A stretch of DNA of 64,000 nt from Maridesulfovibrio salexigens DSM 2638 (GTDB taxonomy: Bacteria; Desulfobacterota; Desulfovibrionia; Desulfovibrionales; Desulfovibrionaceae), in assembly GCF_000023445.1 (NCBI RefSeq), contig NC_012881.1, positions 687,501 to 751,500 on the forward strand. The letters are read 5' to 3'. Below the pieces are notes generated by a model, which worked only from the letters and a program-made list of their open reading frames with translations, had not been told where the DNA came from and made no database searches. Shown piece after piece: positions 1-64,000 of this stretch; the stretch's first letter is position 1, and each line of letters opens with the position of its first letter. Both the position numbers and the translations under genes were made by a program.

Positions 1-717
1 AACTTCAGCGATGTTGGTAAGAATGATGTATGATGCGCCGGCCATGTAGAAGACGATCATAATAGGTACGAGCATACCGGTAACTTTACCGATCTTCTTA
101 ATACCGCCGAGGATAACGGCAGCGGTCAGGATCATCAGCAGGCCGCCGGTGATGTAGGGAGAAACACCGTAAGTTGCTTCAACCGCATCAGCAACGGAGT
201 TTGACTGTACCATGTTACCGATACCGAAGGCGGCGATGGATGCGAAGATCGCGAAGAGAGTACCAAGCCAGGGCATGTTGAGGCCCTTGGAAATATAGTA
301 CATGGGACCACCGCTCATTTCGCCGTTTTCATCAACTTCTCTGTATTTAACAGCCAGAACAGCTTCAGCGTATTTGGTGGCCATGCCTACGAGACCGGTA
401 ATCCACATCCAGAAAAGAGCGCCCGGTCCACCGACTGCAACCGCGGTAGCAACACCTGCAATGTTACCGGTACCTACTGTTGCGGAAAGAGCGGTCATCA
501 GGGCCTGGAAGTGGGTGATGTCGCCGGGTTCATCTGTTTCTTCCTTGCGTTTGATAAGTGCAAGGTACAATGCGTAGAACAATTTGCTGAACTGAACGCC
601 GCGCAGTGCGAGGGTCAGCCAGAAGCCTGTACCGACCAGGAGAATCAGCATAGGCGGTCCCCATGCAAATGCGCCGATCTTACCTACAATAGCGTCCAGT
701 GAAGTCATGAAATCCAT
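1..717 (-). CDS. Sodium:alanine symporter family (AGCS) protein, C-terminus cut off by window
   Basis: Membrane symporter of the AGCS family, which imports alanine or glycine with Na+. No stop codon occurs before the window edge, so only the first 239 residues are present. The ATG at 717 follows an AAGGGAT ribosome site. The N-terminus ([20 protein letters not shown]) is followed by a hydrophobic segment, then family motifs: [20 protein letters not shown] near residues 70-90, and [13 protein letters not shown] near 145. Several hydrophobic spans are visible. Family assignment is firm; the exact substrate is inferred from the family. Confidence 0.9.
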
Positions 718-1318
718 AAATAATCCCTTGTTTTTTTTAGCACCAAATTTCTGCGAAGTAATAGCACAGGTTCGCAGAACTACCCCTTTGCAAAATAATA
801 TTCTGAACTACGTACATAAAGCAGAAGAAATGAGCAAGAAATTTATTGTGAATTTTAATTTGGCTCAAAATAATAACTGTTTTTAATGCAAAACGATAAA
901 GTGTTTATCTTCTTTTGATTGTTGTTTTTTGTTTTTTGTATTTAAAAACTACATTTCTGTAGTTTGTTGTTTTAATTTTATAGAACTTAGAAAACTTTCA
1001 AATTAGATAAAATAAAATACTGCATATTTCGTTTTGGTAAAAATATGGGTCGAATTTTGAGGAATATTTAAATTTATGAAATGTGTATGTTTTTGAATCT
1101 TCATTTTTGTCATAAAAGTGGTGTGAACCAAGGTGGGCGAAGACTGGTATGGCTATTGCTGATTAATGCAGGAAGTAATGAGTGGCGGTTGTTTTTAAGG
1201 TGTTTTGTGTTGAAATGTACGCAATTTTGCACAAAGCGGTAATTTGTTGCACTTTGCATGTGCAATTTGCATGAAAAGCACTTCGGAATTTGAGGCCGGA
1301 AGTGAGAGGGAGATAGGT
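718..1318. other. AT-rich intergenic region between divergent genes
   Basis: About 600 nt without a convincing gene. It should hold divergent promoters for the symporter and the TPR gene. It is strikingly AT-rich, with T runs around 920-945 and a small hairpin (AAACTACA/TGTAGTTT) at 946-965. Near the TPR gene there is a cluster of TTGCAC half-sites, listed separately. I could not assign a definite -35/-10 pair. Confidence 0.5.
1227..1265. promoter_or_regulatory. Cluster of TTGCAC half-sites upstream of the TPR gene
   Basis: TTGCACAAAG occurs at about 1227-1236. A dyad TTGCAC-N7-GTGCAA lies at 1247-1265. The half-site matches the repeated core upstream of the zraP-like genes (51.8 and 52.7 kb) and the palindrome at 55.1 kb, but the spacer differs. 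No sigma-54 promoter was found between this cluster and the gene start. A regulatory role is a guess. Confidence 0.3.
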
Positions 1319-1930
1319 TTGGGAAAGAAAAGAAAGGGGAGAAAATCCTCAACAAAGGGAACGCATTCTTCGGTCGGCAGTAAAAAGAATAGCAATATGG
1401 TCATTATTGTGATCGCGGCATTGGCTGTGGGGCTATTCTTCGGAGGAGTGTTTATGCCGGCGTTGAAAGATTCATCTACGCCTCATGTGGCAGGTGGAGC
1501 CGGAAGCGCAGCCGGATTCGAGCAGCAGATTGAAGAGACAAAAAAACTTTTGGAATCCCAGCCGGATTCCGTAAATCTGTGGACTAAGCTCGGTAACCTG
1601 TATTTTGATACAGATCAGTATGCCAAAGCTATTGATGCCTACAGTAAATCACTTGCTATAGAGCCAGATAACGCGCATGTGCTTACTGATCTTGGAGTTA
1701 TGTACCGCCGCAGCGGTAATCCGCAAAAGGCTGTCGAAAATTTTGATAAGGCCATTCTTGCTGCTCCGAAACATGAAACTGCGCGTTTAAATAAAGGCAT
1801 CGTTCTTTATTACGACCTTAAAGATAAGGCCGGTGCTATTCAGGCATGGAATGGATTAGTTCAGATGAATCCGGGGGCACGAACTCCCAACGGGAAGCTG
1901 GTCAAGGATATGATCAGGGATTTGTCTTGA
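1319..1930 (+). CDS. Membrane-anchored tetratricopeptide repeat protein
   Basis: A 203-residue protein with a very basic N-terminus (GKKRKGRKSS), one transmembrane helix at about residues 26-45 (VIIVIAALAVGLFFGG) and then three TPR units over roughly residues 85-190, for example LGNLYFDTDQYAKAIDAYSK. TPR domains are protein-protein scaffolds; here the domain would follow a single membrane anchor. I prefer the TTG start at 1319 because GGGAG lies 6 nt upstream. In-frame ATGs at 1244 and 1271 have no ribosome site and would add a low-complexity leader. Partner and exact role are unknown. It is monocistronic, with a terminator downstream. Confidence 0.8.
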   Translation: MGKKRKGRKSSTKGTHSSVGSKKNSNMVIIVIAALAVGLFFGGVFMPALKDSSTPHVAGGAGSAAGFEQQIEETKKLLESQPDSVNLWTKLGNLYFDTDQYAKAIDAYSKSLAIEPDNAHVLTDLGVMYRRSGNPQKAVENFDKAILAAPKHETARLNKGIVLYYDLKDKAGAIQAWNGLVQMNPGARTPNGKLVKDMIRDLS

Positions 1931-1965
1931 TATTTTGATATAGTATTTTGTGTTTTCAATGTATA

Positions 1966-2001
1966 AAAGCCGTACTGCATTAAATGTTGCAGTACGGCTT
2001 T
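1966..2001. terminator. Bidirectional intrinsic terminator
   Basis: A perfect 14-bp stem (AAAGCCGTACTGCA and its complement, 8-nt loop) sits between convergent genes, with A- and T-rich flanks on both sides. It can serve both the TPR gene and the arginase-family gene. Confidence 0.85.
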
Positions 2002-2016
2002 GTTGTTTTGTTAATT

Positions 2017-2856
2017 TTACTTAGTGGTAAATCCGGGAAGAGTCTTTTCAATGAGCAAAGCTGCTTTTTCTATCCCACTTTCGTTTCCGGGGTGGAATTC
2101 AGTTATCCCCAGTCCGCATATGTCCAGCCTGCTGTTCACTTCTTCGATTATTTTTAGGACGTTTCCGAAATTGAGTCCTGCCGGAGGAGCTGGTTTGCCA
2201 TGCCCGAAACCGAGAGGGTCGACTGCGTCCACATCAAGATGGATGTATACTTTACTGAATCCTGCTTCTTTGATTTGCTTTGCTAACCATGCCGGATCCC
2301 TGGTAAATTCTTCGGGTCCGAAAATAGTTATCTTGTTGCGCGTCATGAATTCCAGTTCCGGGGGATCAAAAGATCTGGTGCCGGCGAGGAATATCTGTTT
2401 GGAGCTCAGCGGATTGAACATTGCCTTGTTAATTTCCGGTCCTGCGCTGCCGAGAATGGCGGAAAGGGCCATCCCTTGAAAACGCCCGGATTTAGAAGTC
2501 TCCGGTGTGTTAAGGTCGGGATGGGCGTCAAACCAGATCAAGGCCATTTTGTCGCCATGTTTGCGGGACATCCATGAAACCGGACCGAGTTCTGTTCCGC
2601 AGTCCCCTCCAATCATCAGGACACGTTCCGGTTTAGCCTGCTCAATTATGGAAAGGACATTTTTCAGCTGCTGAACAATATCGCCCAGCCCTGCAATGGG
2701 TCCACCTGATTCAAGTTTTCTGAAAGGTTCGATTTCCACCGTAGTAACAGCAGGGAGGTCTGCTATACCTTCTGCCAGTGCATAAGCCCCCTTATGAAGT
2801 GCTTTATTATTTATTGATCCCTGCCATTGCGGGAAAACAAGAGTGAGATCTTTCAA
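2017..2856 (-). CDS. Arginase/agmatinase-family (ureohydrolase) protein
   Basis: A 279-residue ureohydrolase-fold protein. The family uses two Mn2+ ions to hydrolyse guanidino compounds such as arginine, agmatine or formiminoglutamate. Visible metal motifs are GGDCGTELG, WFDAHPDLN (the D-x-H-x-D motif) and HLDVDAVDP (the D-x-D-x-x-D motif). The first motif has Cys where classical arginases have the metal ligand His (GGDHS). Length is somewhat short for the family. It starts 1 nt after the stop of the upstream copper ATPase, so the two are probably co-transcribed, an unusual pairing. The substrate cannot be assigned from sequence. Confidence 0.85.
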   Translation of the reverse strand: MKDLTLVFPQWQGSINNKALHKGAYALAEGIADLPAVTTVEIEPFRKLESGGPIAGLGDIVQQLKNVLSIIEQAKPERVLMIGGDCGTELGPVSWMSRKHGDKMALIWFDAHPDLNTPETSKSGRFQGMALSAILGSAGPEINKAMFNPLSSKQIFLAGTRSFDPPELEFMTRNKITIFGPEEFTRDPAWLAKQIKEAGFSKVYIHLDVDAVDPLGFGHGKPAPPAGLNFGNVLKIIEEVNSRLDICGLGITEFHPGNESGIEKAALLIEKTLPGFTTK

Positions 2857-2857
2857 A

Positions 2858-5344
2858 TTAATCTTCCGGTTTAAAGAATTTAAGCCTTAAGGCATTGCTG
2901 ACCACAGTAACCGAGCTTAAGGACATGGCTGCAGCAGCAAACATGGGGGAAAGGGTCGGCCCACCGAAAATGTGGAGCAGTCCCGCTGCAACCGGAATCC
3001 CCAATACGTTAAAGGCAAAAGCCCAGAACAGGTTCTGCTTGATGTTGCGAACTGTTGCCCTGCTAAGTGAAAGGGCTGTGAGTACTCCGCTCAAATCGCC
3101 TTTCATCAGTACTACGTCACCAGATTCGATTGCAACATCAATTCCGGTTCCCATGGCGATGCCAAGGTCGGCAGAAGCAAGTGCCGGGGCATCATTGATG
3201 CCGTCCCCTATCATAGCCACTTTACGGCCAGCTTCTTTTTCATTATTGACGACTTCGGCTTTACGGTCAGGCATGACCTGAGCGATGACTTTGTCTATTC
3301 CTGCTTTGTCAGCAATGGCATGGGCCACTTTTTCATTATCCCCGGTAAGCATTACCGTCTGGACTCCAAGTGCGTGGAGCTTGCTTATGGTCTGGGGAGT
3401 TTCGTCCTTGATGCGATCTGCAATAGCCAGAATTCCGGCAAGCTTACCATTTTTAGCAATGTAAAGCGGGCTTTGACCGGAAGCAGCAAAGCGCAAAGCT
3501 GCTTCATTTGCAGCAATATTGTCCAGACCGCCGACAAAGTTTTGTTCAAGGAATTTGCGGTTTCCCAGCAGCATGGGCTGGCCTGCGGTTTCGGTATTGA
3601 TCCCCAACCCTGATACAGCCTGAAAAGCGGTAGTCTCAGGGAGAGGAGTGCCGATTTCTTCTGCTGCACGGACAACAGCTTTTGCCAGCGGGTGTTCGGA
3701 TTGCTTTTCCGCAGATCCGGCAAGCAGGAGCAGTTCCTGCTGGTTTTCCCCGTCCATAGTGAAGGTTTCAGCAACTTCGGGCTTACCGTAGGTCAGGGTT
3801 CCGGTTTTGTCGAAGATCATGGTTTCGATCTTTCCTGCGGTTTCAAGTGCTTCACCTGATTTAACCAGTACTCCCAATTGGGCTCCGCGTCCGGTACCGA
3901 CCATAATAGCGGTGGGGGTAGCCAGTCCCATTGCGCAGGGGCAGGCAATGACCATAACGCTGATAAAAATGCGCAGGGCAAAGGTGAAAGGTTCATCGCT
4001 GAAGAAGAACCAGCCTAAAGCTGCGGCAATACCGATGGCCATGACAGCAGGTACAAAATAAAAACTGACCGTATCCGCAAGACTGGAGATGGGAGCCTTG
4101 GAACCCTGTGCTTCCTGTACAAGACGGATGATGCGCGCAAGAACGGTGTTTTCGCCTACGTTGGTGACTTGTACTTTAAGCGCACCGCCTCCGGTGTTTA
4201 CTGTCCCTCCGGCTACATCGTCACCTGCACTTTTGGTTACAGGCATTGATTCTCCGGTAAGCATTGATTCATCAATATCTGAATGCCCTTCCGCAACCTT
4301 GCCGTCTGCCGCTACCCGGTCACCGGGGCGGATTAGTATCAGGTCGCCGGGACCGATTTCTTCTACCGGAGTGGGAATCTGCTCCCCGTTTTGCAGCAGG
4401 ATTGCCTGCGCCGGGGTCAGGTCCATGAGTTTTTCAATCGCATCTGAAGTTCGGGAGCGGGCGCGGGTTTCCTGAAATTTACCCAGCAGGATCAGGGCAA
4501 TAATTGTTGCAGCAGATTCATAATAAAGGTCCATTGCGCGAGCATGAGCATCTATGTCCATAGCGATCTCGATGGTATTCCACAGGGAGTAAATAACTGC
4601 CGCTGATGTTCCCACGGCAATCAGGGAATCCATATTGGGGGCGCGGCGTATCAGGTTTGGAAAGCCATGCAGGTAAAAGTTACGTCCGAACCAGAGTACC
4701 GGGGCGGTAAGAATAAGCTGGATCAGGGCGAAGCCAAGCGGAGAACTGTGCGGTTCAATGAAAGAGGGTAAAGGCATGCCGACCATGTGTCCCATAGTGA
4801 TAGTCAAAAGGGGTATGGTGAAGGCTAGGGCAGCGATGAGCCTGTTTTTCATTTCGCCAAGCTTGGCTTCGTTCTCGGCTTTTCTTTTTTCAAAATTATC
4901 TTTTGCATTGTGGGCGGACTGAATCTGGCCTGATTCAAATCCAGCATCAGCAATGAGCTGTCTGATTTGGCGCAATGAAATTACGGCGGGGTTGAAATTT
5001 AAGGTTGCACTTTCTGATGCAAGGCTGACCTGCGCACTGATTATTCCGTCGTTCGCATTGAGCACGCGTTCCAGTCTTGATGAGCAGGCGGAACAGGTCA
5101 TCCCCGAAATCGGCAGGGTGAGCTCGGTCCCTTCGATTTCCTCGGTTGCTTCGAATCCGGCCATTTCTACTGAAGCAATAATATCTGCTGCGGAAATCTG
5201 GTCCGGGTTATAATCAGCAGCTAATGATTCCGCTGCCAGATTGACTGTTGCACTGTTAACACCGTCCAAATTACCGATAACCCGTTCGAGCCGTGCAGAA
5301 CAGGCGGAACAGGTCATACCTTTGATTTCAAATGTGCTGTGCAT
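2858..5344 (-). CDS. copA: Copper-translocating P1B-type ATPase
   Basis: An 828-residue inner-membrane pump that exports Cu+ from the cytoplasm using ATP. Two N-terminal heavy-metal-associated domains carry GMTCSACSARLE and GMTCSACSSRLE (Cys at about 12/15 and 84/87). These are followed by the membrane metal site ACPCAMGLATP, the phosphorylation motif DKTGTLT, the SEHPLAKAV nucleotide-binding motif and the hinge GDGINDAPALA. The ATG at 5344 is chosen because AAGGAT lies about 7 nt upstream; the longer frame beginning at 5395 lacks this. It is followed 1 nt later by the arginase-family gene. I see no obvious CueR- or CopY-type operator in the short divergent region shared with pyrR. Confidence 0.95.
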   Translation of the reverse strand: MHSTFEIKGMTCSACSARLERVIGNLDGVNSATVNLAAESLAADYNPDQISAADIIASVEMAGFEATEEIEGTELTLPISGMTCSACSSRLERVLNANDGIISAQVSLASESATLNFNPAVISLRQIRQLIADAGFESGQIQSAHNAKDNFEKRKAENEAKLGEMKNRLIAALAFTIPLLTITMGHMVGMPLPSFIEPHSSPLGFALIQLILTAPVLWFGRNFYLHGFPNLIRRAPNMDSLIAVGTSAAVIYSLWNTIEIAMDIDAHARAMDLYYESAATIIALILLGKFQETRARSRTSDAIEKLMDLTPAQAILLQNGEQIPTPVEEIGPGDLILIRPGDRVAADGKVAEGHSDIDESMLTGESMPVTKSAGDDVAGGTVNTGGGALKVQVTNVGENTVLARIIRLVQEAQGSKAPISSLADTVSFYFVPAVMAIGIAAALGWFFFSDEPFTFALRIFISVMVIACPCAMGLATPTAIMVGTGRGAQLGVLVKSGEALETAGKIETMIFDKTGTLTYGKPEVAETFTMDGENQQELLLLAGSAEKQSEHPLAKAVVRAAEEIGTPLPETTAFQAVSGLGINTETAGQPMLLGNRKFLEQNFVGGLDNIAANEAALRFAASGQSPLYIAKNGKLAGILAIADRIKDETPQTISKLHALGVQTVMLTGDNEKVAHAIADKAGIDKVIAQVMPDRKAEVVNNEKEAGRKVAMIGDGINDAPALASADLGIAMGTGIDVAIESGDVVLMKGDLSGVLTALSLSRATVRNIKQNLFWAFAFNVLGIPVAAGLLHIFGGPTLSPMFAAAAMSLSSVTVVSNALRLKFFKPED

Positions 5345-5484
5345 AAACATATCCTTGTTAGCCGGAAAGCGGGGGATTGCATTGAGTGCATACATTACTT
5401 ATAGCTAGTTCCGGCAGGTTGTTTTAAAAAAGTGATTTGAACAGATTTGATATTAAGAATCAACTTCTTTTAAGATGGGATAAC

Positions 5485-6021
5485 ATGAAGGAACAGAAAA
5501 TTATACTCTCGGAAAAGGACATGGCCCGCACTCTGGATCGTCTTGCTTCAGAAATTACTGAACGCCGCGGTGACAGTGAAAATCTTGCTATTATCGGTAT
5601 TCAACGCCGTGGTGCCGATCTTGCGGAGCGCTTGAAGCGTATTCTGGATGAAAAGCTCGGTCGTAAGATTCCACTTGGTAAACTGGATATCAACCTTTAC
5701 CGCGATGACTGGACCAATTTGACCCGCCAGCCGTGTATTAACTGCACTGAAATTCCATTTGAAATTGAATCCGCATCTATCATTCTGGTGGATGACGTTC
5801 TCTTTTCCGGACGAACCGTGCGCGCCGCACTTGAGGCTGTGCTTGATTTCGGACGTCCGCGCCGTGTGGAACTGCTCGTACTGGTCGACCGCGGACACCG
5901 TGAACTTCCCATCCGCGCTGATTATGTGGGTAAGGAAGTTGTTACTTTTGAAGATCAGCACGTGAATGTTCTGGTTAAGGAACGCGATGACGAGGATAAG
6001 GTTGTCATCATTCGTTCCTAG
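5485..6021 (+). CDS. pyrR: PyrR bifunctional regulator / uracil phosphoribosyltransferase
   Basis: A 178-residue protein, the usual PyrR length. PyrR binds pyr mRNA and UMP or UTP to control pyrimidine genes, and also converts uracil and PRPP to UMP. The PRPP-binding loop VDDVLFSGRTVRAALEA is intact at about residues 99-115. The N-terminal MKEQKIILSEKDMARTLDRL and the GIQRRGADLAERL segment are also typical. The ATG at 5485 is preferred over an in-frame start 16 codons upstream, because the extension does not match the family. No pyr biosynthesis gene is adjacent, so any RNA target lies elsewhere. Confidence 0.92.
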   Translation: MKEQKIILSEKDMARTLDRLASEITERRGDSENLAIIGIQRRGADLAERLKRILDEKLGRKIPLGKLDINLYRDDWTNLTRQPCINCTEIPFEIESASIILVDDVLFSGRTVRAALEAVLDFGRPRRVELLVLVDRGHRELPIRADYVGKEVVTFEDQHVNVLVKERDDEDKVVIIRS

Positions 6022-6074
6022 TTTTATCTGTCTCAGCACGGAGCGTTTTGCGCCCGGAAGGTTTGATATTTTCT

Positions 6075-6629
6075 ATGCAAGAATGGAGTAATGAATTTTC
6101 AGAGGATTGCTCTGTTATCCTGATCGGTATGGCCGGAGCGGGTAAATCCACGCTTTCACCGCTTCTGGCTGAAAAGCTCGGTTGGGAGCATATGGATACC
6201 GACGCTGTAATCGAGAGTTACTACGGCCGTCCGTTACAGGATATTGTGGATCATCTCGGCGTGCCTGAATTCCGCAAAACTGAGGAATATATTGTTTCCG
6301 GTCTCGGCGTAATTCGCACGGTTGTTTCCACCGGGGGGAGTGTCATCTATGGCCCCAAGGCTATGGAAAGGCTGAAAAGCCTCGGTCCGGTTGTTTATCT
6401 TCGTATTTCAAGTGAGACCTGCCTTCAGCGGGTCGGTTGCGGAGCCAATCGCGGTCTTGCCATTGTTCCGGGACAGTCGCTGGAAAGCCTTTATGAGGAA
6501 AGGATTCCCCTTTACGAGGAATACGCAGATTTCGCTGTTGATACGGATCAGTGCTCCCCGGATGAGTGTGTTGAGCAGATCTGTAAGTGGCTTAAGTCAA
6601 AAGAAGCAAATAAAGTTAAGGATATATAA
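6075..6629 (+). CDS. Shikimate-kinase-like P-loop kinase (substrate uncertain)
   Basis: A roughly 184-residue small-molecule kinase of the shikimate kinase fold. The Walker A is GMAGAGKST (residues 18-26), followed by MDTD (D41/D43) and EFRKTE (R67), which match the Mg2+ and shikimate contacts. The usual third motif GGG is GGS here (87-89). The lid region reads RGLAIVPGQS instead of RPLL. The distal Arg in EERIPLYEEYADF is kept. These changes point to a substrate other than shikimate; homoserine is a candidate. The start is uncertain: a TTG at 6048 has GGAG 4 nt upstream, while the ATG at 6075 has GGAAGG about 13 nt upstream. The stop overlaps the next gene's ATG (TAATG). Confidence 0.8.
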   Translation: MQEWSNEFSEDCSVILIGMAGAGKSTLSPLLAEKLGWEHMDTDAVIESYYGRPLQDIVDHLGVPEFRKTEEYIVSGLGVIRTVVSTGGSVIYGPKAMERLKSLGPVVYLRISSETCLQRVGCGANRGLAIVPGQSLESLYEERIPLYEEYADFAVDTDQCSPDECVEQICKWLKSKEANKVKDI

Positions 6630-7225
6630 TGAAAAAAATGACCAGACAGGCCGTGTTCCGCAAGCTGGGTGCTCTGTATGAGCGGATGGCCTCTGTGTAT
6701 GCTGATACTTCCGCAAAGATCGGACTTTCCTGCGAAGGTTGTGAAGAGAACTGCTGTACCAGTTATTTCCAGCACCATACCTACGTGGAGTGGACCTATC
6801 TCTGGCAGGGACTCAATCAGCTTCCTGAAGACAAACGCAATGAATATATCCAGCGCTCAGAAGATTACGTGCGTAATGCCAAGGCCATGATGGAAAACGG
6901 TATGCGTCCCAAGATTATGTGTCCGCTTAATGATGACGGCCTCTGCGGTGTTTACAAGCATAGACTTATGATCTGTCGCATGCACGGTGTGGTGAACACA
7001 CTGCGTCAGCCCAATGGACGCCAGCTTTCTTTTCCCGGCTGTTTCAAGTGTCAGGATCTGACCAAGGAGATGGAAAACGTTCCTGTTGTGGATCGTACCC
7101 CTCTTTATAAAGAACTCGTGGGCCTTGAAATGGGTTTGCTCGGCAACAAGATCAGAACCTTGCCTAAAGTGGATCTGACTCTCGCTGAAATGATCGTAAT
7201 GGGACCGCCCAACCTGAATGGTTAA
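6629..7225 (+). CDS. YkgJ-type cysteine-cluster protein
   Basis: A 198-residue protein with a Cys pattern typical of the YkgJ (CxxCxxxCC) zinc/iron-chelating family: CEGCEENCC near residues 35-43, then MCPLNDDGLCGVY, MICRMHG and FPGCFKCQD. The cysteines probably bind Zn or an Fe-S cluster. In-vivo function of this family is largely unknown. It is translationally coupled to the kinase gene upstream. The C-terminal end overlaps the convergent WcbI-like gene by 4 nt. Confidence 0.8.
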   Translation: MKKMTRQAVFRKLGALYERMASVYADTSAKIGLSCEGCEENCCTSYFQHHTYVEWTYLWQGLNQLPEDKRNEYIQRSEDYVRNAKAMMENGMRPKIMCPLNDDGLCGVYKHRLMICRMHGVVNTLRQPNGRQLSFPGCFKCQDLTKEMENVPVVDRTPLYKELVGLEMGLLGNKIRTLPKVDLTLAEMIVMGPPNLNG

Positions 7226-8061
7226 TTCTTCTCCATCCTTGCGGTGGTCATGAGGAATCCTATGAAGTCGTCAATGTTGTTTTTACGGCATTTGATGTAC
7301 CGCGTGGCGTATTCTTCAAAAGTCAGCTCCGCTCCGTAAACATGGTAGCGGTGCTGAGGTCCGCCGAATTCGAGGCCGAGGAATTCTACCACTTGCGGAT
7401 GAATCGGTTGCTCAAAGTCGGCAAAAGGCGGCGGAAAATTCTGCAAATCCTGATTACTCAGCCGATTCATGCCCAATTCTTTCAGAATGGTATTTGCGAT
7501 CATGCATAACAGTTCTGCCCGTGGATGGTTGATGGTATTGAAAAGGGGCTTGTGCCTGTAATTTTCAATAATCCAGTCCACATATTTTACCGGAGTCCGG
7601 CTTTCCTTGATTCTTTCAGTGCTTATTGATTTATCCATGATTTCTTTTAAATCGTAGATGTTGGTCAGTCTGGTATTCATGAAAAGGTGCAGAATCTGAG
7701 ATTCACTGAGCTCTTTTTCAAGTAGGGAATCCAAGAATGTATCCCGGTAATCGAAGCCCGGTGCGCTGGACCATAAGGGCCAGTAGTGCAGGAAAAGCAT
7801 ACTTGGGAAAGCAATTGAGCTGGCTCCACTCTTGAGTTTGGAAATTATTTTTTCCGAAGCCAGATCCTTCCACGTTGTTCCAAGAAGAGGCTGGTAGAGG
7901 AACAGGTCGCATTCAGCAATGAGTTCCGCTGGTATGGATTCTCGGGTATAGTTGGTAAAGCGGTGGATTTTGTACTCAGAGCTGAATTCTTCATTCAGCA
8001 AGAGCAGTTCTTCCATTGGTTCGCCTTGGCAATTAGCATGTAAGATACAGATTTTCTTCAT
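7222..8061 (-). CDS. WcbI-like polysaccharide biosynthesis putative acetyltransferase
   Basis: A 279-residue protein. The N-terminus (ICILHANCQGEPMEELLL) resembles the WcbI family, whose members have an N-terminal small-residue/Cys nucleotide-binding loop and take part in capsule or polysaccharide decoration. Further matches are YQPLL and the FPSMLFLHYWP segment. The C-terminal third carries a histidine- and aromatic-rich section. No polysaccharide locus adjoins it, so the acceptor is unknown. It is convergent with the YkgJ-type gene. The family call is moderate and the function is inferred. Confidence 0.65.
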   Translation of the reverse strand: MKKICILHANCQGEPMEELLLLNEEFSSEYKIHRFTNYTRESIPAELIAECDLFLYQPLLGTTWKDLASEKIISKLKSGASSIAFPSMLFLHYWPLWSSAPGFDYRDTFLDSLLEKELSESQILHLFMNTRLTNIYDLKEIMDKSISTERIKESRTPVKYVDWIIENYRHKPLFNTINHPRAELLCMIANTILKELGMNRLSNQDLQNFPPPFADFEQPIHPQVVEFLGLEFGGPQHRYHVYGAELTFEEYATRYIKCRKNNIDDFIGFLMTTARMEKN

Positions 8062-8132
8062 TTCGAAAGAACTTTAGCACACCCGTTTATGGTTTCTCAA
8101 TACGGCAGTACCGTTAATATGAGGTTAAGGCA

Positions 8133-9212
8133 GTGAATAAATTTTCCGCAGAAGAATTGCAGCACATCGTTGGTAGTGTGCAGCCTGTAGATTTATCTTT
8201 GGAAGGACAGGCTCGAGCCCATCTGGATAGGCTGACTAAACCGTTAGGAAGTCTGGGACGGCTCGAAGACCTTGCGGTAAAGATGTTCGTAGCCTCAGGC
8301 GGAAAGCCTCCACAGGCAGACCCGGCCCGCATATACACCATTGCCGGTGACCACGGCGTTAATGAAGAAGATGTCAGTTACTTTCCGCAGGAAGTTACCC
8401 GCCAGATGGTAGAGAATTTTTTAGCCGGAGGAGCGGGCATAAATGTTTTGGCACGAACTTCCGGGGTGGAGCTTATAGTTGTTGATGCCGGATGCAAGGG
8501 TGGAGAGTTTCCGGACCATCCCGGTTTGATTCAGCGTAAGATAGCCTGCGGTACGAATAATATTTCCAAAGGCCCGGCCATGGAAAAGGGTTGCTGCCTG
8601 CGGGCCGTAAAGCTTGGTGTTGAGCTTGCTGACGAGGCACATGCTCAGGGCATTAAAGTTCTTGGTACCGGGGAAATGGGGGTTTCCAACACAACCCCTT
8701 CAACGGCCCTTTATTGTGCATATTTTGATCTGGATCCGGCAGATATAACCGGTCCGGGGGGCGGGATTGACGCTGCCGGGGTGGTTCGCAAAATCGGAGT
8801 TGTCCGTCGTGCTTTGGAAGCCAATGCTGAAGTCGTGCGTTCTGATGATCCTTTTGCTATTCTTACTGCTCTTGGCGGATACGAGATTGCTGCACTGGCA
8901 GGTCTGATCATCGGCGGAGCCAAGAATAGGCAGATTGTCTGCATTGACGGATTTATTTCCACTGCCGCTTATGCTGCGGCTGCTAAAATCTGTCCCGCAG
9001 TGGGCGATTATTGCGTTCTCAGCCATGCTTCTGCGGAACCGGGATATGCAAAAGTTATCAATGCGCTTGGGCGCAGGCCGTTGCTGCATCTGGATATGCG
9101 CCTTGGAGAAGGGTCCGGTGCGGCTCTGTCCATGTTCATGCTGCGCGCTGCTGCAAATATTTATAATGAAATGGCAACGTATGACGATGCCGGAGTTCAT
9201 GCAGGAGGTTAG
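8133..9212 (+). CDS. cobT: Nicotinate-nucleotide--dimethylbenzimidazole phosphoribosyltransferase
   Basis: A 359-residue cytoplasmic enzyme of cobamide nucleotide-loop assembly. It transfers phosphoribose from nicotinate mononucleotide to the lower-ligand base (DMB in the classical enzyme), giving alpha-ribazole phosphate. Motifs include LTKPLGSLGRLEDLA, TIAGDHGVNEEDVS, GTGEMGVSNTTPSTAL and the C-terminal DMRLGEGSGAALSM, whose Glu is the expected catalytic base. The GTG start at 8133 has GAGG/AAGG just upstream. selD follows after 3 nt, so the two are probably co-transcribed. No cobalamin riboswitch is visible upstream. Confidence 0.95.
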   Translation: MNKFSAEELQHIVGSVQPVDLSLEGQARAHLDRLTKPLGSLGRLEDLAVKMFVASGGKPPQADPARIYTIAGDHGVNEEDVSYFPQEVTRQMVENFLAGGAGINVLARTSGVELIVVDAGCKGGEFPDHPGLIQRKIACGTNNISKGPAMEKGCCLRAVKLGVELADEAHAQGIKVLGTGEMGVSNTTPSTALYCAYFDLDPADITGPGGGIDAAGVVRKIGVVRRALEANAEVVRSDDPFAILTALGGYEIAALAGLIIGGAKNRQIVCIDGFISTAAYAAAAKICPAVGDYCVLSHASAEPGYAKVINALGRRPLLHLDMRLGEGSGAALSMFMLRAAANIYNEMATYDDAGVHAGG

Positions 9213-9215
9213 GTC

Positions 9216-10256
9216 ATGCCAAAAGAATTGGTAAAGACTGTTAAAGCTGCCGGTTGAGCAGCCAAGATTGCTCCGGGGGACCTGGAGCAGGTTTTGTGCG
9301 GCTTAGCCGTGGAGGATGAGCGCCTTCTTACCGGACTGGGCGGGAACGAAGATTCCGCCATTGTCTCTTTTCCTGCGGGCAAAGCTCTGGTTCAGACCGT
9401 AGATTTTTTCACTCCGGTGGTCAATGATCCTTATTGGTTCGGACAGATTGCCGCAGCCAACTCACTTTCCGATGTTTACGCTATGGGCGGTGAACCTTGG
9501 ACCGCCATGAATATCGTCTGCTACCCCATGAAAGAAATGGGTCCTGAGATTCTTCGTGAGATTCTCAAGGGTGGTATGGACAAAATTCGTGAAGCAGGGG
9601 CTGTTCTGGCTGGCGGTCATAGTGTTGAGGACGATGAGATCAAGTATGGTCTCTCGGTGACTGGAATGGTTGATCCTGACGGTTTTGCCTCCAACAAGGG
9701 GCTGCGTGAAGGTGATCAGTTGTTGCTGACCAAGCCTCTCGGTACCGGAGTGCTGGCTACAGCGCTTAAGGCAGACTGGGACGGTGCTGAGCGTTTTGAA
9801 AAGGATGTTTACAAGTGGGCATCCAGGCTGAACAGCGCGGGAGGGAAAGTTATCCGCGAGCTGGGCTTGATCGGTGCTACTGATATCACGGGATTCGGTC
9901 TTGGCGGGCACGTGCTGGAAATGGCTGATGCTTCCGGTGTAGCAGTTGAGTTGTGGCTGGATAAGGTGCCTTTCATGGATGATGTGGTCGATCTGGCCTC
10001 AATGGGCATGATTCCGGCTGGCAGTTTCGCCAACCGCAACTATTGCAGCTCGCAAGTGCAGACCGCAGCAGATGCCGACAGCATTAAGACTGACCTGATT
10101 TTTGATGCTCAGACTTCGGGGGGCCTGATATTGGCTGTGCCTGAAGATAAGTTGCAGCAGGCCAAGGATATGTTGCTGGAAGCTGGAGACCTTGCCGACC
10201 ATGTGGGGCAGGTTACTGCCCATGAAGCAGGCGTGGCCAGATTGCGGATTGTATAA
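9216..10256 (+). CDS. selD: Selenide, water dikinase with selenocysteine at an in-frame UGA
   Basis: Makes selenophosphate from selenide and ATP, the Se donor for Sec-tRNA and selenouridine. The gene starts at ATG 9216, with GGAGG about 8 nt upstream, and reads through TGA at 9255-9257 (residue 14). The context is AAG-U-AAKIAPGDLEQVL. Sec aligns with the catalytic Cys of the G-C-G-C-K loop of Cys-type SelD, and the second Cys is Ala here. Without recoding, the frame would begin only around 9294 and lose the catalytic loop. Downstream motifs are FPAGKALVQTVDFFTPVVND, AMGGEPWTAM and GATDITGFGLGGH. Full length of 346 residues is normal. Read-through also implies that selA, selB and selC exist elsewhere. 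Confidence 0.95.
9255..9290 (+). promoter_or_regulatory. Sec UGA codon and putative bacterial SECIS hairpin in selD
   Basis: Directly after TGA (9255-9257) the sequence can fold into a hairpin. The stem is 9268-9274 with 9284-9290 (core GCTCC/GGAGC), and the 9-nt G-rich loop (GGGGGACCT) starts 17 nt after the UGA. This distance fits SelB-dependent bSECIS elements. The fold was judged by eye. Confidence 0.75.
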
Positions 10257-10279
10257 AATTACTTGTTTTTTTAAAAGAC

Positions 10280-10312
10280 AAAAGGCGCAGGTTGTCGCAA
10301 ACCTGCGCCTTT
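10280..10312 (+). terminator. Intrinsic terminator after selD
   Basis: A 14-bp stem (AAAAGGCGCAGGTT and complement, 5-nt loop) is followed by a T-rich run (TTTCTTTTTA). It ends the cobT-selD unit and may also serve the convergent small gene. Confidence 0.88.
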
Positions 10313-10357
10313 TCTTTTTATGAGGAGGAATTGGCGATTCCTTTATATGAAATTTTT

Positions 10358-10579
10358 TTAAGCAGAACCCCGGCTGCTTGTAACTGCTTGAATCAGCTCT
10401 GCATTGGCATTGTAGACAGGGGAAGAAATTATCTTCACCAGCTCGCGGTGCATATCCGGGTCCGCGTATGCCTTTCGCTGCAGTCTCTTCTTCTGCAGGT
10501 TCTTCATAGAGTTCGCAAGATCTTCATCCCTTACGGGCGGTACCTGTGAAACCTTGTTGAGTTCGGTTCCGTTTGACAT
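10358..10579 (-). CDS. Small hypothetical protein (73 aa)
   Basis: A 73-residue, charged, soluble protein beginning MSNGTELNKVSQVPPVRDED and containing a basic patch (KNLQKKRLQRKAYADPDMHR). I do not recognise a family. It looks real because the ATG is preceded by a strong GGAGG site at good spacing, the frame fills the space between two terminators, and it stands alone between selD and hemC. Predicted helical, with no membrane segment or cysteines. Confidence 0.6.
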   Translation of the reverse strand: MSNGTELNKVSQVPPVRDEDLANSMKNLQKKRLQRKAYADPDMHRELVKIISSPVYNANAELIQAVTSSRGSA

Positions 10580-10708
10580 TGTATACCTCCATCCTTGGAA
10601 GTTATAAATGATGGTTTTTAAAAGAACATGAATCCTGTTTATACCTCTTATCGGTCACCGGAACTTAATCTTTAGGGTCTTAATAAAAAAACAATACAAT
10701 TATTAAAA

Positions 10709-10739
10709 AAGCCCGGAGCATGAATCATGCTCCGGGCTT
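10709..10739. terminator. Intrinsic terminator after hemC
   Basis: A stem of about 14 bp (AAGCCCGGAGCATG and complement, 3-nt loop) lies downstream of the hemC stop, with an A run on the left that reads as a T run on the minus strand. Confidence 0.85.
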
Positions 10740-10762
10740 AAATCAATTCGTTTTACAGTTGC

Positions 10763-11689
10763 TTAGCACTTGTCGTAAACGCGATCGAGAATTTCTTTTG
10801 CTCCTGCTGCCAGAACTTCTTCAGCAAGGGCAAGGCCGATGTCCCATGCATCCTCAGCCGGTCCTGTCTTCTCCATGCGGATGGGGCTGGAACCGTCGAT
10901 GTCAGCAACAAATCCGGTCAGCTTGACCTGATCGCTTTCAAGCTGGGACCAAGCTGCGATGGGAACCTGACAGCCGCCGTCGAGACCGGTCAGGAAACCG
11001 CGTTCTGCTTTGACCTGACGTGCAGTCATTTCGTCATGCAGGAATGCGAGAATGTCCTGAATTTCGGTGTCCTCAATGCGGTATTCGATGCCCAGAGCAC
11101 CCTGTGCCACTGCGGGCAGGAAGGTCGGAGGCCCGAGGATTTCGCTTTTGGGAGCGGAAAGTTTGAGTCTGTTCAGTCCTGCGGTTGCAACAACGATAGC
11201 ATCGAATTCACCGTTGAGAAGTTTTCCTACTCGGGTATCAAGGTTACCGCGCAGGGATTCGATTTTAAGGTCATCACGCAGTGCCAGAACCTGAGACTGG
11301 CGGCGCAGGCTGCTGGTACCGACTACAGCACCGGCAGGCAGGTCTTTTAGAGAATCGTATTTAACGGAAAGCAGGGTGTCGGTTTCTGCTTCACGCGGGG
11401 GAATGATGCCCACTTCAAGGCCTTCAGGAAGTTCGGTGGGAACGTCCTTCATGCTGTGAACTGCGAGGTCGGCACGGCCATCAAGCAGTGCTTCTTCGAT
11501 TTCTTTTACGAAAAGGCCCTTGCCGCCCACTTTTGCCAGCGGAACGTCCAGAATCTTATCGCCCTTGGTTTTGATCTTGAGCAGTTGAACTTCGATTCCG
11601 GGGTACTCTTCACGCAGAAGGTCGGAAATATGGTTGGCCTGCCAGAGGGCAAGTTTGCTGCCGCGTGTTGCGATGGTAATTTTTCTCAT
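10763..11689 (-). CDS. hemC: Porphobilinogen deaminase (hydroxymethylbilane synthase)
   Basis: A 308-residue cytoplasmic enzyme that polymerises four porphobilinogens to hydroxymethylbilane, an early step of haem, sirohaem and cobamide synthesis. Motifs are [14 protein letters not shown] at the N-terminus, [25 protein letters not shown] cut across residues 60-90 (with the Lys/Asp active-site region), [21 protein letters not shown], and [12 protein letters not shown], whose Cys anchors the dipyrromethane cofactor. Length is normal. It lies just upstream of its own terminator and follows the FmdB-type gene on the same strand. Confidence 0.97.
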
Positions 11690-11723
11690 TGTTCCGCCGT
11701 ATTGTTTGAAATTTTATGTTGAT

Positions 11724-11978
11724 CTAACTGCCGCAGGAAGAACAGTCGCCACCGGAGCATCCGGCACAACCGCTGCTGGATGATGCTGCCGGAGCAGGAG
11801 CAGCACCGTAATCACCCATGTCAGGTGCTCCACCGCCGGTTTTGAACTTACAGGCAGACATGAGTTTTTCGGTTTTCTCGGATTTACATTCCGGGCAAGG
11901 CGGGCACTCGTCCCGGTTGAAAACCAGTTCCTCGAATTCCTTGCCGCAGTCAGCGCATTTATATTCGAAAATAGGCAT
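11724..11978 (-). CDS. FmdB-family zinc ribbon protein
   Basis: An 84-residue protein. The N-terminal zinc ribbon MPIFEYKCADCGKEFEELV followed by CPPCPECKSEK is the FmdB (CxxC...CxxC) regulatory-protein signature. The tail is Ala/Ser-rich and ends in a Cys/Gly-rich cluster (GCAGCSGGDCSSCGS), giving extra possible metal ligands. The family was named from a formamidase-operon regulator, but its general function is not established. It is 34 nt upstream of hemC and probably co-transcribed. Confidence 0.85.
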   Translation of the reverse strand: MPIFEYKCADCGKEFEELVFNRDECPPCPECKSEKTEKLMSACKFKTGGGAPDMGDYGAAPAPAASSSSGCAGCSGGDCSSCGS

Positions 11979-12111
11979 TTATTCTTTACTCCGTGCTTTG
12001 AAATATCATGTGCGAAAAATTGCATAGCCCAAATTGTCAGGCGGGGCAATGTCTGGCCTACATATAAGTTCGCTTGAGAATATTGCAAGGCTGCTTCATA
12101 AGGCCGGAAGA

Positions 12112-13101
12112 TTATTTGTTCATGATATTTCTGATGCTTTCCATGATTTCTTTTCGGGCGTGGGAAGCGATAATTATTACGTCCGGTTTATCCTGAGCGC
12201 AATATTGCGGTGCCATGACAGGATATCCGTCCAGTTCTGTTCCTTGTATTTCGGTGTTGCTGTCCAGAAAACCTATGAAATTCTTGGGCCTGCTTCGCTG
12301 CACAAGGTTTTGGTAATGCAGTTCGTATTGTCCGCCGGTTCCCCATATATAGAAGCGATTATCGGGCAGTGCCCAGAGATTTACCATTTCCAGATTCTTC
12401 AGCTCATGGAGCGTTCCGCTGCCGTCAATCCTGACCGCGAACATGTCGTAGTAGACTTGATTCTCGTAATTGTCGGGAATGAATCCGTTGCGTAATTCCT
12501 CAAGGTCCGGCTTTTCGAAAGTATAATTTCCCATATCCGGCGGCTGGTGTGCTTCACTCTTGCGGGCGATTAGAAAACTGTCCCGTGTTTCATACCAGAT
12601 ATCAGGTGCGTTTTGCGGAGCAGCGGCAGATGAAGCATGGACTACCTCCAGCCCGGCATAACGGGCCATGGCGATCATGCCGTCAGCAAAGAAGCGGTAA
12701 CAGTCCACAGGGCAGGCATGGTATGCGACCCCGAAAGGTCCGGGCACAACGATTGAAAGCAGTCCTCCGGGCTTGAGTACACGGGCGATTTCTTTCATTG
12801 TTTCCCAGAAAAATTCAATATGTTCAAAGACCTGCCCGGAGATAACCACATCAAATGAAGTGTCTTCAAGTTCCCGCCAGCAATAAGGATTCTTCACTGC
12901 AATATCCACGTTGGGACCTGCAACCATATCCAGTCCGGTGTAGCTGAACTTATCTCCGGCGAATAAAGGGCGATAGGTTTGTAACGGGTCTTCTTTGTTT
13001 ACTGCGCAGCTACCGATATCCAGAACGGATAAATTACGTTCCGGAGAGTTGCAGTAGTTTTCAACAAACCATTGCATGCGGGCGTAGGAACTTTTGTGCA
13101 T
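12112..13101 (-). CDS. Class I SAM-dependent methyltransferase with C-terminal nucleotide-binding-like domain
   Basis: A 329-residue protein. The N-terminal half is a Methyltransf_11-type domain: motif I is VLDIGSCAVNKED (shortened glycine loop), then VVISGQVFEHIEFFWETMKE and RVLKPGGLLSIVVPG. After about residue 240 a second segment, FYIWGTGGQYELHYQNLVQR...GFLDSNTEIQGTELDGYPV, resembles the Rossmann-like C-terminal domain of sugar C-methyltransferases and related capsule proteins. This suggests a sugar-nucleotide or glycan substrate, but no glycan cluster is nearby. Function is inferred from the domains only. Confidence 0.75.
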   Translation of the reverse strand: MHKSSYARMQWFVENYCNSPERNLSVLDIGSCAVNKEDPLQTYRPLFAGDKFSYTGLDMVAGPNVDIAVKNPYCWRELEDTSFDVVISGQVFEHIEFFWETMKEIARVLKPGGLLSIVVPGPFGVAYHACPVDCYRFFADGMIAMARYAGLEVVHASSAAAPQNAPDIWYETRDSFLIARKSEAHQPPDMGNYTFEKPDLEELRNGFIPDNYENQVYYDMFAVRIDGSGTLHELKNLEMVNLWALPDNRFYIWGTGGQYELHYQNLVQRSRPKNFIGFLDSNTEIQGTELDGYPVMAPQYCAQDKPDVIIIASHARKEIMESIRNIMNK

Positions 13102-13173
13102 GGCTTCTCCATTTTAGATTGATCCAATTTAGCGTTTATATTGCACTCGCCTGATGATGTCGATGGCTAAAAG

Positions 13174-13206
13174 AAAGGCCCGCAAGCTAGGTGCTTGCGG
13201 GCCTTT
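13174..13206. terminator. Intrinsic terminator after lon
   Basis: A perfect 14-bp stem (AAAGGCCCGCAAGC and complement, 5-nt loop) lies 20 nt past the lon stop on the minus strand. Confidence 0.85.
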
Positions 13207-13227
13207 GATATCTATTTCTGCGATTGA

Positions 13228-15747
13228 TTACTTGGTCTTGGCAATGGGCCAGACTTCGTCAATGCGTTCGATGGGTGTGATCTCGATATTTTTCAACAGT
13301 TCTTCGGGAATGTCTTCAAGATCCTTCTGGTTCTGAGAGGGGATAAGTACCCGTTTCATACCCAGAGATACGGCTGCGAGGATTTTTTCCTTGATGCCGC
13401 CAACCGGAAGAACGCGTCCGCGCAGGGATATTTCACCTGTCATGGCCAGTTCCGGGTTGGAGGGGATTCCGGTCAGCGCAGAAACAAGAGCGGTAACGAG
13501 GGTTACACCTGCGGACGGGCCGTCCTTGGGTGTGGCACCATCGGGTACGTGGATGTGCAGGTCCTGCTCTTCGTGGAATTTGGGGCTGATGCCGTATTCA
13601 TCTGCATGGCGGCGGGCAAAGGATACCGCAGCCTGTGCGGATTCCTTCATTACGTCACCGAGCTGTCCGGTAAGAAGCTGCTTGCCTTTACCGGGCATGG
13701 CAGAGACTTCCACATGCAGCACAGAGCCGCCGACCGGAGTCCATGCGAGTCCCAGTGCTACACCTGCGGGAAGTTCGGTTTCCTTCTCATCTTCAAGATG
13801 TTTAGGAATTCCGAGATACTTATGCAGGTTGTCAGCGGTAACCTCGAAAGGTCCTTTCTCGCCTTCGGCCTTCTTACGGGCCAGCTTACGGCATACGGAA
13901 CCGACTTCGCGTTCGAGGTTACGCAGTCCGGCTTCACGTGTGTATTCCTTGATGATCTTGGCGATGATGTCATCTTCCATGATCATTTCATTTTCTTTGA
14001 GACCGTTTTCCTTGCACTGACGACCGAGGATGTAACGTTTGGCAATGTTTACCTTGTCATGTTCGGTGTAGCCGGGGATGCGGATTACTTCCATACGGTC
14101 CAGCAAGGGACGGGGAATGGAATCCAGCACGTTGGCGGTGCAGATGAACATAACCTTGGAAAGGTCGTAAGGTACGTTCAAGTAGTGGTCGGTGAAGGAA
14201 TTGTTCTGTTCCGGGTCCAGTACTTCCAGCAGGGCTGAAGAAGGATCGCCCCTGAAATCAGAACCGAGCTTGTCAATTTCATCAAGCATGATCACCGGGT
14301 TGCGAGTGCCGCACTGCTTGATACCCTGAATGATGCGTCCGGGCATGGAGCCGATGTAGGTCCGGCGGTGACCGCGGATCTCGGCTTCGTCACGCATACC
14401 GCCGAGGGACATGCGGTGGAACTTGCGCTTCAGGCTGCGCGCAATAGAGCGGCCCAGCGAAGTTTTACCGACACCCGGAGGGCCCACAAAGCAAAGGATA
14501 GGCCCTTTCATGGACGGGTTCAGCTTGCGTACACTCAAATACTCAAGGATGCGTTCCTTGACCTTTTCAAGATCGTAATGGTCTTCATCAAGAATTTTCT
14601 TGGCTTCAATAATATCAAGACGGTCGCGGGACTGCTTGGTCCACGGAATCTCGATCATCCAATCCAGATAGGTGCGGATGACAGTGGCTTCGGAGGCTTC
14701 AGGGTGCATTGCTTCAAGGCGGCGGAGCTGTTTTTCCGCTTCCTTGCGCACTTCCTTGGGCATCTTGGCCTTGGCAATGGCTGCACGAATCTCTTCCGCT
14801 TCTTCCGCTTCATCGGTGGATTCGCCAAGTTCCTTTTTAATGGCTTTGAGCTGTTCGCGCAGATAGAAATCTTTCTGAGCCTTATCCATGCCTTCTTTGG
14901 CCATGGACTGGATCTTGTTCTGCATGGAAGCCACTTCCACTTCCTGAGTGAGCTGGGTGTTGACAAGAGTAAGTCTATCAACAGGCTCTCCGCACTCAAG
15001 GATGGACTGGGCCACATCAACTTTCATACGCAGGTTGGAAGCGATCAGGTCGGCAAGCCGGCCCGGTTCGTTCACACTGTTGAGAACGCTCATGATGTCA
15101 GCTGATGAAATACCGCGCAGGGTCAGAATTTTCTCACTCTGCTCGCGGGAGGAACGGACCAGTGCTTCCTGAGTAGCATCCAGTTCGCCGGATTCAGCTT
15201 CGGGAATGGCTTCAATCTCGGCAATATGGAAAGGCTCTGAGCCTATAAATCTCTTTACTCTGGCTCGTGAAACACCCTGTACCAGCACTTTCAGACGACC
15301 GTCAGGCATTTTGAGCATGCGCATGATCATGCACACGGTTCCTGTTAAGTAGAGATCTTCGTGCTCGGGATTTTCAACGCTTTCATCCTTCTGGGTCAGG
15401 ATCATGACATAGCGGTTGCTGGTCATGGCTGCTTCCACAGCATTGACGGATTTTTCACGGCCTACGAACAGCGGAAGGATCATGTAGTTGAAGACAACGA
15501 TGTCACGGACAGCCAGTACCGGAAGAGTTGTGGGGATATCCACATGAGCATCTTCTGGGATGGAGCCCGCATCTTCAAGCAGCTCCGCTGCGTCATGCAG
15601 GACATTCAGCGGGGAGACCGGGGGTTTGTTGAGGCCCTGATCATTGCCGGCGTCAGGAGAGGACTCCTTGCGCACTTTCTTTTGAGCTTCCGCTTTGTCT
15701 TTCTTGTTCAGTTTCAAAGGTTTGATTGGTGATTTCTTTTTCTTCAA
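13228..15747 (-). CDS. lon: ATP-dependent Lon protease
   Basis: An 839-residue cytoplasmic AAA+ serine protease that degrades misfolded and regulatory proteins. Order: Lys-rich N-terminal extension (residues 1-50), LON substrate domain (TLPVLAVRDIVVFNYMILPL), AAA+ module with Walker A GPPGVGKTSLGRS, and the peptidase domain with the catalytic Ser in KDGPSAGVTL and Lys in VLPVGGIKEKILAAV. The basic extension makes it longer than E. coli Lon. The TTG start at 15747 is supported by AAAGGAT 8 nt upstream. No ClpX or trigger factor gene is nearby. A GC-rich hairpin lies upstream. Confidence 0.97.
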   Translation of the reverse strand: MKKKKSPIKPLKLNKKDKAEAQKKVRKESSPDAGNDQGLNKPPVSPLNVLHDAAELLEDAGSIPEDAHVDIPTTLPVLAVRDIVVFNYMILPLFVGREKSVNAVEAAMTSNRYVMILTQKDESVENPEHEDLYLTGTVCMIMRMLKMPDGRLKVLVQGVSRARVKRFIGSEPFHIAEIEAIPEAESGELDATQEALVRSSREQSEKILTLRGISSADIMSVLNSVNEPGRLADLIASNLRMKVDVAQSILECGEPVDRLTLVNTQLTQEVEVASMQNKIQSMAKEGMDKAQKDFYLREQLKAIKKELGESTDEAEEAEEIRAAIAKAKMPKEVRKEAEKQLRRLEAMHPEASEATVIRTYLDWMIEIPWTKQSRDRLDIIEAKKILDEDHYDLEKVKERILEYLSVRKLNPSMKGPILCFVGPPGVGKTSLGRSIARSLKRKFHRMSLGGMRDEAEIRGHRRTYIGSMPGRIIQGIKQCGTRNPVIMLDEIDKLGSDFRGDPSSALLEVLDPEQNNSFTDHYLNVPYDLSKVMFICTANVLDSIPRPLLDRMEVIRIPGYTEHDKVNIAKRYILGRQCKENGLKENEMIMEDDIIAKIIKEYTREAGLRNLEREVGSVCRKLARKKAEGEKGPFEVTADNLHKYLGIPKHLEDEKETELPAGVALGLAWTPVGGSVLHVEVSAMPGKGKQLLTGQLGDVMKESAQAAVSFARRHADEYGISPKFHEEQDLHIHVPDGATPKDGPSAGVTLVTALVSALTGIPSNPELAMTGEISLRGRVLPVGGIKEKILAAVSLGMKRVLIPSQNQKDLEDIPEELLKNIEITPIERIDEVWPIAKTK

Positions 15748-15802
15748 CGCAAAATCCTTTCGTTCAGAAGTGGTTCGTTCACTATTTAAAAAAGCATCAT
15801 AG

Positions 15803-15836
15803 CTCCGGCCCCGTACCGGAAAGTCCGGGGCCGGAG
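15803..15836 (-). terminator. GC-rich hairpin between acyP and lon
   Basis: An 11-bp stem (CTCCGGCCCCG and complement, 12-nt loop), followed on the minus strand after a short gap by a T run. It may end the radC-acyP transcript or attenuate read-through into lon. Confidence 0.6.
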
Positions 15837-15923
15837 AGCTTTACAATCTGTTTTATCGGGGCTGGACTTAAGTCAGCCCGTTTGCCCGTTTTTTTGCCTA
15901 AATAAGATTCTATTTTGGGTGTA

Positions 15924-16196
15924 TTAACGGATTTCAAATCCCTTGTGCTCGGTATCGTAATCCATCCATTCACACTTCAAGTCTGCAACCTGTGAAAGTG
16001 GAGGACCTACCAGCAGTCGGGTTCTCATCTCAGCGACCTTCGCTTCGTCACCTTGAAGCAGTACTTCAATCTTACCGTCATTCAGATTACGTACCCAGCC
16101 GTTGAGGTTCAGCGCCACAGCCTGGTCATTTACCCAGGCTCTGAAGAATACTCCTTGCACCTTGCCGGTAACAACACAATGATAGCTTCTGGTCAT
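15924..16196 (-). CDS. acyP: Acylphosphatase
   Basis: A 90-residue enzyme hydrolysing acyl phosphates such as acetyl phosphate and carbamoyl phosphate. The catalytic Arg19 lies in GKVQGVFFRAW and Asn37 in GWVRNLNDGKIEV; both are intact. Length is standard. It is 27 nt downstream of radC on the same strand, preceded by a GGAGG site. Confidence 0.95.
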   Translation of the reverse strand: MTRSYHCVVTGKVQGVFFRAWVNDQAVALNLNGWVRNLNDGKIEVLLQGDEAKVAEMRTRLLVGPPLSQVADLKCEWMDYDTEHKGFEIR

Positions 16197-16223
16197 AGGC
16201 CCCTCCTTTTGAGTTGAGGTGAA

Positions 16224-16901
16224 CTACAAATATCCTGCTTCCTTGAAGCTGTGGAACCTGTCTGCAGTTACGATAACGTGGTCCAGCAGACGTATTTCCA
16301 TGTCCTGACAGAGGGCGGCTATTTCCATGGTTCTCTCTGTGTCTTCAGGCGATGGAGACGGGTCCCCGCCGGGATGGTTATGGGTCAGAATCACTCCGCT
16401 GGCATTATGGCGCAGGGCTAGTGCCACAACTTCCCGCGGATAGACTGCAGTCTTATCCACAGTACCTTCCGATAGCCTTTCCCAGCATATCACTTTGTTC
16501 CGGTTATTGACCAGTGCAATCCAGAACTCTTCTTTAGACAAATTCCCGATTCGGGCCATAGCTGCCTTATAGACAACATCCGGCGAGGAGATAGCTTCCT
16601 TGCCGTTCATTGGTTCCTCGGCAATTCTTGTCCAGAATTCACGCATAAGCGTAAAAAATATCAAAACCCCCGGGCCAATGCCCTTGAACTTTTTAAGTTG
16701 TTCTTCGGGTGCCCGGAAAACCCCGCTCAGACCACCGAACTCCGCAAGGAGTTCCTTAGCAAGGGGTTTAGTGTCCCGCCTAGGCAGAACCTGTCCGAGG
16801 AGAAGTTCCAGAATTTCATAATCGGCAAGACTCGTTGAGTCTTTTCCCAGTTTTTCTTTCAGTCTCTGGCGGTGACCGTAGTAATGGGGTTTGTCTTTCA
16901 T
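16224..16901 (-). CDS. radC: RadC-family JAB-domain protein
   Basis: A 225-residue protein. The N-terminus has helix-hairpin-helix character (ELLLGQVLPRRDTKPLAKEL and FKGIGPG), followed by the JAB1/MPN-like metalloprotease core with THNHPGGDPSPSPED (H-x-H-x10-D, the JAMM metal motif). Historically called a DNA-repair protein, but the biochemical role is unsettled. It heads the radC-acyP pair. Confidence 0.92.
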   Translation of the reverse strand: MKDKPHYYGHRQRLKEKLGKDSTSLADYEILELLLGQVLPRRDTKPLAKELLAEFGGLSGVFRAPEEQLKKFKGIGPGVLIFFTLMREFWTRIAEEPMNGKEAISSPDVVYKAAMARIGNLSKEEFWIALVNNRNKVICWERLSEGTVDKTAVYPREVVALALRHNASGVILTHNHPGGDPSPSPEDTERTMEIAALCQDMEIRLLDHVIVTADRFHSFKEAGYL

Positions 16902-17074
16902 AATAAATAGTAAGTATGCTTTGGCAAGTAGTACAGTTCCGACAGGAGCCTTATTCAGACAAATGGATGAGAAATCGGCGGACGGAATTTCTTCTTTAAG
17001 GGATAAACTGGATGCAGGTGCAAAGCAACCTGTTTAACCTACGAAATGGTGTAAAACAGGCTTAAAAACACAAA

Positions 17075-17105
17075 AACCGTGTAAAAAAGGTCTTTTTACA
17101 CGGTT
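17075..17105. terminator. Intrinsic terminator after holA
   Basis: A 13-bp stem AACCGTGTAAAAA with its complement and a 5-nt loop sits just downstream of the holA stop on the minus strand. The rest of the 225-nt gap up to radC shows no gene. Confidence 0.75.
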
Positions 17106-17126
17106 CAAAAATGATTTTGAATTAAA

Positions 17127-18107
17127 TCAGCGTCTGCGCTGCGGTGGTGCAAACAAGGATGTCAGCGAGGCAACCAGCAGTTCAAGTGCCTGTTCCGGTT
17201 TTCGTTGTCCGGTCTTGATACCTATTTCCGCTTCCATGACAATGTCAAACAGTCTGGTAATGCGGGCCGGGCCCAGTCTTTGGGCAAGTGCCTGTTTCTG
17301 TTTTTTTACAAAAGGAGGCAGGCGTACTTCCGCGTCTTCTCCGTGGATCATCATCCACAGGGCGCGTGCTTCACGGGTCAGGGACGCGGTGAGCATGAAG
17401 ATCATGGAATCTTTTTCACTGTGGTTGGTCAGCACTCTGCGCCAGATTTCTACCGGATCGCCGCCTTCGGACATGGAGCGCATGAAAGCAAAGAAGTCCA
17501 TCTCTTCGGAATGGGCGATCAGTCCCACATGTTCCATTAGAATCTTGCGGTCAGGACCGGCTGCCAGATCCAGTTTGTCCAGCTCCAGACGAGCGGCGCG
17601 TGCGTCTTTGGGAAGTGCCTGAGAAAGTGCATTCAGAACCGGGCTGTCAATGTGCAGGCCGTTGGCTCTGGCCCATTTGCCAACAAAGCCGGAAATGGAT
17701 TTTTGATCAAGACCTGCTGATTTCCAGAACCACTTTTGTTTATCAGCGAATTTCCAGCATTTGCGTTTTTTCAGAACAGCTGGGATGGGAGCGGCTTTGC
17801 TCTTCCACTGGCTTTCAAGGCAGATAAAAAGAAAGGAGGAGCTGGCAAGGGATGCGACTGTCTTGTCTATATTATCCCAGACAGCAGCCTTAAGCTTGTG
17901 TGCGCGGCGCAGGATAACGACTTTGCTGGAGCCGAAAAGGGTTTGCAGAGTCAGGTCATCCCAGAATTGCTGCGGCAGGTCTTCGTCTGCCCAGTATACT
18001 TTTTTCTCGTAATCTGTAGCCCCGTACTTTTCCTGAAGCTCGGCAATGTTGGCGTGCAGCAGCTCTGCATCAGGGCAGATGAGAAACATGTATCCTGGTC
18101 TGGACAT
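17127..18107 (-). CDS. holA: DNA polymerase III delta subunit
   Basis: A 326-residue clamp-loader subunit that opens the beta sliding clamp. The N-terminus has the P-loop-like but degenerate YMFLICPDAELLHANIAEL. The central LQTLFGSSKVVILRRAHKL segment is typical of HolA, and a C-terminal helical collar follows (ALEL..ASLTSLF). It ends in an Arg-rich tail. It sits downstream of lptE, the usual leuS-lptE-holA order of proteobacteria, with a 21-nt gap. Confidence 0.9.
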   Translation of the reverse strand: MSRPGYMFLICPDAELLHANIAELQEKYGATDYEKKVYWADEDLPQQFWDDLTLQTLFGSSKVVILRRAHKLKAAVWDNIDKTVASLASSSFLFICLESQWKSKAAPIPAVLKKRKCWKFADKQKWFWKSAGLDQKSISGFVGKWARANGLHIDSPVLNALSQALPKDARAARLELDKLDLAAGPDRKILMEHVGLIAHSEEMDFFAFMRSMSEGGDPVEIWRRVLTNHSEKDSMIFMLTASLTREARALWMMIHGEDAEVRLPPFVKKQKQALAQRLGPARITRLFDIVMEAEIGIKTGQRKPEQALELLVASLTSLFAPPQRRR

Positions 18108-18128
18108 GGAATTCCTTAATTGAAAAAA

Positions 18129-18635
18129 TTAATAAGCCTGATTCATGCGGTCTACGAGACGGCGGACCATGAGCTTGGTGATCAGCTGCTGAGTCTCGTC
18201 TTCCTGACCGATGTAGTAGGATTCAGTCACTGCCATGGGACCGGAGTTCCAGATCAGGGAGCCGTCAGAAGCGCTGGTTACCTGCATCTGGACCTTGAGG
18301 GTCATGTCGTATTTCAGGGTTACGTCCTGATCGCCAAGAATGCGGCTTCCATCGGAAAGTTCCAGAATCCTGATGTTGATGAGAGCTTCCGCCTTGGCCT
18401 TATCTGTCCAGACCAACTGACCGCGGCGGGTGATTTCATCACGGAGCATGGAGCGGATTTTAGGCTCAAGCCAGCGTTCGAGAGTGGGGTTTTCCACTTT
18501 TGCGATAGCAACTTCATGGAATTGTTTACTGACCCTGTTCGGTTCAGTCGCAGAGTTATGGTAGCCGCAAGCAGATACAGCAAAAACAACACACAGCAGC
18601 AGGACCAGCTTTTTCACAGAATTCATAATAACCAC
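18129..18635 (-). CDS. lptE: LPS-assembly lipoprotein LptE
   Basis: A 168-residue outer-membrane lipoprotein that plugs LptD and helps insert LPS. The signal peptide MNSVKKLVLLLCVVFAVSAC ends in the lipobox VSAC, with the lipidated Cys followed by GYHN as in other LptE proteins. The mature part has QFHEVAIAKVENPTLERWLEP and the YDMTLKVQMQV strand. The GTG at 18635 is preferred because AAGGAG lies 8 nt upstream; the ATG three codons later is the alternative. The order leuS-lptE-holA supports the call. Confidence 0.88.
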   Translation of the reverse strand: MVIMNSVKKLVLLLCVVFAVSACGYHNSATEPNRVSKQFHEVAIAKVENPTLERWLEPKIRSMLRDEITRRGQLVWTDKAKAEALINIRILELSDGSRILGDQDVTLKYDMTLKVQMQVTSASDGSLIWNSGPMAVTESYYIGQEDETQQLITKLMVRRLVDRMNQAY

Positions 18636-18687
18636 AGCTTTAACTCCTTGTCTTTGCATAGGTGAGTCGCACACCTGAACTTACGAA

Positions 18688-18783
18688 GCGGCGAAGCCAT
18701 AATAAAAGTTTTTGAAGGGGATGGGGTCTGGGTAAGGGGAAACTCTTGCAAGAGTTTCCCCTTACCCAGCCGCCGGAGGCAAA
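18688..18783 (+). repeat. Intergenic palindromic repeat, copy 1 (core class A)
   Basis: Between leuS and lptE. It starts GCGGCGAAGCC and AAAAGTTTTTG and ends CCGCCGGAGGCAAA. The core is a perfect 42-nt palindrome at 18728-18769 (two 21-nt arms starting CTGGGTAAGGGGAAAC). It shares both ends with the other copies and the core with copy 7. It can act as the leuS terminator. Confidence 0.85.
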
Positions 18784-18784
18784 C

Positions 18785-21280
18785 CTAGTTCGCCACAATA
18801 TTAATCAACTTGCCGGGAACAACGATAACTTTGCGGATGGTTTTGCCATCGGTATGCTTGGTTACGTTTTCGTGGGCAAGTGCTGTTTCTTCAATTTCTT
18901 CCTTGGAAGCCGCAGCGGGCACGGAGAGTTTACCGCGCATTTTACCGTTAACCTGAATGATGATCAGGATTTCGTCGGTAACCAGTGCTGCTTCATCGTG
19001 CTCGGGCCATTCTACTTCGGCGATGTAGCCTTCGTAACCCATTGCAGCCCAGAGCTCTTCGCAGATATGCGGAGCAATGGGGGAAAGCACGGTCAGCACG
19101 GTGCTGTATGCGGAAGAGAGAGCGAAGCGGCCATCTTCAGTTTCCATGAGCTTGTCTTTGAGAGAGTATATCTCGTTAACCAGCTCCATGCTTGCAGCGA
19201 TGACGGTGTTGAACTGGAATTTGTTCTCCATGTCACGACTGGCGCGCTTTACAGTCTCGTGTTCCTTGAGGCGCAGCTTCTTGGCATCGGAAGAAAGTTC
19301 CATTGAAGGTTTGGCACATGCGCCGGTTGCGCTGAGCTTACCTTCGAATTCTTCTGCCAGTCTCCAGATTCTGTTCAGGAAGCGATGTGCTCCTTCCAGA
19401 CCCTGATCAGACCATTCGAGGTCTTTTTCAGGCGGGGAGGCAAAGAGGATAAACAGTCTGGTGGCGTCCGCACCGTACTTGTTGATCATGGCGTTGGGGT
19501 CAACAACGTTGCCTTTGGATTTAGACATCTTGGCACCGTCTTTGAGAACCATGCCCTGAGTGAGCAGATTCTTGAACGGCTCGCTGAGCTCGGTGTAACC
19601 TTCATCACGCAGGATTTTTGTGAAGAATCTTGCATAGAGCAGGTGCAGGATAGCGTGTTCGATACCACCGATGTACTGGTCTACCGGAGTCCAGTATTCA
19701 AGGGACTTGCTGTCGAAAGGAGCATCTGCCTTGCGGGAATCGGTGTAGCGCATGAAGTACCAGGAGGATTCCACGAAGGTATCCATAGTATCGGTTTCGC
19801 GCTGAGCCATCTTGCCGCATTTGGGGCAGGTGACTTTATGGAAGCTTTCCATATCCGGCAGCGGAGAACGTCCGTCCTCGTTCATAACTGCATCTTCGGG
19901 CAGTACAACGGGCAGGTCCTGTTCGGGTACGGGCACAATGCCGCACTCGTCGCAGTAGATTACCGGAATGGGGGAGCCCCAGAAACGCTGGCGGGAAATG
20001 TTCCAGTCGCGCAGACGGTAGTTGATGGACTTTTTGCCTTTGCCGGACTTGCCGAGGAAATCAACAATTGCGCCCTTGGCATCTTCGTTAGGCATGCCGT
20101 CGAATTCACCGGAATTAACCAATACGCCGGGAGCGGTGTAGGCTTCTTCCATTTCAGCTACATTAAGGGTTTCACCTTCAGGCTGGATAACTACCTGCTT
20201 GGGCAGGTCGTATTTTTTAGCAAATTCAAAGTCGCGCTGGTCGTGTGCGGGAACAGCCATTACTGCGCCGGTACCGTAGCCCATGAGTACGAAGTTGGCC
20301 ACGTAGATGGGCATCTTCTGACCGTTGAGCGGGTTGATGCAGTATGCACCGGTAAAAACGCCTTCTTTTTCAAGGTCGTCAGCACCGCGTACAATGCGGT
20401 CCATGTTGGAAACCTTGTGTACAAACTCGCGGACTTTATCTGCTTCAGGCTTGCCTTCGATGAGCTTTTCCACCATGGGATGCTCGGCTGCCAGAGACAT
20501 GAAAGTTGCACCGAAAAGGGTGTCCGGGCGGGTGGTGAAAACACTGATGGTTTCATCGGAGTTTTCAACTTCGAAGTCGAGTTCCGCACCGATGGATTTA
20601 CCGATCCAGTTGCGCTGCATGGTGATAACGCGCTCAGGCCAGCCGCCTTCGAGCTCACCAAGGCTCTCGAGCAGTTCTTCAGCGTAATCAGTGATGCGCA
20701 TGAACCACTGGGAAAGTTCCTTCTGGATAACTTCGGTGTCACAGCGCCAGCAAAGGCCTTCTTCAACCTGTTCGTTAGCCAGAACGGTATGACAGGTTTC
20801 GCACCAGTTAACCGGGGACTTTTTGCGGTAAACCAGACCCTTTTCCAGAAATTTGAGGAAAAACTGCTGTTCCCATTTGTAGTAGCCGGGGTGGCAGGTA
20901 GCCAGTTCGCGGCGCCAATCGTAGGAGTAGCCCAGACGTTTGAGCTGGGTACGCATATCGTCAATGTTGGCGTAGGTCCATTCGGCAGGGTGGGTGTTAT
21001 GTTTGATAGCCGCGTTTTCAGCAGGAAGGCCGAATGCGTCCCAGCCCATGGGGTGGAGCACGTTGAAACCTTTCATGCGTTTGTAACGGGCGACAACATC
21101 ACCGATGGAGTAGTTGCGCACGTGGCCCATGTGGATTTTCCCGGAAGGGTAGGGAAACATCTCCAGTACGTAGTACTTAGGGCGGGACTCGTCGGCTTCC
21201 ACATTGAAAGCACCCTTCTCGGTCCATTCCTTCTGCCACTTGTTTTCAATCAATTCCGGTTCGTATTTCCCAAAACCCAT
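18785..21280 (-). CDS. leuS: Leucyl-tRNA synthetase
   Basis: An 831-residue class I aminoacyl-tRNA synthetase. The HIGH-type motif is [15 protein letters not shown] near residue 45, followed by a zinc-ribbon-like Cys pair ([17 protein letters not shown]). The editing domain has [12 protein letters not shown], and the KMSKS motif appears as [14 protein letters not shown] near residue 570. Length is typical of bacterial LeuRS. It is the first gene of leuS-lptE-holA. Confidence 0.98.
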
Positions 21281-21336
21281 TTGAAAATCCTTTTGATGTG
21301 GGATTGTTCGCTTCCGGCGGCCCTGCCGGAAGCTGG

Positions 21337-21413
21337 ACCAGAGGCGCTATCGCGCTTTTGACGAACTGATTTCGCCTCCGGCGGCCAAAGGAGCTAAGCC
21401 CCTTTGGAATCCC
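21337..21413 (-). repeat. Intergenic repeat, copy 2 (core class C)
   Basis: Contains GCGCTATCGCGCTTTTG, then GCCTCCGGCGGCC, then a hairpin CCAAAGG/CCCTTTGG and GAATCCC. The arms match the other copies but the core stem differs. It lies upstream of the leuS start, next to copy 3. A separate small hairpin (CTTCCGGC/GCCGGAAG) is at 21311-21332. Confidence 0.7.
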
Positions 21414-21443
21414 TAATTGTTTACAACGATTTATTCATACAAA

Positions 21444-21533
21444 GCGGCGAAGCCCTGATAAAAGTTTTTGGGAATCTTAAACCCTTATTACAAAAAGGGT
21501 TTAAGGCCCCCCGGCAGGGGTCGCCGAAGGCAA
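21444..21533 (+). repeat. Intergenic repeat, copy 3 (core class B)
   Basis: Directly downstream of nusB. It starts GCGGCGAAGCC and carries the class-B stem-loop CTTAAACCC/GGGTTTAAG at 21476-21505. The right end is variant (GTCGCCGAAGGCAA). Confidence 0.82.
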
Positions 21534-22001
21534 TTAGAAATTTTTCTCAACTTTGAATTTGCCGGTGTCGATGTCACGGGCTACTGCGTCGAGAATGCCG
21601 TTGATGAAGTTGCGGGAGTTGCCATCGCCGAACTTCTTGGCCAGTTCAATACCCTCGTTGATACCCACTTTGAGGGGGATATCGGGCTTGTGGACCAGTT
21701 CGTATACAGCGAGTCGTAGGATCGCCAGTTCGACCTTTGCGATTCTTTCGATCTTCCAATGCTTGGAGTAGCGACCGATAACTTCGTCAAGTTCTTCCTG
21801 CGCATTCCAGATTCCGATCAGTAATTCGCGTGCGAACAGGATCAGGTCTTCTTCTGTTTCCCTGATTACTGCGGGGCTCTGGTTGTAAATACGTTCAGTA
21901 GTCCATCCACCGTGCGGAGGGACAAAACTTAAGCCGTACAATACCTGAAAAGCAAGTACGCGGCCTTTTCTGCGTAAACCTTTAGTCTGGGACATCTGCA
22001 T
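21534..22001 (-). CDS. nusB: Transcription antitermination protein NusB
   Basis: An RNA-binding factor that with NusE (S10) assembles the rRNA antitermination complex. About 155 residues, all-helical. KGRVLAFQVLYGL at the N-terminus and VGINEGIELAKKFGDGNSRNFINGILDAV at the C-terminus (motif shown in two parts: INEGIELAKKF and FINGILDAVAR) are diagnostic. The ATG at 22001 has AGGA 5 nt upstream. It lies downstream of ribH, the common ribBA-ribH-nusB order. Confidence 0.93.
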   Translation of the reverse strand: MQMSQTKGLRRKGRVLAFQVLYGLSFVPPHGGWTTERIYNQSPAVIRETEEDLILFARELLIGIWNAQEELDEVIGRYSKHWKIERIAKVELAILRLAVYELVHKPDIPLKVGINEGIELAKKFGDGNSRNFINGILDAVARDIDTGKFKVEKNF

Positions 22002-22077
22002 CACTATCCTGCGGTTGCGGGTCGTAAGTGGTGTGCAACGCAAGATACATTTAAATTGTTATTTAAACAACACAACA

Positions 22078-22162
22078 GGCATACGGTCTCCGAACAGCGG
22101 GACGGAGACCGTATGCCTTCAAATTATGTTCAGTAATCAAGCCTGTTTCCGGAGAAACAGGC
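22078..22162 (-). terminator. Two tandem hairpins between ribH and nusB
   Basis: One hairpin is at 22141-22162 (GCCTGTTTC/GAAACAGGC). A stronger 15-bp hairpin is at 22078-22117 (GGCATACGGTCTCCG and complement), followed on the minus strand by a T/G-rich stretch. They may reduce read-through from the rib genes into nusB. Confidence 0.6.
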
Positions 22163-22181
22163 CGGAAATTACAAGCTCTAG

Positions 22182-22652
22182 TTAAATCTGCTGCATAACG
22201 CGAACAGTTTCCAGCATTGCGGAAGCTGCTTCAACGCCCTTGTTGCCAGCTTTGGAGCCGGCACGTTCAACTGCCTGATCAATGGTATCGCAGGTCAGAA
22301 GACCGAAACCGATGGGCAGGTCGTTGTCCAAGCTTACCTGAGCAACGCCTTTTGCGCACTCGTTGCAGACATAGTCGAAGTGGGGAGTAGCGCCGCGGAT
22401 AACCGCACCGAGAACCACGATTCCGTCATATTTGCCGGATTCAGCGAGTTTCTTGGTTACCACGGGGATTTCAAATGCACCGGGAACCTTGATCAGGGTC
22501 ATGTTTTCCTTTTCGCAGCCGTGGCGTGCGAGGTAGTCAACAGCGCCGCCGACCAGTCTGTCAACGATGATGTCGTTGAAACGACCTGCTACGAATGCGA
22601 TTTTCAGACCTTTGGAGTCAAGCTGACCTTCAATGGTTTTAATATGATACAT
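22182..22652 (-). CDS. ribH: 6,7-dimethyl-8-ribityllumazine synthase
   Basis: Penultimate riboflavin enzyme, condensing the ribityl-pyrimidine with dihydroxybutanone phosphate. 156 residues. Motifs are [53 protein letters not shown] (active-site His) and [21 protein letters not shown] ribosome site precedes the ATG. It follows ribBA after 15 nt. Confidence 0.97.
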
Positions 22653-22667
22653 GGTGCTTCTCCCTTT

Positions 22668-23885
22668 TTATTTTTTATCTTCAAGATGATCCAGCATGTG
22701 GCCCATCTTATCTTTCTTGGTTTTCAGGTAATCGAGGTTAGCTGCGCAGGCATCCATTTCAATGGCTACACGTTCGGTAACTTCGAGACCGTAACCTTCA
22801 AGACCTACAATCTTTTTGGGGTTGTTGGTCATGAGTTTCATTTTAGTGATTCCGAGCTGAACCAGAATCTGTGCTCCGGTGCCGTACTCGCGCAGGTCGG
22901 GTGCGAAGCCTAGTTTTTCGTTGGCTTCAACGGTGTCGCAGCCGAGATCTTGCAGGTGGTATGCCTTGATCTTGTTGCCGAGGCCGATACCACGGCCTTC
23001 CTGACGCATGTAGAGCAGTACTCCCTTGCCTTCGTTGCGGATCATGCACATTGCGGATGCAAGCTGGTCGCCGCAGTCACAACGCTGGGAACCGAAAACG
23101 TCACCGGTCAGGCATTCGGAGTGAACGCGGACCAGAACGGGTTCGCCGGGCTTAACATCACCCATGATCAGGGCAATGTGAGTGCGGTTGTCTTCGCTGG
23201 AATGGAAAGCGGAAGCCTTGAAATCACCCCAACGGGTGGGCAGTTCAGCGTCAGCCTCGCGGGTAACGGTGTGACTGCCGAACTTCATGCGGTATTTGAT
23301 CAGGTCTTCGGTGGAGCAGATCTTGAGATCGTGCTGCTTTGCGTATTCTTTGAGGTCGGGAAGACGAGCCATTGTGCCGTCATCCTTCATGATTTCGCAG
23401 ATTACGCCTGCGGGTTTCAGACCGGCAAGGCGGGCGAGGTCAACGCTGCCTTCAGTCTGTCCGGCACGGACCAGAACGCCGCCGTCTTTAGCGCGGAGCG
23501 GAAAAATGTGTCCGGGGGTGACGATATCTTCAGGCTGTACGCCGTCTTTAACAGCAGCCAGAATGGTAGTAGCGCGGTCAGCGGCGGAAATACCGGTAGT
23601 TACACCTTCACGGGCTTCAATGGAAACAGTGAAGTTGGTACCGAACTGGGAGCCGTTGGACTGGGCCATAAGCGGCAACTGCAGCTGGTCGATCATTTCG
23701 CCGGACATGGCGAGGCAGATAAGCCCTCTGCCGTGAGTAGCCATGAAGTTGATAATTTCAGGAGTCACTTTCTCTGCTGCGCAGACAAGATCACCTTCGT
23801 TTTCACGGTCTTCATCATCAACCATGATGACCATTTTACCTTCGCGGAGGTCCTCAATTGCTTCTTCAATAGTGCAGAAAGGCAT
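22668..23885 (-). CDS. ribBA: Bifunctional DHBP synthase / GTP cyclohydrolase II
   Basis: A fused riboflavin enzyme of about 405 residues. The N-terminal RibB half makes 3,4-dihydroxybutanone 4-phosphate ([29 protein letters not shown]). The C-terminal RibA half converts GTP to the pyrimidine precursor ([20 protein letters not shown], with Zn Cys residues; [20 protein letters not shown] split across the catalytic loop). The ATG at 23885 is chosen because AGGAT lies 8 nt upstream; five codons before it is another in-frame ATG with a worse site. No FMN riboswitch is seen in the 270 nt upstream, which holds repeat copy 4. Confidence 0.96.
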
Positions 23886-24050
23886 AATCGTTATCCTCAT
23901 TCTCCGGCGAGCGGAGTTCTTTTAAAAAATCACTGTCCGTTTAAACAAACAGGTCTGTCTTCATACATCAAAAAACAGAAAGGGTGAAATATGTTTTTTT
24001 ATTCATTTATTCTAAGTGTTTGAGGCAAAAAAGACGTTTATTGAAGCCAA

Positions 24051-24123
24051 GAGGCGAAGCCAAACTAGAAAGTTTTGGGATTCTTAAAACCTTTTTCAAA
24101 AGGGTTTAAGCCGCCGGAGGCAA
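24051..24123 (+). repeat. Intergenic repeat, copy 4 (core class B)
   Basis: Between ribE and ribBA. Begins GAGGCGAAGCC, with AAAGTTTTGGGATT, stem CTTAAAACC/GGGTTTAAG at 24083-24110, and ends CCGCCGGAGGCAAA. An extra arm (AAAAGCGCGAAGTGC) continues to about 24150 and matches the outer arm of copy 5. Confidence 0.85.
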
Positions 24124-24157
24124 AATCTTTTTATAAAAGCGCGAAGTGCATCAACTC

Positions 24158-24814
24158 TTAGAACCCGTTCTCGCGTAGAAAATCCATTGTAAGTTTGCTC
24201 TGCGGTTTGTCCTCAGACTTATTTCCGGTCCATGGAGCGACCATGCGTTCCACGTACTTACCGATCACGTCTGTTTCAATGTTTACCGCATATCCCGGTG
24301 TCCAGAGAGATATGGTGGTCTCTTCCTGAGTCTCGGGGATGATGTTCACTTCAAGATAATCCGGCCCGCAATCGTTGACTGTCAGGCTGATGCCGTCAAG
24401 GGCGACAGAGCCTTTGGGCACCACATATTTACCGTGTTCAATGGGAAATTTAATACGGTAAATTTTAGATTCACCTTCAGGTCGAACAGATTCCACAGAA
24501 CCGAGACAATCAACATGACCTGAAACAATGTGCCCGCCTAGACGGTCGCCCATAGCCAGCGCGCGTTCATAGTTGACCATGGAGCCGCGCTTAAGGTTGC
24601 CGAGGTTGGTCACCGACATGGATTCCTTACTGGCGTAACAGGTGAACCAGCTATCGCTGTATGTTTCAACTGTGAGGCAGACTCCGTTGATAGCAATGGA
24701 TTCGCCTTTTTCGTAATCCTTGATTTTTGGCGCACTTACTTTGAATCGGGTTTCGTTGCCCCGGTTCTCTGCATTTTCAATGCGTCCTTTTCCCTGAATC
24801 AGTCCGGTGAACAT
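24158..24814 (-). CDS. ribE: Riboflavin synthase alpha subunit
   Basis: Catalyses dismutation of two lumazines into riboflavin. 218 residues with the internal two-fold repeat of the family: MFTGLIQGKGRI / ESIAINGVCLTVETY and GGHIVSGHVDCLG / GSVALDGISLTVND. Length is normal. It begins 3 nt after ribD ends, so the two are translationally close. Confidence 0.96.
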   Translation of the reverse strand: MFTGLIQGKGRIENAENRGNETRFKVSAPKIKDYEKGESIAINGVCLTVETYSDSWFTCYASKESMSVTNLGNLKRGSMVNYERALAMGDRLGGHIVSGHVDCLGSVESVRPEGESKIYRIKFPIEHGKYVVPKGSVALDGISLTVNDCGPDYLEVNIIPETQEETTISLWTPGYAVNIETDVIGKYVERMVAPWTGNKSEDKPQSKLTMDFLRENGF

Positions 24815-24817
24815 CGG

Positions 24818-25960
24818 CTATTGTCCTTCGGGTTTGAAAACTATTTTTAAATCACGGCCGCTTTGTTCCACGCGGCTGATGCGCAGGTCCATAGCTTCAC
24901 TGATGAGTACATTATCAGAGCCTGCGAAATTCGGCCTGCCGTCTACGTTTCCCAGAATACGCGGAGCCTGATACATGACGAATTCATCAACAAGCCCCTG
25001 TTCTGCCAGAGAGCAGGCAAGCCTGCCGCCGCCTTCACAGAGAGTGCGCAAAACATTGTGCTTTTCGCGCAACATTGTGAAACCTTTCTCAAGTATAAGA
25101 CCTTTTTCGTTACTGGGAAGAGGCAAAACCTCAATTCCTTTATTTTTTAGTTCCGAGGCAGTCTTCGTTGCGGCCTGTTCCGCACTGGTCCAGAAAATTG
25201 TGTCAGCCGCGCGGGTGGTGGTCAGGGTATATTCATCGTGGTTTTGCGGCAGGTTGTTGGTCACAACTACGGCCTTGGGTTGGCTGAACCCTTCAGGAAG
25301 GGGATCAAGCCTGCAATTAAGGCTGGGGTTGTCTTCACGCAGGGTGTTTCCGCCCACAATCACGGCTCCGACCATGGAGCGCAAATGCTGTACATCATGA
25401 AAAGATTCGGGGCAGGAGACTGCTTCCTGCGCTCCAGTGGCCCCGGCAATCTTGCCGTCAACTGTGCAGGCCAGTTTCAGAATAGAGTAAGCCCGGTCTT
25501 TGAACTGCCAGCACAGGAAATCTGAAATCAGGTCTTTGCACTGTTCTTCAAGCACACCCTGATCAACACGCACTCCCTTGGATTCAAGATATTCGATTCC
25601 CCCGGCAGCTTTGGGGTTGGGGTCGCGGGTCCCGACCACAATGTGCGGTATGGACGCTTCAAGGATGCCTTCGGTGCAGGGCGGGGTCTTGCCGTGATGG
25701 TTGCACGGTTCCAAGGTCACGTACATGGTGCACTTGCTCATATCCACACCCTTGGCCTTGGCATCGGCAATGCACTCCCGTTCGGCATGCAATCCGCCGC
25801 AGAACATGTGGTAACCTTCGGCTACAATCTGTCCGTCACGGACCATCACTGCGCCGACTGTAGGGTTGGGAGCGGTGCGGTTGCGGCCGCGAATGGCGAG
25901 TTCCACTGCGCGGGCCATGAACCTTTCGTCCGGGCTAAGTGTCGAGTTCAAGAAAAGCAA
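24818..25960 (-). CDS. ribD: Bifunctional riboflavin deaminase/reductase
   Basis: A 380-residue enzyme performing the second and third steps of the pyrimidine branch. The N-terminal zinc deaminase has GLHAERECI and [14 protein letters not shown] (H-A-E and PCxxxxxxxxC Zn ligands). The C-terminal reductase domain has [13 protein letters not shown] and [11 protein letters not shown]. The TTG start at 25960 is supported by GGAG 6 nt upstream. This start lies inside the end of the dCMP deaminase gene (26-nt overlap), implying translational coupling. Confidence 0.95.
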
Positions 25961-26390
25961 ATTTTACTCCGGCTTCTTTGAGCATCTGCTCGGAAAGTTC
26001 GTCAGGGTAGCTTTCTGAATAATAAATGGCACTTACCCCCGCATTGATCAGCATTTTGGTGCAGATCAAGCATGGCTGGGTTGTGCAGTAAATTTCAGCG
26101 CCTTTCATGGATACGCCGTGAGTTGCGCATTGGATGATTACGTTTTGCTCGGCGTGCAGGCCGCGGCAGAGTTCATGGCGTTCGCCGGAAGGTACACCCA
26201 TTTTTTCGCGGATGCAGCCCACGTCAGCGCAATGAGCTGTGCCGGAGGGCGGTCCGTTGTAGCCGCTGGCTAGGATGCGTTTGTCGAGCACAGCCACAGC
26301 GCCTACTTTGCGGCGAGTGCAGGTTGCGCGTTCTGCAACAAGGTGCGCGATGCGCATGAAATAGTCCGGCCAAGGCATTCTGTTGTCCAT
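25935..26390 (-). CDS. Deoxycytidylate (dCMP) deaminase
   Basis: A 151-residue zinc enzyme converting dCMP to dUMP for thymidylate synthesis (ComEB family). Motifs are [34 protein letters not shown] (HAE) and [16 protein letters not shown] (PCxxC). The Cys in AHCADVGC matches the second structural Zn site of dCMP deaminases and separates it from cytidine deaminase. It is tightly coupled to ribD, another zinc deaminase. No FMN riboswitch precedes it. Confidence 0.93.
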
Positions 26391-26417
26391 GAAAATGCTC
26401 CCTTCTTTGAAGCTGAG

Positions 26418-26448
26418 AAAACGGACCTGATTATATCAGGCCCGTTTT
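26418..26448. terminator. Intrinsic terminator between glyA and the deaminase
   Basis: Stem AAAACGG-A-CCTGA with TCAGG-C-CCGTTTT (one mismatch), 5-nt loop, with flanking T and A runs. It lies upstream of the dCMP deaminase gene. Confidence 0.7.
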
Positions 26449-26487
26449 TATTAATTATGTTGCGCTTCGCGCTATTTATTGAACGCA

Positions 26488-26562
26488 TTTGCCTCCGGCG
26501 GCTTAAACCCTTTTTGAAAAAAGGGTTTAAGTATCCCAAAAACTTTTATTAGGCTTTGCCGC
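26488..26562 (-). repeat. Intergenic repeat, copy 5 (core class B)
   Basis: Downstream of glyA, in the opposite orientation to copies 1, 3 and 4. GCCTCCGGCGGC, stem CTTAAACCC/GGGTTTAAG at 26502-26531, ATCCCAAAAACTTTTATT and GGCTTTGCCGC. The outer arm TTGCGCTTCGCGC starts at about 26460. Confidence 0.85.
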
Positions 26563-26584
26563 TGGTTTGGCAGTTTTTGCGATT

Positions 26585-27823
26585 CTAGTATGCGAAGAGC
26601 GGGTAGTCTTTTGCGAATTCAGCAACTTCTTTGCTGATCTGGTTCAGCTTGGTGTCGTTGCCGACGGAGTCGATGGCAGCGGTGATCCAGCCTGCGACTT
26701 TCACCATTTCTTCTTCTTTCATTCCGCGGGTGGTCAGAGCCGGGGTACCGATACGTACGCCGGAGGTAACGAACGGGGAACGGGTTTCGAAGGGGATGGT
26801 GTTCTTGTTGACGGTGATACCTGCTTCATCAAGAGCGTGTTCGGCGTCTTTACCGGTGATGTCCTTGTTGGTCAGGTCCAGCATCATCAGGTGGTTGTCG
26901 GTACCGCCGGATACGAGGTCGAAACCTGCATCCATGAGGTTCTTGGCCAGAGCCTGTGCGTTTGCAACAACCTGCTTCTGGTATTCAACATAGGAAGGCT
27001 TGAGTGCTTCACCGAAAGCAACCGCTTTAGCAGCGATAACGTGCATGAGCGGGCCGCCCTGAATACCGGGGAAAATATTGGAGTTCAGTGCTTTTCCGTT
27101 TTCCTCGGTGGAGAGGATCATACCGCCGCGGGGACCGCGCAGGGTCTTGTGGGTGGTGGTAGTTGTGTAGTGTGCGTGCTCGATGCAGGAGGGGTGTACG
27201 CCTGCTGCGATGAGACCTGCGATGTGAGCCATGTCTACCATGAGAACTGCGCCTACTTCGTCAGCAATCTGGCGGAAGCGGGCGAAGTCGATGATACGGG
27301 GGTATGCGGATGCACCGGCAATGATCATCTTGGGTTTGCACTCTTTGGCAATCTCAAGGACATTGTCGTAGTTGATGGTCTTGGTTTCGGGATCAACACC
27401 GTAGAATTTGATGTCGAAGAGCTTGCCGGAAAAGTTAACCGGGGAGCCGTGGGTCAGGTGACCACCATGGGAAAGGTCCATACCGAGAACGGTATCGCCG
27501 GGCTTAAGTGCTGCAAAGTAGACAGCCATGTTTGCCTGAGAACCGGAGTGGGGCTGTACGTTTACATATTCGCAGCCGAAAATTTCTTTTGCACGGTCAC
27601 GGGCGAGGTCTTCTGCGAGGTCAACATATTCACAACCGCCGTAGTAACGTTTTCCGGGGTAACCTTCTGCGTACTTGTGGGTCATTACACTGCCCATGGC
27701 CTGACGGACCGCTGTGGAGGTAAAGTTCTCCGAAGCGATGAGTTCAAGCTTGGTCATCTGGCGGGTTACTTCCTGTCCGATCGCAGCCGCTACTGCCGGG
27801 TCTTTCATCATCAGTTCTTCCAT
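26585..27823 (-). CDS. glyA: Serine hydroxymethyltransferase
   Basis: A 412-residue PLP enzyme interconverting serine and glycine with tetrahydrofolate, the main one-carbon source. The PLP Lys is in [12 protein letters not shown] (about residue 226). Other motifs are [34 protein letters not shown] and [16 protein letters not shown]. Length is standard. It sits alone between repeat copies 5 and 6. Confidence 0.98.
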
Positions 27824-27849
27824 GACAAGCTCCTGATTTTAAAATTATT

Positions 27850-27923
27850 TGCTTCCGGCGGCTTAAACCCTTCTACAAAAGGGCTTAAGAATCCCAAAAA
27901 TGTTTTATTTGGTTTCGCCGGAG
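27850..27923 (-). repeat. Intergenic repeat, copy 6 (core class B)
   Basis: In the 340-nt gap between glyA and fabF. GCTTCCGGCGGC, stem CTTAAACCC/GGGCTTAAG at 27862-27889, ATCCCAAAAATGTTTTATT, GGTTTCGCCG. It is diverged from copy 5 but in the same orientation. No gene is visible in this gap. Confidence 0.82.
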
Positions 27924-28070
27924 CGAGGGAAATTTTCTTCTGCGTAAATTAAAAAAAATTACCTTTCAAACAAATTTAATCGGTAAGTCGGTTTTTCTTA
28001 TTTGTATACGGGAAAGATTGCAAGGGAAGTATTATCAGACTTTGCGGGTAGGTGGCCTGAGCCACTCAGG

Positions 28071-28162
28071 GCGAAAGCCGTATTAACAAGTTTTTGAAGG
28101 AGATGGGGTCTGGGGAAGGGGAAATTCTTGTAAGAGTTTCCCTTTCCCCAGCCGCCGAGGAA
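28071..28162 (+). repeat. Intergenic repeat, copy 7 (core class A)
   Basis: Abuts the fabF stop. GCGAAAGCCG, AAGTTTTTGAAGG, then a near-perfect 42-nt stem-loop at 28110-28151 (CTGGGGAAGGGGAAA with a matching arm) and a right end GCCGCCGAGGAAT. The core is nearly identical to copy 1, about 9.4 kb away. Confidence 0.84.
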
Positions 28163-28164
28163 TC

Positions 28165-29403
28165 TTATTCTTCGAATTTCTTAAACAGCATACAGCCGTT
28201 GGTTCCGCCGAAGCCGAACGAGTTGCTGAGTGCGTAGTTGACCTGCTGTTCACGTTTACCGTCTTTAACGTAATCGAGATCGCAGTCAGGATCAGCTTCG
28301 ATCTGGTTTGCAGTACCGGGGATGATTCCGGTTGAGAGAGTCTTAACAGCAAAAGCTGCCTCAACACCGCCTGCACCACCGAGAAGGTGGCCGATCTGGG
28401 ATTTGTTTGCGCTGATAGCAATATTCTTTGCGTGGTCACCGAAGACTTTGTGAATAGCCTTGGTTTCGCAGAAGTCGTTAAGTTTGGTGGAAGTACCGTG
28501 TGCGTTGATGTGATCAATTTCAGAAGGATCAATTTTCGCTTCACGGATTGCTGCATTCATGGCCCGGGCCATGCCTGCGCCGTCTTCCGGAGGTGCGGTC
28601 ATGTGGTATGCATCGGAAGATGCACCGAAGCCCACAACTTCAGCAAGAATCTCAGCACCGCGTTTCTGTGCGTGCTCAAGGGATTCCAGCAGAAGCAGAC
28701 CAGCACCTTCACCCATAACAAAACCGTCACGACCCGCATCAAAGGGGCGGGAAGCAGTTTCGGGATCGTCATTGCGGGTGGAGAGTGCCTTCATTGCGGT
28801 AAATCCGGCAAAACCCAGAGGGGTGATGGTGGATTCCGCACCACCGCAGATCATAACATCGGCACGACCGAGCATAATGTCGGTGTAAGCCTGACCGATG
28901 GCGTGGGTACCGGATGCACATGCAGTACACATGCAAAGGTTCGGACCCTGTGCTTCGGCGAAGATGGAAACCTGTCCGGCTGCCATGTTGCCGATAATGA
29001 TCGGGATGAAGAAGGGGGTTATTTTCTTGGGACCGGATTTCATCAGCTTGGTGTGCTGTTTCTCGATAGTGTCGAGACCACCGAGTCCAACACCGATGAC
29101 AACACCGGCACGTTCGCGCTCTTCCCCTTCAAGCTTAAGTCCGGTGGACTCCATGAGCATCTGGTTGGCTGCTACAGCGAACTGTGTGAACCTTTCCATA
29201 CGCTTGGCCTGTTTAACGGGGATGAATTCTTTAGCGTCAAAGCCTTTGACTTCACCTGCGATGCGGGCGGTAAATTCACTGGCATCAAAGGCGGTAATTT
29301 CAGCAATACCGGACTTGCCTGCGAGCAGGTTTTCCCAGCTGGTATCGATGTCATTACCGATGGGGGTGATGGCGGAAACGCCTGTTACTACTACCCTGTT
29401 CAT
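28165..29403 (-). CDS. fabF: Beta-ketoacyl-ACP synthase II
   Basis: A 412-residue condensing enzyme that elongates acyl-ACP with malonyl-ACP. Active-site Cys in CTACASGTHAIG and two His in INAHGTSTKLND and GHLLGGAGGVEA make the Cys-His-His triad of elongating synthases. It follows acpP after a hairpin-containing spacer. Confidence 0.97.
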   Translation of the reverse strand: MNRVVVTGVSAITPIGNDIDTSWENLLAGKSGIAEITAFDASEFTARIAGEVKGFDAKEFIPVKQAKRMERFTQFAVAANQMLMESTGLKLEGEERERAGVVIGVGLGGLDTIEKQHTKLMKSGPKKITPFFIPIIIGNMAAGQVSIFAEAQGPNLCMCTACASGTHAIGQAYTDIMLGRADVMICGGAESTITPLGFAGFTAMKALSTRNDDPETASRPFDAGRDGFVMGEGAGLLLLESLEHAQKRGAEILAEVVGFGASSDAYHMTAPPEDGAGMARAMNAAIREAKIDPSEIDHINAHGTSTKLNDFCETKAIHKVFGDHAKNIAISANKSQIGHLLGGAGGVEAAFAVKTLSTGIIPGTANQIEADPDCDLDYVKDGKREQQVNYALSNSFGFGGTNGCMLFKKFEE

Positions 29404-29456
29404 ATATTTAAACCTGTAAAATATGTTGGGGTTAATTTTTTTGGAGGGTAATACAA

Positions 29457-29499
29457 AAGGAGCGCCTTACGCCCGAGAGGAGCAATAAGGCGCTCTTTT
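29457..29499 (-). terminator. Hairpin (partial terminator) between acpP and fabF
   Basis: A stem AGCGCCTTA/TAAGGCGCT (29461-29469 with 29486-29494) with an outer C/T-rich run on the minus strand. Its position after acpP suggests attenuation, leaving more acpP than fabF message. Confidence 0.65.
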
Positions 29500-29523
29500 T
29501 AAAAACCCTTGTAAGCAATCAGT

Positions 29524-29754
29524 CTACTGCTTGCTTTCTACGAATGCGATAGCATCCTTGACTTTGAGGATCTTCTGAGCTTCTTCGTCTTCGATTTCAA
29601 CGTCGAACTCTTCTTCCATAGCCATGATGAGTTCGGTCAGGTCGAGAGAGTCAGCGCCGAGGTCTTCAACAAAGGAAGCTTCGGGTTTAATTTCGTCTTC
29701 GGATACGCCAAGCTGGTCTACGATAATTGCTTTTACTTTTTCAGCTGCGGACAT
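29524..29754 (-). CDS. acpP: Acyl carrier protein
   Basis: A 76-residue acidic carrier of growing acyl chains. The phosphopantetheine Ser lies in [15 protein letters not shown]. The ATG at 29754 has GGAGGGGA just upstream; four upstream codons in the open frame are leader. It is flanked by fabG and fabF in the classical order. Confidence 0.97.
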
Positions 29755-29789
29755 AGTCCCCTCCAAATCATTATTTTAGTGTTTCTTGA

Positions 29790-30533
29790 TTACATGTACA
29801 TCCCGCCGTTAACAGCGAGAGTCTGGCCTGTGATATAACCGGATTCATCCTTGGCAAGGAAAGAAACCGCGTTTGCTATATCATCGGATGTGCCGAGTTT
29901 TTTCAGCGGTATGTTATCCATCATTTGCGCCATGACTCTTTCAGGCAGTTCTGAGGTCATGTCGGTCTGAATGAATCCCGGAGTAACGGCATTCACTGTG
30001 ACACCGCGCGGAGCAAGCTCAATGGCGCTGGCCTTGGTCAGCCCGATAAGGCCGGCTTTGGCCGATACGTAGTTGGCCTGTCCGGCATTACCGGCCTGTC
30101 CAACTACAGAGGAAATGTTGATGATCCTTCCGTAACGCTGCTTCATCATGATCTTTGCGGATTCGCGCAGGCAGGTGAAGGCTCCGGTCAGGTTGATGTC
30201 CAGGACTTTGTCCCAGTCTTCATCCTTCATACGGACCAGAAGGCCGTCGCGGGTGATTCCGGCGTTGTTCACCAGAACATCCAGCTTTACCTTACCTTTG
30301 ATCTCTTCCTTGAAAAAGGCAGTTACAGCTTCACGGTCAGAAGAATCAAGCTTGAATGAGCGGGCCTTGCCGCCTGCAGCTTCAATTTCAGCGCAGACTT
30401 TTTCAGCTCCGTCGGGGCGGCTTACGTATGTGATGATTACTTCAAAGCCGTCTTTGGCGAGCCTCTTGGCGCAGGCTTCTCCGATTCCTCTGGAACCGCC
30501 CGTTACAAGGGCGGTGCTTGGCAGTTCACTCAT
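29790..30533 (-). CDS. fabG: 3-oxoacyl-ACP reductase
   Basis: A 247-residue NADPH-dependent short-chain dehydrogenase of fatty acid elongation. Cofactor loop TGGSRGIGEACAK, NNAG in LVNNAGITRDG, and the catalytic Ser-Tyr-Lys in NISSVVGQAG and ANYVSAKAGL are all present. A GAGGGAAG site precedes the ATG. Confidence 0.95.
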   Translation of the reverse strand: MSELPSTALVTGGSRGIGEACAKRLAKDGFEVIITYVSRPDGAEKVCAEIEAAGGKARSFKLDSSDREAVTAFFKEEIKGKVKLDVLVNNAGITRDGLLVRMKDEDWDKVLDINLTGAFTCLRESAKIMMKQRYGRIINISSVVGQAGNAGQANYVSAKAGLIGLTKASAIELAPRGVTVNAVTPGFIQTDMTSELPERVMAQMMDNIPLKKLGTSDDIANAVSFLAKDESGYITGQTLAVNGGMYM

Positions 30534-30720
30534 TTACTTCCCTCTATGTTAAATTAATCTAGTCCTGCGTCTCATAGCCTAAAGCGGCTTTGACTGCAAA
30601 TTTAATCTAAATTAATTTGTTTAAACATACATGTGCGTTTGCACAGTGTTGTTTTTCCCTTTTATACAGAGGTGTTGTTAAAATTCAGTGAAAAACAGCA
30701 GAATTTTATAAAACACCGCA

Positions 30721-31707
30721 TTAGAATTGGATCAAAGAAGATCCCCAGGTCAGGCCGCCGCCAAAGGTGGCCAGAAGAACCAGATCCCCATCCTTGATGA
30801 ATCCGGATTCCCTTGCATCGGCAAGTGCGATGGGGATTGATGCGGCAGAAGTGTTGCCGAATTTATCCACATTGGCAAAAACCTTTTCGCGTTCGATACC
30901 CAGCTTTTTACCCACGGCCTCAATGATGCGCATGTTGGCCTGATGGGGGAGCAGTACGTCAACATCCTCAATGGTCAAACCCTGTCTCTCAAGTATTTCA
31001 TTGGAGATGGAAGTCATTGAGCGGACTGCATGCTTGTAAATTTCACGTCCCTGCATCTCTACAAAGTTCTCAACGCCTACGGTATCCCCCATCTTATAGG
31101 GGTAAGCAGAACCTGCGCCTTTGATGGTCAGGTTCATGCCCGGACCGCCATCGGCGCGGACGAGGGTGTCGAGTACTTTTCCGGGTTCATCGTCAGTACC
31201 GGCAGTCATTACCGCAGCGCCGGCGCCGTCTCCGAAGAGAACGCAGGTGGAACGGTCTTCCCAGTTGACTCGGCTGGTGACGACTTCAGAACCGCAGACC
31301 AGAATTTTTGAAGAGGGATCGAGATTGATGAGTGCCCGGGCCACCTCAACAGCGTATACAAAACCGGAGCAGGCAGCGGAAAGATCCATGGCTGCTCTGT
31401 TTTTGATACCCAGCCGCTCCATGAGCAGGCAGGATGTGGTGGGAACAGGCATATCGCCGGTGAAGGTGGCGATGATTATGTGGGTGAGTTCTTCCGCTTC
31501 CATGCCTGCGGCTTTGAGGGCTTTTACAGATGCCTCGTAAGCCAGATCCAGACATGTTTCGTCTTCAACAACATGGCGCTGTTTGATTCCGGTGCGGGTG
31601 GTTATCCATTCATCGTTGGTATCAACGAATTTTTCAAGATCACTGTTAGTGTATAGCCGCTCAGGGACATGGAAACCAAGGCCCCTGATATGTGAGAAAG
31701 TACTCAT
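30721..31707 (-). CDS. fabH: Beta-ketoacyl-ACP synthase III
   Basis: A 328-residue enzyme that starts fatty acid synthesis by condensing acetyl-CoA with malonyl-ACP. Catalytic Cys in DLSAACSGFVYA, His in LLPHQANMRII and Asn in DKFGNTSAASIP. Next to plsX, as in many bacteria. The 187-nt gap before fabG has an AT-rich imperfect hairpin around 30672-30716 but no clear operator. Confidence 0.97.
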   Translation of the reverse strand: MSTFSHIRGLGFHVPERLYTNSDLEKFVDTNDEWITTRTGIKQRHVVEDETCLDLAYEASVKALKAAGMEAEELTHIIIATFTGDMPVPTTSCLLMERLGIKNRAAMDLSAACSGFVYAVEVARALINLDPSSKILVCGSEVVTSRVNWEDRSTCVLFGDGAGAAVMTAGTDDEPGKVLDTLVRADGGPGMNLTIKGAGSAYPYKMGDTVGVENFVEMQGREIYKHAVRSMTSISNEILERQGLTIEDVDVLLPHQANMRIIEAVGKKLGIEREKVFANVDKFGNTSAASIPIALADARESGFIKDGDLVLLATFGGGLTWGSSLIQF

Positions 31708-31832
31708 TACGCCATTCCTGTTTTAGGATGGAAAGGGAGCGATTTTCCGGGGTGATGCGCCTACTGTCCGAAACAGGACCGCAGGAAGTCCGCTCTGGTG
31801 ATGCGCCCAGCGAAGATTTCGAGGGCGTTACA

Positions 31833-32858
31833 CTAGAATTTGGGTGCGGTGATTTCCTTGTGCGCGGCCAACCCTTCTTTCAGGTGGGCGACAGCATCGT
31901 TTTTGACAAAGGTGGCAGCCATTTCAATGGCTTTTTCCACTGCCCGGGAATCGGCTTTACCATGGCAGACAAGGACAATTCCTTTCAGTCCGAGGACCGG
32001 AGCTCCGCCGTACTCAGACTTGTCTAACAGTCTACTGAATCTTTTAAAAGCTTTCATTGCGAGCATGGCTCCCAGCTTGGAAACGATGTCTCGCTTGAGT
32101 TCGCCTTTCAGCAGGCTGCCGAAACTGTGGGCCAGCCCTTCAGCCAGCTTGAGTGCCACGTTGCCCACGAAACCGTCACAAACGGCAACATCTACATCAC
32201 CGGTAAAGATATCTCGTCCTTCAATATTACCCATGAAATTCAAGGAAGAATTCTTGAGCATATCGTAGGTGGTCTTTACCAGTGTGTTGCCTTTGCCTTC
32301 CTCTTCACCGATGGTCAAAAGACCGATGCGCGGGTTTTCGTAACCCAGCACATCACGGGCCAGTACATCGGCCATGATACCGAACTGGAAAAGGTGTTCC
32401 GGTTTGGAATCCACATTGGCTCCTACATCAAGCAGGACCATGGGTTTCTTTTCGGTGGGCAGAATTCCGGCCATACCCGGACGCAGGACTCCCTTGATCC
32501 GACCGATGGTGAACATGCCGCAGGCAACAGTAGCCCCGGAGTTGCCGGCACTGACGACACCGTCGGCCTTGCCCTCCTTGACCAGTCTGCAAGCGACCTG
32601 AATTGACGAGTCCTTCTTCTTGCGCATTGCGTCGGCAGGTTTGTCTTCCATTGTGACAACCTGAGAAGCGTGGACAATATCAATAACACATGATCCGGTA
32701 TCAAGCTTTTCAAGCTCGGACCGGATCATGTGCTCATCACCTACCAGCGTAATCGGAAGTCCCGTTTTAGCGGCATTCACCGCGGCGGGAACTATAACCG
32801 AAAGACCGTAGTCGCCACCCATGGCGTCTACGGCAATGCGGGGTATTATGCTAGGCAT
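31833..32858 (-). CDS. plsX: Phosphate acyltransferase PlsX
   Basis: A 341-residue enzyme making acyl-phosphate from acyl-ACP for the PlsY route to phospholipids. N-terminal IAVDAMGGDYGLSVIVPAA, then SAGNSGATVACGMF and DVGANVDSKPEHL are diagnostic. Its ATG lies inside the last codons of rpmF (8-nt overlap), indicating translational coupling. Confidence 0.96.
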   Translation of the reverse strand: MPSIIPRIAVDAMGGDYGLSVIVPAAVNAAKTGLPITLVGDEHMIRSELEKLDTGSCVIDIVHASQVVTMEDKPADAMRKKKDSSIQVACRLVKEGKADGVVSAGNSGATVACGMFTIGRIKGVLRPGMAGILPTEKKPMVLLDVGANVDSKPEHLFQFGIMADVLARDVLGYENPRIGLLTIGEEEGKGNTLVKTTYDMLKNSSLNFMGNIEGRDIFTGDVDVAVCDGFVGNVALKLAEGLAHSFGSLLKGELKRDIVSKLGAMLAMKAFKRFSRLLDKSEYGGAPVLGLKGIVLVCHGKADSRAVEKAIEMAATFVKNDAVAHLKEGLAAHKEITAPKF

Positions 32859-33030
32859 CTTCGGAATTGATTACCTGACGACCTTTGTAGGAACCGCAAG
32901 AAGAGCAAGCTCTGTGAGGGATGATGGGTTCACCGCACTCGCAGTATACTACGTTGGGGGTTGCTACGTGGTCGTGGGAACGACGCATGTTTCTGCGGGA
33001 TTTGGAAGTTTTCTTTTTCGGCTGTGCCAT
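32851..33030 (-). CDS. rpmF: 50S ribosomal protein L32
   Basis: A 59-residue ribosomal protein, easy to miss because it is short. Starts MAQPKKKTSKSRRNMRRSHD and has the zinc-type Cys set C30, C32, C42, C45 (YCECGEPIIPHRACSSCG). It ends inside the plsX start. The order yceD-rpmF-plsX-fabH is the classic one linking ribosome and lipid genes. An AGGAG site precedes the ATG. Confidence 0.96.
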   Translation of the reverse strand: MAQPKKKTSKSRRNMRRSHDHVATPNVVYCECGEPIIPHRACSSCGSYKGRQVINSEDA

Positions 33031-33081
33031 GACTAAGTCTCCTAAAGAGTTTTTTTTAAACCGATCCGTGCGGATCGGAAT

Positions 33082-33600
33082 TTAGTTCTTTATCTTAAGA
33101 TTGCGGAAAACCGCAAGCCTTGGATCGCCCTCTTCCTGTTCGCATTCGCAGCCGCCTTCATTCAGGTCAGCTCCGCACTTGCCGCAAAGTCCTTTACATT
33201 CTTCTTTGCAAAGGGGCTTAATCGGAAGAGCCATTACAAAATGCTCCCAGAGGAGGGCACCGATATCGATTTTGAGTCCTTCTTTGGTCTTTACAACGGG
33301 TGATGGTTCATCATCTCCGTCTTCAGCGACCTGCTCATATTCCTCGAATTCGGTAGAAATATTGTGCTTGTAGTCTGCCGTGCATCTGTCGCATGCAATT
33401 GTCACGGAACCTTTGGTTCCACCTCTGACAAGGCATCCTTTATCCTGAGGAAGGACGTAGACTTCAGACACCAGCGCATCGCCGGGTTTGACTTCTACTT
33501 TGTACTGTTTCCATGCAGCAGACCAGAAATTCTGGTCCTCGAAAACAAAATTTTGTCCCTCTTCGGGGATGTCGTTTAATGTAATCCAGAGTTCAGACAT
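33082..33600 (-). CDS. YceD/DUF177-family protein
   Basis: A 172-residue protein of the DUF177 family, linked in other bacteria to 23S rRNA accumulation. The C-terminal Cys motif CKEECKGLCGKCGADLNEG (about residues 131-149), followed by CECEQ, is characteristic, and a CDRC pair lies near residue 70. The 50-nt spacing to rpmF and the conserved pairing with it support the call. Confidence 0.88.
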   Translation of the reverse strand: MSELWITLNDIPEEGQNFVFEDQNFWSAAWKQYKVEVKPGDALVSEVYVLPQDKGCLVRGGTKGSVTIACDRCTADYKHNISTEFEEYEQVAEDGDDEPSPVVKTKEGLKIDIGALLWEHFVMALPIKPLCKEECKGLCGKCGADLNEGGCECEQEEGDPRLAVFRNLKIKN

Positions 33601-33783
33601 ATTTCTCCTCGCGGAAGGGTTTCCTATATGAGTTTTTTTTCTTCTGTCAAGGAAAAAGAGCTTGCATTTTCCAGAGCGAGCGTTTAAATGATACCTCTTT
33701 TGTTCGGGAAGAGCAATTTCCCTTGCGGGTTTCCGCGCTTTCCGGCAATCTAAAAAAAGTGACTACCATCAAGGAGGTTCAAC

Positions 33784-33996
33784 ATGTCCCAGGTATGCGA
33801 TATATGCGGTAAAGGTCCTCAGACTGGCAATAACGTTTCCCACGCTCACAACAAGACTAAGAGACGTTTCATGCCTAACCTGCAGAAAGTCCGCACTCAG
33901 CTTCCCAGCGGTGAAGTAAAAAGCATCAAAGCTTGCACCCGCTGCATCCGCTCCGGCGCTGTTGTTAAGCCCGTAGCAAAGAAAGCAGTAAGCTAA
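33784..33996 (+). CDS. rpmB: 50S ribosomal protein L28
   Basis: A 70-residue ribosomal protein: [20 protein letters not shown] then [14 protein letters not shown] and [15 protein letters not shown]. It carries the CxxC...CxxC zinc-binding form. AAGGAGG precedes the ATG. It is transcribed divergently from yceD and is monocistronic with its own terminator. Confidence 0.97.
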
Positions 33997-34030
33997 GCTT
34001 CTGTTTCACTTTTCGCACGATTCGTCGTGT

Positions 34031-34073
34031 AAAAAGCCCCGGTCATAATTATTTATGGCTGGGGCTTTTTTTT
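34031..34073 (+). terminator. Intrinsic terminator after rpmB
   Basis: A 10-bp stem AAAAAGCCCC/GGGGCTTTTT with further imperfect pairing inside and a run of 8 T. Convergent with the SpoIIAA-like gene. Confidence 0.9.
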
Positions 34074-34088
34074 GATTTTGATTAATTT

Positions 34089-34451
34089 TTATTCTGCCGT
34101 CCACTTCAAGGCCGTTTCCAGTTCCTCGGCAGGGTATGTTTTCACTTCTCCGCTAACCATTGCTCCGGCAACTTTGGTTCCCCATTCAACCCACGAAGGG
34201 CCGCCGACAACTGCCAGTTTTTCAAAGTCATTTCGGTGGGCAAAACCGAACTTGGTGTCTTCCCACATGGCTTTCAAATCCCAGCCTTTGAAATTTTCAT
34301 CCATGTAAAGCAGGGCTCTGCATTTGCCGTGTTCCGTAATTGTTTTTTGCAAGGCGGGAATCCAGACTTCGGTATAATCCTCGCCGGAAACTTTGCCGGT
34401 GGCTGTTACAGCCAGCATGGGGCCGCTGCTCTCTTCCATGATAGTGATCAT
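34089..34451 (-). CDS. SpoIIAA-like (STAS-fold) protein
   Basis: A 120-residue protein matching the SpoIIAA-like family (MLAVTATGKVSGEDY, ALLYMDENFKGWDL, FEKLAVVGGPSWVEW). The fold is related to anti-anti-sigma factors, but this subfamily has no clear phosphorylated Ser at the usual site and its role is unknown. A strong AAGGAG precedes the ATG. It stands alone between terminators. Confidence 0.8.
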   Translation of the reverse strand: MITIMEESSGPMLAVTATGKVSGEDYTEVWIPALQKTITEHGKCRALLYMDENFKGWDLKAMWEDTKFGFAHRNDFEKLAVVGGPSWVEWGTKVAGAMVSGEVKTYPAEELETALKWTAE

Positions 34452-34517
34452 AGTTCAGCTCCTTTGGATAATTTGAGTCAGGAAAGATTACACTTCATTT
34501 AACATGCAGGATGAAAA

Positions 34518-34549
34518 AAGGGAAAGTTTCAAGTTAGAAACTTTCCCTT
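34518..34549. terminator. Intrinsic terminator after TRAP permease
   Basis: A 13-bp stem AAGGGAAAGTTTC with its complement and a 6-nt loop, just past the stop of the permease gene on the minus strand. Confidence 0.85.
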
Positions 34550-34570
34550 CTGTCTTGTTTTTGTTTTTAA

Positions 34571-36499
34571 CTACACAGCTTCAAAAGCCTGTTTTCTGAA
34601 TACCGATCGCTCTCTGAGCATCATTACTACTAATAATACGGCCCCTGCTGCATGCAGTCGCATGTCCGGCCAGAGCAGAAGTGTTGCGGTACCCATGTAT
34701 AAAGCCCGCTGGGTGATATTAAGAGCATAGGTGTTGAAACCTTCAAAGAATACCGCGAAGCAGAACAGGCCCGCTGTGGCGGTGATTACGGTCTCGGCAA
34801 CCTGCCAGAGCGGTCCCTCGAAAAGGATCGGGGTGTAGCAGAAGAGTAAGGGGATAATGTAAAGCCCCTTGGCAATTTTCCACGATTCAAATCCCGTTTC
34901 CAGCGGCTTGGAGCCGGATATGCCTGAGGCGCTGTATGCGGCAAGGCAGACGGGCGGGGTCACGTTGGCATCCTGAGAATACCAGAAGATGAGCATATGG
35001 GCCGCAAGAAGGCTTGTACCGAGCATTTGCATGGCCGGGGCAGCAAGGACCGCCAGAACGATGTAGGAGGCGGTTACGGGTAGGCCCATGCCTAATACGA
35101 GCGATGCCGCAGCAACCATTACTATTGTCAGCAGCAGACTGTTGCCTGCGATCATGGTGATGAGCATTGAGAATTTGATGCCCATGCCGACCATGAGAAC
35201 CACACCTATGACAATGCCGGAACAAAGCAGGATAACACCTGTGGTGACCATGTTCTGACCGCCGGATGCAAGTGCATCCATGATGTCACGCCCGGACATG
35301 CGGGTTTTGGGATTAAGCCAGCTGGAAACAACAATGGCAGCAATACCGCCGCAGGCTGCAAAGGTCGGAGTAAATCCATACATAAGCAGACCCATGAGTG
35401 CGCCGATGGGAATGAAAAAGTTCCAGCCTTCTTTGATGACATCGCCGATGCGCGGGATTTCTTCTTCGGGAATGGGTTTGATGCCCAGTTTTTTGGCACG
35501 TAAATGGACAAAAAAAGCGACGCTGACGAAATACATGATTGCCGGAATGAAGGCCACGCCGACAATGGTCAGGTAGGGAATCTGAGTCCACTGGCTCATG
35601 ATGAAAGCTCCTGCACCCATGATGGGCGGCATGAGCTGTCCGCCTGTGGAGGCTGCGGCTTCAACCCCTCCGGCAAATTTGCTGGGGAATCCGGTCTTCT
35701 TCATCATCGGAATGGTTATGGAGCCTGTGCCTACGGTGTTTGCAACCGCGCTACCTGAAACAGATCCCATAAAGCCGGATGCGAAAACAGCCATTTTTGC
35801 GGGACCGCCGATGGTGCGTCCCATGGTGGCCATTGCCAGTTTGATAATGAATTCTCCGGCTCCTGATTTGATCAGGAATGAAGCAAAGAGCACAAACAGA
35901 AATACAAAGGTACTTGAGATAGTGGCAATGGTTCCGAAAATACCGTCCGGGGCAAAGTACATGCGGTAAAGCATGCGTTGGATGGTTACGCCCGGAAAGT
36001 GCCATAGTCCGTCCAGATACTGTCCGCCGCCAAGTCCGTAGGCCAGAAATATAGCAGCCAGACAGGGAATGAGCAGTCCGGTGGTCCTGCGGGTGATTTC
36101 CATTAAAAGGACAATTGCCAAGCCTGCTGCAATGAGATCCGCCATGATCGGAACTTCATTGCGCATGTGTAGGGCGTCTTCGAAAAATACGAGATAAAGG
36201 CCCGTTGCGAAGGATAGAATTGCCAGAAAATAGTCAATGGGCAGGGTTTCACGGGCATGTTTTTTGAGCATCGGATATTGCAGGAATCCGATAAAGAGCA
36301 TGAAAGAGTAGTGAACAGCATTGCGCTGAATTTCCGGCATAATGCCGATGGTGTTTACCCAGAGATGGAAGAGGGAGCAGATGATGCCCGTGGCATAGAG
36401 CAATTTGGCAGTGTTTCCCTCTATCACTCGTTTGATAGCAAGGGTTTCACCACCAGAATCTTTCTTAACTGCCGGCTTTGGGGAAGTCGTGTCAGTCAT
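34571..36499 (-). CDS. TRAP transporter fused permease (4TM/12TM), TAXI-type
   Basis: A 642-residue inner-membrane protein fusing the small (DctQ-like) and large (DctM-like) TRAP subunits. About 15 or more hydrophobic helices are visible. Characteristic segments are SGSAVANTVGTGSITIPMMK, AASTGGQLMPPIMGAGAF, LGMGLPVTASYIV and SQDANVTPPVCLAAYSAS. The ATG at 36499 follows AAGGAT by 6 nt. It pairs with the TAXI binding protein gene upstream. Such systems import organic acids, often glutamate-like, using an ion gradient; the substrate is not determined here. Confidence 0.92.
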   Translation of the reverse strand: MTDTTSPKPAVKKDSGGETLAIKRVIEGNTAKLLYATGIICSLFHLWVNTIGIMPEIQRNAVHYSFMLFIGFLQYPMLKKHARETLPIDYFLAILSFATGLYLVFFEDALHMRNEVPIMADLIAAGLAIVLLMEITRRTTGLLIPCLAAIFLAYGLGGGQYLDGLWHFPGVTIQRMLYRMYFAPDGIFGTIATISSTFVFLFVLFASFLIKSGAGEFIIKLAMATMGRTIGGPAKMAVFASGFMGSVSGSAVANTVGTGSITIPMMKKTGFPSKFAGGVEAAASTGGQLMPPIMGAGAFIMSQWTQIPYLTIVGVAFIPAIMYFVSVAFFVHLRAKKLGIKPIPEEEIPRIGDVIKEGWNFFIPIGALMGLLMYGFTPTFAACGGIAAIVVSSWLNPKTRMSGRDIMDALASGGQNMVTTGVILLCSGIVIGVVLMVGMGIKFSMLITMIAGNSLLLTIVMVAAASLVLGMGLPVTASYIVLAVLAAPAMQMLGTSLLAAHMLIFWYSQDANVTPPVCLAAYSASGISGSKPLETGFESWKIAKGLYIIPLLFCYTPILFEGPLWQVAETVITATAGLFCFAVFFEGFNTYALNITQRALYMGTATLLLWPDMRLHAAGAVLLVVMMLRERSVFRKQAFEAV

Positions 36500-36556
36500 A
36501 AAATATCCTTGGAAAGAGTATGGGGCGGTGGGTTTATCCACCGCCCTTAATCGTAA

Positions 36557-37546
36557 TTACTTGATCACACCGACTTCGCGGTAGAACTTTTCAGCACCGG
36601 GATGCAGGGGCGCAGGCAGGCCTGCTGTTGCGCGTTCAAGTGACATTGCTTTGGTCGCTTTGTGGATGTTGTTCAGGAAAGGCAGGTTTTCGTAAATGGT
36701 CTTGGTGATCTTGTAGACGACTTCGTCAGGCAGATCAGCGCGGCAGGCCAGGAAGTTAGGTTGTGCAATGGTTTTGATGTCTTCTTTCTGGGAAGGATAG
36801 GTGCCTGCGGGAATTATGTAGCGGTTCCAGATGGGGTAGGCTTTCTGGATTTCTGCCAGTTGATCGTCAGTGAATCCAAGTACGGTTACATCGTCAGAAC
36901 CGAGCTGGGCGTAAAGCTGTGTGATTGCTGCAGCGGGAGGACCTGCGGGGATGTTGGCGCCGGCAATGCGACCATCCATCATGGCCTGAGCGGAAGGAGT
37001 GTAGCCGAGGAATTCAAGAACGAGATCCTTATTTACATCCACGCCCATGAGTTTAAGCAGGGTACGGCCGGAACCTTCAGTGCCGCTGCCGCGTTTACCG
37101 ATGGAAAATTTTTTATCCAGACCTTTGAGGTCGGAGATATCCCCTTTTTTAACGTATTTATTGAGCAAGGGGAAATGTTCAACGTTTTCCCAGAGCATGG
37201 TGATGGAGCGGAACTCCTTGAAAGCTTTACCTTTGTAGGGGCCTTCGCCTTTGTATGCATTAAGGCCGAAAAGTGCTTGCAGAATAGCGAGGTCCGCTTC
37301 CTTGTTCTTAAGCATCTGCACGTTTTCACCGGAGCCGGCAGAGTTGATTGCTGTAGCAGTGATCTTGTCCGCCTTGGCAAGCTTGATGCTGACCAGTGTT
37401 CCAATGGCAACACCGACAGGATAGTATGTTCCGCCTGTAGTGGCAGTTGCGATGATCAGGTTATTGTCACTTGCATGTGAAGGTGCGGCTGTGAAGCTAA
37501 GACAAAGCATACAGGTTAAAACGAGGCTCGAGAATTTCTTGAACAT
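36557..37546 (-). CDS. TAXI-family TRAP transporter solute-binding protein
   Basis: A 329-residue periplasmic protein with signal peptide (MFKKFSSLVLTCMLCLSFTA, cleavage near residue 25). The family signature includes IATATTGGTYYPVGVAIG, SAGSGENVQMLKNKEADLA and GKRGSGTEGSGRTLL. It captures the ligand for the fused permease encoded 57 nt downstream. The ligand is unknown; the neighbouring gamma-glutamyltransferase hints at glutamate or a gamma-glutamyl product. Confidence 0.92.
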   Translation of the reverse strand: MFKKFSSLVLTCMLCLSFTAAPSHASDNNLIIATATTGGTYYPVGVAIGTLVSIKLAKADKITATAINSAGSGENVQMLKNKEADLAILQALFGLNAYKGEGPYKGKAFKEFRSITMLWENVEHFPLLNKYVKKGDISDLKGLDKKFSIGKRGSGTEGSGRTLLKLMGVDVNKDLVLEFLGYTPSAQAMMDGRIAGANIPAGPPAAAITQLYAQLGSDDVTVLGFTDDQLAEIQKAYPIWNRYIIPAGTYPSQKEDIKTIAQPNFLACRADLPDEVVYKITKTIYENLPFLNNIHKATKAMSLERATAGLPAPLHPGAEKFYREVGVIK

Positions 37547-37790
37547 TCTTCCTCCGATGTTGGATGTTAATCTAGCGGATGTGTAAAGTGTAGATCAATG
37601 GATTATGAAAGGGGTATAGTATAGAATTAATAAAAAATCCAGAATGTATAAAATTTACGATTTACAATGGTTTAGTACTTTTGATTTTTGAAAACAATAT
37701 TATTGCATGTGTTAAATAATGTATTGTGTAAATTGATTGTATGATCAAATGTAGAGTGGGATAGTCTGTTTTTGTTTGTCTTTTGTACTA

Positions 37791-39458
37791 TTAACACAGT
37801 CCGCCGGCATGTCCGTCGGAACGGGGATCGCATCCTCCGCAAAGTGTGCCTTTTTCCGGATCACGCACGATTATCTGTCCCCGTCCGAAAAGAGTTCGGT
37901 CATATCCTCCGCGCATTTCAAGCTCATGTCCCATGGCGGAGAGTCTTTCAATTGTCGCACCGGGCAGCCCTTCTTCCAGACATATTTTACCTCCGGCTTC
38001 TCCCGGTTCAATGCAGAAACGTAGTCTATTTAGTGCTTCCTGCGGATTCGCGCCGTCATCAAGCATGGCAGAGATTACCTGCATATGTCCCTGCGGCTGC
38101 ATGAATCCACCCATGACACCGAATGTTGAGTGCAGAGATTTGTCTTCGCGCAGACATATGCCGGGAATGATTGTGTGGTAGCTGCGTTTACCTCCGGCAA
38201 GCACGTTGGGGTGGTTAGGATCGAGAGAAAAGTTGTGCCCTCTGTTTTGCAGTGAGAACCCCAGTCCTTCAGGGACTATTCCGGTTCCGAATCCAAGGTA
38301 GTTGGAATTAACCATAGAGCAGCCGTTACCGTCCTTATCCACTACGCAGAAGTATACAGTATCAGATGAATTGAGGGGGACTCCACTGGTGTTGTCCAGC
38401 TTGGCCCGGTCCGGGAAAATTTGGGCTGCCCTTTTCGCGCCATAAGAGGGGGAGAGCAGCTTTTTAAGAGGGGTAGAATAATGATGGGGGTCGGCAACGT
38501 GCAGGCGGGCATCAGCAAATGCGAGCCGCATAGCTTCAATAAGATGATGCAATCGCTCGGGAGAGTCCGGTGCGCCCAGTTCGGCTACATCAATATCATT
38601 AAGTGTGTTTAAGGCTAGCAGGGCAGCTAGTCCCTGACCATTGGGCGGGCATTCATGGATTTCATATCCGCGGTAATTTACACTGATGGATTCTTGAAAC
38701 AGGCTTGAGTGTGAAGCCATGTCATTTTCAGAAAGGAAGCCGCCGTGATCGCGGACTATTTTGACTATCTTTTCTGCAATATCACCAGTGTAGAAAAGTT
38801 GTTTTGCACCGGATGGGGAATGATCCGCCAGACGCGCAAGCAGCAGCCCCAGATTGCGGTTGAGCATGATTTCACCGCAGCGGGGAGCTTTGTCATTTAA
38901 TAGCAATTGTTCGCCGCCGGGACTGTGTTTAAGGATTTCAGATCCTTCATTCCAAAGCTGTGCTGTTACGGGGCTGACCGGGAAACCTTGCATGGCGTAT
39001 CGAATTGCCGGAGCGAAGATTTCAGAAAGTTCCAGAGTTCCGTGTCGCTCCACCAGATCGGCCCAAAGTCCAAGAGCGCCCGGAACGTTGACGGTCATGG
39101 CATGGCGCAGGGGGAGTTCTCCGGAAATTCCCATAGCAGTAACTTTTTCAAGGGAAATGTCTTGAGCTGATTTACCGGAACCGTTCAATGCGAAAACATC
39201 TTTTGCTGTAGCAGAGTAAAAAAGCGCAAATGCATCTCCACCCAATCCGGTGCTGCATGGCTCCACAACAGCAAGGGCGGCAGCAACCGCAATGGCAGCA
39301 TCAGCTGCATTGCCGCCTTTACGAAGTATTTCCACTCCGGCTTCAGTGGCAAGTGGCTGACTCGAAGCAACCATCCCTTTTGTTGCGTATACCGGAGAGC
39401 GGCGGGAATTGAAGGTGAATGCCGGGAGATGATGGGAGGAAATCTCAAAGGTGGACAT
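37791..39458 (-). CDS. Gamma-glutamyltransferase/hydrolase family protein, no signal peptide
   Basis: A 555-residue N-terminal-nucleophile enzyme that self-cleaves before a Thr. The site lies in SSDTVYFCVVDKDGNG, with the nucleophile Thr near residue 368. Family motifs KGMVASSQPLA, GGNAADAAIAVAAAL and STGLGGDAF are present. The usual carboxylate-binding Arg region (SGRAP in this subgroup) reads NGSGKSAQD, so Arg appears replaced by Lys. There is no signal peptide, which suggests a cytoplasmic YwrD-like enzyme rather than the periplasmic Ggt. It lies 244 nt upstream of the TAXI gene on the same strand; that AT-rich gap shows no gene and may hold the transporter promoter. Confidence 0.88.
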   Translation of the reverse strand: MSTFEISSHHLPAFTFNSRRSPVYATKGMVASSQPLATEAGVEILRKGGNAADAAIAVAAALAVVEPCSTGLGGDAFALFYSATAKDVFALNGSGKSAQDISLEKVTAMGISGELPLRHAMTVNVPGALGLWADLVERHGTLELSEIFAPAIRYAMQGFPVSPVTAQLWNEGSEILKHSPGGEQLLLNDKAPRCGEIMLNRNLGLLLARLADHSPSGAKQLFYTGDIAEKIVKIVRDHGGFLSENDMASHSSLFQESISVNYRGYEIHECPPNGQGLAALLALNTLNDIDVAELGAPDSPERLHHLIEAMRLAFADARLHVADPHHYSTPLKKLLSPSYGAKRAAQIFPDRAKLDNTSGVPLNSSDTVYFCVVDKDGNGCSMVNSNYLGFGTGIVPEGLGFSLQNRGHNFSLDPNHPNVLAGGKRSYHTIIPGICLREDKSLHSTFGVMGGFMQPQGHMQVISAMLDDGANPQEALNRLRFCIEPGEAGGKICLEEGLPGATIERLSAMGHELEMRGGYDRTLFGRGQIIVRDPEKGTLCGGCDPRSDGHAGGLC

Positions 39459-39578
39459 ATATTGACTCCGGTTACGGTGTATTAATTGATTGCAATGTTA
39501 GAAGCAATCGTAGGTAAATAGCAATAGTTTCCACTAGAGTGTGCGTTTACTCACAAGCTGAAGCTGTGAATAATTGTA

Positions 39579-40394
39579 ATGATCCTGTTTCTGCTTCTCA
39601 TTGCTTTTGTTTTGTGTTTGTGGCTATGTACCAAGATGCTTACTGCTTTTCGAATATTTATTTTGGTCTTCTTTCTGTCTATTGTTTCGGTTAACGCTGA
39701 TGCTTCTAAATTGAAGTTAATGGCCGAGGAATATCCTCCATACAGTTACAAACAGGGAGGTAAGCCACATGGACTCTTTATCGATTTGGTCCAAAAGATT
39801 CAGGAGAAGCTGGATGGTGAATCCAGCGAAGTTACCTTTTATCCGTGGGCACGTGGGTATAAGATGTTGCAGTTTGGTGATGGGGATGCTCTTTTTCCCA
39901 TGTGTATGACTGCTGAGCGTTCGGGAATGTTTAAATTTGTAGGGCCTATTTTTTGGGATGATGTATATTTTTACACAACGAAAGATAGCGGAATAGATTT
40001 AAAAGAACTGGGCGATGCGAAAAAAGTCGGCAAGATAGCAGTAACAAGGGATGATGTTTTTCATCAGAATCTAGTCAGTATGGGGTATACCAATCTTGAT
40101 GTGAGTTCCTCTCAGAAGTGCGATTTTCTGAAGTTGCTTAGAGGAAGGGCTGATCTGGTTCCCATGGGCCGTAAGGCTATTTCATATTTTTTTGAGCGTA
40201 ATCCTGAGTTGGATTTAAGTGTGCTGAAGCGGGTTGGACCTCCTATTTTTTTTACTTCCAGTTACATCGCTTTTGCGCATGACACTTCAGATGAGGTGGT
40301 CAGGAAGTGGCAGGCTGCTTTTGATGAGCTGAAGATGGAAGGCGAGTGGTTAAAACTCCTCGATAAATATTTTCCTCCAGATAAAGTGAATTGA
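39579..40394 (+). CDS. Extracellular solute-binding protein, family 3 (SBP_bac_3)
   Basis: A periplasmic amino-acid-type binding protein of 250-270 residues. An N-terminal hydrophobic signal is followed by KLKLMAEEYPPYSYKQGGKP, GLFIDLVQKIQEKL and the YPWARGYKMLQFGD loop. It stands alone with no permease, so it may be an orphan sensor-type or scavenging binding protein. The start is uncertain: ATG at 39579 gives a double hydrophobic leader, while ATG at 39636 (MLTAFRIFILVFFLSIVSVN) gives a normal signal peptide, but neither has a strong ribosome site. Codon usage is more AT-rich than neighbours. Confidence 0.8.
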   Translation: MILFLLLIAFVLCLWLCTKMLTAFRIFILVFFLSIVSVNADASKLKLMAEEYPPYSYKQGGKPHGLFIDLVQKIQEKLDGESSEVTFYPWARGYKMLQFGDGDALFPMCMTAERSGMFKFVGPIFWDDVYFYTTKDSGIDLKELGDAKKVGKIAVTRDDVFHQNLVSMGYTNLDVSSSQKCDFLKLLRGRADLVPMGRKAISYFFERNPELDLSVLKRVGPPIFFTSSYIAFAHDTSDEVVRKWQAAFDELKMEGEWLKLLDKYFPPDKVN

Positions 40395-40410
40395 TTTTTT
40401 CTAAGTCATA

Positions 40411-40447
40411 AAAAAACTCCGTACATCATGGGAAGTACGGAGTTTTT
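40411..40447. terminator. Bidirectional terminator between SBP and gltX genes
   Basis: A stem AAAAACTCCGTAC with GTACGGAGTTTTT between convergent genes, with A and T runs at both sides. Confidence 0.88.
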
Positions 40448-40475
40448 ATTGTCTGATCTGTCAGCTAAAGCGATT

Positions 40476-41870
40476 CTAAACTAGAGTGACAGCGCGGTTC
40501 ATGCGGGCAATGGTTTCATCTTTACCCAGCACGAGCATGAGGTCGTAAAGGCCGCCGGGGGACTGGGTACGTCCGCAGAGTGCGAGACGTACGGGTTGTC
40601 CGATAGCTTTGAATTTGAGTTCCTTCTCTTCGAGGAAACCTTTACAGACAGCTTCGAGAGAATCGTGACTGAACTCAGCGTCAGCCTCGATGCGTGCGGT
40701 CAGTTCTTTGAGAATTTCAACTGCTTCGGGCTTGAAAACCTTCTCCACAGCTGCTGCATCATATTCCAGAGCTGCACTGTCCACGAGGAAGAAGTCGCAC
40801 ATGTCGGCCATTTCCTTGTAGTTGGTGGAGCGGGGCTGAAGCAGAGGGATGATCTTTTCAAGGTATGCATCTTCAGCTTCAACGCCTTCGGGCAGGAATG
40901 TGCGCATGCCGGGGATGAGGTCAGCCGGAGCCTTAGCTTTAATGTATTCGCTGTTTACCCAGTCCAGTTTCTTGGTATCGAAAACGGAGGGGGAATTACC
41001 GAGGTTGTCGGTATTGAAAAGCTCGATCAGTTCTTCGCGGGAGAAGATTTCCTGATCTCCGTGGGACCAGCCGAGGCGTACGAGGTAGTTGACTACCGCT
41101 TCGGGCAGGTAACCCATCTTTTCGTATTCCATTACGGAAAGTGCACCGTGGCGCTTGGAAAGCTTCTTCTTGTCCGGGCCGAGGATCATGGGCACGTGAC
41201 CGAACTTGGGAACATCCCAGCCCAGAGCTTGGTAAAGCAGAATCTGGCGCGGGGTGTTGTTTACGTGGTCATCTCCGCGCAGGACGCTGGTAACGCCCAT
41301 GGTGTGGTCATCCACTACAACAGCAAGGTTGTAGGTGGGGGAGCCGTCGCTGCGGCGCAGGATCATGTCGTCCATCTCAGCATTTTCAACGCTGATGGGC
41401 CCTTTGATCATGTCAGTGAAATTTGTGCGGCCTTCAAGGGGAGCCTTGAAACGTACAACCCTGTTTTCGCCGGGGCCGAGATTTTTCTCGCGGCAGGAAC
41501 CGTCGTATTTGGGCTTACGTTTTTCCTTCATGGCTTTTTCGCGCATGGCGTCAACCTGCTCGGGAGTACAGTCGCACCAGTAGGCTTTACCTTCGTCCAA
41601 CAACTGGTCAATGTAGCCGTTGTAGAGATCGAAGCGGTCACTCTGGTATACCGGCTCGTCGTTCCAGTCCATACCCAGCCATTTCATGGAATCAAGAATG
41701 GCATCGGTGTATTCCTGTTTGGAACGTTCGCGGTCAGTGTCTTCAATGCGCAGGACAAAGTCCCCGCCGTCATGTTTGGCGAGTAGCCATGCAAAAAGTG
41801 CGGTGCGTGCGCCGCCGATGTGCAGATGTCCGGTAGGACTGGGTGCAAATCTGGTTACGGTCTTAGCCAT
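40476..41870 (-). CDS. gltX: Glutamyl-tRNA synthetase
   Basis: A 464-residue class I synthetase charging tRNA-Glu (also a precursor for haem synthesis by the C5 route). The HIGH motif appears as RFAPSPTGHLHIGGART, and the KMSKS variant as DKKKLSKRHGALSVM. The open frame extends 38 codons further upstream, but the ATG at 41870 has GGAG 8 nt upstream and matches the family N-terminus. Confidence 0.97.
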   Translation of the reverse strand: MAKTVTRFAPSPTGHLHIGGARTALFAWLLAKHDGGDFVLRIEDTDRERSKQEYTDAILDSMKWLGMDWNDEPVYQSDRFDLYNGYIDQLLDEGKAYWCDCTPEQVDAMREKAMKEKRKPKYDGSCREKNLGPGENRVVRFKAPLEGRTNFTDMIKGPISVENAEMDDMILRRSDGSPTYNLAVVVDDHTMGVTSVLRGDDHVNNTPRQILLYQALGWDVPKFGHVPMILGPDKKKLSKRHGALSVMEYEKMGYLPEAVVNYLVRLGWSHGDQEIFSREELIELFNTDNLGNSPSVFDTKKLDWVNSEYIKAKAPADLIPGMRTFLPEGVEAEDAYLEKIIPLLQPRSTNYKEMADMCDFFLVDSAALEYDAAAVEKVFKPEAVEILKELTARIEADAEFSHDSLEAVCKGFLEEKELKFKAIGQPVRLALCGRTQSPGGLYDLMLVLGKDETIARMNRAVTLV

Positions 41871-41950
41871 GATGGTTGTCTCCTGAAAACTAAAAAATCC
41901 GCCATCGGGGGCGGTATTTTGATTGAACCTGTGTTGTTCAAAAAATAGAT

Positions 41951-41983
41951 TTGCCAACCGGCCGGAGAATGCCCCGGCCGGCA
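41951..41983 (-). terminator. GC-rich hairpin between nifU-like gene and gltX
   Basis: TTGCC-aa-CCGGCCGG pairs with CCGGCCGGCAA with a bulge. On the minus strand it is followed by a T run, so it likely ends the nifU-like transcript. Confidence 0.7.
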
Positions 41984-41989
41984 AAAAAA

Positions 41990-42214
41990 TTATTCGGCCG
42001 GCTCAACGCCTTTGAGTTCGGGGATCTCCTTGAGCAGGGTACGCTCAATAGCGTTCCGCAAGGTGATCTGAGACATGGGGCAACCCTTACAGGCACCCTG
42101 CAAGCGAACTTTGGCTATGCCTTTATCTGTTACCTCTACGAGTTCTACGTTACCGCCGTCAGCCTGAAGAAGGGGTCTGACCTTGTCAAGAGCGGCTTCG
42201 ACTTTATCGTGCAT
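41990..42214 (-). CDS. NifU-like Fe-S scaffold domain protein
   Basis: A 74-residue stand-alone NifU C-terminal (Nfu) domain, with LLQADGGNVELVEV and the cluster-binding CKGCP of GACKGCPMSQITL. It probably assembles or transfers [4Fe-4S] clusters, which are abundant in sulfate reducers. Smaller than E. coli NfuA, lacking the degenerate A-type domain. AAGGAGG-like site at good spacing. Confidence 0.92.
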   Translation of the reverse strand: MHDKVEAALDKVRPLLQADGGNVELVEVTDKGIAKVRLQGACKGCPMSQITLRNAIERTLLKEIPELKGVEPAE

Positions 42215-42357
42215 GGTAAATCCTCCGTTTGGTATGCCCGCTCAAGTACTTTCTTTAAACAGCCTTGTCAAACCTGTGAGCACTTGTTTTTATTGTCTTG
42301 ATATGGACCATGCACTGTTGTTTGTAAGTATAAGTATCCTAGCTTTTGGACTATTTG

Positions 42358-43413
42358 TTATGCAGCCATATTTTTGAGGATGGAAAAAGCATCATCGAGA
42401 ATAGGCCCCAATTCGGCATCAAGCTGGCGCAGTTTATCAGGGGTCAGGCCGTGTTTTTCCCATCTTTCGTTGTTTACATTGCGGATGAAGAAGTCGCCGC
42501 TTCCTCCTATCCCCATTGTTTTTGCGATTATGTTGGCGAAATATACGTAGAGGGATTCCGGTGATTTAGCTGCCTTGGCAGGACTGTGGTGATTAAGCAC
42601 AGCAGTTACCAGCGAAAATGGCAGATTCCACTTGCGCAGGAGCATCCCGCCCAGTTCGGCGTGGTTAAATCCGGTAACAACGTGCTCAGCCTTGAACATG
42701 AGAGCTTTTTTGTTGCGGGAGATGGCAGTGGCAGCAATTGCACGGTCCGGCAGTGCCATCATCAGCACCGGACGTCCTATGTCGTGCAGCAGTCCGGCTA
42801 CAAAACACTTTTCCGGAGTGCCTTGCTTGAAGGTTTTTGAAAGCTGGCTGGCGATTATTCCGCAGGCAAAGCTGTGGCGCCAGAAAAGTCCCAAATCAAT
42901 GATATCTGCAGGCAGTCCTTTGAACATATCCATGACAGATGTGCCCAATGCGAGGGTCGAGAGTTGCTGAGTGCCTATAACCGCAACTGCACGGGATATT
43001 GTATCGATCTGGGCGGGGAAACTGTAAAAGGCACTGTTGACCATACGCAGAAGGAAAGCTGAAAGAGCCGTATCACGTGAAATAACCTTGGCAAGATCAG
43101 ATGCCGAGCTAGAAGGATCATTGATCACCTGACGCATTTCAATGAATACCTGCGGAAGTGACGGCAGTTTAACTTCACTTCGGAGGAGTGAAAGAGGATC
43201 TACCGGGGCAAACTTTTCTTTGGGCATGGGTAGTTGAGCCTTTTCTTTATAAAGCTCAGGGTGCTCCAAAAGATCTTGAGCAACGTGGGCGACTCCAAGT
43301 TCAAAAAGAGTTGCAAGCACCGGTTGTTCCCGGTCTGTGTTGGTAAAGCGGTCTTCCATCAATGCAGTTGCCTTATGCATGATCTCTTCAGGGATGGGAG
43401 TATGTTCAGTCAT
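42358..43413 (-). CDS. HDOD-domain signal protein
   Basis: A 351-residue cytoplasmic protein. The HDOD domain runs from about residue 85 (KLPSLPQVFIEMRQVINDP, ISRDTALSAFLLRMVNSAFY) to 280, with GLLHDIGRPVLM as the HD-like segment. HDOD proteins usually act in regulatory networks linked to c-di-GMP, motility or competence, and many lack phosphohydrolase activity. The N-terminal ~80 residues form a helical leader without a recognised domain. No partner is adjacent. Confidence 0.88.
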   Translation of the reverse strand: MTEHTPIPEEIMHKATALMEDRFTNTDREQPVLATLFELGVAHVAQDLLEHPELYKEKAQLPMPKEKFAPVDPLSLLRSEVKLPSLPQVFIEMRQVINDPSSSASDLAKVISRDTALSAFLLRMVNSAFYSFPAQIDTISRAVAVIGTQQLSTLALGTSVMDMFKGLPADIIDLGLFWRHSFACGIIASQLSKTFKQGTPEKCFVAGLLHDIGRPVLMMALPDRAIAATAISRNKKALMFKAEHVVTGFNHAELGGMLLRKWNLPFSLVTAVLNHHSPAKAAKSPESLYVYFANIIAKTMGIGGSGDFFIRNVNNERWEKHGLTPDKLRQLDAELGPILDDAFSILKNMAA

Positions 43414-43500
43414 GGTCTACCGCCTTGGATTTCTTTAAATTTCTTAATTTTATAATATATTAAAAGAGGTTTGAGGGGAAGCTTTCTGCAAAAAAAATAA

Positions 43501-43534
43501 TAAGCCCCGGCAGATAAGAATCTGCCGGGGCTTA
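43501..43534. terminator. Intrinsic terminator after the betaine ABC operon
   Basis: Stem TAAGCCCCGGCAGA with its complement (14 bp, 6-nt loop), 25 nt past the stop of the binding-protein gene. Confidence 0.87.
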
Positions 43535-43558
43535 AATTGATGCTGTCAGCTATGTTGC

Positions 43559-44413
43559 TTATTTCAGCCAGGAATCAACCTGTGCTTTGTTTTCCTTGAT
43601 GAAACGCTTGGCGCTTTCATAAGGATCTGCTCCTTTTTCCTGATTCCATGCCATAACCATCTGGAGCTGGTTTGCGTCTTTCCATGCGAATTTATCGAGG
43701 AAAGCGTAAACTTCAGGCATGTCTTTATCGAGGCCTTTGCGGACGATGGTGTTAATGGTCTCGGATTCACCGAGAACTTTTTTAGGATCTTCAAGATATT
43801 TGAGGTCCCAACGGCCGAACATCCAGTGCGGTGACCATGCAGTTACCACAACCCATTCGTTGTTTTTGATGGCATCGCTGAGAGCAGCTGTCATGGTTGC
43901 ACCGGAGCCTTCCATGAGTTCAAATTTGTCGAGGCCGTATTTATCAATTGCTTCTTCGGAAAGACGCATCAGGCCTGCACCGGGATCGATGCCGATGATT
44001 TTATCGTCAAATTTATCTGCGTACTTGTTAAGATCAGCAATGGAGTCAACAGTTACGTAAGAAGGAACAGCCCAGCCCAGCTTGGCACCGGAAACGATAG
44101 GCCCGAGGTCGACAACCTTGTTCTTAACACGCTTGAGGTAGTCGGCATGGGTGATAGGAAGCCATGCGGTTGCGAGTCCGTCAACATCACCGGTTCCAAC
44201 TGCCTGCCACATGGCTGCAGCAGCAACGGGGATGATTTCGCATTCGTAACCCATGCGTTCTTCAATAACGGCTTTAAGTACGTTGGTGGTTGCTGTCGCG
44301 CAATCCCATTCAACATAAGCCAGTTTAACTTTCTTTTTGTCACCTGCAAAAGAGGGTACGGCAAAAGCCGCAACAAGCAGGGCCGCAAGAATTAAAGTAA
44401 GCACCTTTTTCAT
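43559..44413 (-). CDS. Glycine betaine/proline-type ABC substrate-binding protein
   Basis: A 284-residue periplasmic binding protein with signal peptide MKKVLTLILAALLVAAFAVP. OpuAC/ProX-like motifs include KLAYVEWDCATATTNVLKAV and AAAMWQAVGTGDVDGLATAW, and a Trp-rich ligand pocket (VVTAWSPHWMFGRW). It is the last gene of the ATPase-permease-binding protein operon, 31 nt after the permease. Likely substrate is glycine betaine or a related osmolyte, which suits a marine or saline habitat. Confidence 0.9.
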   Translation of the reverse strand: MKKVLTLILAALLVAAFAVPSFAGDKKKVKLAYVEWDCATATTNVLKAVIEERMGYECEIIPVAAAAMWQAVGTGDVDGLATAWLPITHADYLKRVKNKVVDLGPIVSGAKLGWAVPSYVTVDSIADLNKYADKFDDKIIGIDPGAGLMRLSEEAIDKYGLDKFELMEGSGATMTAALSDAIKNNEWVVVTAWSPHWMFGRWDLKYLEDPKKVLGESETINTIVRKGLDKDMPEVYAFLDKFAWKDANQLQMVMAWNQEKGADPYESAKRFIKENKAQVDSWLK

Positions 44414-44443
44414 TGTAGTCTCCCGATTCAGTTTCGGCTCCGG

Positions 44444-45280
44444 CTATTTCTTTTTGCCGGACCCAATGTTTTGAAGTACGCGGTCCATGATCATGGCCAC
44501 GATAACGATCCCGATTCCTGCCTCGAATCCTTTACCCATCTGCAGTCTCTGGATAGCTTTCCAGACTTCGCCACCAAGTCCTTTGGCTCCGATCATAGCT
44601 GCGATAACAACCATGGAGAGAGCCAGCATGACTGTCTGGTTGACCCCGGCCATAATGGTCGGAGTGGCGATGGGAAGTTCGAGTTTAAAGAGTCTCTGCC
44701 AGCGGTTGGAGCCGAAAGCCTCGGCACACTCCACCAGTTCTTCCGGGACCTGTTTGATTCCTAGGCAGGTCAGCCGGATTGATGGTGGCATGGCAAATAT
44801 GATTGTTGAGAAGATTGCGGCTACCTTGCCCAGCCCGAAGAATGGAATAGCCGGGATAAGGTATACAAAAGCGGGCATGGTCTGCATCACATCCAGCACG
44901 GGCATGACAATTTTATTCACATGTTTGTTCATGGCAGCCAGAATGCCGATGGGTATACCGAACAGCAGTGCCAGCAGGGTTGAAACAATGACCAGTGCGA
45001 TGGTGCTGACAGTGGCTTTCCATAAACCGATATTCCAGATCAGCAAGAGTCCGGCGATGGAAAATATTGTGGTTCTTTTGCTTTTGGTCAGCCGCAGAGT
45101 GATAGCAGCCACAATGAATATGAACAGCCACGGCGGGCAGGCTTTCATGGTTCCTTCGACCACATCCAGTCCTGCTTCAAGCACTGCGGAAAAAGCTTTG
45201 GTGGCAAATGAAAAATGTTCCACCAGAAAATCAATTGACGATTCGATTACTTCCCCGATGGGAATGCGTGGGACATTCAT
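44444..45280 (-). CDS. Glycine betaine/proline-type ABC transporter permease
   Basis: A 278-residue inner-membrane protein with about six helices. The permease-ATPase coupling loop is GANRWQ-like: CAEAFGSNRWQRLFKLELPIA. Also FVYLIPAIPFFGLG and MLALSMVVIAAMIGAKGLG. The ATG at 45280 follows GAGGAGG at good distance; it begins 1 nt after the ATPase stop. Coupling with the ATPase and binding protein makes a full importer. Confidence 0.92.
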   Translation of the reverse strand: MNVPRIPIGEVIESSIDFLVEHFSFATKAFSAVLEAGLDVVEGTMKACPPWLFIFIVAAITLRLTKSKRTTIFSIAGLLLIWNIGLWKATVSTIALVIVSTLLALLFGIPIGILAAMNKHVNKIVMPVLDVMQTMPAFVYLIPAIPFFGLGKVAAIFSTIIFAMPPSIRLTCLGIKQVPEELVECAEAFGSNRWQRLFKLELPIATPTIMAGVNQTVMLALSMVVIAAMIGAKGLGGEVWKAIQRLQMGKGFEAGIGIVIVAMIMDRVLQNIGSGKKK

Positions 45281-45281
45281 T

Positions 45282-46472
45282 CTAATTGCCTCCTCTTTCA
45301 GCAAGGGCACCGATCAGTGTGCCGCGGACAATGACACCCTTCAGTTTTTTTTCTGAATTGATAACCGGCAAGGGAAGCGTTCTGTCCTGCATGATGTTGA
45401 ATAATTCCTGAGCCGGGCATTCCAGGTCAACTGCTTGCAGGTCGGTGTGCATGATTGTCCTGATGTCCTTTCCGCCTTCTTCCACAAGCTTGGCGCAGTC
45501 CCCGGCATTGAGCATGCCGATCAATTTGTGTTTCTCGTCAAGGACAAAGAGATTGGAGATGTTGTTCTTACGCATTTTGCGCAGGGAGGCGCGGGGGCCA
45601 TCGGTTTTCAGGTAGGCCACGGCATCGATCTTTTTCATGACTGATTCTGCGGTGAGGACTTTGGTTATATCAACATCCTCAACAAAGCGGCGCACGTATT
45701 CTGTTGCAGGCTCGGTGAGGATTTCCTCAGGAGTGCCGACCTGTACAATTTCACCGTCTTTCATGAGCACAATGCGGTCGCCGAGCTTGAGTGCTTCGTC
45801 AAGGTCGTGGCTGATGAAGACAATTGTTTTGTGCATGCGCTCTTGCAGGTTGATCAGTTCGTCCTGCATGTCGCGGCGGATGAGCGGGTCAAGGGCGCTG
45901 AAAGCCTCATCCATGAGCAGGATGTCCGGGTCAAGAGCCAGAGCTCGGGCCAGTCCGACCCTCTGGCGCATGCCGCCGGAAAGCTGGTCGGGATAAGAAT
46001 TTTCCCAGCCGGCAAGTCCAACCAGCTCAAGGGCTTCCATGGCCTTCTGTTTACGTGTTTCCGCGTCGGTGTCGGCTATTTCCAGTCCGTATTCTGTGTT
46101 TTTGAGGACAGTACGATGTGGGAAAAGGGCGAAGTTCTGGAAAACCATTCCGAGCTTTTCAAGGCGAACTTTGCGCAATTTGCTTTTGCTCAGGGTGGTG
46201 ATGTCCTCACCATCGATGAATATTTTCCCGCCAGTGGGATCAATTAGCCTGTTGATGCAGCGGACAAGGGTGGACTTTCCGCTACCGGAAAGGCCCATGA
46301 CCACAACGATCTCACCTTCTTCAACACTGAATGAGGCGTTGTTTACGCCTACACCGTGTTTTGTTTTTTCCATAATTTCATCTTTAGTGTCACCCTGCTC
46401 AAGCATAGGGATGATTTTCTTCGGGGCGTTGCCAAAGATTTTATAGAGGTTTTCGACTCTGATTTTTTCCAT
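45282..46472 (-). CDS. Glycine betaine/proline-type ABC transporter ATP-binding protein with CBS domains
   Basis: A 396-residue cytoplasmic ATPase. Walker A GLSGSGKST, signature LSGGMRQRVGLARALA and Walker B ILLMDEAFSALDP; the N-terminal GNAPKKIIPMLEQGDTKDEI leader is typical of ProV/OpuAA. Tandem CBS domains occupy about residues 275-390 and in relatives sense ionic strength or nucleotides. First gene of the three-gene operon. Its 5' region is an unusually long AT-rich stretch. Confidence 0.95.
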   Translation of the reverse strand: MEKIRVENLYKIFGNAPKKIIPMLEQGDTKDEIMEKTKHGVGVNNASFSVEEGEIVVVMGLSGSGKSTLVRCINRLIDPTGGKIFIDGEDITTLSKSKLRKVRLEKLGMVFQNFALFPHRTVLKNTEYGLEIADTDAETRKQKAMEALELVGLAGWENSYPDQLSGGMRQRVGLARALALDPDILLMDEAFSALDPLIRRDMQDELINLQERMHKTIVFISHDLDEALKLGDRIVLMKDGEIVQVGTPEEILTEPATEYVRRFVEDVDITKVLTAESVMKKIDAVAYLKTDGPRASLRKMRKNNISNLFVLDEKHKLIGMLNAGDCAKLVEEGGKDIRTIMHTDLQAVDLECPAQELFNIMQDRTLPLPVINSEKKLKGVIVRGTLIGALAERGGN

Positions 46473-47026
46473 GTCTTCTCCGTTAAGTAAAACTAAACAC
46501 TGTTCCCCAAGCCAATTGAGGACAGTAAAAATTAATTGGAAGCGGTGGTGGTGAGAGAAGAGGAGAGGAGGGGGATTTTTTCCGGTGCGGAATTGGGGTT
46601 GATTTCTTGAACGGGCGTGCCGGTCGGTTTTATGTAGTAATCTTGTTTGGAATGCATTTTTCTATGCAGTGTGCGTTTGTTGTAGTTGTGTTTGATGTTG
46701 TTTTTGAAAAGTATTGTTTTTACTTTGCGAAAGTGCAGTTTGTATAATCTGATTTTAGGCGAAGTAAAAGCTCACATCTGTCGATTGTTGCGGCTTGGTT
46801 AAAATAGGGTAAGCCGTCTTTGTTTCAAGTTCAAAAATTATGAAGCTCGAATTTTAAGGGTAGATAAAATATGAGCCTATGTCAAATAAGATTGATTTTT
46901 GTTTATAAGCTATGGTTATTAAGCTCATTCAGCAACGTATGGAAGTTGAGCTGAGCTGAGAATGTATTGCCGGGGCTAAGGGCATGAGAATGGGGATAAT
47001 CATGGATAATTGCCATAATTGATAAA
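46473..47026. other. Long AT-rich intergenic region upstream of the betaine ABC operon
   Basis: About 550 nt with no credible ORF. It should contain the promoter of the betaine transporter (leftward). I see an inverted repeat CCAATT-N16-AATTGG at 46512-46539 close to the start, and T-rich tracts, but no clear -35/-10 pair. It has no TGCAC dyads of the type seen near the zraP-like genes. Confidence 0.45.
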
Positions 47027-47058
47027 AAAAGCCCGGAAATGAAAATTTCCGGGCTTAA
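47027..47058. terminator. Intrinsic terminator after response regulator
   Basis: A 12-bp stem AAGCCCGGAAAT with its complement and a GAAA loop, with an A run reading as T run on the minus strand, 25 nt past the regulator stop. Confidence 0.88.
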
Positions 47059-47081
47059 AGAGCTTATAGTTGTGACTAATT

Positions 47082-48488
47082 CTACCTGCGGGTCAGGCCA
47101 TATTTTTTCAGTTTGTACTGAAGAGTCCTGCGGCTGATTCCGAGAGCCTCAGCGGTCCTTTCGCGATGATGCTGGTTGGCTTCAAGGGCGGCTATAAGGG
47201 CCTGACGTTCCGCATCATCAAGAGTGGGGGTTCCGGTCGCAGTGGGCGCAGCCTGTTGAGTCTGTTGAGTCGGTTGCGTTGATGGTGCCGCTTCCGGTGA
47301 TGCCTGCCTTGGAGCGGGATTAATCACCTGCGGAGGCAGCAGTTCCGGCCCCAAGACTTCACTGCGGCTCAAAATGATGGCCCGCTCAAGTACGTTTTCC
47401 AGTTCACGGACGTTTCCGGGCCAGTCGTAACGACCGAGCGCATCCAGAAAGGAAGGGCTGACTGAACGTACTTTTTTATTATTCTTACGGCCAAGCTTTT
47501 CCAGCAGATAAGCTACCAGTGAAGGCAGGTCGCCAACACGTTCTCTCAGCGGTGGTATGCGGATTTCAAGGACGCTTAACCGATAGTAAAGATCCTCGCG
47601 GAAATTCCCTTTTTCAACTTCCTTTTTCAGGTCGCGGTTGGTCGCGGCAATGATGCGTACATCAGTTTCCACCGGGGAAACGCTACCTAACGGTTCAACT
47701 ACTTTTTCCTGCAAAGCCCGCAAAATTTTTGCTTGCAGCACCGGATCCATTTCCCCGATTTCATCAAGGAAGAGGGTGCCGCCGGAAGCGAGCTGGAAAC
47801 GTCCGGGTTTGTTGGCATTGGCCCCGGTAAATGCTCCTTTCATATAGCCGAAAAGTTCACTTTCAAGCAGATCCGCAGGCAGTGCCGCACAGTTGACTTT
47901 GACCAGAGGTTTGTCGGCGCGCTGGCTTGCCCTGTGCAATCCTTCAGCAACCAGTTCTTTACCTGTACCGGATTCACCCAGTACGAGGATGGTCGCTTCA
48001 GAAGGTCCGGCCTGTTCAATGAGATCCTTCACGTTGAGCATACCCTGCGAGCTGCCGATCATTTGCTCTGTTGCTCCGGCGGCGGACTTGAGCTTTTCGT
48101 TTTCATCCACCAGTCTGGAGTAATCAAGAGCTTTGGCTAAAACGGCCTTGAGCTCTTCGTTGTCTGCTGGTTTGGTCAGATAGTCGAATGCGCCATGTTT
48201 CATGGCGATAACTGCTGAGTTCACGTTGCCGTAGGCAGTGAGCATGATAACCGGCAGACCGGGCATTATGGTATTAAGCTCCTTGAGCAGGGCCATACCG
48301 TCCATCCCTTCCATACGCATGTCGATCAGGGCTGCATTTAATGTCAGTCCGGGAAGCATTTCAAGGGCCTGTTCGCCGGACTGGGCTTCATGCACATTCC
48401 AGCCGTCACTTTCCAGTACAGCCCGGATAAGCAGGCGCAGTGACGGTTCATCGTCAACTATGAGTACATTCTTTCCTATGGCGTTCAT
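47082..48488 (-). CDS. Sigma-54-dependent NtrC-family response regulator (ZraR-like)
   Basis: A 468-residue transcription activator. Receiver domain residues 1-120 with phosphorylation site D56 (LIDMRM). AAA+ domain with Walker A GESGTGKE (171-178), the sigma-54 contact loop KGAFTGA (218-224) and Walker [12 protein letters not shown] Pro/Gln/Thr linker lies at about 395-425, then a Fis-type HTH ([20 protein letters not shown]). Its ATG shares a base with the kinase stop, so the pair is coupled. Sigma-54 promoters and TGCAC dyads in front of the two nearby zraP-like genes are its likely targets (inference). Confidence 0.95.
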
Positions 48489-50221
48489 TATTCTGATCCT
48501 TCATCACGCGGTGCCGGGAAAAAGAGCATTACGCAAGTTCCATCCAGAGGACCGGGCAGATCCGGTGCGGAGATGGTTACCCGACCATTGTGGCCGCGCA
48601 TGATTGTGTTGACTATAGCAAGCCCTAAACCAGTTCCTTTGGGCTTGTCGGTGAAAAACGGTTCAAGGGCGTGTTTACGGATATCTTCAGGCATACCCGG
48701 ACCGTTGTCGCAGACGCTTAGCCAAACTCCGTGTTCGGTGCCTTCGGCAACAATGGAAATAGTGCCGTTAGTATCCGGAACAGCATCCAGGCTGTTGACC
48801 AGCAGGTTAAGCAGAACTTGTTTGATTCCGTCCGGGTCGGCATAAACCTGCTCAACATTAAGTTCGGTTTGTAGCCGTGTGCCCTTATGTTCAAGATCAA
48901 AACCCATGAGTGTCTGCATGGTTTCGCATATTTCACGCAGGTCCATAATTTCAGGATTCAATTCATGGGGTTTGGACAGATACAGCAGGTCTGTTACCAC
49001 CCTGTTTAACCGGTCTGCTTCGGTGAGCATTGTGGTCGCATATGTACCGTAGGGCTGCTCTTCTTTAAATTTGTCAGCAAATAGCTGTGCGAATCCACGC
49101 AGGGAGCTCAGGGGATTTCGTATCTCATGGGCTACACCTGCAGCGAGGGAGCCGATGGAAGCCAGTCTGCGCGCTTCGTGAAGATCTTCTTCCAGTCCGG
49201 CAATATCGGTGCGGTCACGGATTATGATCATCGTCCGTTGATCTTTTCTACTCTCAAAGTAGGGTAGGAAAATAAGCTCAAGGTTTTTGCCTCCTAGCCG
49301 GATATGCTCCCAGATCACGTTGTCCCGTTTGAAATCCTGTAGGGATTCGTAATTGAAATCATTCCAGTTCTTGCCCACAAGAACTTCATCGCTTTGGCAT
49401 TGCAGCAGCTTATGAGCGGAACCGTTAGCTGAAAGAATTCCGCCCTGAGGTGAAATGGTCAGCAAACCGTCCGGCATATTGTCCAGCAGGTTTGCTTGAA
49501 ACCGCTCCATGCGGGTCAGCTTTTTACCTTGTTCCCTGCGCTGAAAATAGGCCACGGCAAGCAGCCAGAGGACCAGTCCTGCAAGGAATATATAACCGGT
49601 TTGCAGCAGTGCAGCACGGCGGTACTGGTTAAACTGGCGCAGGTGTTTCTCAGCACTTAAGCCCAGCAGTAGAAAGGTCTCTTTATCTTGCGGAGGCATG
49701 AAGCCTCGTCTTTTATGACCGTATAGACGTTGCAGGATTGGCTGGCCCATTGTGCCGTACAGAAGGGCAGCCTTTCCTTCAATCATCACCGGAGTACTGG
49801 ATTCACGCATCTGGGTGATCATATCGAAAAGACCTGGCGGCGGCGTATAGACTGTAGAATCATCATCAGCCTGTTCCACCACCAGTATCGGCTTGCGGTC
49901 CGGTCCGTAGAGCGCGATGTAGAGCAAATCGCCCTCGGCAACCATCTCTTTAAATAGCTCACGCGCATCCGGGATCAATTGCTGGGGCATGCGTCGATTA
50001 TGCATGCCCGGAGAGCGCATGCGCCGAGCTCCTTCGACCAGCTGTATATCCAGACCACGGGCAATGGAACGTGCGGAAAGCAGCATATGTTCAAACACGG
50101 TCTGATGCATCTGGCGCAAGTTGTGCCATGTAAGGTACAAACTTCCGGCTCCTAGAAGGATCAGGGCCAGCAGAGCCAGAGCAAGAGGCAGCTTATGTGA
50201 TTTCTGTGAGCTTAATTCCAT
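48488..50221 (-). CDS. Membrane sensor histidine kinase with PAS domain (ZraS-like)
   Basis: A 577-residue kinase. Transmembrane helices at about 13-31 and 205-226 enclose a ~170-residue periplasmic sensor rich in Met, His and Arg ([25 protein letters not shown]), plausible metal-binding features. A PAS domain (about 240-345) precedes the HisKA helix with phospho-His365 ([15 protein letters not shown]). The ATPase has N box [15 protein letters not shown]1 DNGPGMPE and G2 GTGLGLAIV. It overlaps the regulator gene and follows the DUF4405 gene by 15 nt. The signal is not known; metal or redox stress is inferred. Confidence 0.93.
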
Positions 50222-50236
50222 TGAATCCGATTATGT

Positions 50237-51088
50237 TTAAGGATTGAGCAGTTCACCGATGGCCCGAGGAGATTCGAGTCCCAGTGCGCCTGCAATTTCC
50301 TTGATGGGGGTGTCTTTGTCAACAATCACACCTTTTTCGCGCAAAATTCCCAGTGCTGTATTCAGGTCAAGATTAAACTTTGCACAGTACGCTTCTACAC
50401 TCATACGACCGATTCCGGCTCCCGCAGAGTGGGAAGGAGATTGTTTGTTGGGAGCACTGGATGTCTCTTTTTTTACAGAATTCTCTTTTCCGGGTTGGTC
50501 CTTGAGGATAATTTCATGAAGTTCCTTAGGAGTCAGTCCCGCTTTATTGGCAATGGATTTGATACTTTCTTTGGTAGATTCCAGTTCTATGCCTGCATTT
50601 TTGATGGATGCTGCTGCCTTATCAAGATCAAGCCCCATGCGTTTGCAGAAAATATTAAGCGGACTGAGTTCCGCGTGGCCATATGGCGGTATACCGTATT
50701 TGGCTTCACCCATAGCTTTAAAATCCTGACTGAATTCGAGCACCTGCTTCATGGGAGGCAAGCCTGCCAGAGTTCCGAAAGCCACGAACAGCGTGATAGT
50801 CAGGCTGATAAAAAAAGCTGGGGAGGTAAAGTTTGATTCACCGGCTTTCTTTTTAAGGTAAGCGAGAATGGGCTTCCAGTTCAGCCAGATGTGCAGGATA
50901 GAGACAACAAGGAAAAGTGCTCCGGTGCAGATGTGGATATCGCCCCATTGCTCTTTACTGAGGCCGAGCATGCTCCAATCCGCCCAATAGGCTACACGGC
51001 CCTGCGGTACGATGTACAGGATGACGCTGGTAATGATCAGGACAATAAAGGAAAAGAAACTGGTCAGGGATGTTGTTTTTCTAAACAT
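50237..51088 (-). CDS. DUF4405-type membrane protein with C-terminal helical repeats
   Basis: A 283-residue protein. The N-terminal third matches the DUF4405/flavinylation-associated cytochrome type: helices FFSFIVLIITSVILYIV, WGDIHICTGALFLVVSILHI (two His, possible haem ligands) and a third helix near 90-110. The rest is soluble and has two similar segments, LNIFCKRMGLDLDKAAASIK and VEAYCAKFNLDLNTALGILR, each followed by an I-K-x-I-A motif; they look like an internal duplication of a small helical domain. Upstream of and probably co-transcribed with the kinase. Could feed redox information to the sensor; that is inference. Confidence 0.75.
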   Translation of the reverse strand: MFRKTTSLTSFFSFIVLIITSVILYIVPQGRVAYWADWSMLGLSKEQWGDIHICTGALFLVVSILHIWLNWKPILAYLKKKAGESNFTSPAFFISLTITLFVAFGTLAGLPPMKQVLEFSQDFKAMGEAKYGIPPYGHAELSPLNIFCKRMGLDLDKAAASIKNAGIELESTKESIKSIANKAGLTPKELHEIILKDQPGKENSVKKETSSAPNKQSPSHSAGAGIGRMSVEAYCAKFNLDLNTALGILREKGVIVDKDTPIKEIAGALGLESPRAIGELLNP

Positions 51089-51157
51089 GAGATTCTCCTA
51101 TGATTTGTACTGATATTACTAACGTAAACTATCCTGAATATGGAAGTGAATTTAATA

Positions 51158-51187
51158 AAAAAAGGAGGACCTTATAGCCCTCCTTTT
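51158..51187. terminator. Intrinsic terminator between zraP-like gene 1 and the DUF4405 operon
   Basis: Stem AAAAGGAGG/CCTCCTTTT with A run on the left and T run on the right. It separates the zraP-like unit from the DUF4405-kinase-regulator operon. Confidence 0.82.
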
Positions 51188-51234
51188 TACCCGTTTTCCT
51201 GTAATTAAGTGTAGATGAACGTTATTTAAAGGAT

Positions 51235-51732
51235 TTAGTAGCAATTGCCGCCGGGGCAATTCATCTGCTTGAAGTTTCCGCAGTTACCGCTACCGCCGGG
51301 ACATCCCTGCTGATAATTACCGCAGCCTCTGCCGCCTTTACCGTATCCTTGCCCCATGGGGGGGAATGACAGACCGGTTTCTTTTTCTATTTCAGCGGCC
51401 ATCTTGTTGTGCTCGGTGTAAAGCTTGTCACGTACATCGGAAAGTTCTTTTACCAGAGCATGGATGGTATCTTTATCGGCTTTGCCGGAATCCACCAGAG
51501 CTTTGAGTTCAGTGTGTTTTGCCCACTGTTCGCTTTTCAGGGTTTGAAATGTGGATTCGTATTTTTTGATGATGTCCTGAACCTGTTTTTGCTTTTCAGG
51601 TGTCAGCTGCTCATATGCAGCCCAGTTACCGTTGTGGTAACCAGCGTTCCGGTAACCGTTTCGTGCCATGGCGACAGATGCTACTGCCAGAACCAGCACA
51701 ACGATCAGCGGAATCAGAGTTTTTCTCTTCAT
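51235..51732 (-). CDS. ZraP/Spy-like periplasmic protein 1 (Cys-rich tail)
   Basis: A 165-residue periplasmic protein with signal peptide (MKRKTLIPLIVVLVLAVASV). The helical core has the LTPEKQKQVQDIIKKYESTF motif (LTxxQ type) and a KALVDSGKADKDTIHALVKE segment of the ZraP/Spy/CpxP family, which chaperones periplasmic proteins and binds metals. The tail is Gly/Cys-rich with five Cys (RGCGNYQQGCPGG..NCG..NCPGGNCY), comparable to the metal-binding tail of ZraP. ATG 51732 has AGGAGA upstream. A sigma-54 promoter lies 50 nt before it. Confidence 0.88.
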   Translation of the reverse strand: MKRKTLIPLIVVLVLAVASVAMARNGYRNAGYHNGNWAAYEQLTPEKQKQVQDIIKKYESTFQTLKSEQWAKHTELKALVDSGKADKDTIHALVKELSDVRDKLYTEHNKMAAEIEKETGLSFPPMGQGYGKGGRGCGNYQQGCPGGSGNCGNFKQMNCPGGNCY

Positions 51733-51779
51733 ATGATCTCCTGATGCGGTTAAAAGTTGTTGCCCTCTCAGTCTACCAT

Positions 51780-51798
51780 AAAGCACGTGCTGTGCCAA
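51780..51798 (-). promoter_or_regulatory. Sigma-54 promoter of zraP-like gene 1
   Basis: Reads TTGGCACAGCACGTGCTTT on the minus strand. The -24 GG and -12 GC are separated by exactly 10 nt. Predicted start of transcription near 51771, giving a leader of about 39 nt, the same as for the second gene. Confidence 0.85.
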
Positions 51799-51833
51799 AA
51801 GTAAAAGTTGTTTTAAAACATGTGTTTAGTATG

Positions 51834-51899
51834 TTTGTGCAAGTTTGCGATACTGTTTTAGTGCAAAGTTTTTGTGCATCATATTGCACAAAAGGTGCA
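51834..51899. promoter_or_regulatory. Array of TGCAC half-sites, probable activator binding region
   Basis: At least four TGCACAAA-type half-sites occur on both strands (about 51834-51842, 51861-51868, 51872-51879 and 51885-51890). The best dyad is TGCAC-AAAAG-GTGCA at 51885-51899, centred about 121 bp upstream of the predicted transcription start. It resembles NtrC-type enhancers (TGCAC-N5-GTGCA). The regulator is inferred to be the NtrC-type protein encoded at 47.1-48.5 kb. Confidence 0.65.
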
Positions 51900-51972
51900 G
51901 GTTTACCTGCAAACCTGCATGTGGGGATTCAGGGCGGGAGTCGCTTAATTTTGGAGGTATTAAAGAAAATAA

Positions 51973-52001
51973 AAAAGAGGCCCGGGGAGGGGGCCTCTTT
52001 T
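51973..52001. terminator. Intrinsic terminator after zraP-like gene 2
   Basis: Stem AAAAGAGGCCC with GGGCCTCTTTT and a G-rich loop, with T run on the minus strand. It ends the zraP-like gene 2 transcript. Confidence 0.85.
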
Positions 52002-52067
52002 CGTCAAAGGGGATGGATGGAGTGTTCTGTTTATGCGTAGGATCTTGTTTGGGGTTATTTATCTAGC

Positions 52068-52544
52068 TTATGAGTTCCAACACCCTCTGTAATCATTGTT
52101 GTGTCTATGGCCTTTACGGGGACCGTCGTCATCAAAGTTGCGACCGCCGCCGAATCCCCGCATAGGCATTTCAATTCCGGTGGCTGTCTGAATTTCATTA
52201 TTGACCTGCTTGCGGAGGTTGTAGGCCTTGGTTCTCAAGTCGACCATTTCCTTAACCAGCTTGCTGATTGTTTTTTGGTCGGCTTTACCGGAATCCACGA
52301 GCGCATTCAGTTCGGTGCGTTTTGCCCACATCTGACTTTTAATGGTCTGGAATTCGTCCTGATGTTTTTGGAAGATGGTTTCCACTTCTTTCTGTTTTTC
52401 CGGGGTCAGCTGCTCAAAGATCTGGCGGGGACCGTTATTGTATCCGTTATGTTCGCCGCCGTGGTATCCGCCTCGGGCCATTGCTGTTCCGGCCATGGCC
52501 ATAACCATAATTGCGACTACGGGAATCACGATTTTCTTTTTCAT
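52068..52544 (-). CDS. ZraP/Spy-like periplasmic protein 2 (His-rich tail)
   Basis: A 158-residue paralogue of protein 1. Signal peptide MKKKIVIPVVAIMVMAMAGT; core FEQLTPEKQKEVETIFQKHQ and NALVDSGKADQKTISKLVKE. The tail differs: Gly/Asp/His-rich (FGGGRNFDDDGPRKGHRHNN) with one Cys. Metal specificity could therefore differ from protein 1. It has its own sigma-54 promoter and terminator. The two genes look like an old local duplication. Confidence 0.87.
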   Translation of the reverse strand: MKKKIVIPVVAIMVMAMAGTAMARGGYHGGEHNGYNNGPRQIFEQLTPEKQKEVETIFQKHQDEFQTIKSQMWAKRTELNALVDSGKADQKTISKLVKEMVDLRTKAYNLRKQVNNEIQTATGIEMPMRGFGGGRNFDDDGPRKGHRHNNDYRGCWNS

Positions 52545-52592
52545 AGTTCTCTCCTTACTTGGATGAATTATTGCTGTCTCGTAATTCTCCTA

Positions 52593-52611
52593 AAGCATGG
52601 CCCGTGCCAAA
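52593..52611 (-). promoter_or_regulatory. Sigma-54 promoter of zraP-like gene 2
   Basis: Reads TTGGCACGGGCCATGCTTT on the minus strand, GG-N10-GC. Leader of about 39 nt to the ATG at 52544, as for gene 1. Confidence 0.88.
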
Positions 52612-52698
52612 GTTACTAACCGCTTAAGTTGCTTGAATTAAGGTTTAATTTCCTTCCTGAGCAGTCTGAAAACACTTATGCAATGAATTGCGCATACG

Positions 52699-52713
52699 TG
52701 CACAAAAAGTGCA
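52699..52713. promoter_or_regulatory. TGCAC-N5-GTGCA dyad upstream of zraP-like gene 2
   Basis: TGCAC-AAAAA-GTGCA, centred about 123 bp upstream of the predicted transcription start, nearly the same distance as in gene 1. A further TTGCAC half-site is at 52728-52733. Likely the same activator binds both. Confidence 0.7.
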
Positions 52714-52751
52714 GATTAAATGTTAAATTGCACTTAGGAAACTTAATGTTT

Positions 52752-53414
52752 CTAAATAGTTTTACCGTCCTCCAGCTCTATTGTGTCTTTAGCCATGCTG
52801 GCATGGACCCGATCATGGGTGACCATCGCGATGGTCAGTCCTTCCTTATTGAGCTTGTGAAGTATTTCTATGATCTCATTGCCTGTTGATTTATCCAGAC
52901 TGCCGCAAGGTTCATCAGCAAAGAGTATGGACGGTGACTTTACCAGAGCCCTCGCAATGGCGACTCGCTGTTGCTCTCCTCCTGACAACTGTCCGGGAAG
53001 ACGGTCTTCCTTGCCCGCAAGTCCCACGCGTTCAAGGCATTCCCTTCCACGTTCCAACAGTTCTTTGTTCGCCGGTGCCAGCCTGTCCAGAAAGGGCAGT
53101 AGCACATTCTCATGGGCAGTGAGATAAGGCAGCAAATGGTGAGACTGGAAGATAATGGAGAATTCTTCCTTTCTAAGTCTGTCGATTTCAGAACCGGGTA
53201 GATTTGTGATTTCTTTTTCCTTGAAATAAACCTGACCCTGCTCAGGTTTAAGCAGGCTCGATATGACGCTTAGCAAGGTTGATTTGCCGGAACCTGACCG
53301 GCCGACAATTGAGGTGAATCCACCTTCAGGTATATCAATTGATACATTGTCCAGAACTGTTACAGCTGCGGACCCTTCACCATAGCTATGGCTGATTGAT
53401 TCTGTCTTAAGCAT
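52752..53414 (-). CDS. LolD/MacB-type ABC transporter ATP-binding protein
   Basis: A 220-residue cytoplasmic ATPase: Walker [10 protein letters not shown], signature [15 protein letters not shown], Walker [13 protein letters not shown], switch VTHDR. It belongs with the FtsX-type permease encoded 9 nt upstream and the DUF2318 lipoprotein-like gene before it. Last gene of this operon; export or mechanotransmission rather than import is expected for this family. Confidence 0.92.
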
Positions 53415-53423
53415 ATTAAATCC

Positions 53424-54584
53424 TTACAGTGAAACAAGGGTTCTAGAGGGATCAACGCGTGTGGCACGTATTGAGGGGATGGTAGCGGAAAGGACAGCCA
53501 GCCCAGCCACGGCAAGGAAGGTGATCCCGAAGGCCAGTGGATCAAAAGCAATTTCAGCTTCACCCATGTTCAGGTTCTTGAGGATTTCACCACTGGCAAA
53601 GTATCCGCCCAGATAACCAAGAATTCCCGAAATGCAGCCCATAAGCAGTGCCTCAAGGCAGAATATTGAAAACACCGATCCTGTTGAAAATCCCAGCGAG
53701 CGCATAAGCCCGATTTCTGTTTTACGTTCATTTACTGCCGAGAATATGGAGAGACCGATCATGAAGCAGGCAGTGAGGAGAATCACTCCGCTTACGGTCC
53801 AAGCCATCTGGTTTACAAAGTTGATGGCAGACATGCGTTGTTTTACAACATGCTGAAGTGCTTTAACTTCTGCGCCCGGTACCGCCTTGACGATTTGCTG
53901 TACGATTTCATCAATGGGGCATCCGGCGCAAAGGGCGGCAACTTCAATGAAATGTACTGCTCCGGGACGGCCTACGCTGTTGCGCAGCAGGTCAATATCC
54001 ATAAAGATTACATTATCGTCTTCGGTTCCGGTGGGATCAAGAATACCTGCAGTTAGGAGCTTGTTTCCTTCTATTTCAAGGGCATCGCCGGGGTTTATTC
54101 CCAGCTTGCTGGCGGCATTGATACCGATAACAATTTCATTTTGTTTTTCAGGAAAACGGCCCAGAGGGTACCAATGGGTTTTAATATTTAATTCATCGGC
54201 CATGCTGACCCCGACAACCGCCACCTGTTGTCCTTTAACTTTGGAAATGGCGGCGAATTTGGGGGCTACAGCACTGAGGCGCTCCTTCAGTTCAATACCG
54301 CGAACAGCTTTAAGTACAGGCGTTCCCTGCAATTCATGAGATCCGTAAGCTACATTTCCGAGATCGAGTCCTCCATAACTTACGGACAGTGATTCTGTTT
54401 TCGGGGTAATCAGAATGTTGGCCCCGAATTTACTCATTTTCTCTTCAAGGCTGTTGCCAACAACTGTAGAGAGCAACTGGATGGAAACCACAGACATGAC
54501 GCCCACAGTGAACACTGCGCATAGAAGAATGGTACGTAAAGGACGTCGGCCAAGGTTACGCAGGGGAATAGTAAAAAGATTCAT
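53424..54584 (-). CDS. FtsX/MacB-type ABC transporter permease
   Basis: A 386-residue membrane protein. One N-terminal helix (about 17-38), a ~200-residue periplasmic domain (SKFGANILITPKTESLSVSY onward) containing a CAGCP Cys pair, then three C-terminal helices as in MacB/LolC. Its periplasmic domain probably captures the substrate or partner. Between the DUF2318 gene and its ATPase. Confidence 0.9.
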   Translation of the reverse strand: MNLFTIPLRNLGRRPLRTILLCAVFTVGVMSVVSIQLLSTVVGNSLEEKMSKFGANILITPKTESLSVSYGGLDLGNVAYGSHELQGTPVLKAVRGIELKERLSAVAPKFAAISKVKGQQVAVVGVSMADELNIKTHWYPLGRFPEKQNEIVIGINAASKLGINPGDALEIEGNKLLTAGILDPTGTEDDNVIFMDIDLLRNSVGRPGAVHFIEVAALCAGCPIDEIVQQIVKAVPGAEVKALQHVVKQRMSAINFVNQMAWTVSGVILLTACFMIGLSIFSAVNERKTEIGLMRSLGFSTGSVFSIFCLEALLMGCISGILGYLGGYFASGEILKNLNMGEAEIAFDPLAFGITFLAVAGLAVLSATIPSIRATRVDPSRTLVSL

Positions 54585-54593
54585 GCGCGCTCC

Positions 54594-55007
54594 TTAGAAG
54601 TACATGGCCCCGGATCTGACCGCATCCAGAGAAATTACCAGCTTATCATCTTTGGTTTCTCTTGCCAGCGGAGAAGGGTTGCAACCACCTTTGACCACGT
54701 TGATACGTGTAGAGTGGAAGCGCATGCCGCAATTGTTGCAAACCATGAAGTCACCTTGCTGTGAGTATCCTTTTTTTGAGCGATAGCAGACATCACATGC
54801 ATCGAAAGCAGCTCTGATAATTCCATCTTTGCTGCGGACTACAAAAAAACGGATCTCTTTTCCGTCAAGATTTACTGAGTAATAATGGGCCTGACCGTCA
54901 TTTACTTCATTGATCGGGATGCTCAGTTCCTTATCCCCAATTTCCATTCCTGCAAATCCGTTTGCAGGCAGAAGCAGAAAAGCCAAAAGTAAAATCATTT
55001 TTTTCAT
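54594..55007 (-). CDS. DUF2318 (FtrD-like) periplasmic cysteine protein
   Basis: A 137-residue protein with signal peptide MKKMILLLAFLLLPANGFAG. The Cys set C71, C74 (FDACDVCYRSKKGY), C90, C93 (MVCNNCGMRF) and C109 (VKGGCNPSPL) is the DUF2318 signature. Relatives are linked to iron or copper handling and proposed to bind an Fe-S cluster or metal. The ATG at 55007 has AAGGAG 8 nt upstream. First gene of the DUF2318-permease-ATPase operon. No sigma-54 promoter was found before it. Confidence 0.85.
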   Translation of the reverse strand: MKKMILLLAFLLLPANGFAGMEIGDKELSIPINEVNDGQAHYYSVNLDGKEIRFFVVRSKDGIIRAAFDACDVCYRSKKGYSQQGDFMVCNNCGMRFHSTRINVVKGGCNPSPLARETKDDKLVISLDAVRSGAMYF

Positions 55008-55130
55008 GAAAAACACTCCTTTAAAATTCTATACCGCAGTAGTATGCAATTGTCGTACAAGGAGAGTTATTTCAATAGGTAGCAGTTTTGGTCAGTTGCT
55101 TATGAGTGGAAGATATAGTGATTTGTGCAA

Positions 55131-55156
55131 CCTGATTGCACAAAAGTGCAATCAGG
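55131..55156. promoter_or_regulatory. 26-nt perfect palindrome containing TTGCACAAAA
   Basis: Arms CCTGATTGCAC and GTGCAATCAGG around AAAA, located 124 nt upstream of the DUF2318 gene and just after the radical SAM stop. It shares the TTGCACAAAA core with the zraP-like control regions, with spacer 4 rather than 5. An extra TTGTGCAA is at 55123-55130. It could be an operator; a transcript-end hairpin is the alternative, but no T run follows. Confidence 0.55.
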
Positions 55157-55158
55157 GA

Positions 55159-56847
55159 TTAAAGCTCTTCAAGCCATTGATGCATGCCGCAGCTTTTGCA
55201 TTCTGCGCATCCGTCAGGGGGACAGACCGGAGTTTTTTCTGCTTTCTGAAATCGCTGCCATTCACGCCAGAGGTATGCTTTTTTTACACCGGTATTGATG
55301 AAGTCCCAAGGCAGGGGGGAATCTTTGTCAAGTTCTTGGTCGATAAAACGGTTTACATCGCCTTTGAAAAATTTGGATGCTTTTTTCCAGCCTCCGTTTT
55401 CCGCAGCATAGCTGATGAATTCAGCCAGTGATTCGTCACCACGGGAAAGTATGCCTTGCAATCGGGCCTGAAATGGATTGTCGCCGGAAAAGGCAATGCC
55501 CTTATATTTTTTAGTTAGTCCTTTGACTTTGGAAAGAACGTCCTTGAGTTCTTTTTCAGACGGCATTGCAGCCCACTGCAGCGGAGTCCACGGTTTGGGA
55601 ACAAGGCAACTGGCACCGAAGGTTATGCGCATGAATTGTTTTTTCTTCTTACCCTGACCACGTTTGCGGGCCTCATCTATCTTCTCAAGCATGAGAGCCA
55701 GTTCATCGTAGTCCGCAGCAGTTTCACCGGGCCAGCCCACAATTACGTATACCCGCAAGTGGTTGACACCCTTGGCGGCGCAGAGTTCCACCGCGCGCAG
55801 GAAGTCTTCTTCCTCAAGGTTTTTACTGGCCGCATCACGAAGCCGCCTGCTGGCTCCTTCCAGTGCAAGAGTCACAGTGCGGACTCCTGCTGCGCGCAGG
55901 ATATCCAGCAATTCCTCGGTAAGTCCGTCAGCGCGAACAGATGAGAGGGAAAATTTGGTTTTCCTTTTTTTGAGCCATTCAATGTATGGAAGCAGGTCGG
56001 GCCAGTCGGTAAGGGCTGTGCCTACCAGACCGACTTTGGGCGGATCGGCAAGCTCCACAATCTTCTTGAGCTGGTCAATAGATGCGTGGCGTGGCGGGCG
56101 GTAGATGTATCCGGCAGCGCAGAATCTGCATCCATACGGACAGCCCCGGTTGACCTCGACAAGGAACATGTCCTTGAAGACCGCTTCCGGGCTGATAAAA
56201 CAGGAATATGCAGGATCGCTCAGAAGAGGCACTCCGTGGCCTTCTGAAACCGGACCCGGCGGTAGCACTGCCCTGCGGACCTGACCCTTGGTCATGCCGG
56301 GAACGTAGACGCCGTCCCGGTCTTTGATCAGATCCAGAAATTCTTTTTTGCTTCCCCCGTCATAAATATGCTGCTTCAGTTCGAGACACAGGTCCTTCAA
56401 TCCCGCTTCAGCTTCTCCTACCCAGAAGAAGTCGAAAAAGGGCGCGATGGGTGCGGGATTGAGGAAGGCCACCGGACCTCCGCCCATGACCAGCGGGAAG
56501 TCCGGGCGTTCCGCCGCCAGTGGCGGAACGCCCGAATCTTTCAGCATCCTGACCAGATGGAGGTACTCCTCCTCAAAGTTGATGCTGAAGCCGATCAGGG
56601 GAAACTCGGACAGTTCTTTGTCACTGTCCATGGAAACAGACGGTTGTCCCGGTTCGCCAAGGAAGAATCGCTCTACCGCAAGCTCCGCGTCCGGAGCCAG
56701 CAGACGATAGACAGCCTGCCAACCTAAGGTTGAGAGTGCAGACCCCTTCCGTCCGGGGAATACAAGAGCCGTGGGCAGACGGCCTCCTGTTTCCTCGGGC
56801 GAGGGTTCTTCCTTTCCGTAGTAGAAGAATTCCTCTTTCACGGACAT
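55159..56847 (-). CDS. B12-binding-like radical SAM protein (TIGR03960-type)
   Basis: A 562-residue protein. The N-terminal half has a B12-binding-like fold (LPLIGFSINFEEEYLHLVRM, PLVMGGGPVAFLNPAPIAPF). The radical SAM Cys motif is RGCPYGCRFCAAGY near residue 240 (CxxxCxxC). The C-terminus carries a second Cys cluster, CPPDGCAECKSC. The family is often fused to or adjacent to a TIGR03936 partner; here no such partner is nearby. The function of the family is not firmly known. It lies downstream of ftsZ with an 81-nt gap. Confidence 0.82.
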   Translation of the reverse strand: MSVKEEFFYYGKEEPSPEETGGRLPTALVFPGRKGSALSTLGWQAVYRLLAPDAELAVERFFLGEPGQPSVSMDSDKELSEFPLIGFSINFEEEYLHLVRMLKDSGVPPLAAERPDFPLVMGGGPVAFLNPAPIAPFFDFFWVGEAEAGLKDLCLELKQHIYDGGSKKEFLDLIKDRDGVYVPGMTKGQVRRAVLPPGPVSEGHGVPLLSDPAYSCFISPEAVFKDMFLVEVNRGCPYGCRFCAAGYIYRPPRHASIDQLKKIVELADPPKVGLVGTALTDWPDLLPYIEWLKKRKTKFSLSSVRADGLTEELLDILRAAGVRTVTLALEGASRRLRDAASKNLEEEDFLRAVELCAAKGVNHLRVYVIVGWPGETAADYDELALMLEKIDEARKRGQGKKKKQFMRITFGASCLVPKPWTPLQWAAMPSEKELKDVLSKVKGLTKKYKGIAFSGDNPFQARLQGILSRGDESLAEFISYAAENGGWKKASKFFKGDVNRFIDQELDKDSPLPWDFINTGVKKAYLWREWQRFQKAEKTPVCPPDGCAECKSCGMHQWLEEL

Positions 56848-56928
56848 GGGTTATCCCCGGTGCGGACCGTTTGGCCCGTACTGTTTCCGGTTTATAATCA
56901 TCGCAAGTATATCAGGCGTTATATTGTC

Positions 56929-58212
56929 TTAATCAGCCTGCTTGCGAATGAAGGTCGGAACTTCGAAATCATCGTCATCATGGAAGATGAATTCTTCTCC
57001 ACCGGAGTTGGCAGCCTGTTTGGGCTTGAGCTGTACAGGCTCACGGGTACCTGCCGCTTCAGCGGGCTTGCTTGCGGTGTGGCGCAGGTAAGCGGGGATG
57101 GAGCGGTCTTCTTCAGCGTGGGCGCTGCCCATCTGATGAACGTTGGTGGTTTCCTTGCTCTTGGGGGCCATGCCTCTGGGAGTGAGGTTAGGGCGCTGGG
57201 GCTGACCGAAAGACTGCTGTTCAACAGGCGGGGTAACGGTCTGTTCAACTGCGCTGTCGATTCCGGTAGCAATAACGGTGATGCGCATTTCATCGCCGAC
57301 TTCAGCATCGAAAACAGTACCGAAGAAGATCTGTGCTTCCTCGTGTGCTTCTTCGTAGATGATGTTGGCTGCTTCGCTGACTTCATCAATGGTCATGTCA
57401 GGGGAGCAGGTGATGTTGATGAGCACGCCTTTTGCGCCTTCGATTGAAACATCTTCAAGCAGCGGGCTGGTGATAGCTTTCATTGCTGCTTCACGTGCCC
57501 TGTTTTCTCCGCGTGCGATACCGGTACCCATGAGGGCGAGACCGGAGCTGGACATAACAGCCTGTACATCGGCGAAGTCAAGGTTGATCAGACCGTGAAC
57601 GGTGATCAGGTCGGCGATACCCTTGACGCCGTAGTAGAGTACTTCGTCAGCTTTTTTCAGCATTTCAGAGAAAGCTGCTTTTTTGGCGGCAAGCTGGAGC
57701 AGACGGTCGTTGGGAATGGTGATGATGGAGTCAACCACCTTCTTGAGTTCCTCAATACCTTTTTCTGCCTGCAGCAGTCTGCGCTTGCCTTCGAAATAGA
57801 AAGGTTTGGTTACAACGGCAACGGTCAGTGCACCTGCTTCCTTGGCAACTTCAGCGATAACGGGAGCAGCACCGGTACCGGTTCCGCCGCCCATACCGGC
57901 AGTTACGAAGACCATGTCGCAATCGCTGACCAGTTCGCGGATCTGGTCAATGGATTCGAGAGCTGCATTTTTACCCACGTCGGGGTTTGCGCCAGCGCCG
58001 AGGCCTTTGGTCAGTTTGTCGCCGAGCTGAATTTTGTACTCAGCCAGAGATTTGTTGATGTCCTGTGCATCGGTGTTAGCTACGATGAAGCGCACACCGG
58101 AGAGTGCGGACTGAATCATGTTGTTGATAGCGTTACCGCCACCACCACCACAACCGATAACCTTGATTCTGGCCTGACCGTCGTTTTCAATTTCCATGTA
58201 ATCCATCATCAT
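56929..58212 (-). CDS. ftsZ: Cell division protein FtsZ
   Basis: A 427-residue tubulin-like GTPase forming the division ring. GTP-binding GGGTGTG at residues 108-114 ([17 protein letters not shown]), GAGANPDVG and the T7 loop [12 protein letters not shown] long disordered linker precedes the conserved C-terminal peptide ([12 protein letters not shown]), the FtsA-binding site. Last gene of the division cluster in reading direction. Confidence 0.98.
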
Positions 58213-58326
58213 TTTTGATTTCCCCTGTTAAACTTTTGCTGCTTACTTTTCCGTGATCGGGGTCGGAAAAGAACTCCATGCCTTTAGTTCACTGAATCCC
58301 GCCAACCTTCAATGGCGCTACATCTT

Positions 58327-59556
58327 TTATGCGATGTCAGTGAACCATTTGCGCATCCTGCCCAGAATGCGGTTGAAAACATTTTCGTCACGGATTCTGA
58401 AGACTTGCTCGGAGCTGCCTTCTTTTTCCGCGCCGTACATGAGCAGCCCTACTGCAGTGGCGTATTTGGGACTGCTGACAACATCCTTAAGGCCTCCCAC
58501 GCCAGCGGGATAGCCAATGCGGACCGGCAGATCAAAAATCTGCTCCGCCAGTTCCTGCATTCCGTCCACGAGAGATGTGCCTCCGGTGAGAACTACCCCG
58601 GCTGCAATCATATTTTTGTACCCGCTGCGGACCAGCTCCTGATCAACCAGTGACAGGATTTCCTCACAACGAGGTTCGCAGATCTCAGCCAGTACTCTCT
58701 TGGACATTTTGCGGTGATCGCGGCCGCCTACGGAAGGCACGTCAATGGTCTCGTCAGTAGTGACCAGATCGGTGAGCGCGGTTCCGTATTTGACTTTGAT
58801 CTGTTCCGCAGACCCCATGGGCGTTCTCAGCCCGAATGCAATGTCGTTAGTCAGGTTGTTACCGCCGAGGGCAATAACAGAAGTATGTTTAATTGAATCA
58901 TTGGCGAAGATTGCCAGATCAGTGGTACCACCCCCGATATCCACTATGGCAACGCCGATTTCTCTTTCCTCTTCGGAAAGAACGGCCTTGCTTGAAGCCA
59001 GTGATTCAAGAACGATGTCGGAAACGTCCAGCCCTGAACGGTGGCAGGAACGGATGATGTTCTGTGCAGAGGTTACCGCGCCGGTGACGATGTGGACCTT
59101 TACTTCGAGGCGCACACCGGCCATGCCCAGCGGATCGGCAATGCCGCGCTGATCGTCAACAATGTATTCCTGCGGCAGGGTGTGAATCACTTCCCTGTCC
59201 AGAGGAATGGCTACTGCTTTGGCTGCATCGATAACCCGGTCGACATCCTTCTGGGTTACTTCGCCGCCTTTTACAGCAATAACGCCGTGGCTGTTGAAAC
59301 CTTTGATGTGGCTGCCTGCGATGCCCGCGTATACGGAGCGGATTTCGCAGCCGGCCATGAGTTCAGCCTCTTCAAGAGCCTTCTTGATAGACTGTACTGT
59401 CTGCTCAATGTTGACCACCACGCCTTTGCGCAGTCCTGTGGACGGGGCAGTGCCGATGCCGACAATGTCGACTCCGTCCGCGGTGGGTTCTCCCACAACT
59501 GCGCAGATCTTTGTGGTGCCGACATCGAGGCCGACGATCAGATCAGACTTGGACAT
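58327..59556 (-). CDS. ftsA: Cell division protein FtsA
   Basis: A 409-residue actin-like protein linking FtsZ to the membrane. Motifs are IVGLDVGTTKICAVVGE (phosphate 1), VAIVDIGGGTTDLAIF (phosphate 2) and VVLTGGTSLVDGMQELAE (adenosine). The C-terminal amphipathic membrane helix is RILGRMRKWFTDIA. Upstream of ftsZ by 114 nt. Confidence 0.97.
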   Translation of the reverse strand: MSKSDLIVGLDVGTTKICAVVGEPTADGVDIVGIGTAPSTGLRKGVVVNIEQTVQSIKKALEEAELMAGCEIRSVYAGIAGSHIKGFNSHGVIAVKGGEVTQKDVDRVIDAAKAVAIPLDREVIHTLPQEYIVDDQRGIADPLGMAGVRLEVKVHIVTGAVTSAQNIIRSCHRSGLDVSDIVLESLASSKAVLSEEEREIGVAIVDIGGGTTDLAIFANDSIKHTSVIALGGNNLTNDIAFGLRTPMGSAEQIKVKYGTALTDLVTTDETIDVPSVGGRDHRKMSKRVLAEICEPRCEEILSLVDQELVRSGYKNMIAAGVVLTGGTSLVDGMQELAEQIFDLPVRIGYPAGVGGLKDVVSSPKYATAVGLLMYGAEKEGSSEQVFRIRDENVFNRILGRMRKWFTDIA

Positions 59557-59609
59557 AATTTTTTCTCCTCATCATCCTTATAAATTCGGGGTATTGCCGT
59601 TTGCGACAA

Positions 59610-60464
59610 TCATTTCCCGGAACTGCGTTTTTCAACCCAGACCCTGTTTTTCCCGGTTGAAATGACTGCCACGTCCCTGAACTCCCCCCTATTCTTGAGG
59701 TCTTTCCAAACTGTGTTCAGGTGTGAAAGCTGTTCTTGCCAGTTGTCGAGGCCCAGCAGCACCGTAAGGCCGAGCCTGTCCATAAAAATTTCCATGCGGT
59801 TGCCGCCTTTGATATCAATCCAGGCAATCTGCCCCGGATCAAATGGCAGCTCACGTTTGCTGAGCATGTTCATGAATTCCGGCAGAATGTCCGCCTTGTC
59901 CATGGCTTCAGACTCAATATTGAGAAACGGCAGGGAGCTGAACTTGCCCGGAGCTACCGGAGCAATAAGTTCGCCGTTGCTGTCGCAGTAATAAAGAGCG
60001 TCATTGTGGCGGACCATAAAGCGGGGCTTCTTCTCACGAATATGAATCTGCATCTTTGCGGGAAGTTGCCTTCTGACCGCGGCGGACTTGATCCAGAGAT
60101 TGTCGCTGAGCCTGCTTTCCACTTCGCTGATGTTCACCGCAAGGCTGTTCTTGTTCAGGTTCACATCGGCTATGTTCAGGATTTCGCCGTAACTCAAGCG
60201 ATGGTTCCCGCTGACCTTGATGTCCTGCAACGCAAAATAGGGCAGGGCGGTGACCCAGCGGTAACCGGCGAGACAGCCTATACCGACCATAGCCAGCACC
60301 AGCAGACAGGCTCCGGAAATGCAAATCTTGCGCACCAGAGCGGCGAAAATTCCACCGATCGGCTGCGAAGTACTCTTGCGTTTCTTGGTCTTGTTGCGGC
60401 TGGCCTTTTTTTTGCCTGATTTACTCAGGTTCAGCCTGTTCTTGTTCAGTCCTGCTACGCTCAT
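59610..60464 (-). CDS. ftsQ: Cell division protein FtsQ
   Basis: A 284-residue bitopic protein. A basic cytoplasmic N-terminus (KKKASRNKTKKRKS), one helix at about 48-70 (GACLLVLAMVGIGCLAGY), then a POTRA domain (YFALQDIKVSGNHRLSYGEI) and the FtsQ/DivIB domain. It starts within murB's last codons (ATGA overlap). Confidence 0.93.
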   Translation of the reverse strand: MSVAGLNKNRLNLSKSGKKKASRNKTKKRKSTSQPIGGIFAALVRKICISGACLLVLAMVGIGCLAGYRWVTALPYFALQDIKVSGNHRLSYGEILNIADVNLNKNSLAVNISEVESRLSDNLWIKSAAVRRQLPAKMQIHIREKKPRFMVRHNDALYYCDSNGELIAPVAPGKFSSLPFLNIESEAMDKADILPEFMNMLSKRELPFDPGQIAWIDIKGGNRMEIFMDRLGLTVLLGLDNWQEQLSHLNTVWKDLKNRGEFRDVAVISTGKNRVWVEKRSSGK

Positions 60465-61348
60465 GACAGTATTATGACCTCCGGCTTTAAAGTGACGCCG
60501 AATTTTTCAGCCACGACTTCGGTTGCCTGCGACATGAGTTCCAGTGCCTGAACTGCGGTACCCCCGCCCTTGTTTTCAAGGAAGTTGGCGTGCATTTCAG
60601 AAAAGCCCATACCGCCGAGGTTTCTGCCTCTGAATCCGGCATCGTCGAGCAGCTTGCCCGCGCTGTATCCTTCCGGATTCTTGAAAACGCACCCTGCTGT
60701 CTTGGCAGTGACAGGCTGGGTTGCTTTTTTCTTTTCAAAAGTTTCTTTGATCCGTGCCCGGACTTCTTCTTCTGTGGACTTCGAAAGTTCGAATTCGACT
60801 TCCCAGACCAGAAAGAATTCATCTTCACTTTGACTCTCTGAGCCAATGGAAAAGTGGCGGTAGCCCCATTCCAGTTCTGTTGCCTCTTTCCAGAAAAGTC
60901 CTTTTGAAGGAGTCCAGATTCGAATCCGCTTGACGGAAGCCTGCATATCGGTCCCGTATGATCCGGCATTCATGGCTATGGAACCGCCGACTGAACCGGG
61001 AATCCCTGCCAGTCCTTCCATACCGGAAAGACCGTTTTTAATGAGCACTGAAAGCAGCCCCGGCAAACGCATGTCAGCAGGGACCAGCACGTTGGTGCCG
61101 GAAATGTGCGCCTCTGCTTTACGTTCACAGGCCACCTGCACAAGGGCGAGGTTCAGTTCCCCGTCCCCGGCGAGCATGTTGCTTCCTTCACCAATGGCAA
61201 GCAGATCGGAACCTTCTCGCTCAACAAAGCGGGAAAGTTCTTCAAGACCGGCTTCATCGCGCACCTTTGCCAGAACACGGGCGTTTCCGCCAATGCCAAG
61301 TGAGGTGAGCTGCGCCATGCTCGGTTTATGAAGCAATTCCAGTGTCAT
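60461..61348 (-). CDS. murB: UDP-N-acetylenolpyruvoylglucosamine reductase
   Basis: A 295-residue FAD enzyme completing UDP-MurNAc. FAD loop DLLAIGEGSNMLAGDGE, GIPGSVGGSIAMNAGSYG, proton-donor Ser in EGYSAGKLLDDAG and the terminal Glu in EMHANFLENKGGGTA. Type II-like length. Overlaps ftsQ by 4 nt. Confidence 0.96.
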   Translation of the reverse strand: MTLELLHKPSMAQLTSLGIGGNARVLAKVRDEAGLEELSRFVEREGSDLLAIGEGSNMLAGDGELNLALVQVACERKAEAHISGTNVLVPADMRLPGLLSVLIKNGLSGMEGLAGIPGSVGGSIAMNAGSYGTDMQASVKRIRIWTPSKGLFWKEATELEWGYRHFSIGSESQSEDEFFLVWEVEFELSKSTEEEVRARIKETFEKKKATQPVTAKTAGCVFKNPEGYSAGKLLDDAGFRGRNLGGMGFSEMHANFLENKGGGTAVQALELMSQATEVVAEKFGVTLKPEVIILS

Positions 61349-61361
61349 ATATACGTTTCCG

Positions 61362-62831
61362 TTATAAAGCTGTTATTTCTTCCGGCTTGAGAACTTTTTC
61401 GCCGTCCTCTTCCAGATATTTCAAAAACTTTTCGCCCACAGTGTAGATAGAGCCTGCACCCTGAGTGATGAACAGGTCACCGGGTTTGAGGATATTGGGC
61501 AGTTCGTTCTGCATCATTTCAAAGTCCGGGTAAAAGCGGACCTTGGTGTCACTGACCTGTCTGATACCCTGCGCAAGAGACATTCCGTTTACGCCCGGAA
61601 TGGGATCTTCTGATGCGGGATAGATTTCAGTCAGCAGCAGTTCATCTGCTTTTTCAAAGGTCTTGCAGAATTCTCCGAACAGGGCCTCGGTGCGGGTGAA
61701 CCTGTGCGGCTGGAATGCCACAACCAGCCTGCGCTGCGGAAAGCAGGATTTGGCGGTTTCAATAGTGGCCTGAATTTCTGCCGGATGGTGACCGTAATCG
61801 TCCACCACGAGGATGCCTTTGGATTCGCCTTTCTTTTCAAATCTGCGACCGACACCCATGAAGTTGGAGAGACCGGAAAGGATCACTTTCGGGTCAAGTC
61901 CTGCTTCAAGGGAAACCCCGATGGCTCCCAGAGCGTTAAGCACATTGTGCTTACCGGGTTGGGCAAGGGAAACTTCACCGAGAAGTTTTTCATCAAGGTA
62001 GACTTTGAACAGGGAGCGAACTTCGCAGGACAGGATTTCACCGCGCAGTCTGTTGCCCTTGTTCAAACCGTAAGTCATGCAGGGACGCTTGATGGAGGGC
62101 AGCAGTCTTTGCACGCCCGGATCATCACCGCAAACAACGTTCATTCCATAGAAAGGAATGGAGTTCATGAATTTGCGGAATGATTCATCAATAGCTTCCT
62201 GACCGCCGTAGAAATCAAGGTGGTCTTTATCCACGTTGGTCACCACAGTGATGATCGGCGCGAGGCAGAGAAATGATCCATCGGATTCATCCGCTTCGGC
62301 GATGAGGAACTGTCCGTCACCAAGACGGGCGTTACTGCCGAAGGTGTTCAGCCTGCCGCCGATGATGACTGTGGGGTCCAGCTCGGCTTCAGTGAAAATT
62401 GTTGCCAGCAGAGAGGTGGTAGTTGTTTTGCCGTGGGTTCCCGCAACTGCGATACCTGTGCGCAGGCGCATGAGTTCGGCCAGCATCTCCGCTCTGGGAA
62501 TGATGGGAATACCCAGTTCGCGAGCTTTTACCAATTCCGGGTTGTCGTCAGAAATTGCTGTGGATTTGACCACTACATCGGCGTCATTAACATTGTCCGC
62601 GCCATGTCCGATAAAGACCTGCGCTCCCATTTTGAGCAGACGTTTCACGGGGGCACCGGCCGCCAGATCGGAACCGGTCACGGTGAAGCCCATGTTGATC
62701 AATACTTCGGCAATGCCGCTCATGCCTGAGCCGCCGATACCGATCATGTGGATGTTGCCAACTCTGCTGCGCATGATGGGACATGCGGTGTCCGTTACTA
62801 AGGGTACACTCGGTCCTTCTGCTGCGATCAT
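61362..62831 (-). CDS. murC: UDP-N-acetylmuramate--L-alanine ligase
   Basis: A 489-residue ligase adding the first amino acid of the peptidoglycan stem. N-terminal [23 protein letters not shown] loop GTHGKTTT (131-138) and the [15 protein letters not shown] motif. The annotated ATG overlaps the murG stop (ATGA), giving a leader of about 25 residues; an internal ATG at 62774 ([10 protein letters not shown]) would give a more usual N-terminus and cannot be excluded. Confidence 0.96.
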
Positions 62832-63910
62832 GCTGCACCTCTCACTGTTTTCATTCTAATAATATCTCCAACGCCTTCCGCGATAGCGGAGGCCGCATCA
62901 GTCCGGGCAAATGAAAGGGCCTTGCTTCCCATGCCTTTCAACCTGTCCTGATCCGCAATCAGTTTAATAATTTCATCGGCCAGCCTGTTTCCGCCAAGTT
63001 CAGCTTGCGGAATGAGTTCTGCCGCTCCCAGATCAGCCAGAGAACGGGCGTTCCCGGTCTGGTGGTCGTGGGTGGCGTGCGGAAACGGGATAAAGATGGC
63101 TGGCTTGCCCGCTGCCGCTACTTCGAAAACAGTGGATGCTCCGGCTCTGCATACAACGAGTGAAGCTTCGGCATATGCTTCGCCCATGTTGTGTATGAAC
63201 GGGGAAACCTTTCCGGTATCCATGCCGTTCTGCTCGTAACCTTTGCGGACTTTTTCAAAATCAGCTTTTCCGGTCTGGTGGCGCAGGCTGATACCCGCTT
63301 CCTTCAGCTTGGCAAGGCCATCGATGACGGCATCGTTAATGGCTGCCGCGCCCTGACTTCCACCAAAGACCAGTACTGTCTTTGTATCCGCACAGTTGCC
63401 GGAGTCGATTATCTCTTTACGGACCGGATTACCCACCACAACGGTCTTAGCTGCGGGAAATGATCCGTTCCTATCCTCAAAGGAGGCGAAAACTCTTTTT
63501 ACAACTTTGCCCAGAATGCGGTTGGTCACTCCGGGAACGCTGTTTTGTTCGTGGATAGCTGTGGGTACACCAAGCAGCCAAGCTGCCAGTACCGGACAGA
63601 ATCCGGCGTATCCGCCGAATCCGATAACTGCATCAGGCTTGAAAGAAGCAATTTCCTTCAGTGCCATGATCATTGCAGATACAATCCAGAGCGAACTGAA
63701 AACTTTTTTGATGCCGCCGCCCAGAACACCTTTTGCCGGGAGTCCCTTAAAGGATATTCCCGCCCGTTCAACCATTTCCCGCTCCGGTCCCTTGCCGCCG
63801 ATAAAGAGAATCTCGCATTGCGGGAAACGGTTTTTGATCTCATGGGCAACGGCCAGTGCGGGGAAAACGTGTCCCCCGGTGCCGCCGGTGGTCAGGACAA
63901 TGCGTTTCAT
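62828..63910 (-). CDS. murG: UDP-GlcNAc:undecaprenyl-pyrophosphoryl-MurNAc-pentapeptide transferase
   Basis: A 360-residue peripheral membrane glycosyltransferase making lipid [23 protein letters not shown] at the N-terminus, [34 protein letters not shown] and [13 protein letters not shown]. It overlaps ftsW and murC by single start/stop overlaps, so the genes form one operon. Confidence 0.97.
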
Positions 63911-64000
63911 CAGACTTTCCCCCTTGAAAGATTGAGGAGGATGCCTATGCAGATGCAGGAGATCATTAAGCTTGATCCACCGTAGCTGACGAAAGGCATG
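63910..64000 (-). CDS. ftsW: Lipid II polymerase/flippase-family FtsW, C-terminus only
   Basis: Only the last 29 full codons are in the window. [20 protein letters not shown] followed by LNLSRGKV matches the conserved FtsW/RodA C-terminal PFxSYGGSS motif and the following helix. The stop overlaps the murG ATG. The upstream remainder lies outside the window. Confidence 0.9.

Follow-up and report, generated by a model that had tools for sequence, protein, structure and literature searches.

The window analysed here, a stretch of 64,000 nucleotides from the genome of Maridesulfovibrio salexigens DSM 2638 (NC_012881.1, positions 687,501 to 751,500), contains five genes that are read in the same direction from the minus strand. 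In order of transcription these are zraP2 and zraP1, which encode exported proteins of the Metal_resist family, followed by the genes for a DUF4405 membrane protein, a membrane sensor histidine kinase and an NtrC-type response regulator (Table 1). A search of the genome with PF13801 (Metal_resist) found zraP1 and zraP2 as its sole two genes. Each zraP gene is preceded by a σ54-type promoter and, farther upstream, by an array of TGCAC and GTGCA half-sites, and is followed by a hairpin. In 18 loci (the window and 17 relatives) the 170 bp ahead of DUF4405, taken at its longest frame, showed neither a σ54 site nor a half-site, so autoregulation of the kinase and regulator genes would require read-through past the hairpin behind zraP1.

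Table 1. Features of the zraP locus and of the distant RNA gene. Positions are those of the window, except for the RNA, which has a genome coordinate.
Feature	Position	Strand	Basis or details
NtrC-type σ54 response regulator with receiver, AAA+ and Fis-type HTH domains; both promoters are likely activated by it	47082..48488	-	Pfam Response_reg, Sigma54_activat, HTH_8
Membrane sensor histidine kinase with PAS domain	48488..50221	-	Pfam HisKA, HATPase_c, PAS_8
DUF4405 membrane protein	50237..51088	-	PF14358, E=1.4e-20
Hairpin then U run between zraP1 and DUF4405; putative terminator or attenuator	51157..51190	-	fold of 51089-51234, -29.9 kcal/mol
zraP1, exported Metal_resist protein, Cys-rich tail	51235..51732	-	PF13801, E=4.1e-13; tail composition
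zraP1 σ54-type promoter TGGCACAGCACGTGCT	51797-51782	-	predicted +1 51771, ATG 51732, leader 39 nt
zraP1 operator TGCAC-N5-GTGCA-N6-TGCAC-N8-TGCAC, extra TGCAC at 51837-51841	51861..51899	-	pattern search
Intrinsic-terminator-like hairpin 3' of zraP2	51971..52003	-	fold of 51960-52067, -20.1 kcal/mol
zraP2, exported Metal_resist protein, His-containing tail	52068..52544	-	PF13801, E=4.8e-15; PDB ZraP 3lay, E=9.1e-7; tail composition
zraP2 σ54-type promoter TGGCACGGGCCATGCT	52609-52594	-	predicted +1 52583, ATG 52544, leader 39 nt
zraP2 operator TGCAC-N5-GTGCA-N5-GCGCA-N6-TGCAT	52678..52713	-	pattern search
Candidate ~145-nt non-coding RNA	G000:C1:2647317-2647461	-	predicted; 1.9 Mb from the zraP locus

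The order zraP-DUF4405-kinase-regulator is a conserved locus. It is present in the window and in all 15 loci fetched from the genus, which were selected via their own zraP match and which, with the window, provide 16 zraP1 and 7 zraP2 genes. A zraP match was found in 16 of the 17 genus genomes, the exception (G122) being 84% complete. Twin zraP genes are at the locus in seven of the 16 genomes and a single copy is present in the other nine; one of these nine is G093, in which a second, distant relative of ZraP (35% identity; G093:C1:572071-572394, L060) is encoded away from the zraP locus. Outside the genus, 28 genomes have a DUF4405 match, and of the 20 family loci that were fetched eight have the full four-gene order (L079, L080, L084, L085, L086, L089, L090 and L096). 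In L083 the kinase and regulator are inverted, and in the remaining loci at least one of the four genes is missing within the stretch fetched. The order zraP-kinase-regulator is also found without DUF4405 (L108, L110 and L112). Upstream of zraP2 in the window (52752-55016) are genes for an ABC ATPase, an FtsX-type permease and an FtrD-like protein, which keep this position in three twin-zraP species (L064, L065 and L066) and are absent from the other genus stretches fetched.

The catalytic half of the kinase is ZraS/AtoS-like. Its best PDB match is ZraS (9jfj, E=1.6e-41, residues 343-555), and its N-terminal half has no match among the matches listed. The regulator matches ZraR (1ojl, E=1.9e-84), with several other NtrC-family chains scoring higher, and AtoC is its best NCBIfam model; no equivalog cut-off was reached among the matches listed (25 families). 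At 17 positions in the HTH end of the regulator (445-468) at least 24 of the 25 aligned homologues have the same residue. In the DUF4405 protein H52 is present in 35/35 and H66 in 34/35 aligned sequences, which would suit a haem-binding membrane protein. A sequence search of the PDB with this protein found no match up to E=5.

Do the two exported proteins split metal specificities between them, as part of a metal-resistance system with duplicated targets? This was suggested in the original prediction from the difference between their tails, and the difference itself is consistent in the genus: there are 3–5 Cys in the tails of 16/16 zraP1 proteins, and 0–1 Cys with 1–4 His in those of 7/7 zraP2 proteins. 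The seven zraP2 proteins also form one clade, being one side of a tree branch (support 95/92, 93% of 200 bootstrap trees), which fits a single ancient duplication with later losses. However, 9 of the 16 zraP-bearing genus genomes manage with a single copy at the locus and zraP2 is decaying in one genome, while zraP of D. alaskensis G20 is given, in the accessible part of the source, as the gene most down-regulated at the higher Cu(II) level (log2FC -8.56; PMC8836040). A division of metals is therefore an unlikely explanation of the doubled gene.

The two promoters are as had been predicted, with a GG-N10-GC element ahead of each zraP gene and leaders, expected to be about 39 nt, of exactly that length from the predicted +1 to the ATG. 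On a promoter score devised ad hoc for this analysis (maximum 22), at least 20 was reached by 22 of the 23 genus zraP genes. The σ54 pattern by itself, with up to two mismatches, is not enriched within the window (35 found, 41 expected). Is the likeness of the two promoters the result of a recent duplication alone? The 80 bases before each promoter have 24 identical positions when compared ungapped, which is about chance level, so that the promoter match reflects retention and not recent copying. With the DNA before the promoters diverged and zraP2 forming a single clade, recent duplication alone was rejected.

The TGCAC-N5-GTGCA dyads noted in the original prediction are also present, at 51885-51899 and 52699-52713, and their centres are 121 and 123 bp upstream of the predicted +1. 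The layout at the two promoters is indeed the same. The dyad is, however, part of a larger putative operator with more half-sites, and its N5 spacer is found in certain species and does not amount to a recognition rule. This can be seen when the 23 genus zraP upstream regions are anchored on the best-scoring σ54 promoter of each. GTGCA starts between -114 and -120 in 23/23, preceded in 20/23 by a TGCAC that starts between -122 and -130; where both half-sites are present the spacer ranges from N2 to N6, and it is exactly N5 in just 8/23. Among the 16 zraP1 operators, 13 have a further GTGCA or TGCAC at -104 to -108, and all 16 have a TGCAC that starts at -91 to -96. At the corresponding positions of the zraP2 operators there are variant half-sites, for example GCGCA or TGCAT.

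The dyad alone does not define a regulon. It is found at four places in the 4.29-Mb genome, against one for the reversed pattern, which is about the expectation for 10 fixed bases, and the two places other than zraP1 and zraP2 are inside genes. When the half-sites are combined with the promoter (TGCACN{2,12}GTGCAN{68,98}TGGCACN6TGC), three places remain and the reversed pattern finds none, so the genome search that had been proposed for defining the regulon does return a short list: zraP1, zraP2 and a third place, 1.9 Mb away, that no gene follows. Across the 17 genus genomes this strict pattern has 37 matches, against 1 for its reverse. By their coordinates 16 of these are at the third site, which has the candidate RNA described below, 14 at zraP1 and 6 at zraP2; the last one is in G126, before a zraP2 that has decayed. 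Slightly deviating sites are missed by the pattern: in G048 those of the two zraP genes, in G128 that of zraP1 and in G105 that of the RNA. The combination of operator and promoter is therefore far above chance, while each element alone is unremarkable. In G126 (G126:C1:205875 onward, L218) the decayed zraP2 still has a zraP2-type operator and an intact-looking σ54 promoter before it.

A looser scan of the M. salexigens genome, for GTGCA upstream of a relaxed σ54 site, found 11 places against 1 for the reversed pattern, and three of these have a half-site array. Elsewhere in this genome, G000:C1:1401058-1401162 (L120) has a σ54-type promoter (TGGCACGAGTTATGC) before the gene for a 93-aa Gly/Met-rich small membrane protein; upstream are GTGCA and TGCAC, with no array.

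The third array and promoter, which were first found by the relaxed genome scan, are at G000:C1:2647473-2647587 on the minus strand. The half-sites (TGCAC at -126, GTGCA at -117, -104 and -92, and others at -149 and -132) have a layout near to that of zraP1. Behind the promoter is a stretch of about 145 nt that ends in a strong terminator. This candidate RNA has a blastn match in 17/17 genus genomes, in some of them partial only, and the best-scoring σ54 promoter with half-sites in each fetched stretch scores 20–21 of 22 in 17/17. The array is placed as in M. salexigens in nine of these genomes and about one helical turn closer in seven; it is irregular in L157.

The stem of the terminator was compared with 500 shuffles by five covariation measures. 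All of its cells (100%) have standard pairing, against 89.0% in the shuffles, its covariation score is 0.407 against 0.181, and 24 cells are changed on both sides against 7.9, with no shuffle as high in any of the three (0/500). The other two measures are no better than the shuffles: 4 of 11 stem pairs are changed on both sides (401/500 shuffles as high) and there are seven further pair types (496/500). The terminator loop, CCUCC, is invariant across the 17 genus RNAs. The element CUCCUU is found in 16/17 (it is absent from L155), within a near-invariant stretch, and constraint in the RNA peaks at these two unpaired elements. In the M. salexigens RNA the seed stretch ...UCAUUCCUCAUCAUCACUCCUU... 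has a mean unpaired probability of 0.81, and that of the CCUCC loop is 1.0.

The third site might instead drive expression of a small protein, or be no more than a terminator region shared with the transporter gene next to it, but either is improbable. A sense frame of 39–43 codons is present in 5/17 sequences, as is an antisense frame starting behind AAGGAGTG in 5/17, and at an analogous site in the genus g5 a protein of 62–66 aa is encoded. However, each of the two frames is broken in the other 12 sequences, so no ORF is kept in all 17, and constraint is greatest at the unpaired CUCCUU and the CCUCC loop. A terminator alone would also leave unexplained why the operator and σ54 promoter are kept in 17/17.

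The preferred reading is that the third site has a non-coding RNA. The 3' tail of 16S rRNA is similar to both of its unpaired elements, CUCCUU and CCUCC, and the complement of the seed stretch can be read as a Shine-Dalgarno sequence with a start codon. Together these make an anti-Shine-Dalgarno-like RNA the natural reading of the candidate. Its mRNA partners are less readily picked out. The 15-nt complement of the seed, with up to two mismatches, is found at 20 places in the genome against three for the reversed pattern; one of these is the RNA gene itself, and few are at plausible translation starts, with no convincing target set among them. Within the window the Shine-Dalgarno region of ftsA (58327-59556) has the best predicted pairing with the seed of 54 start regions taken from crude gene calls (-22.7 kcal/mol; the next has -22.1). 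The complement is also present in three close relatives, which is not independent evidence because their FtsA is 98.5–99.5% identical. The margin over the next start is small, and ftsA is one lead and not a convincing target.

In the loci searched the candidate reaches the gathering score of no Rfam family. There was no match up to E=1 for L124, only sub-gathering matches for L147 and L158, and none at gathering for 10 further loci, including one genus RNA (L163). Relaxed matches, all far below gathering, were rejected as family assignments. Outside the genus no convincing match to the genus RNA was found, and one match to the RNA model, in G042, was rejected because it looks like a chance terminator.

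The control sequence itself is more widely distributed. A wider pattern matches in 101 of the 237 family genomes, and in 24 of 44 genera among the matches listed, with two matches for the reversed pattern. Also among the matches listed, two sets of 12 and 47 loci were examined (the latter L256-L302, with L283-L302 chosen as further or second sites). In 21 of the 47 the site is followed by a gene whose small product is exported or has a signal-peptide-like start, and many of these products resemble ZraP. A second, different candidate RNA is present in g29, where conserved C-rich sequences with CUCC-type repeats and a common terminator follow the promoter and a frame is common to at most 2/6. 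Less surely, g13 and g38 would have differing RNAs of their own. The three g13 sequences (CAUUACUCCCUCCUUUUUU) and the eight of g38 (CCCCCUCC-type, after a strong hairpin) are conserved and C-rich. In g13 a frame is common to 3/3, though without an ATG start, and in g38 part of one is common to 8/8, so that either set may be coding. Two g21 sequences have neither a common frame nor CCUCC.

Not every site in these genera has an RNA. In g5 (L283, L285, L286, L287, L289 and L291) the operator and promoter are before a gene for a 62–66 aa membrane protein (MIDAVTVTLIIL...) in 6/6, with the start codon at or almost at the predicted +1, and an RNA was rejected there. In g9 (L236, L278 and L280) the genes behind the control sequence encode small exported proteins in place of a typical ZraP, and one of these is clearly rich in Met. 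Some matches were discarded as being at unrelated places, such as inside a gene (L238), before a nitrogenase-reductase-like gene (L237) or before another gene (L267).

Taking together the promoters, the operators and their conservation, the three-site regulon, and the conservation and terminator covariation of the RNA, all of which are read from the sequences, we infer a ZraPSR-like envelope-stress circuit of the Desulfovibrionaceae with three outputs, one of them a translation-lowering RNA. To this reading, in which activation by the locus regulator, the signal, the transcription of the RNA and its action and targets are all inferred, we give a probability of about 0.7. The membrane kinase, possibly with the adjoining DUF4405 membrane protein, would sense envelope stress such as metal or redox damage and phosphorylate the NtrC-type regulator. 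The regulator would then oligomerise on the GTGCA/TGCAC arrays some 90–130 bp upstream of the +1 and activate σ54 RNA polymerase at three promoters. Two of these would produce the exported ZraP/Spy-like proteins with their different tails, and the third the ~145-nt RNA. The RNA would most likely pair with Shine-Dalgarno and start-codon regions and lower the translation of a set of mRNAs, with the ZraP proteins meanwhile protecting the periplasm.

The original prediction had assigned both promoters to a single NtrC-type activator, and this is most likely the regulator of the same locus. The operator and the gene order are conserved together and the HTH end is near-invariant; the tie between regulator and operator is one of co-occurrence, which supports the assignment without proving it. 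The search of the genome with the regulator sequence returned 105 matches, so other regulators exist. Enterobacterial NtrC also recognises TGCAC-type half-sites, with a spacing of N7, whereas the pentamers here are N2–N6 apart. That nitrogen-control NtrC reads the half-sites in place of the locus regulator is the least probable of the alternatives, although those other regulators are present and the accessible part of PMC10746234 gives TGC-N11-GCA as the motif of NtrC in S. meliloti. Against it, the 37 genus matches are confined to zraP genes, a decayed zraP2 and the one RNA, and gene order links the operator to the adjacent regulator.

A broader reading is tentative, and we hold it to be somewhat less likely than its opposite. 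The ZraSR-type envelope-stress system of the Desulfovibrionaceae might couple a periplasmic chaperone to a σ54-driven anti-Shine-Dalgarno RNA whose sequence varies by genus (g1, g29 and probably g13 and g38), while the control sequence and a C-rich CCUCC-type motif are kept. The translation-lowering arm would then have been repeatedly recruited or reshaped under one activator.

In the circuit as we propose it, a single two-component switch appears to activate two related proteins that protect the periplasm, together with a distant, putative translation-blocking small RNA. The Cpx and σE envelope responses of enterobacteria have RNA arms. The ZraSR-like regulon described here has a fixed and readable size, two chaperones and one RNA, against a core of zraP/zraSR in E. 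coli. With its defined operator, its sharply bounded set of three promoters and the clear seed of its RNA it lends itself to testing in sulfate reducers, which are of environmental and industrial importance.

How does this system compare with those already described? The candidate RNA is reminiscent of the alpha-r14/NfeR1 ('cuckoo') sRNAs, which as described in the accessible part of PMC10746234 are likewise linked to stress, have unpaired motifs of the CCUCC type that can mask translation starts (a complementarity that is in silico here) and have a tie to NtrC. However, NfeR1 has three hairpins each with CCUCCUCCC and a σ70 promoter, and it is repressed by NtrC (PMC10746234). The RNA here has a σ54-type promoter, with CCUCC in a single loop and CUCCUU in a single linear element. 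The ar14 model (RF02344) gives 16.2 bits on the RNA here against a gathering score of 58.8 (E=4.6), which is not a family match.

With ZraPSR of E. coli and Salmonella the locus shares an exported ZraP-type protein, a kinase of the ZraS/AtoS class, an NtrC-type activator, a σ54 promoter and a small core regulon. The E. coli ZraR core targets are zraP/zraSR by gSELEX, with mgtA added by ChIP-exo, and ZraR is linked to envelope stress, in the accessible parts of PMC8249747 and PMC7657598; a ChIP-seq study cited in the former has 25 more targets. In ZraPSR zraP and zraSR are divergent, whereas here the locus is co-directional and includes a DUF4405 gene (the window and 15/15 genus loci), with two zraP genes, no σ54 site before the kinase genes, and an RNA target. 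The proteins also fall far short of the equivalog cut-offs of NCBIfam for ZraP (44 and 51 of 200 bits), ZraS (221 of 479) and ZraR (408 of 760), with the AtoS and AtoC models slightly ahead of the ZraS and ZraR models. The locus is therefore described here as ZraPSR-like in its working and is not named a ZraPSR system.

The counterpart of the system here is probably the DVU3381 regulon of D. vulgaris Hildenborough. DVU3381 is a two-component σ54 regulator with the targets DVU3382-DVU3381 and DVU3384 and the label 'envelope stress response' (PMC4641369 Table 1; PMC3333781). According to the accessible part of PMC3333781 its motif was among those tested by EMSA, and DVU3384, called hypothetical, is also a target of DVU0621. 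The regulator class and the envelope-stress label are the same in both systems and, as far as the accessible text of these sources goes, the RNA target is in the system here only. That text has no RNA listed for DVU3381 and one, 'upstream of DVU3282', for DVU1419 (PMC4641369), the regulator in a three-gene operon (PMC4641369/PMC3333781); this RNA may overlap with those described here. D. salexigens is among the genomes screened in PMC3333781, and the supplements of that paper may thus already include the zraP part. The original prediction, which knew of no doubled, TGCAC-controlled ZraP system with a DUF4405 partner, was sound in its observation and incomplete in its interpretation, having missed the DVU3381 regulon, the larger operator and the third target, which is outside the window. 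Judged by the accessible parts of these sources, the system apart from its RNA is probably that of the published DVU3381 regulon, and the RNA arm is its new part.
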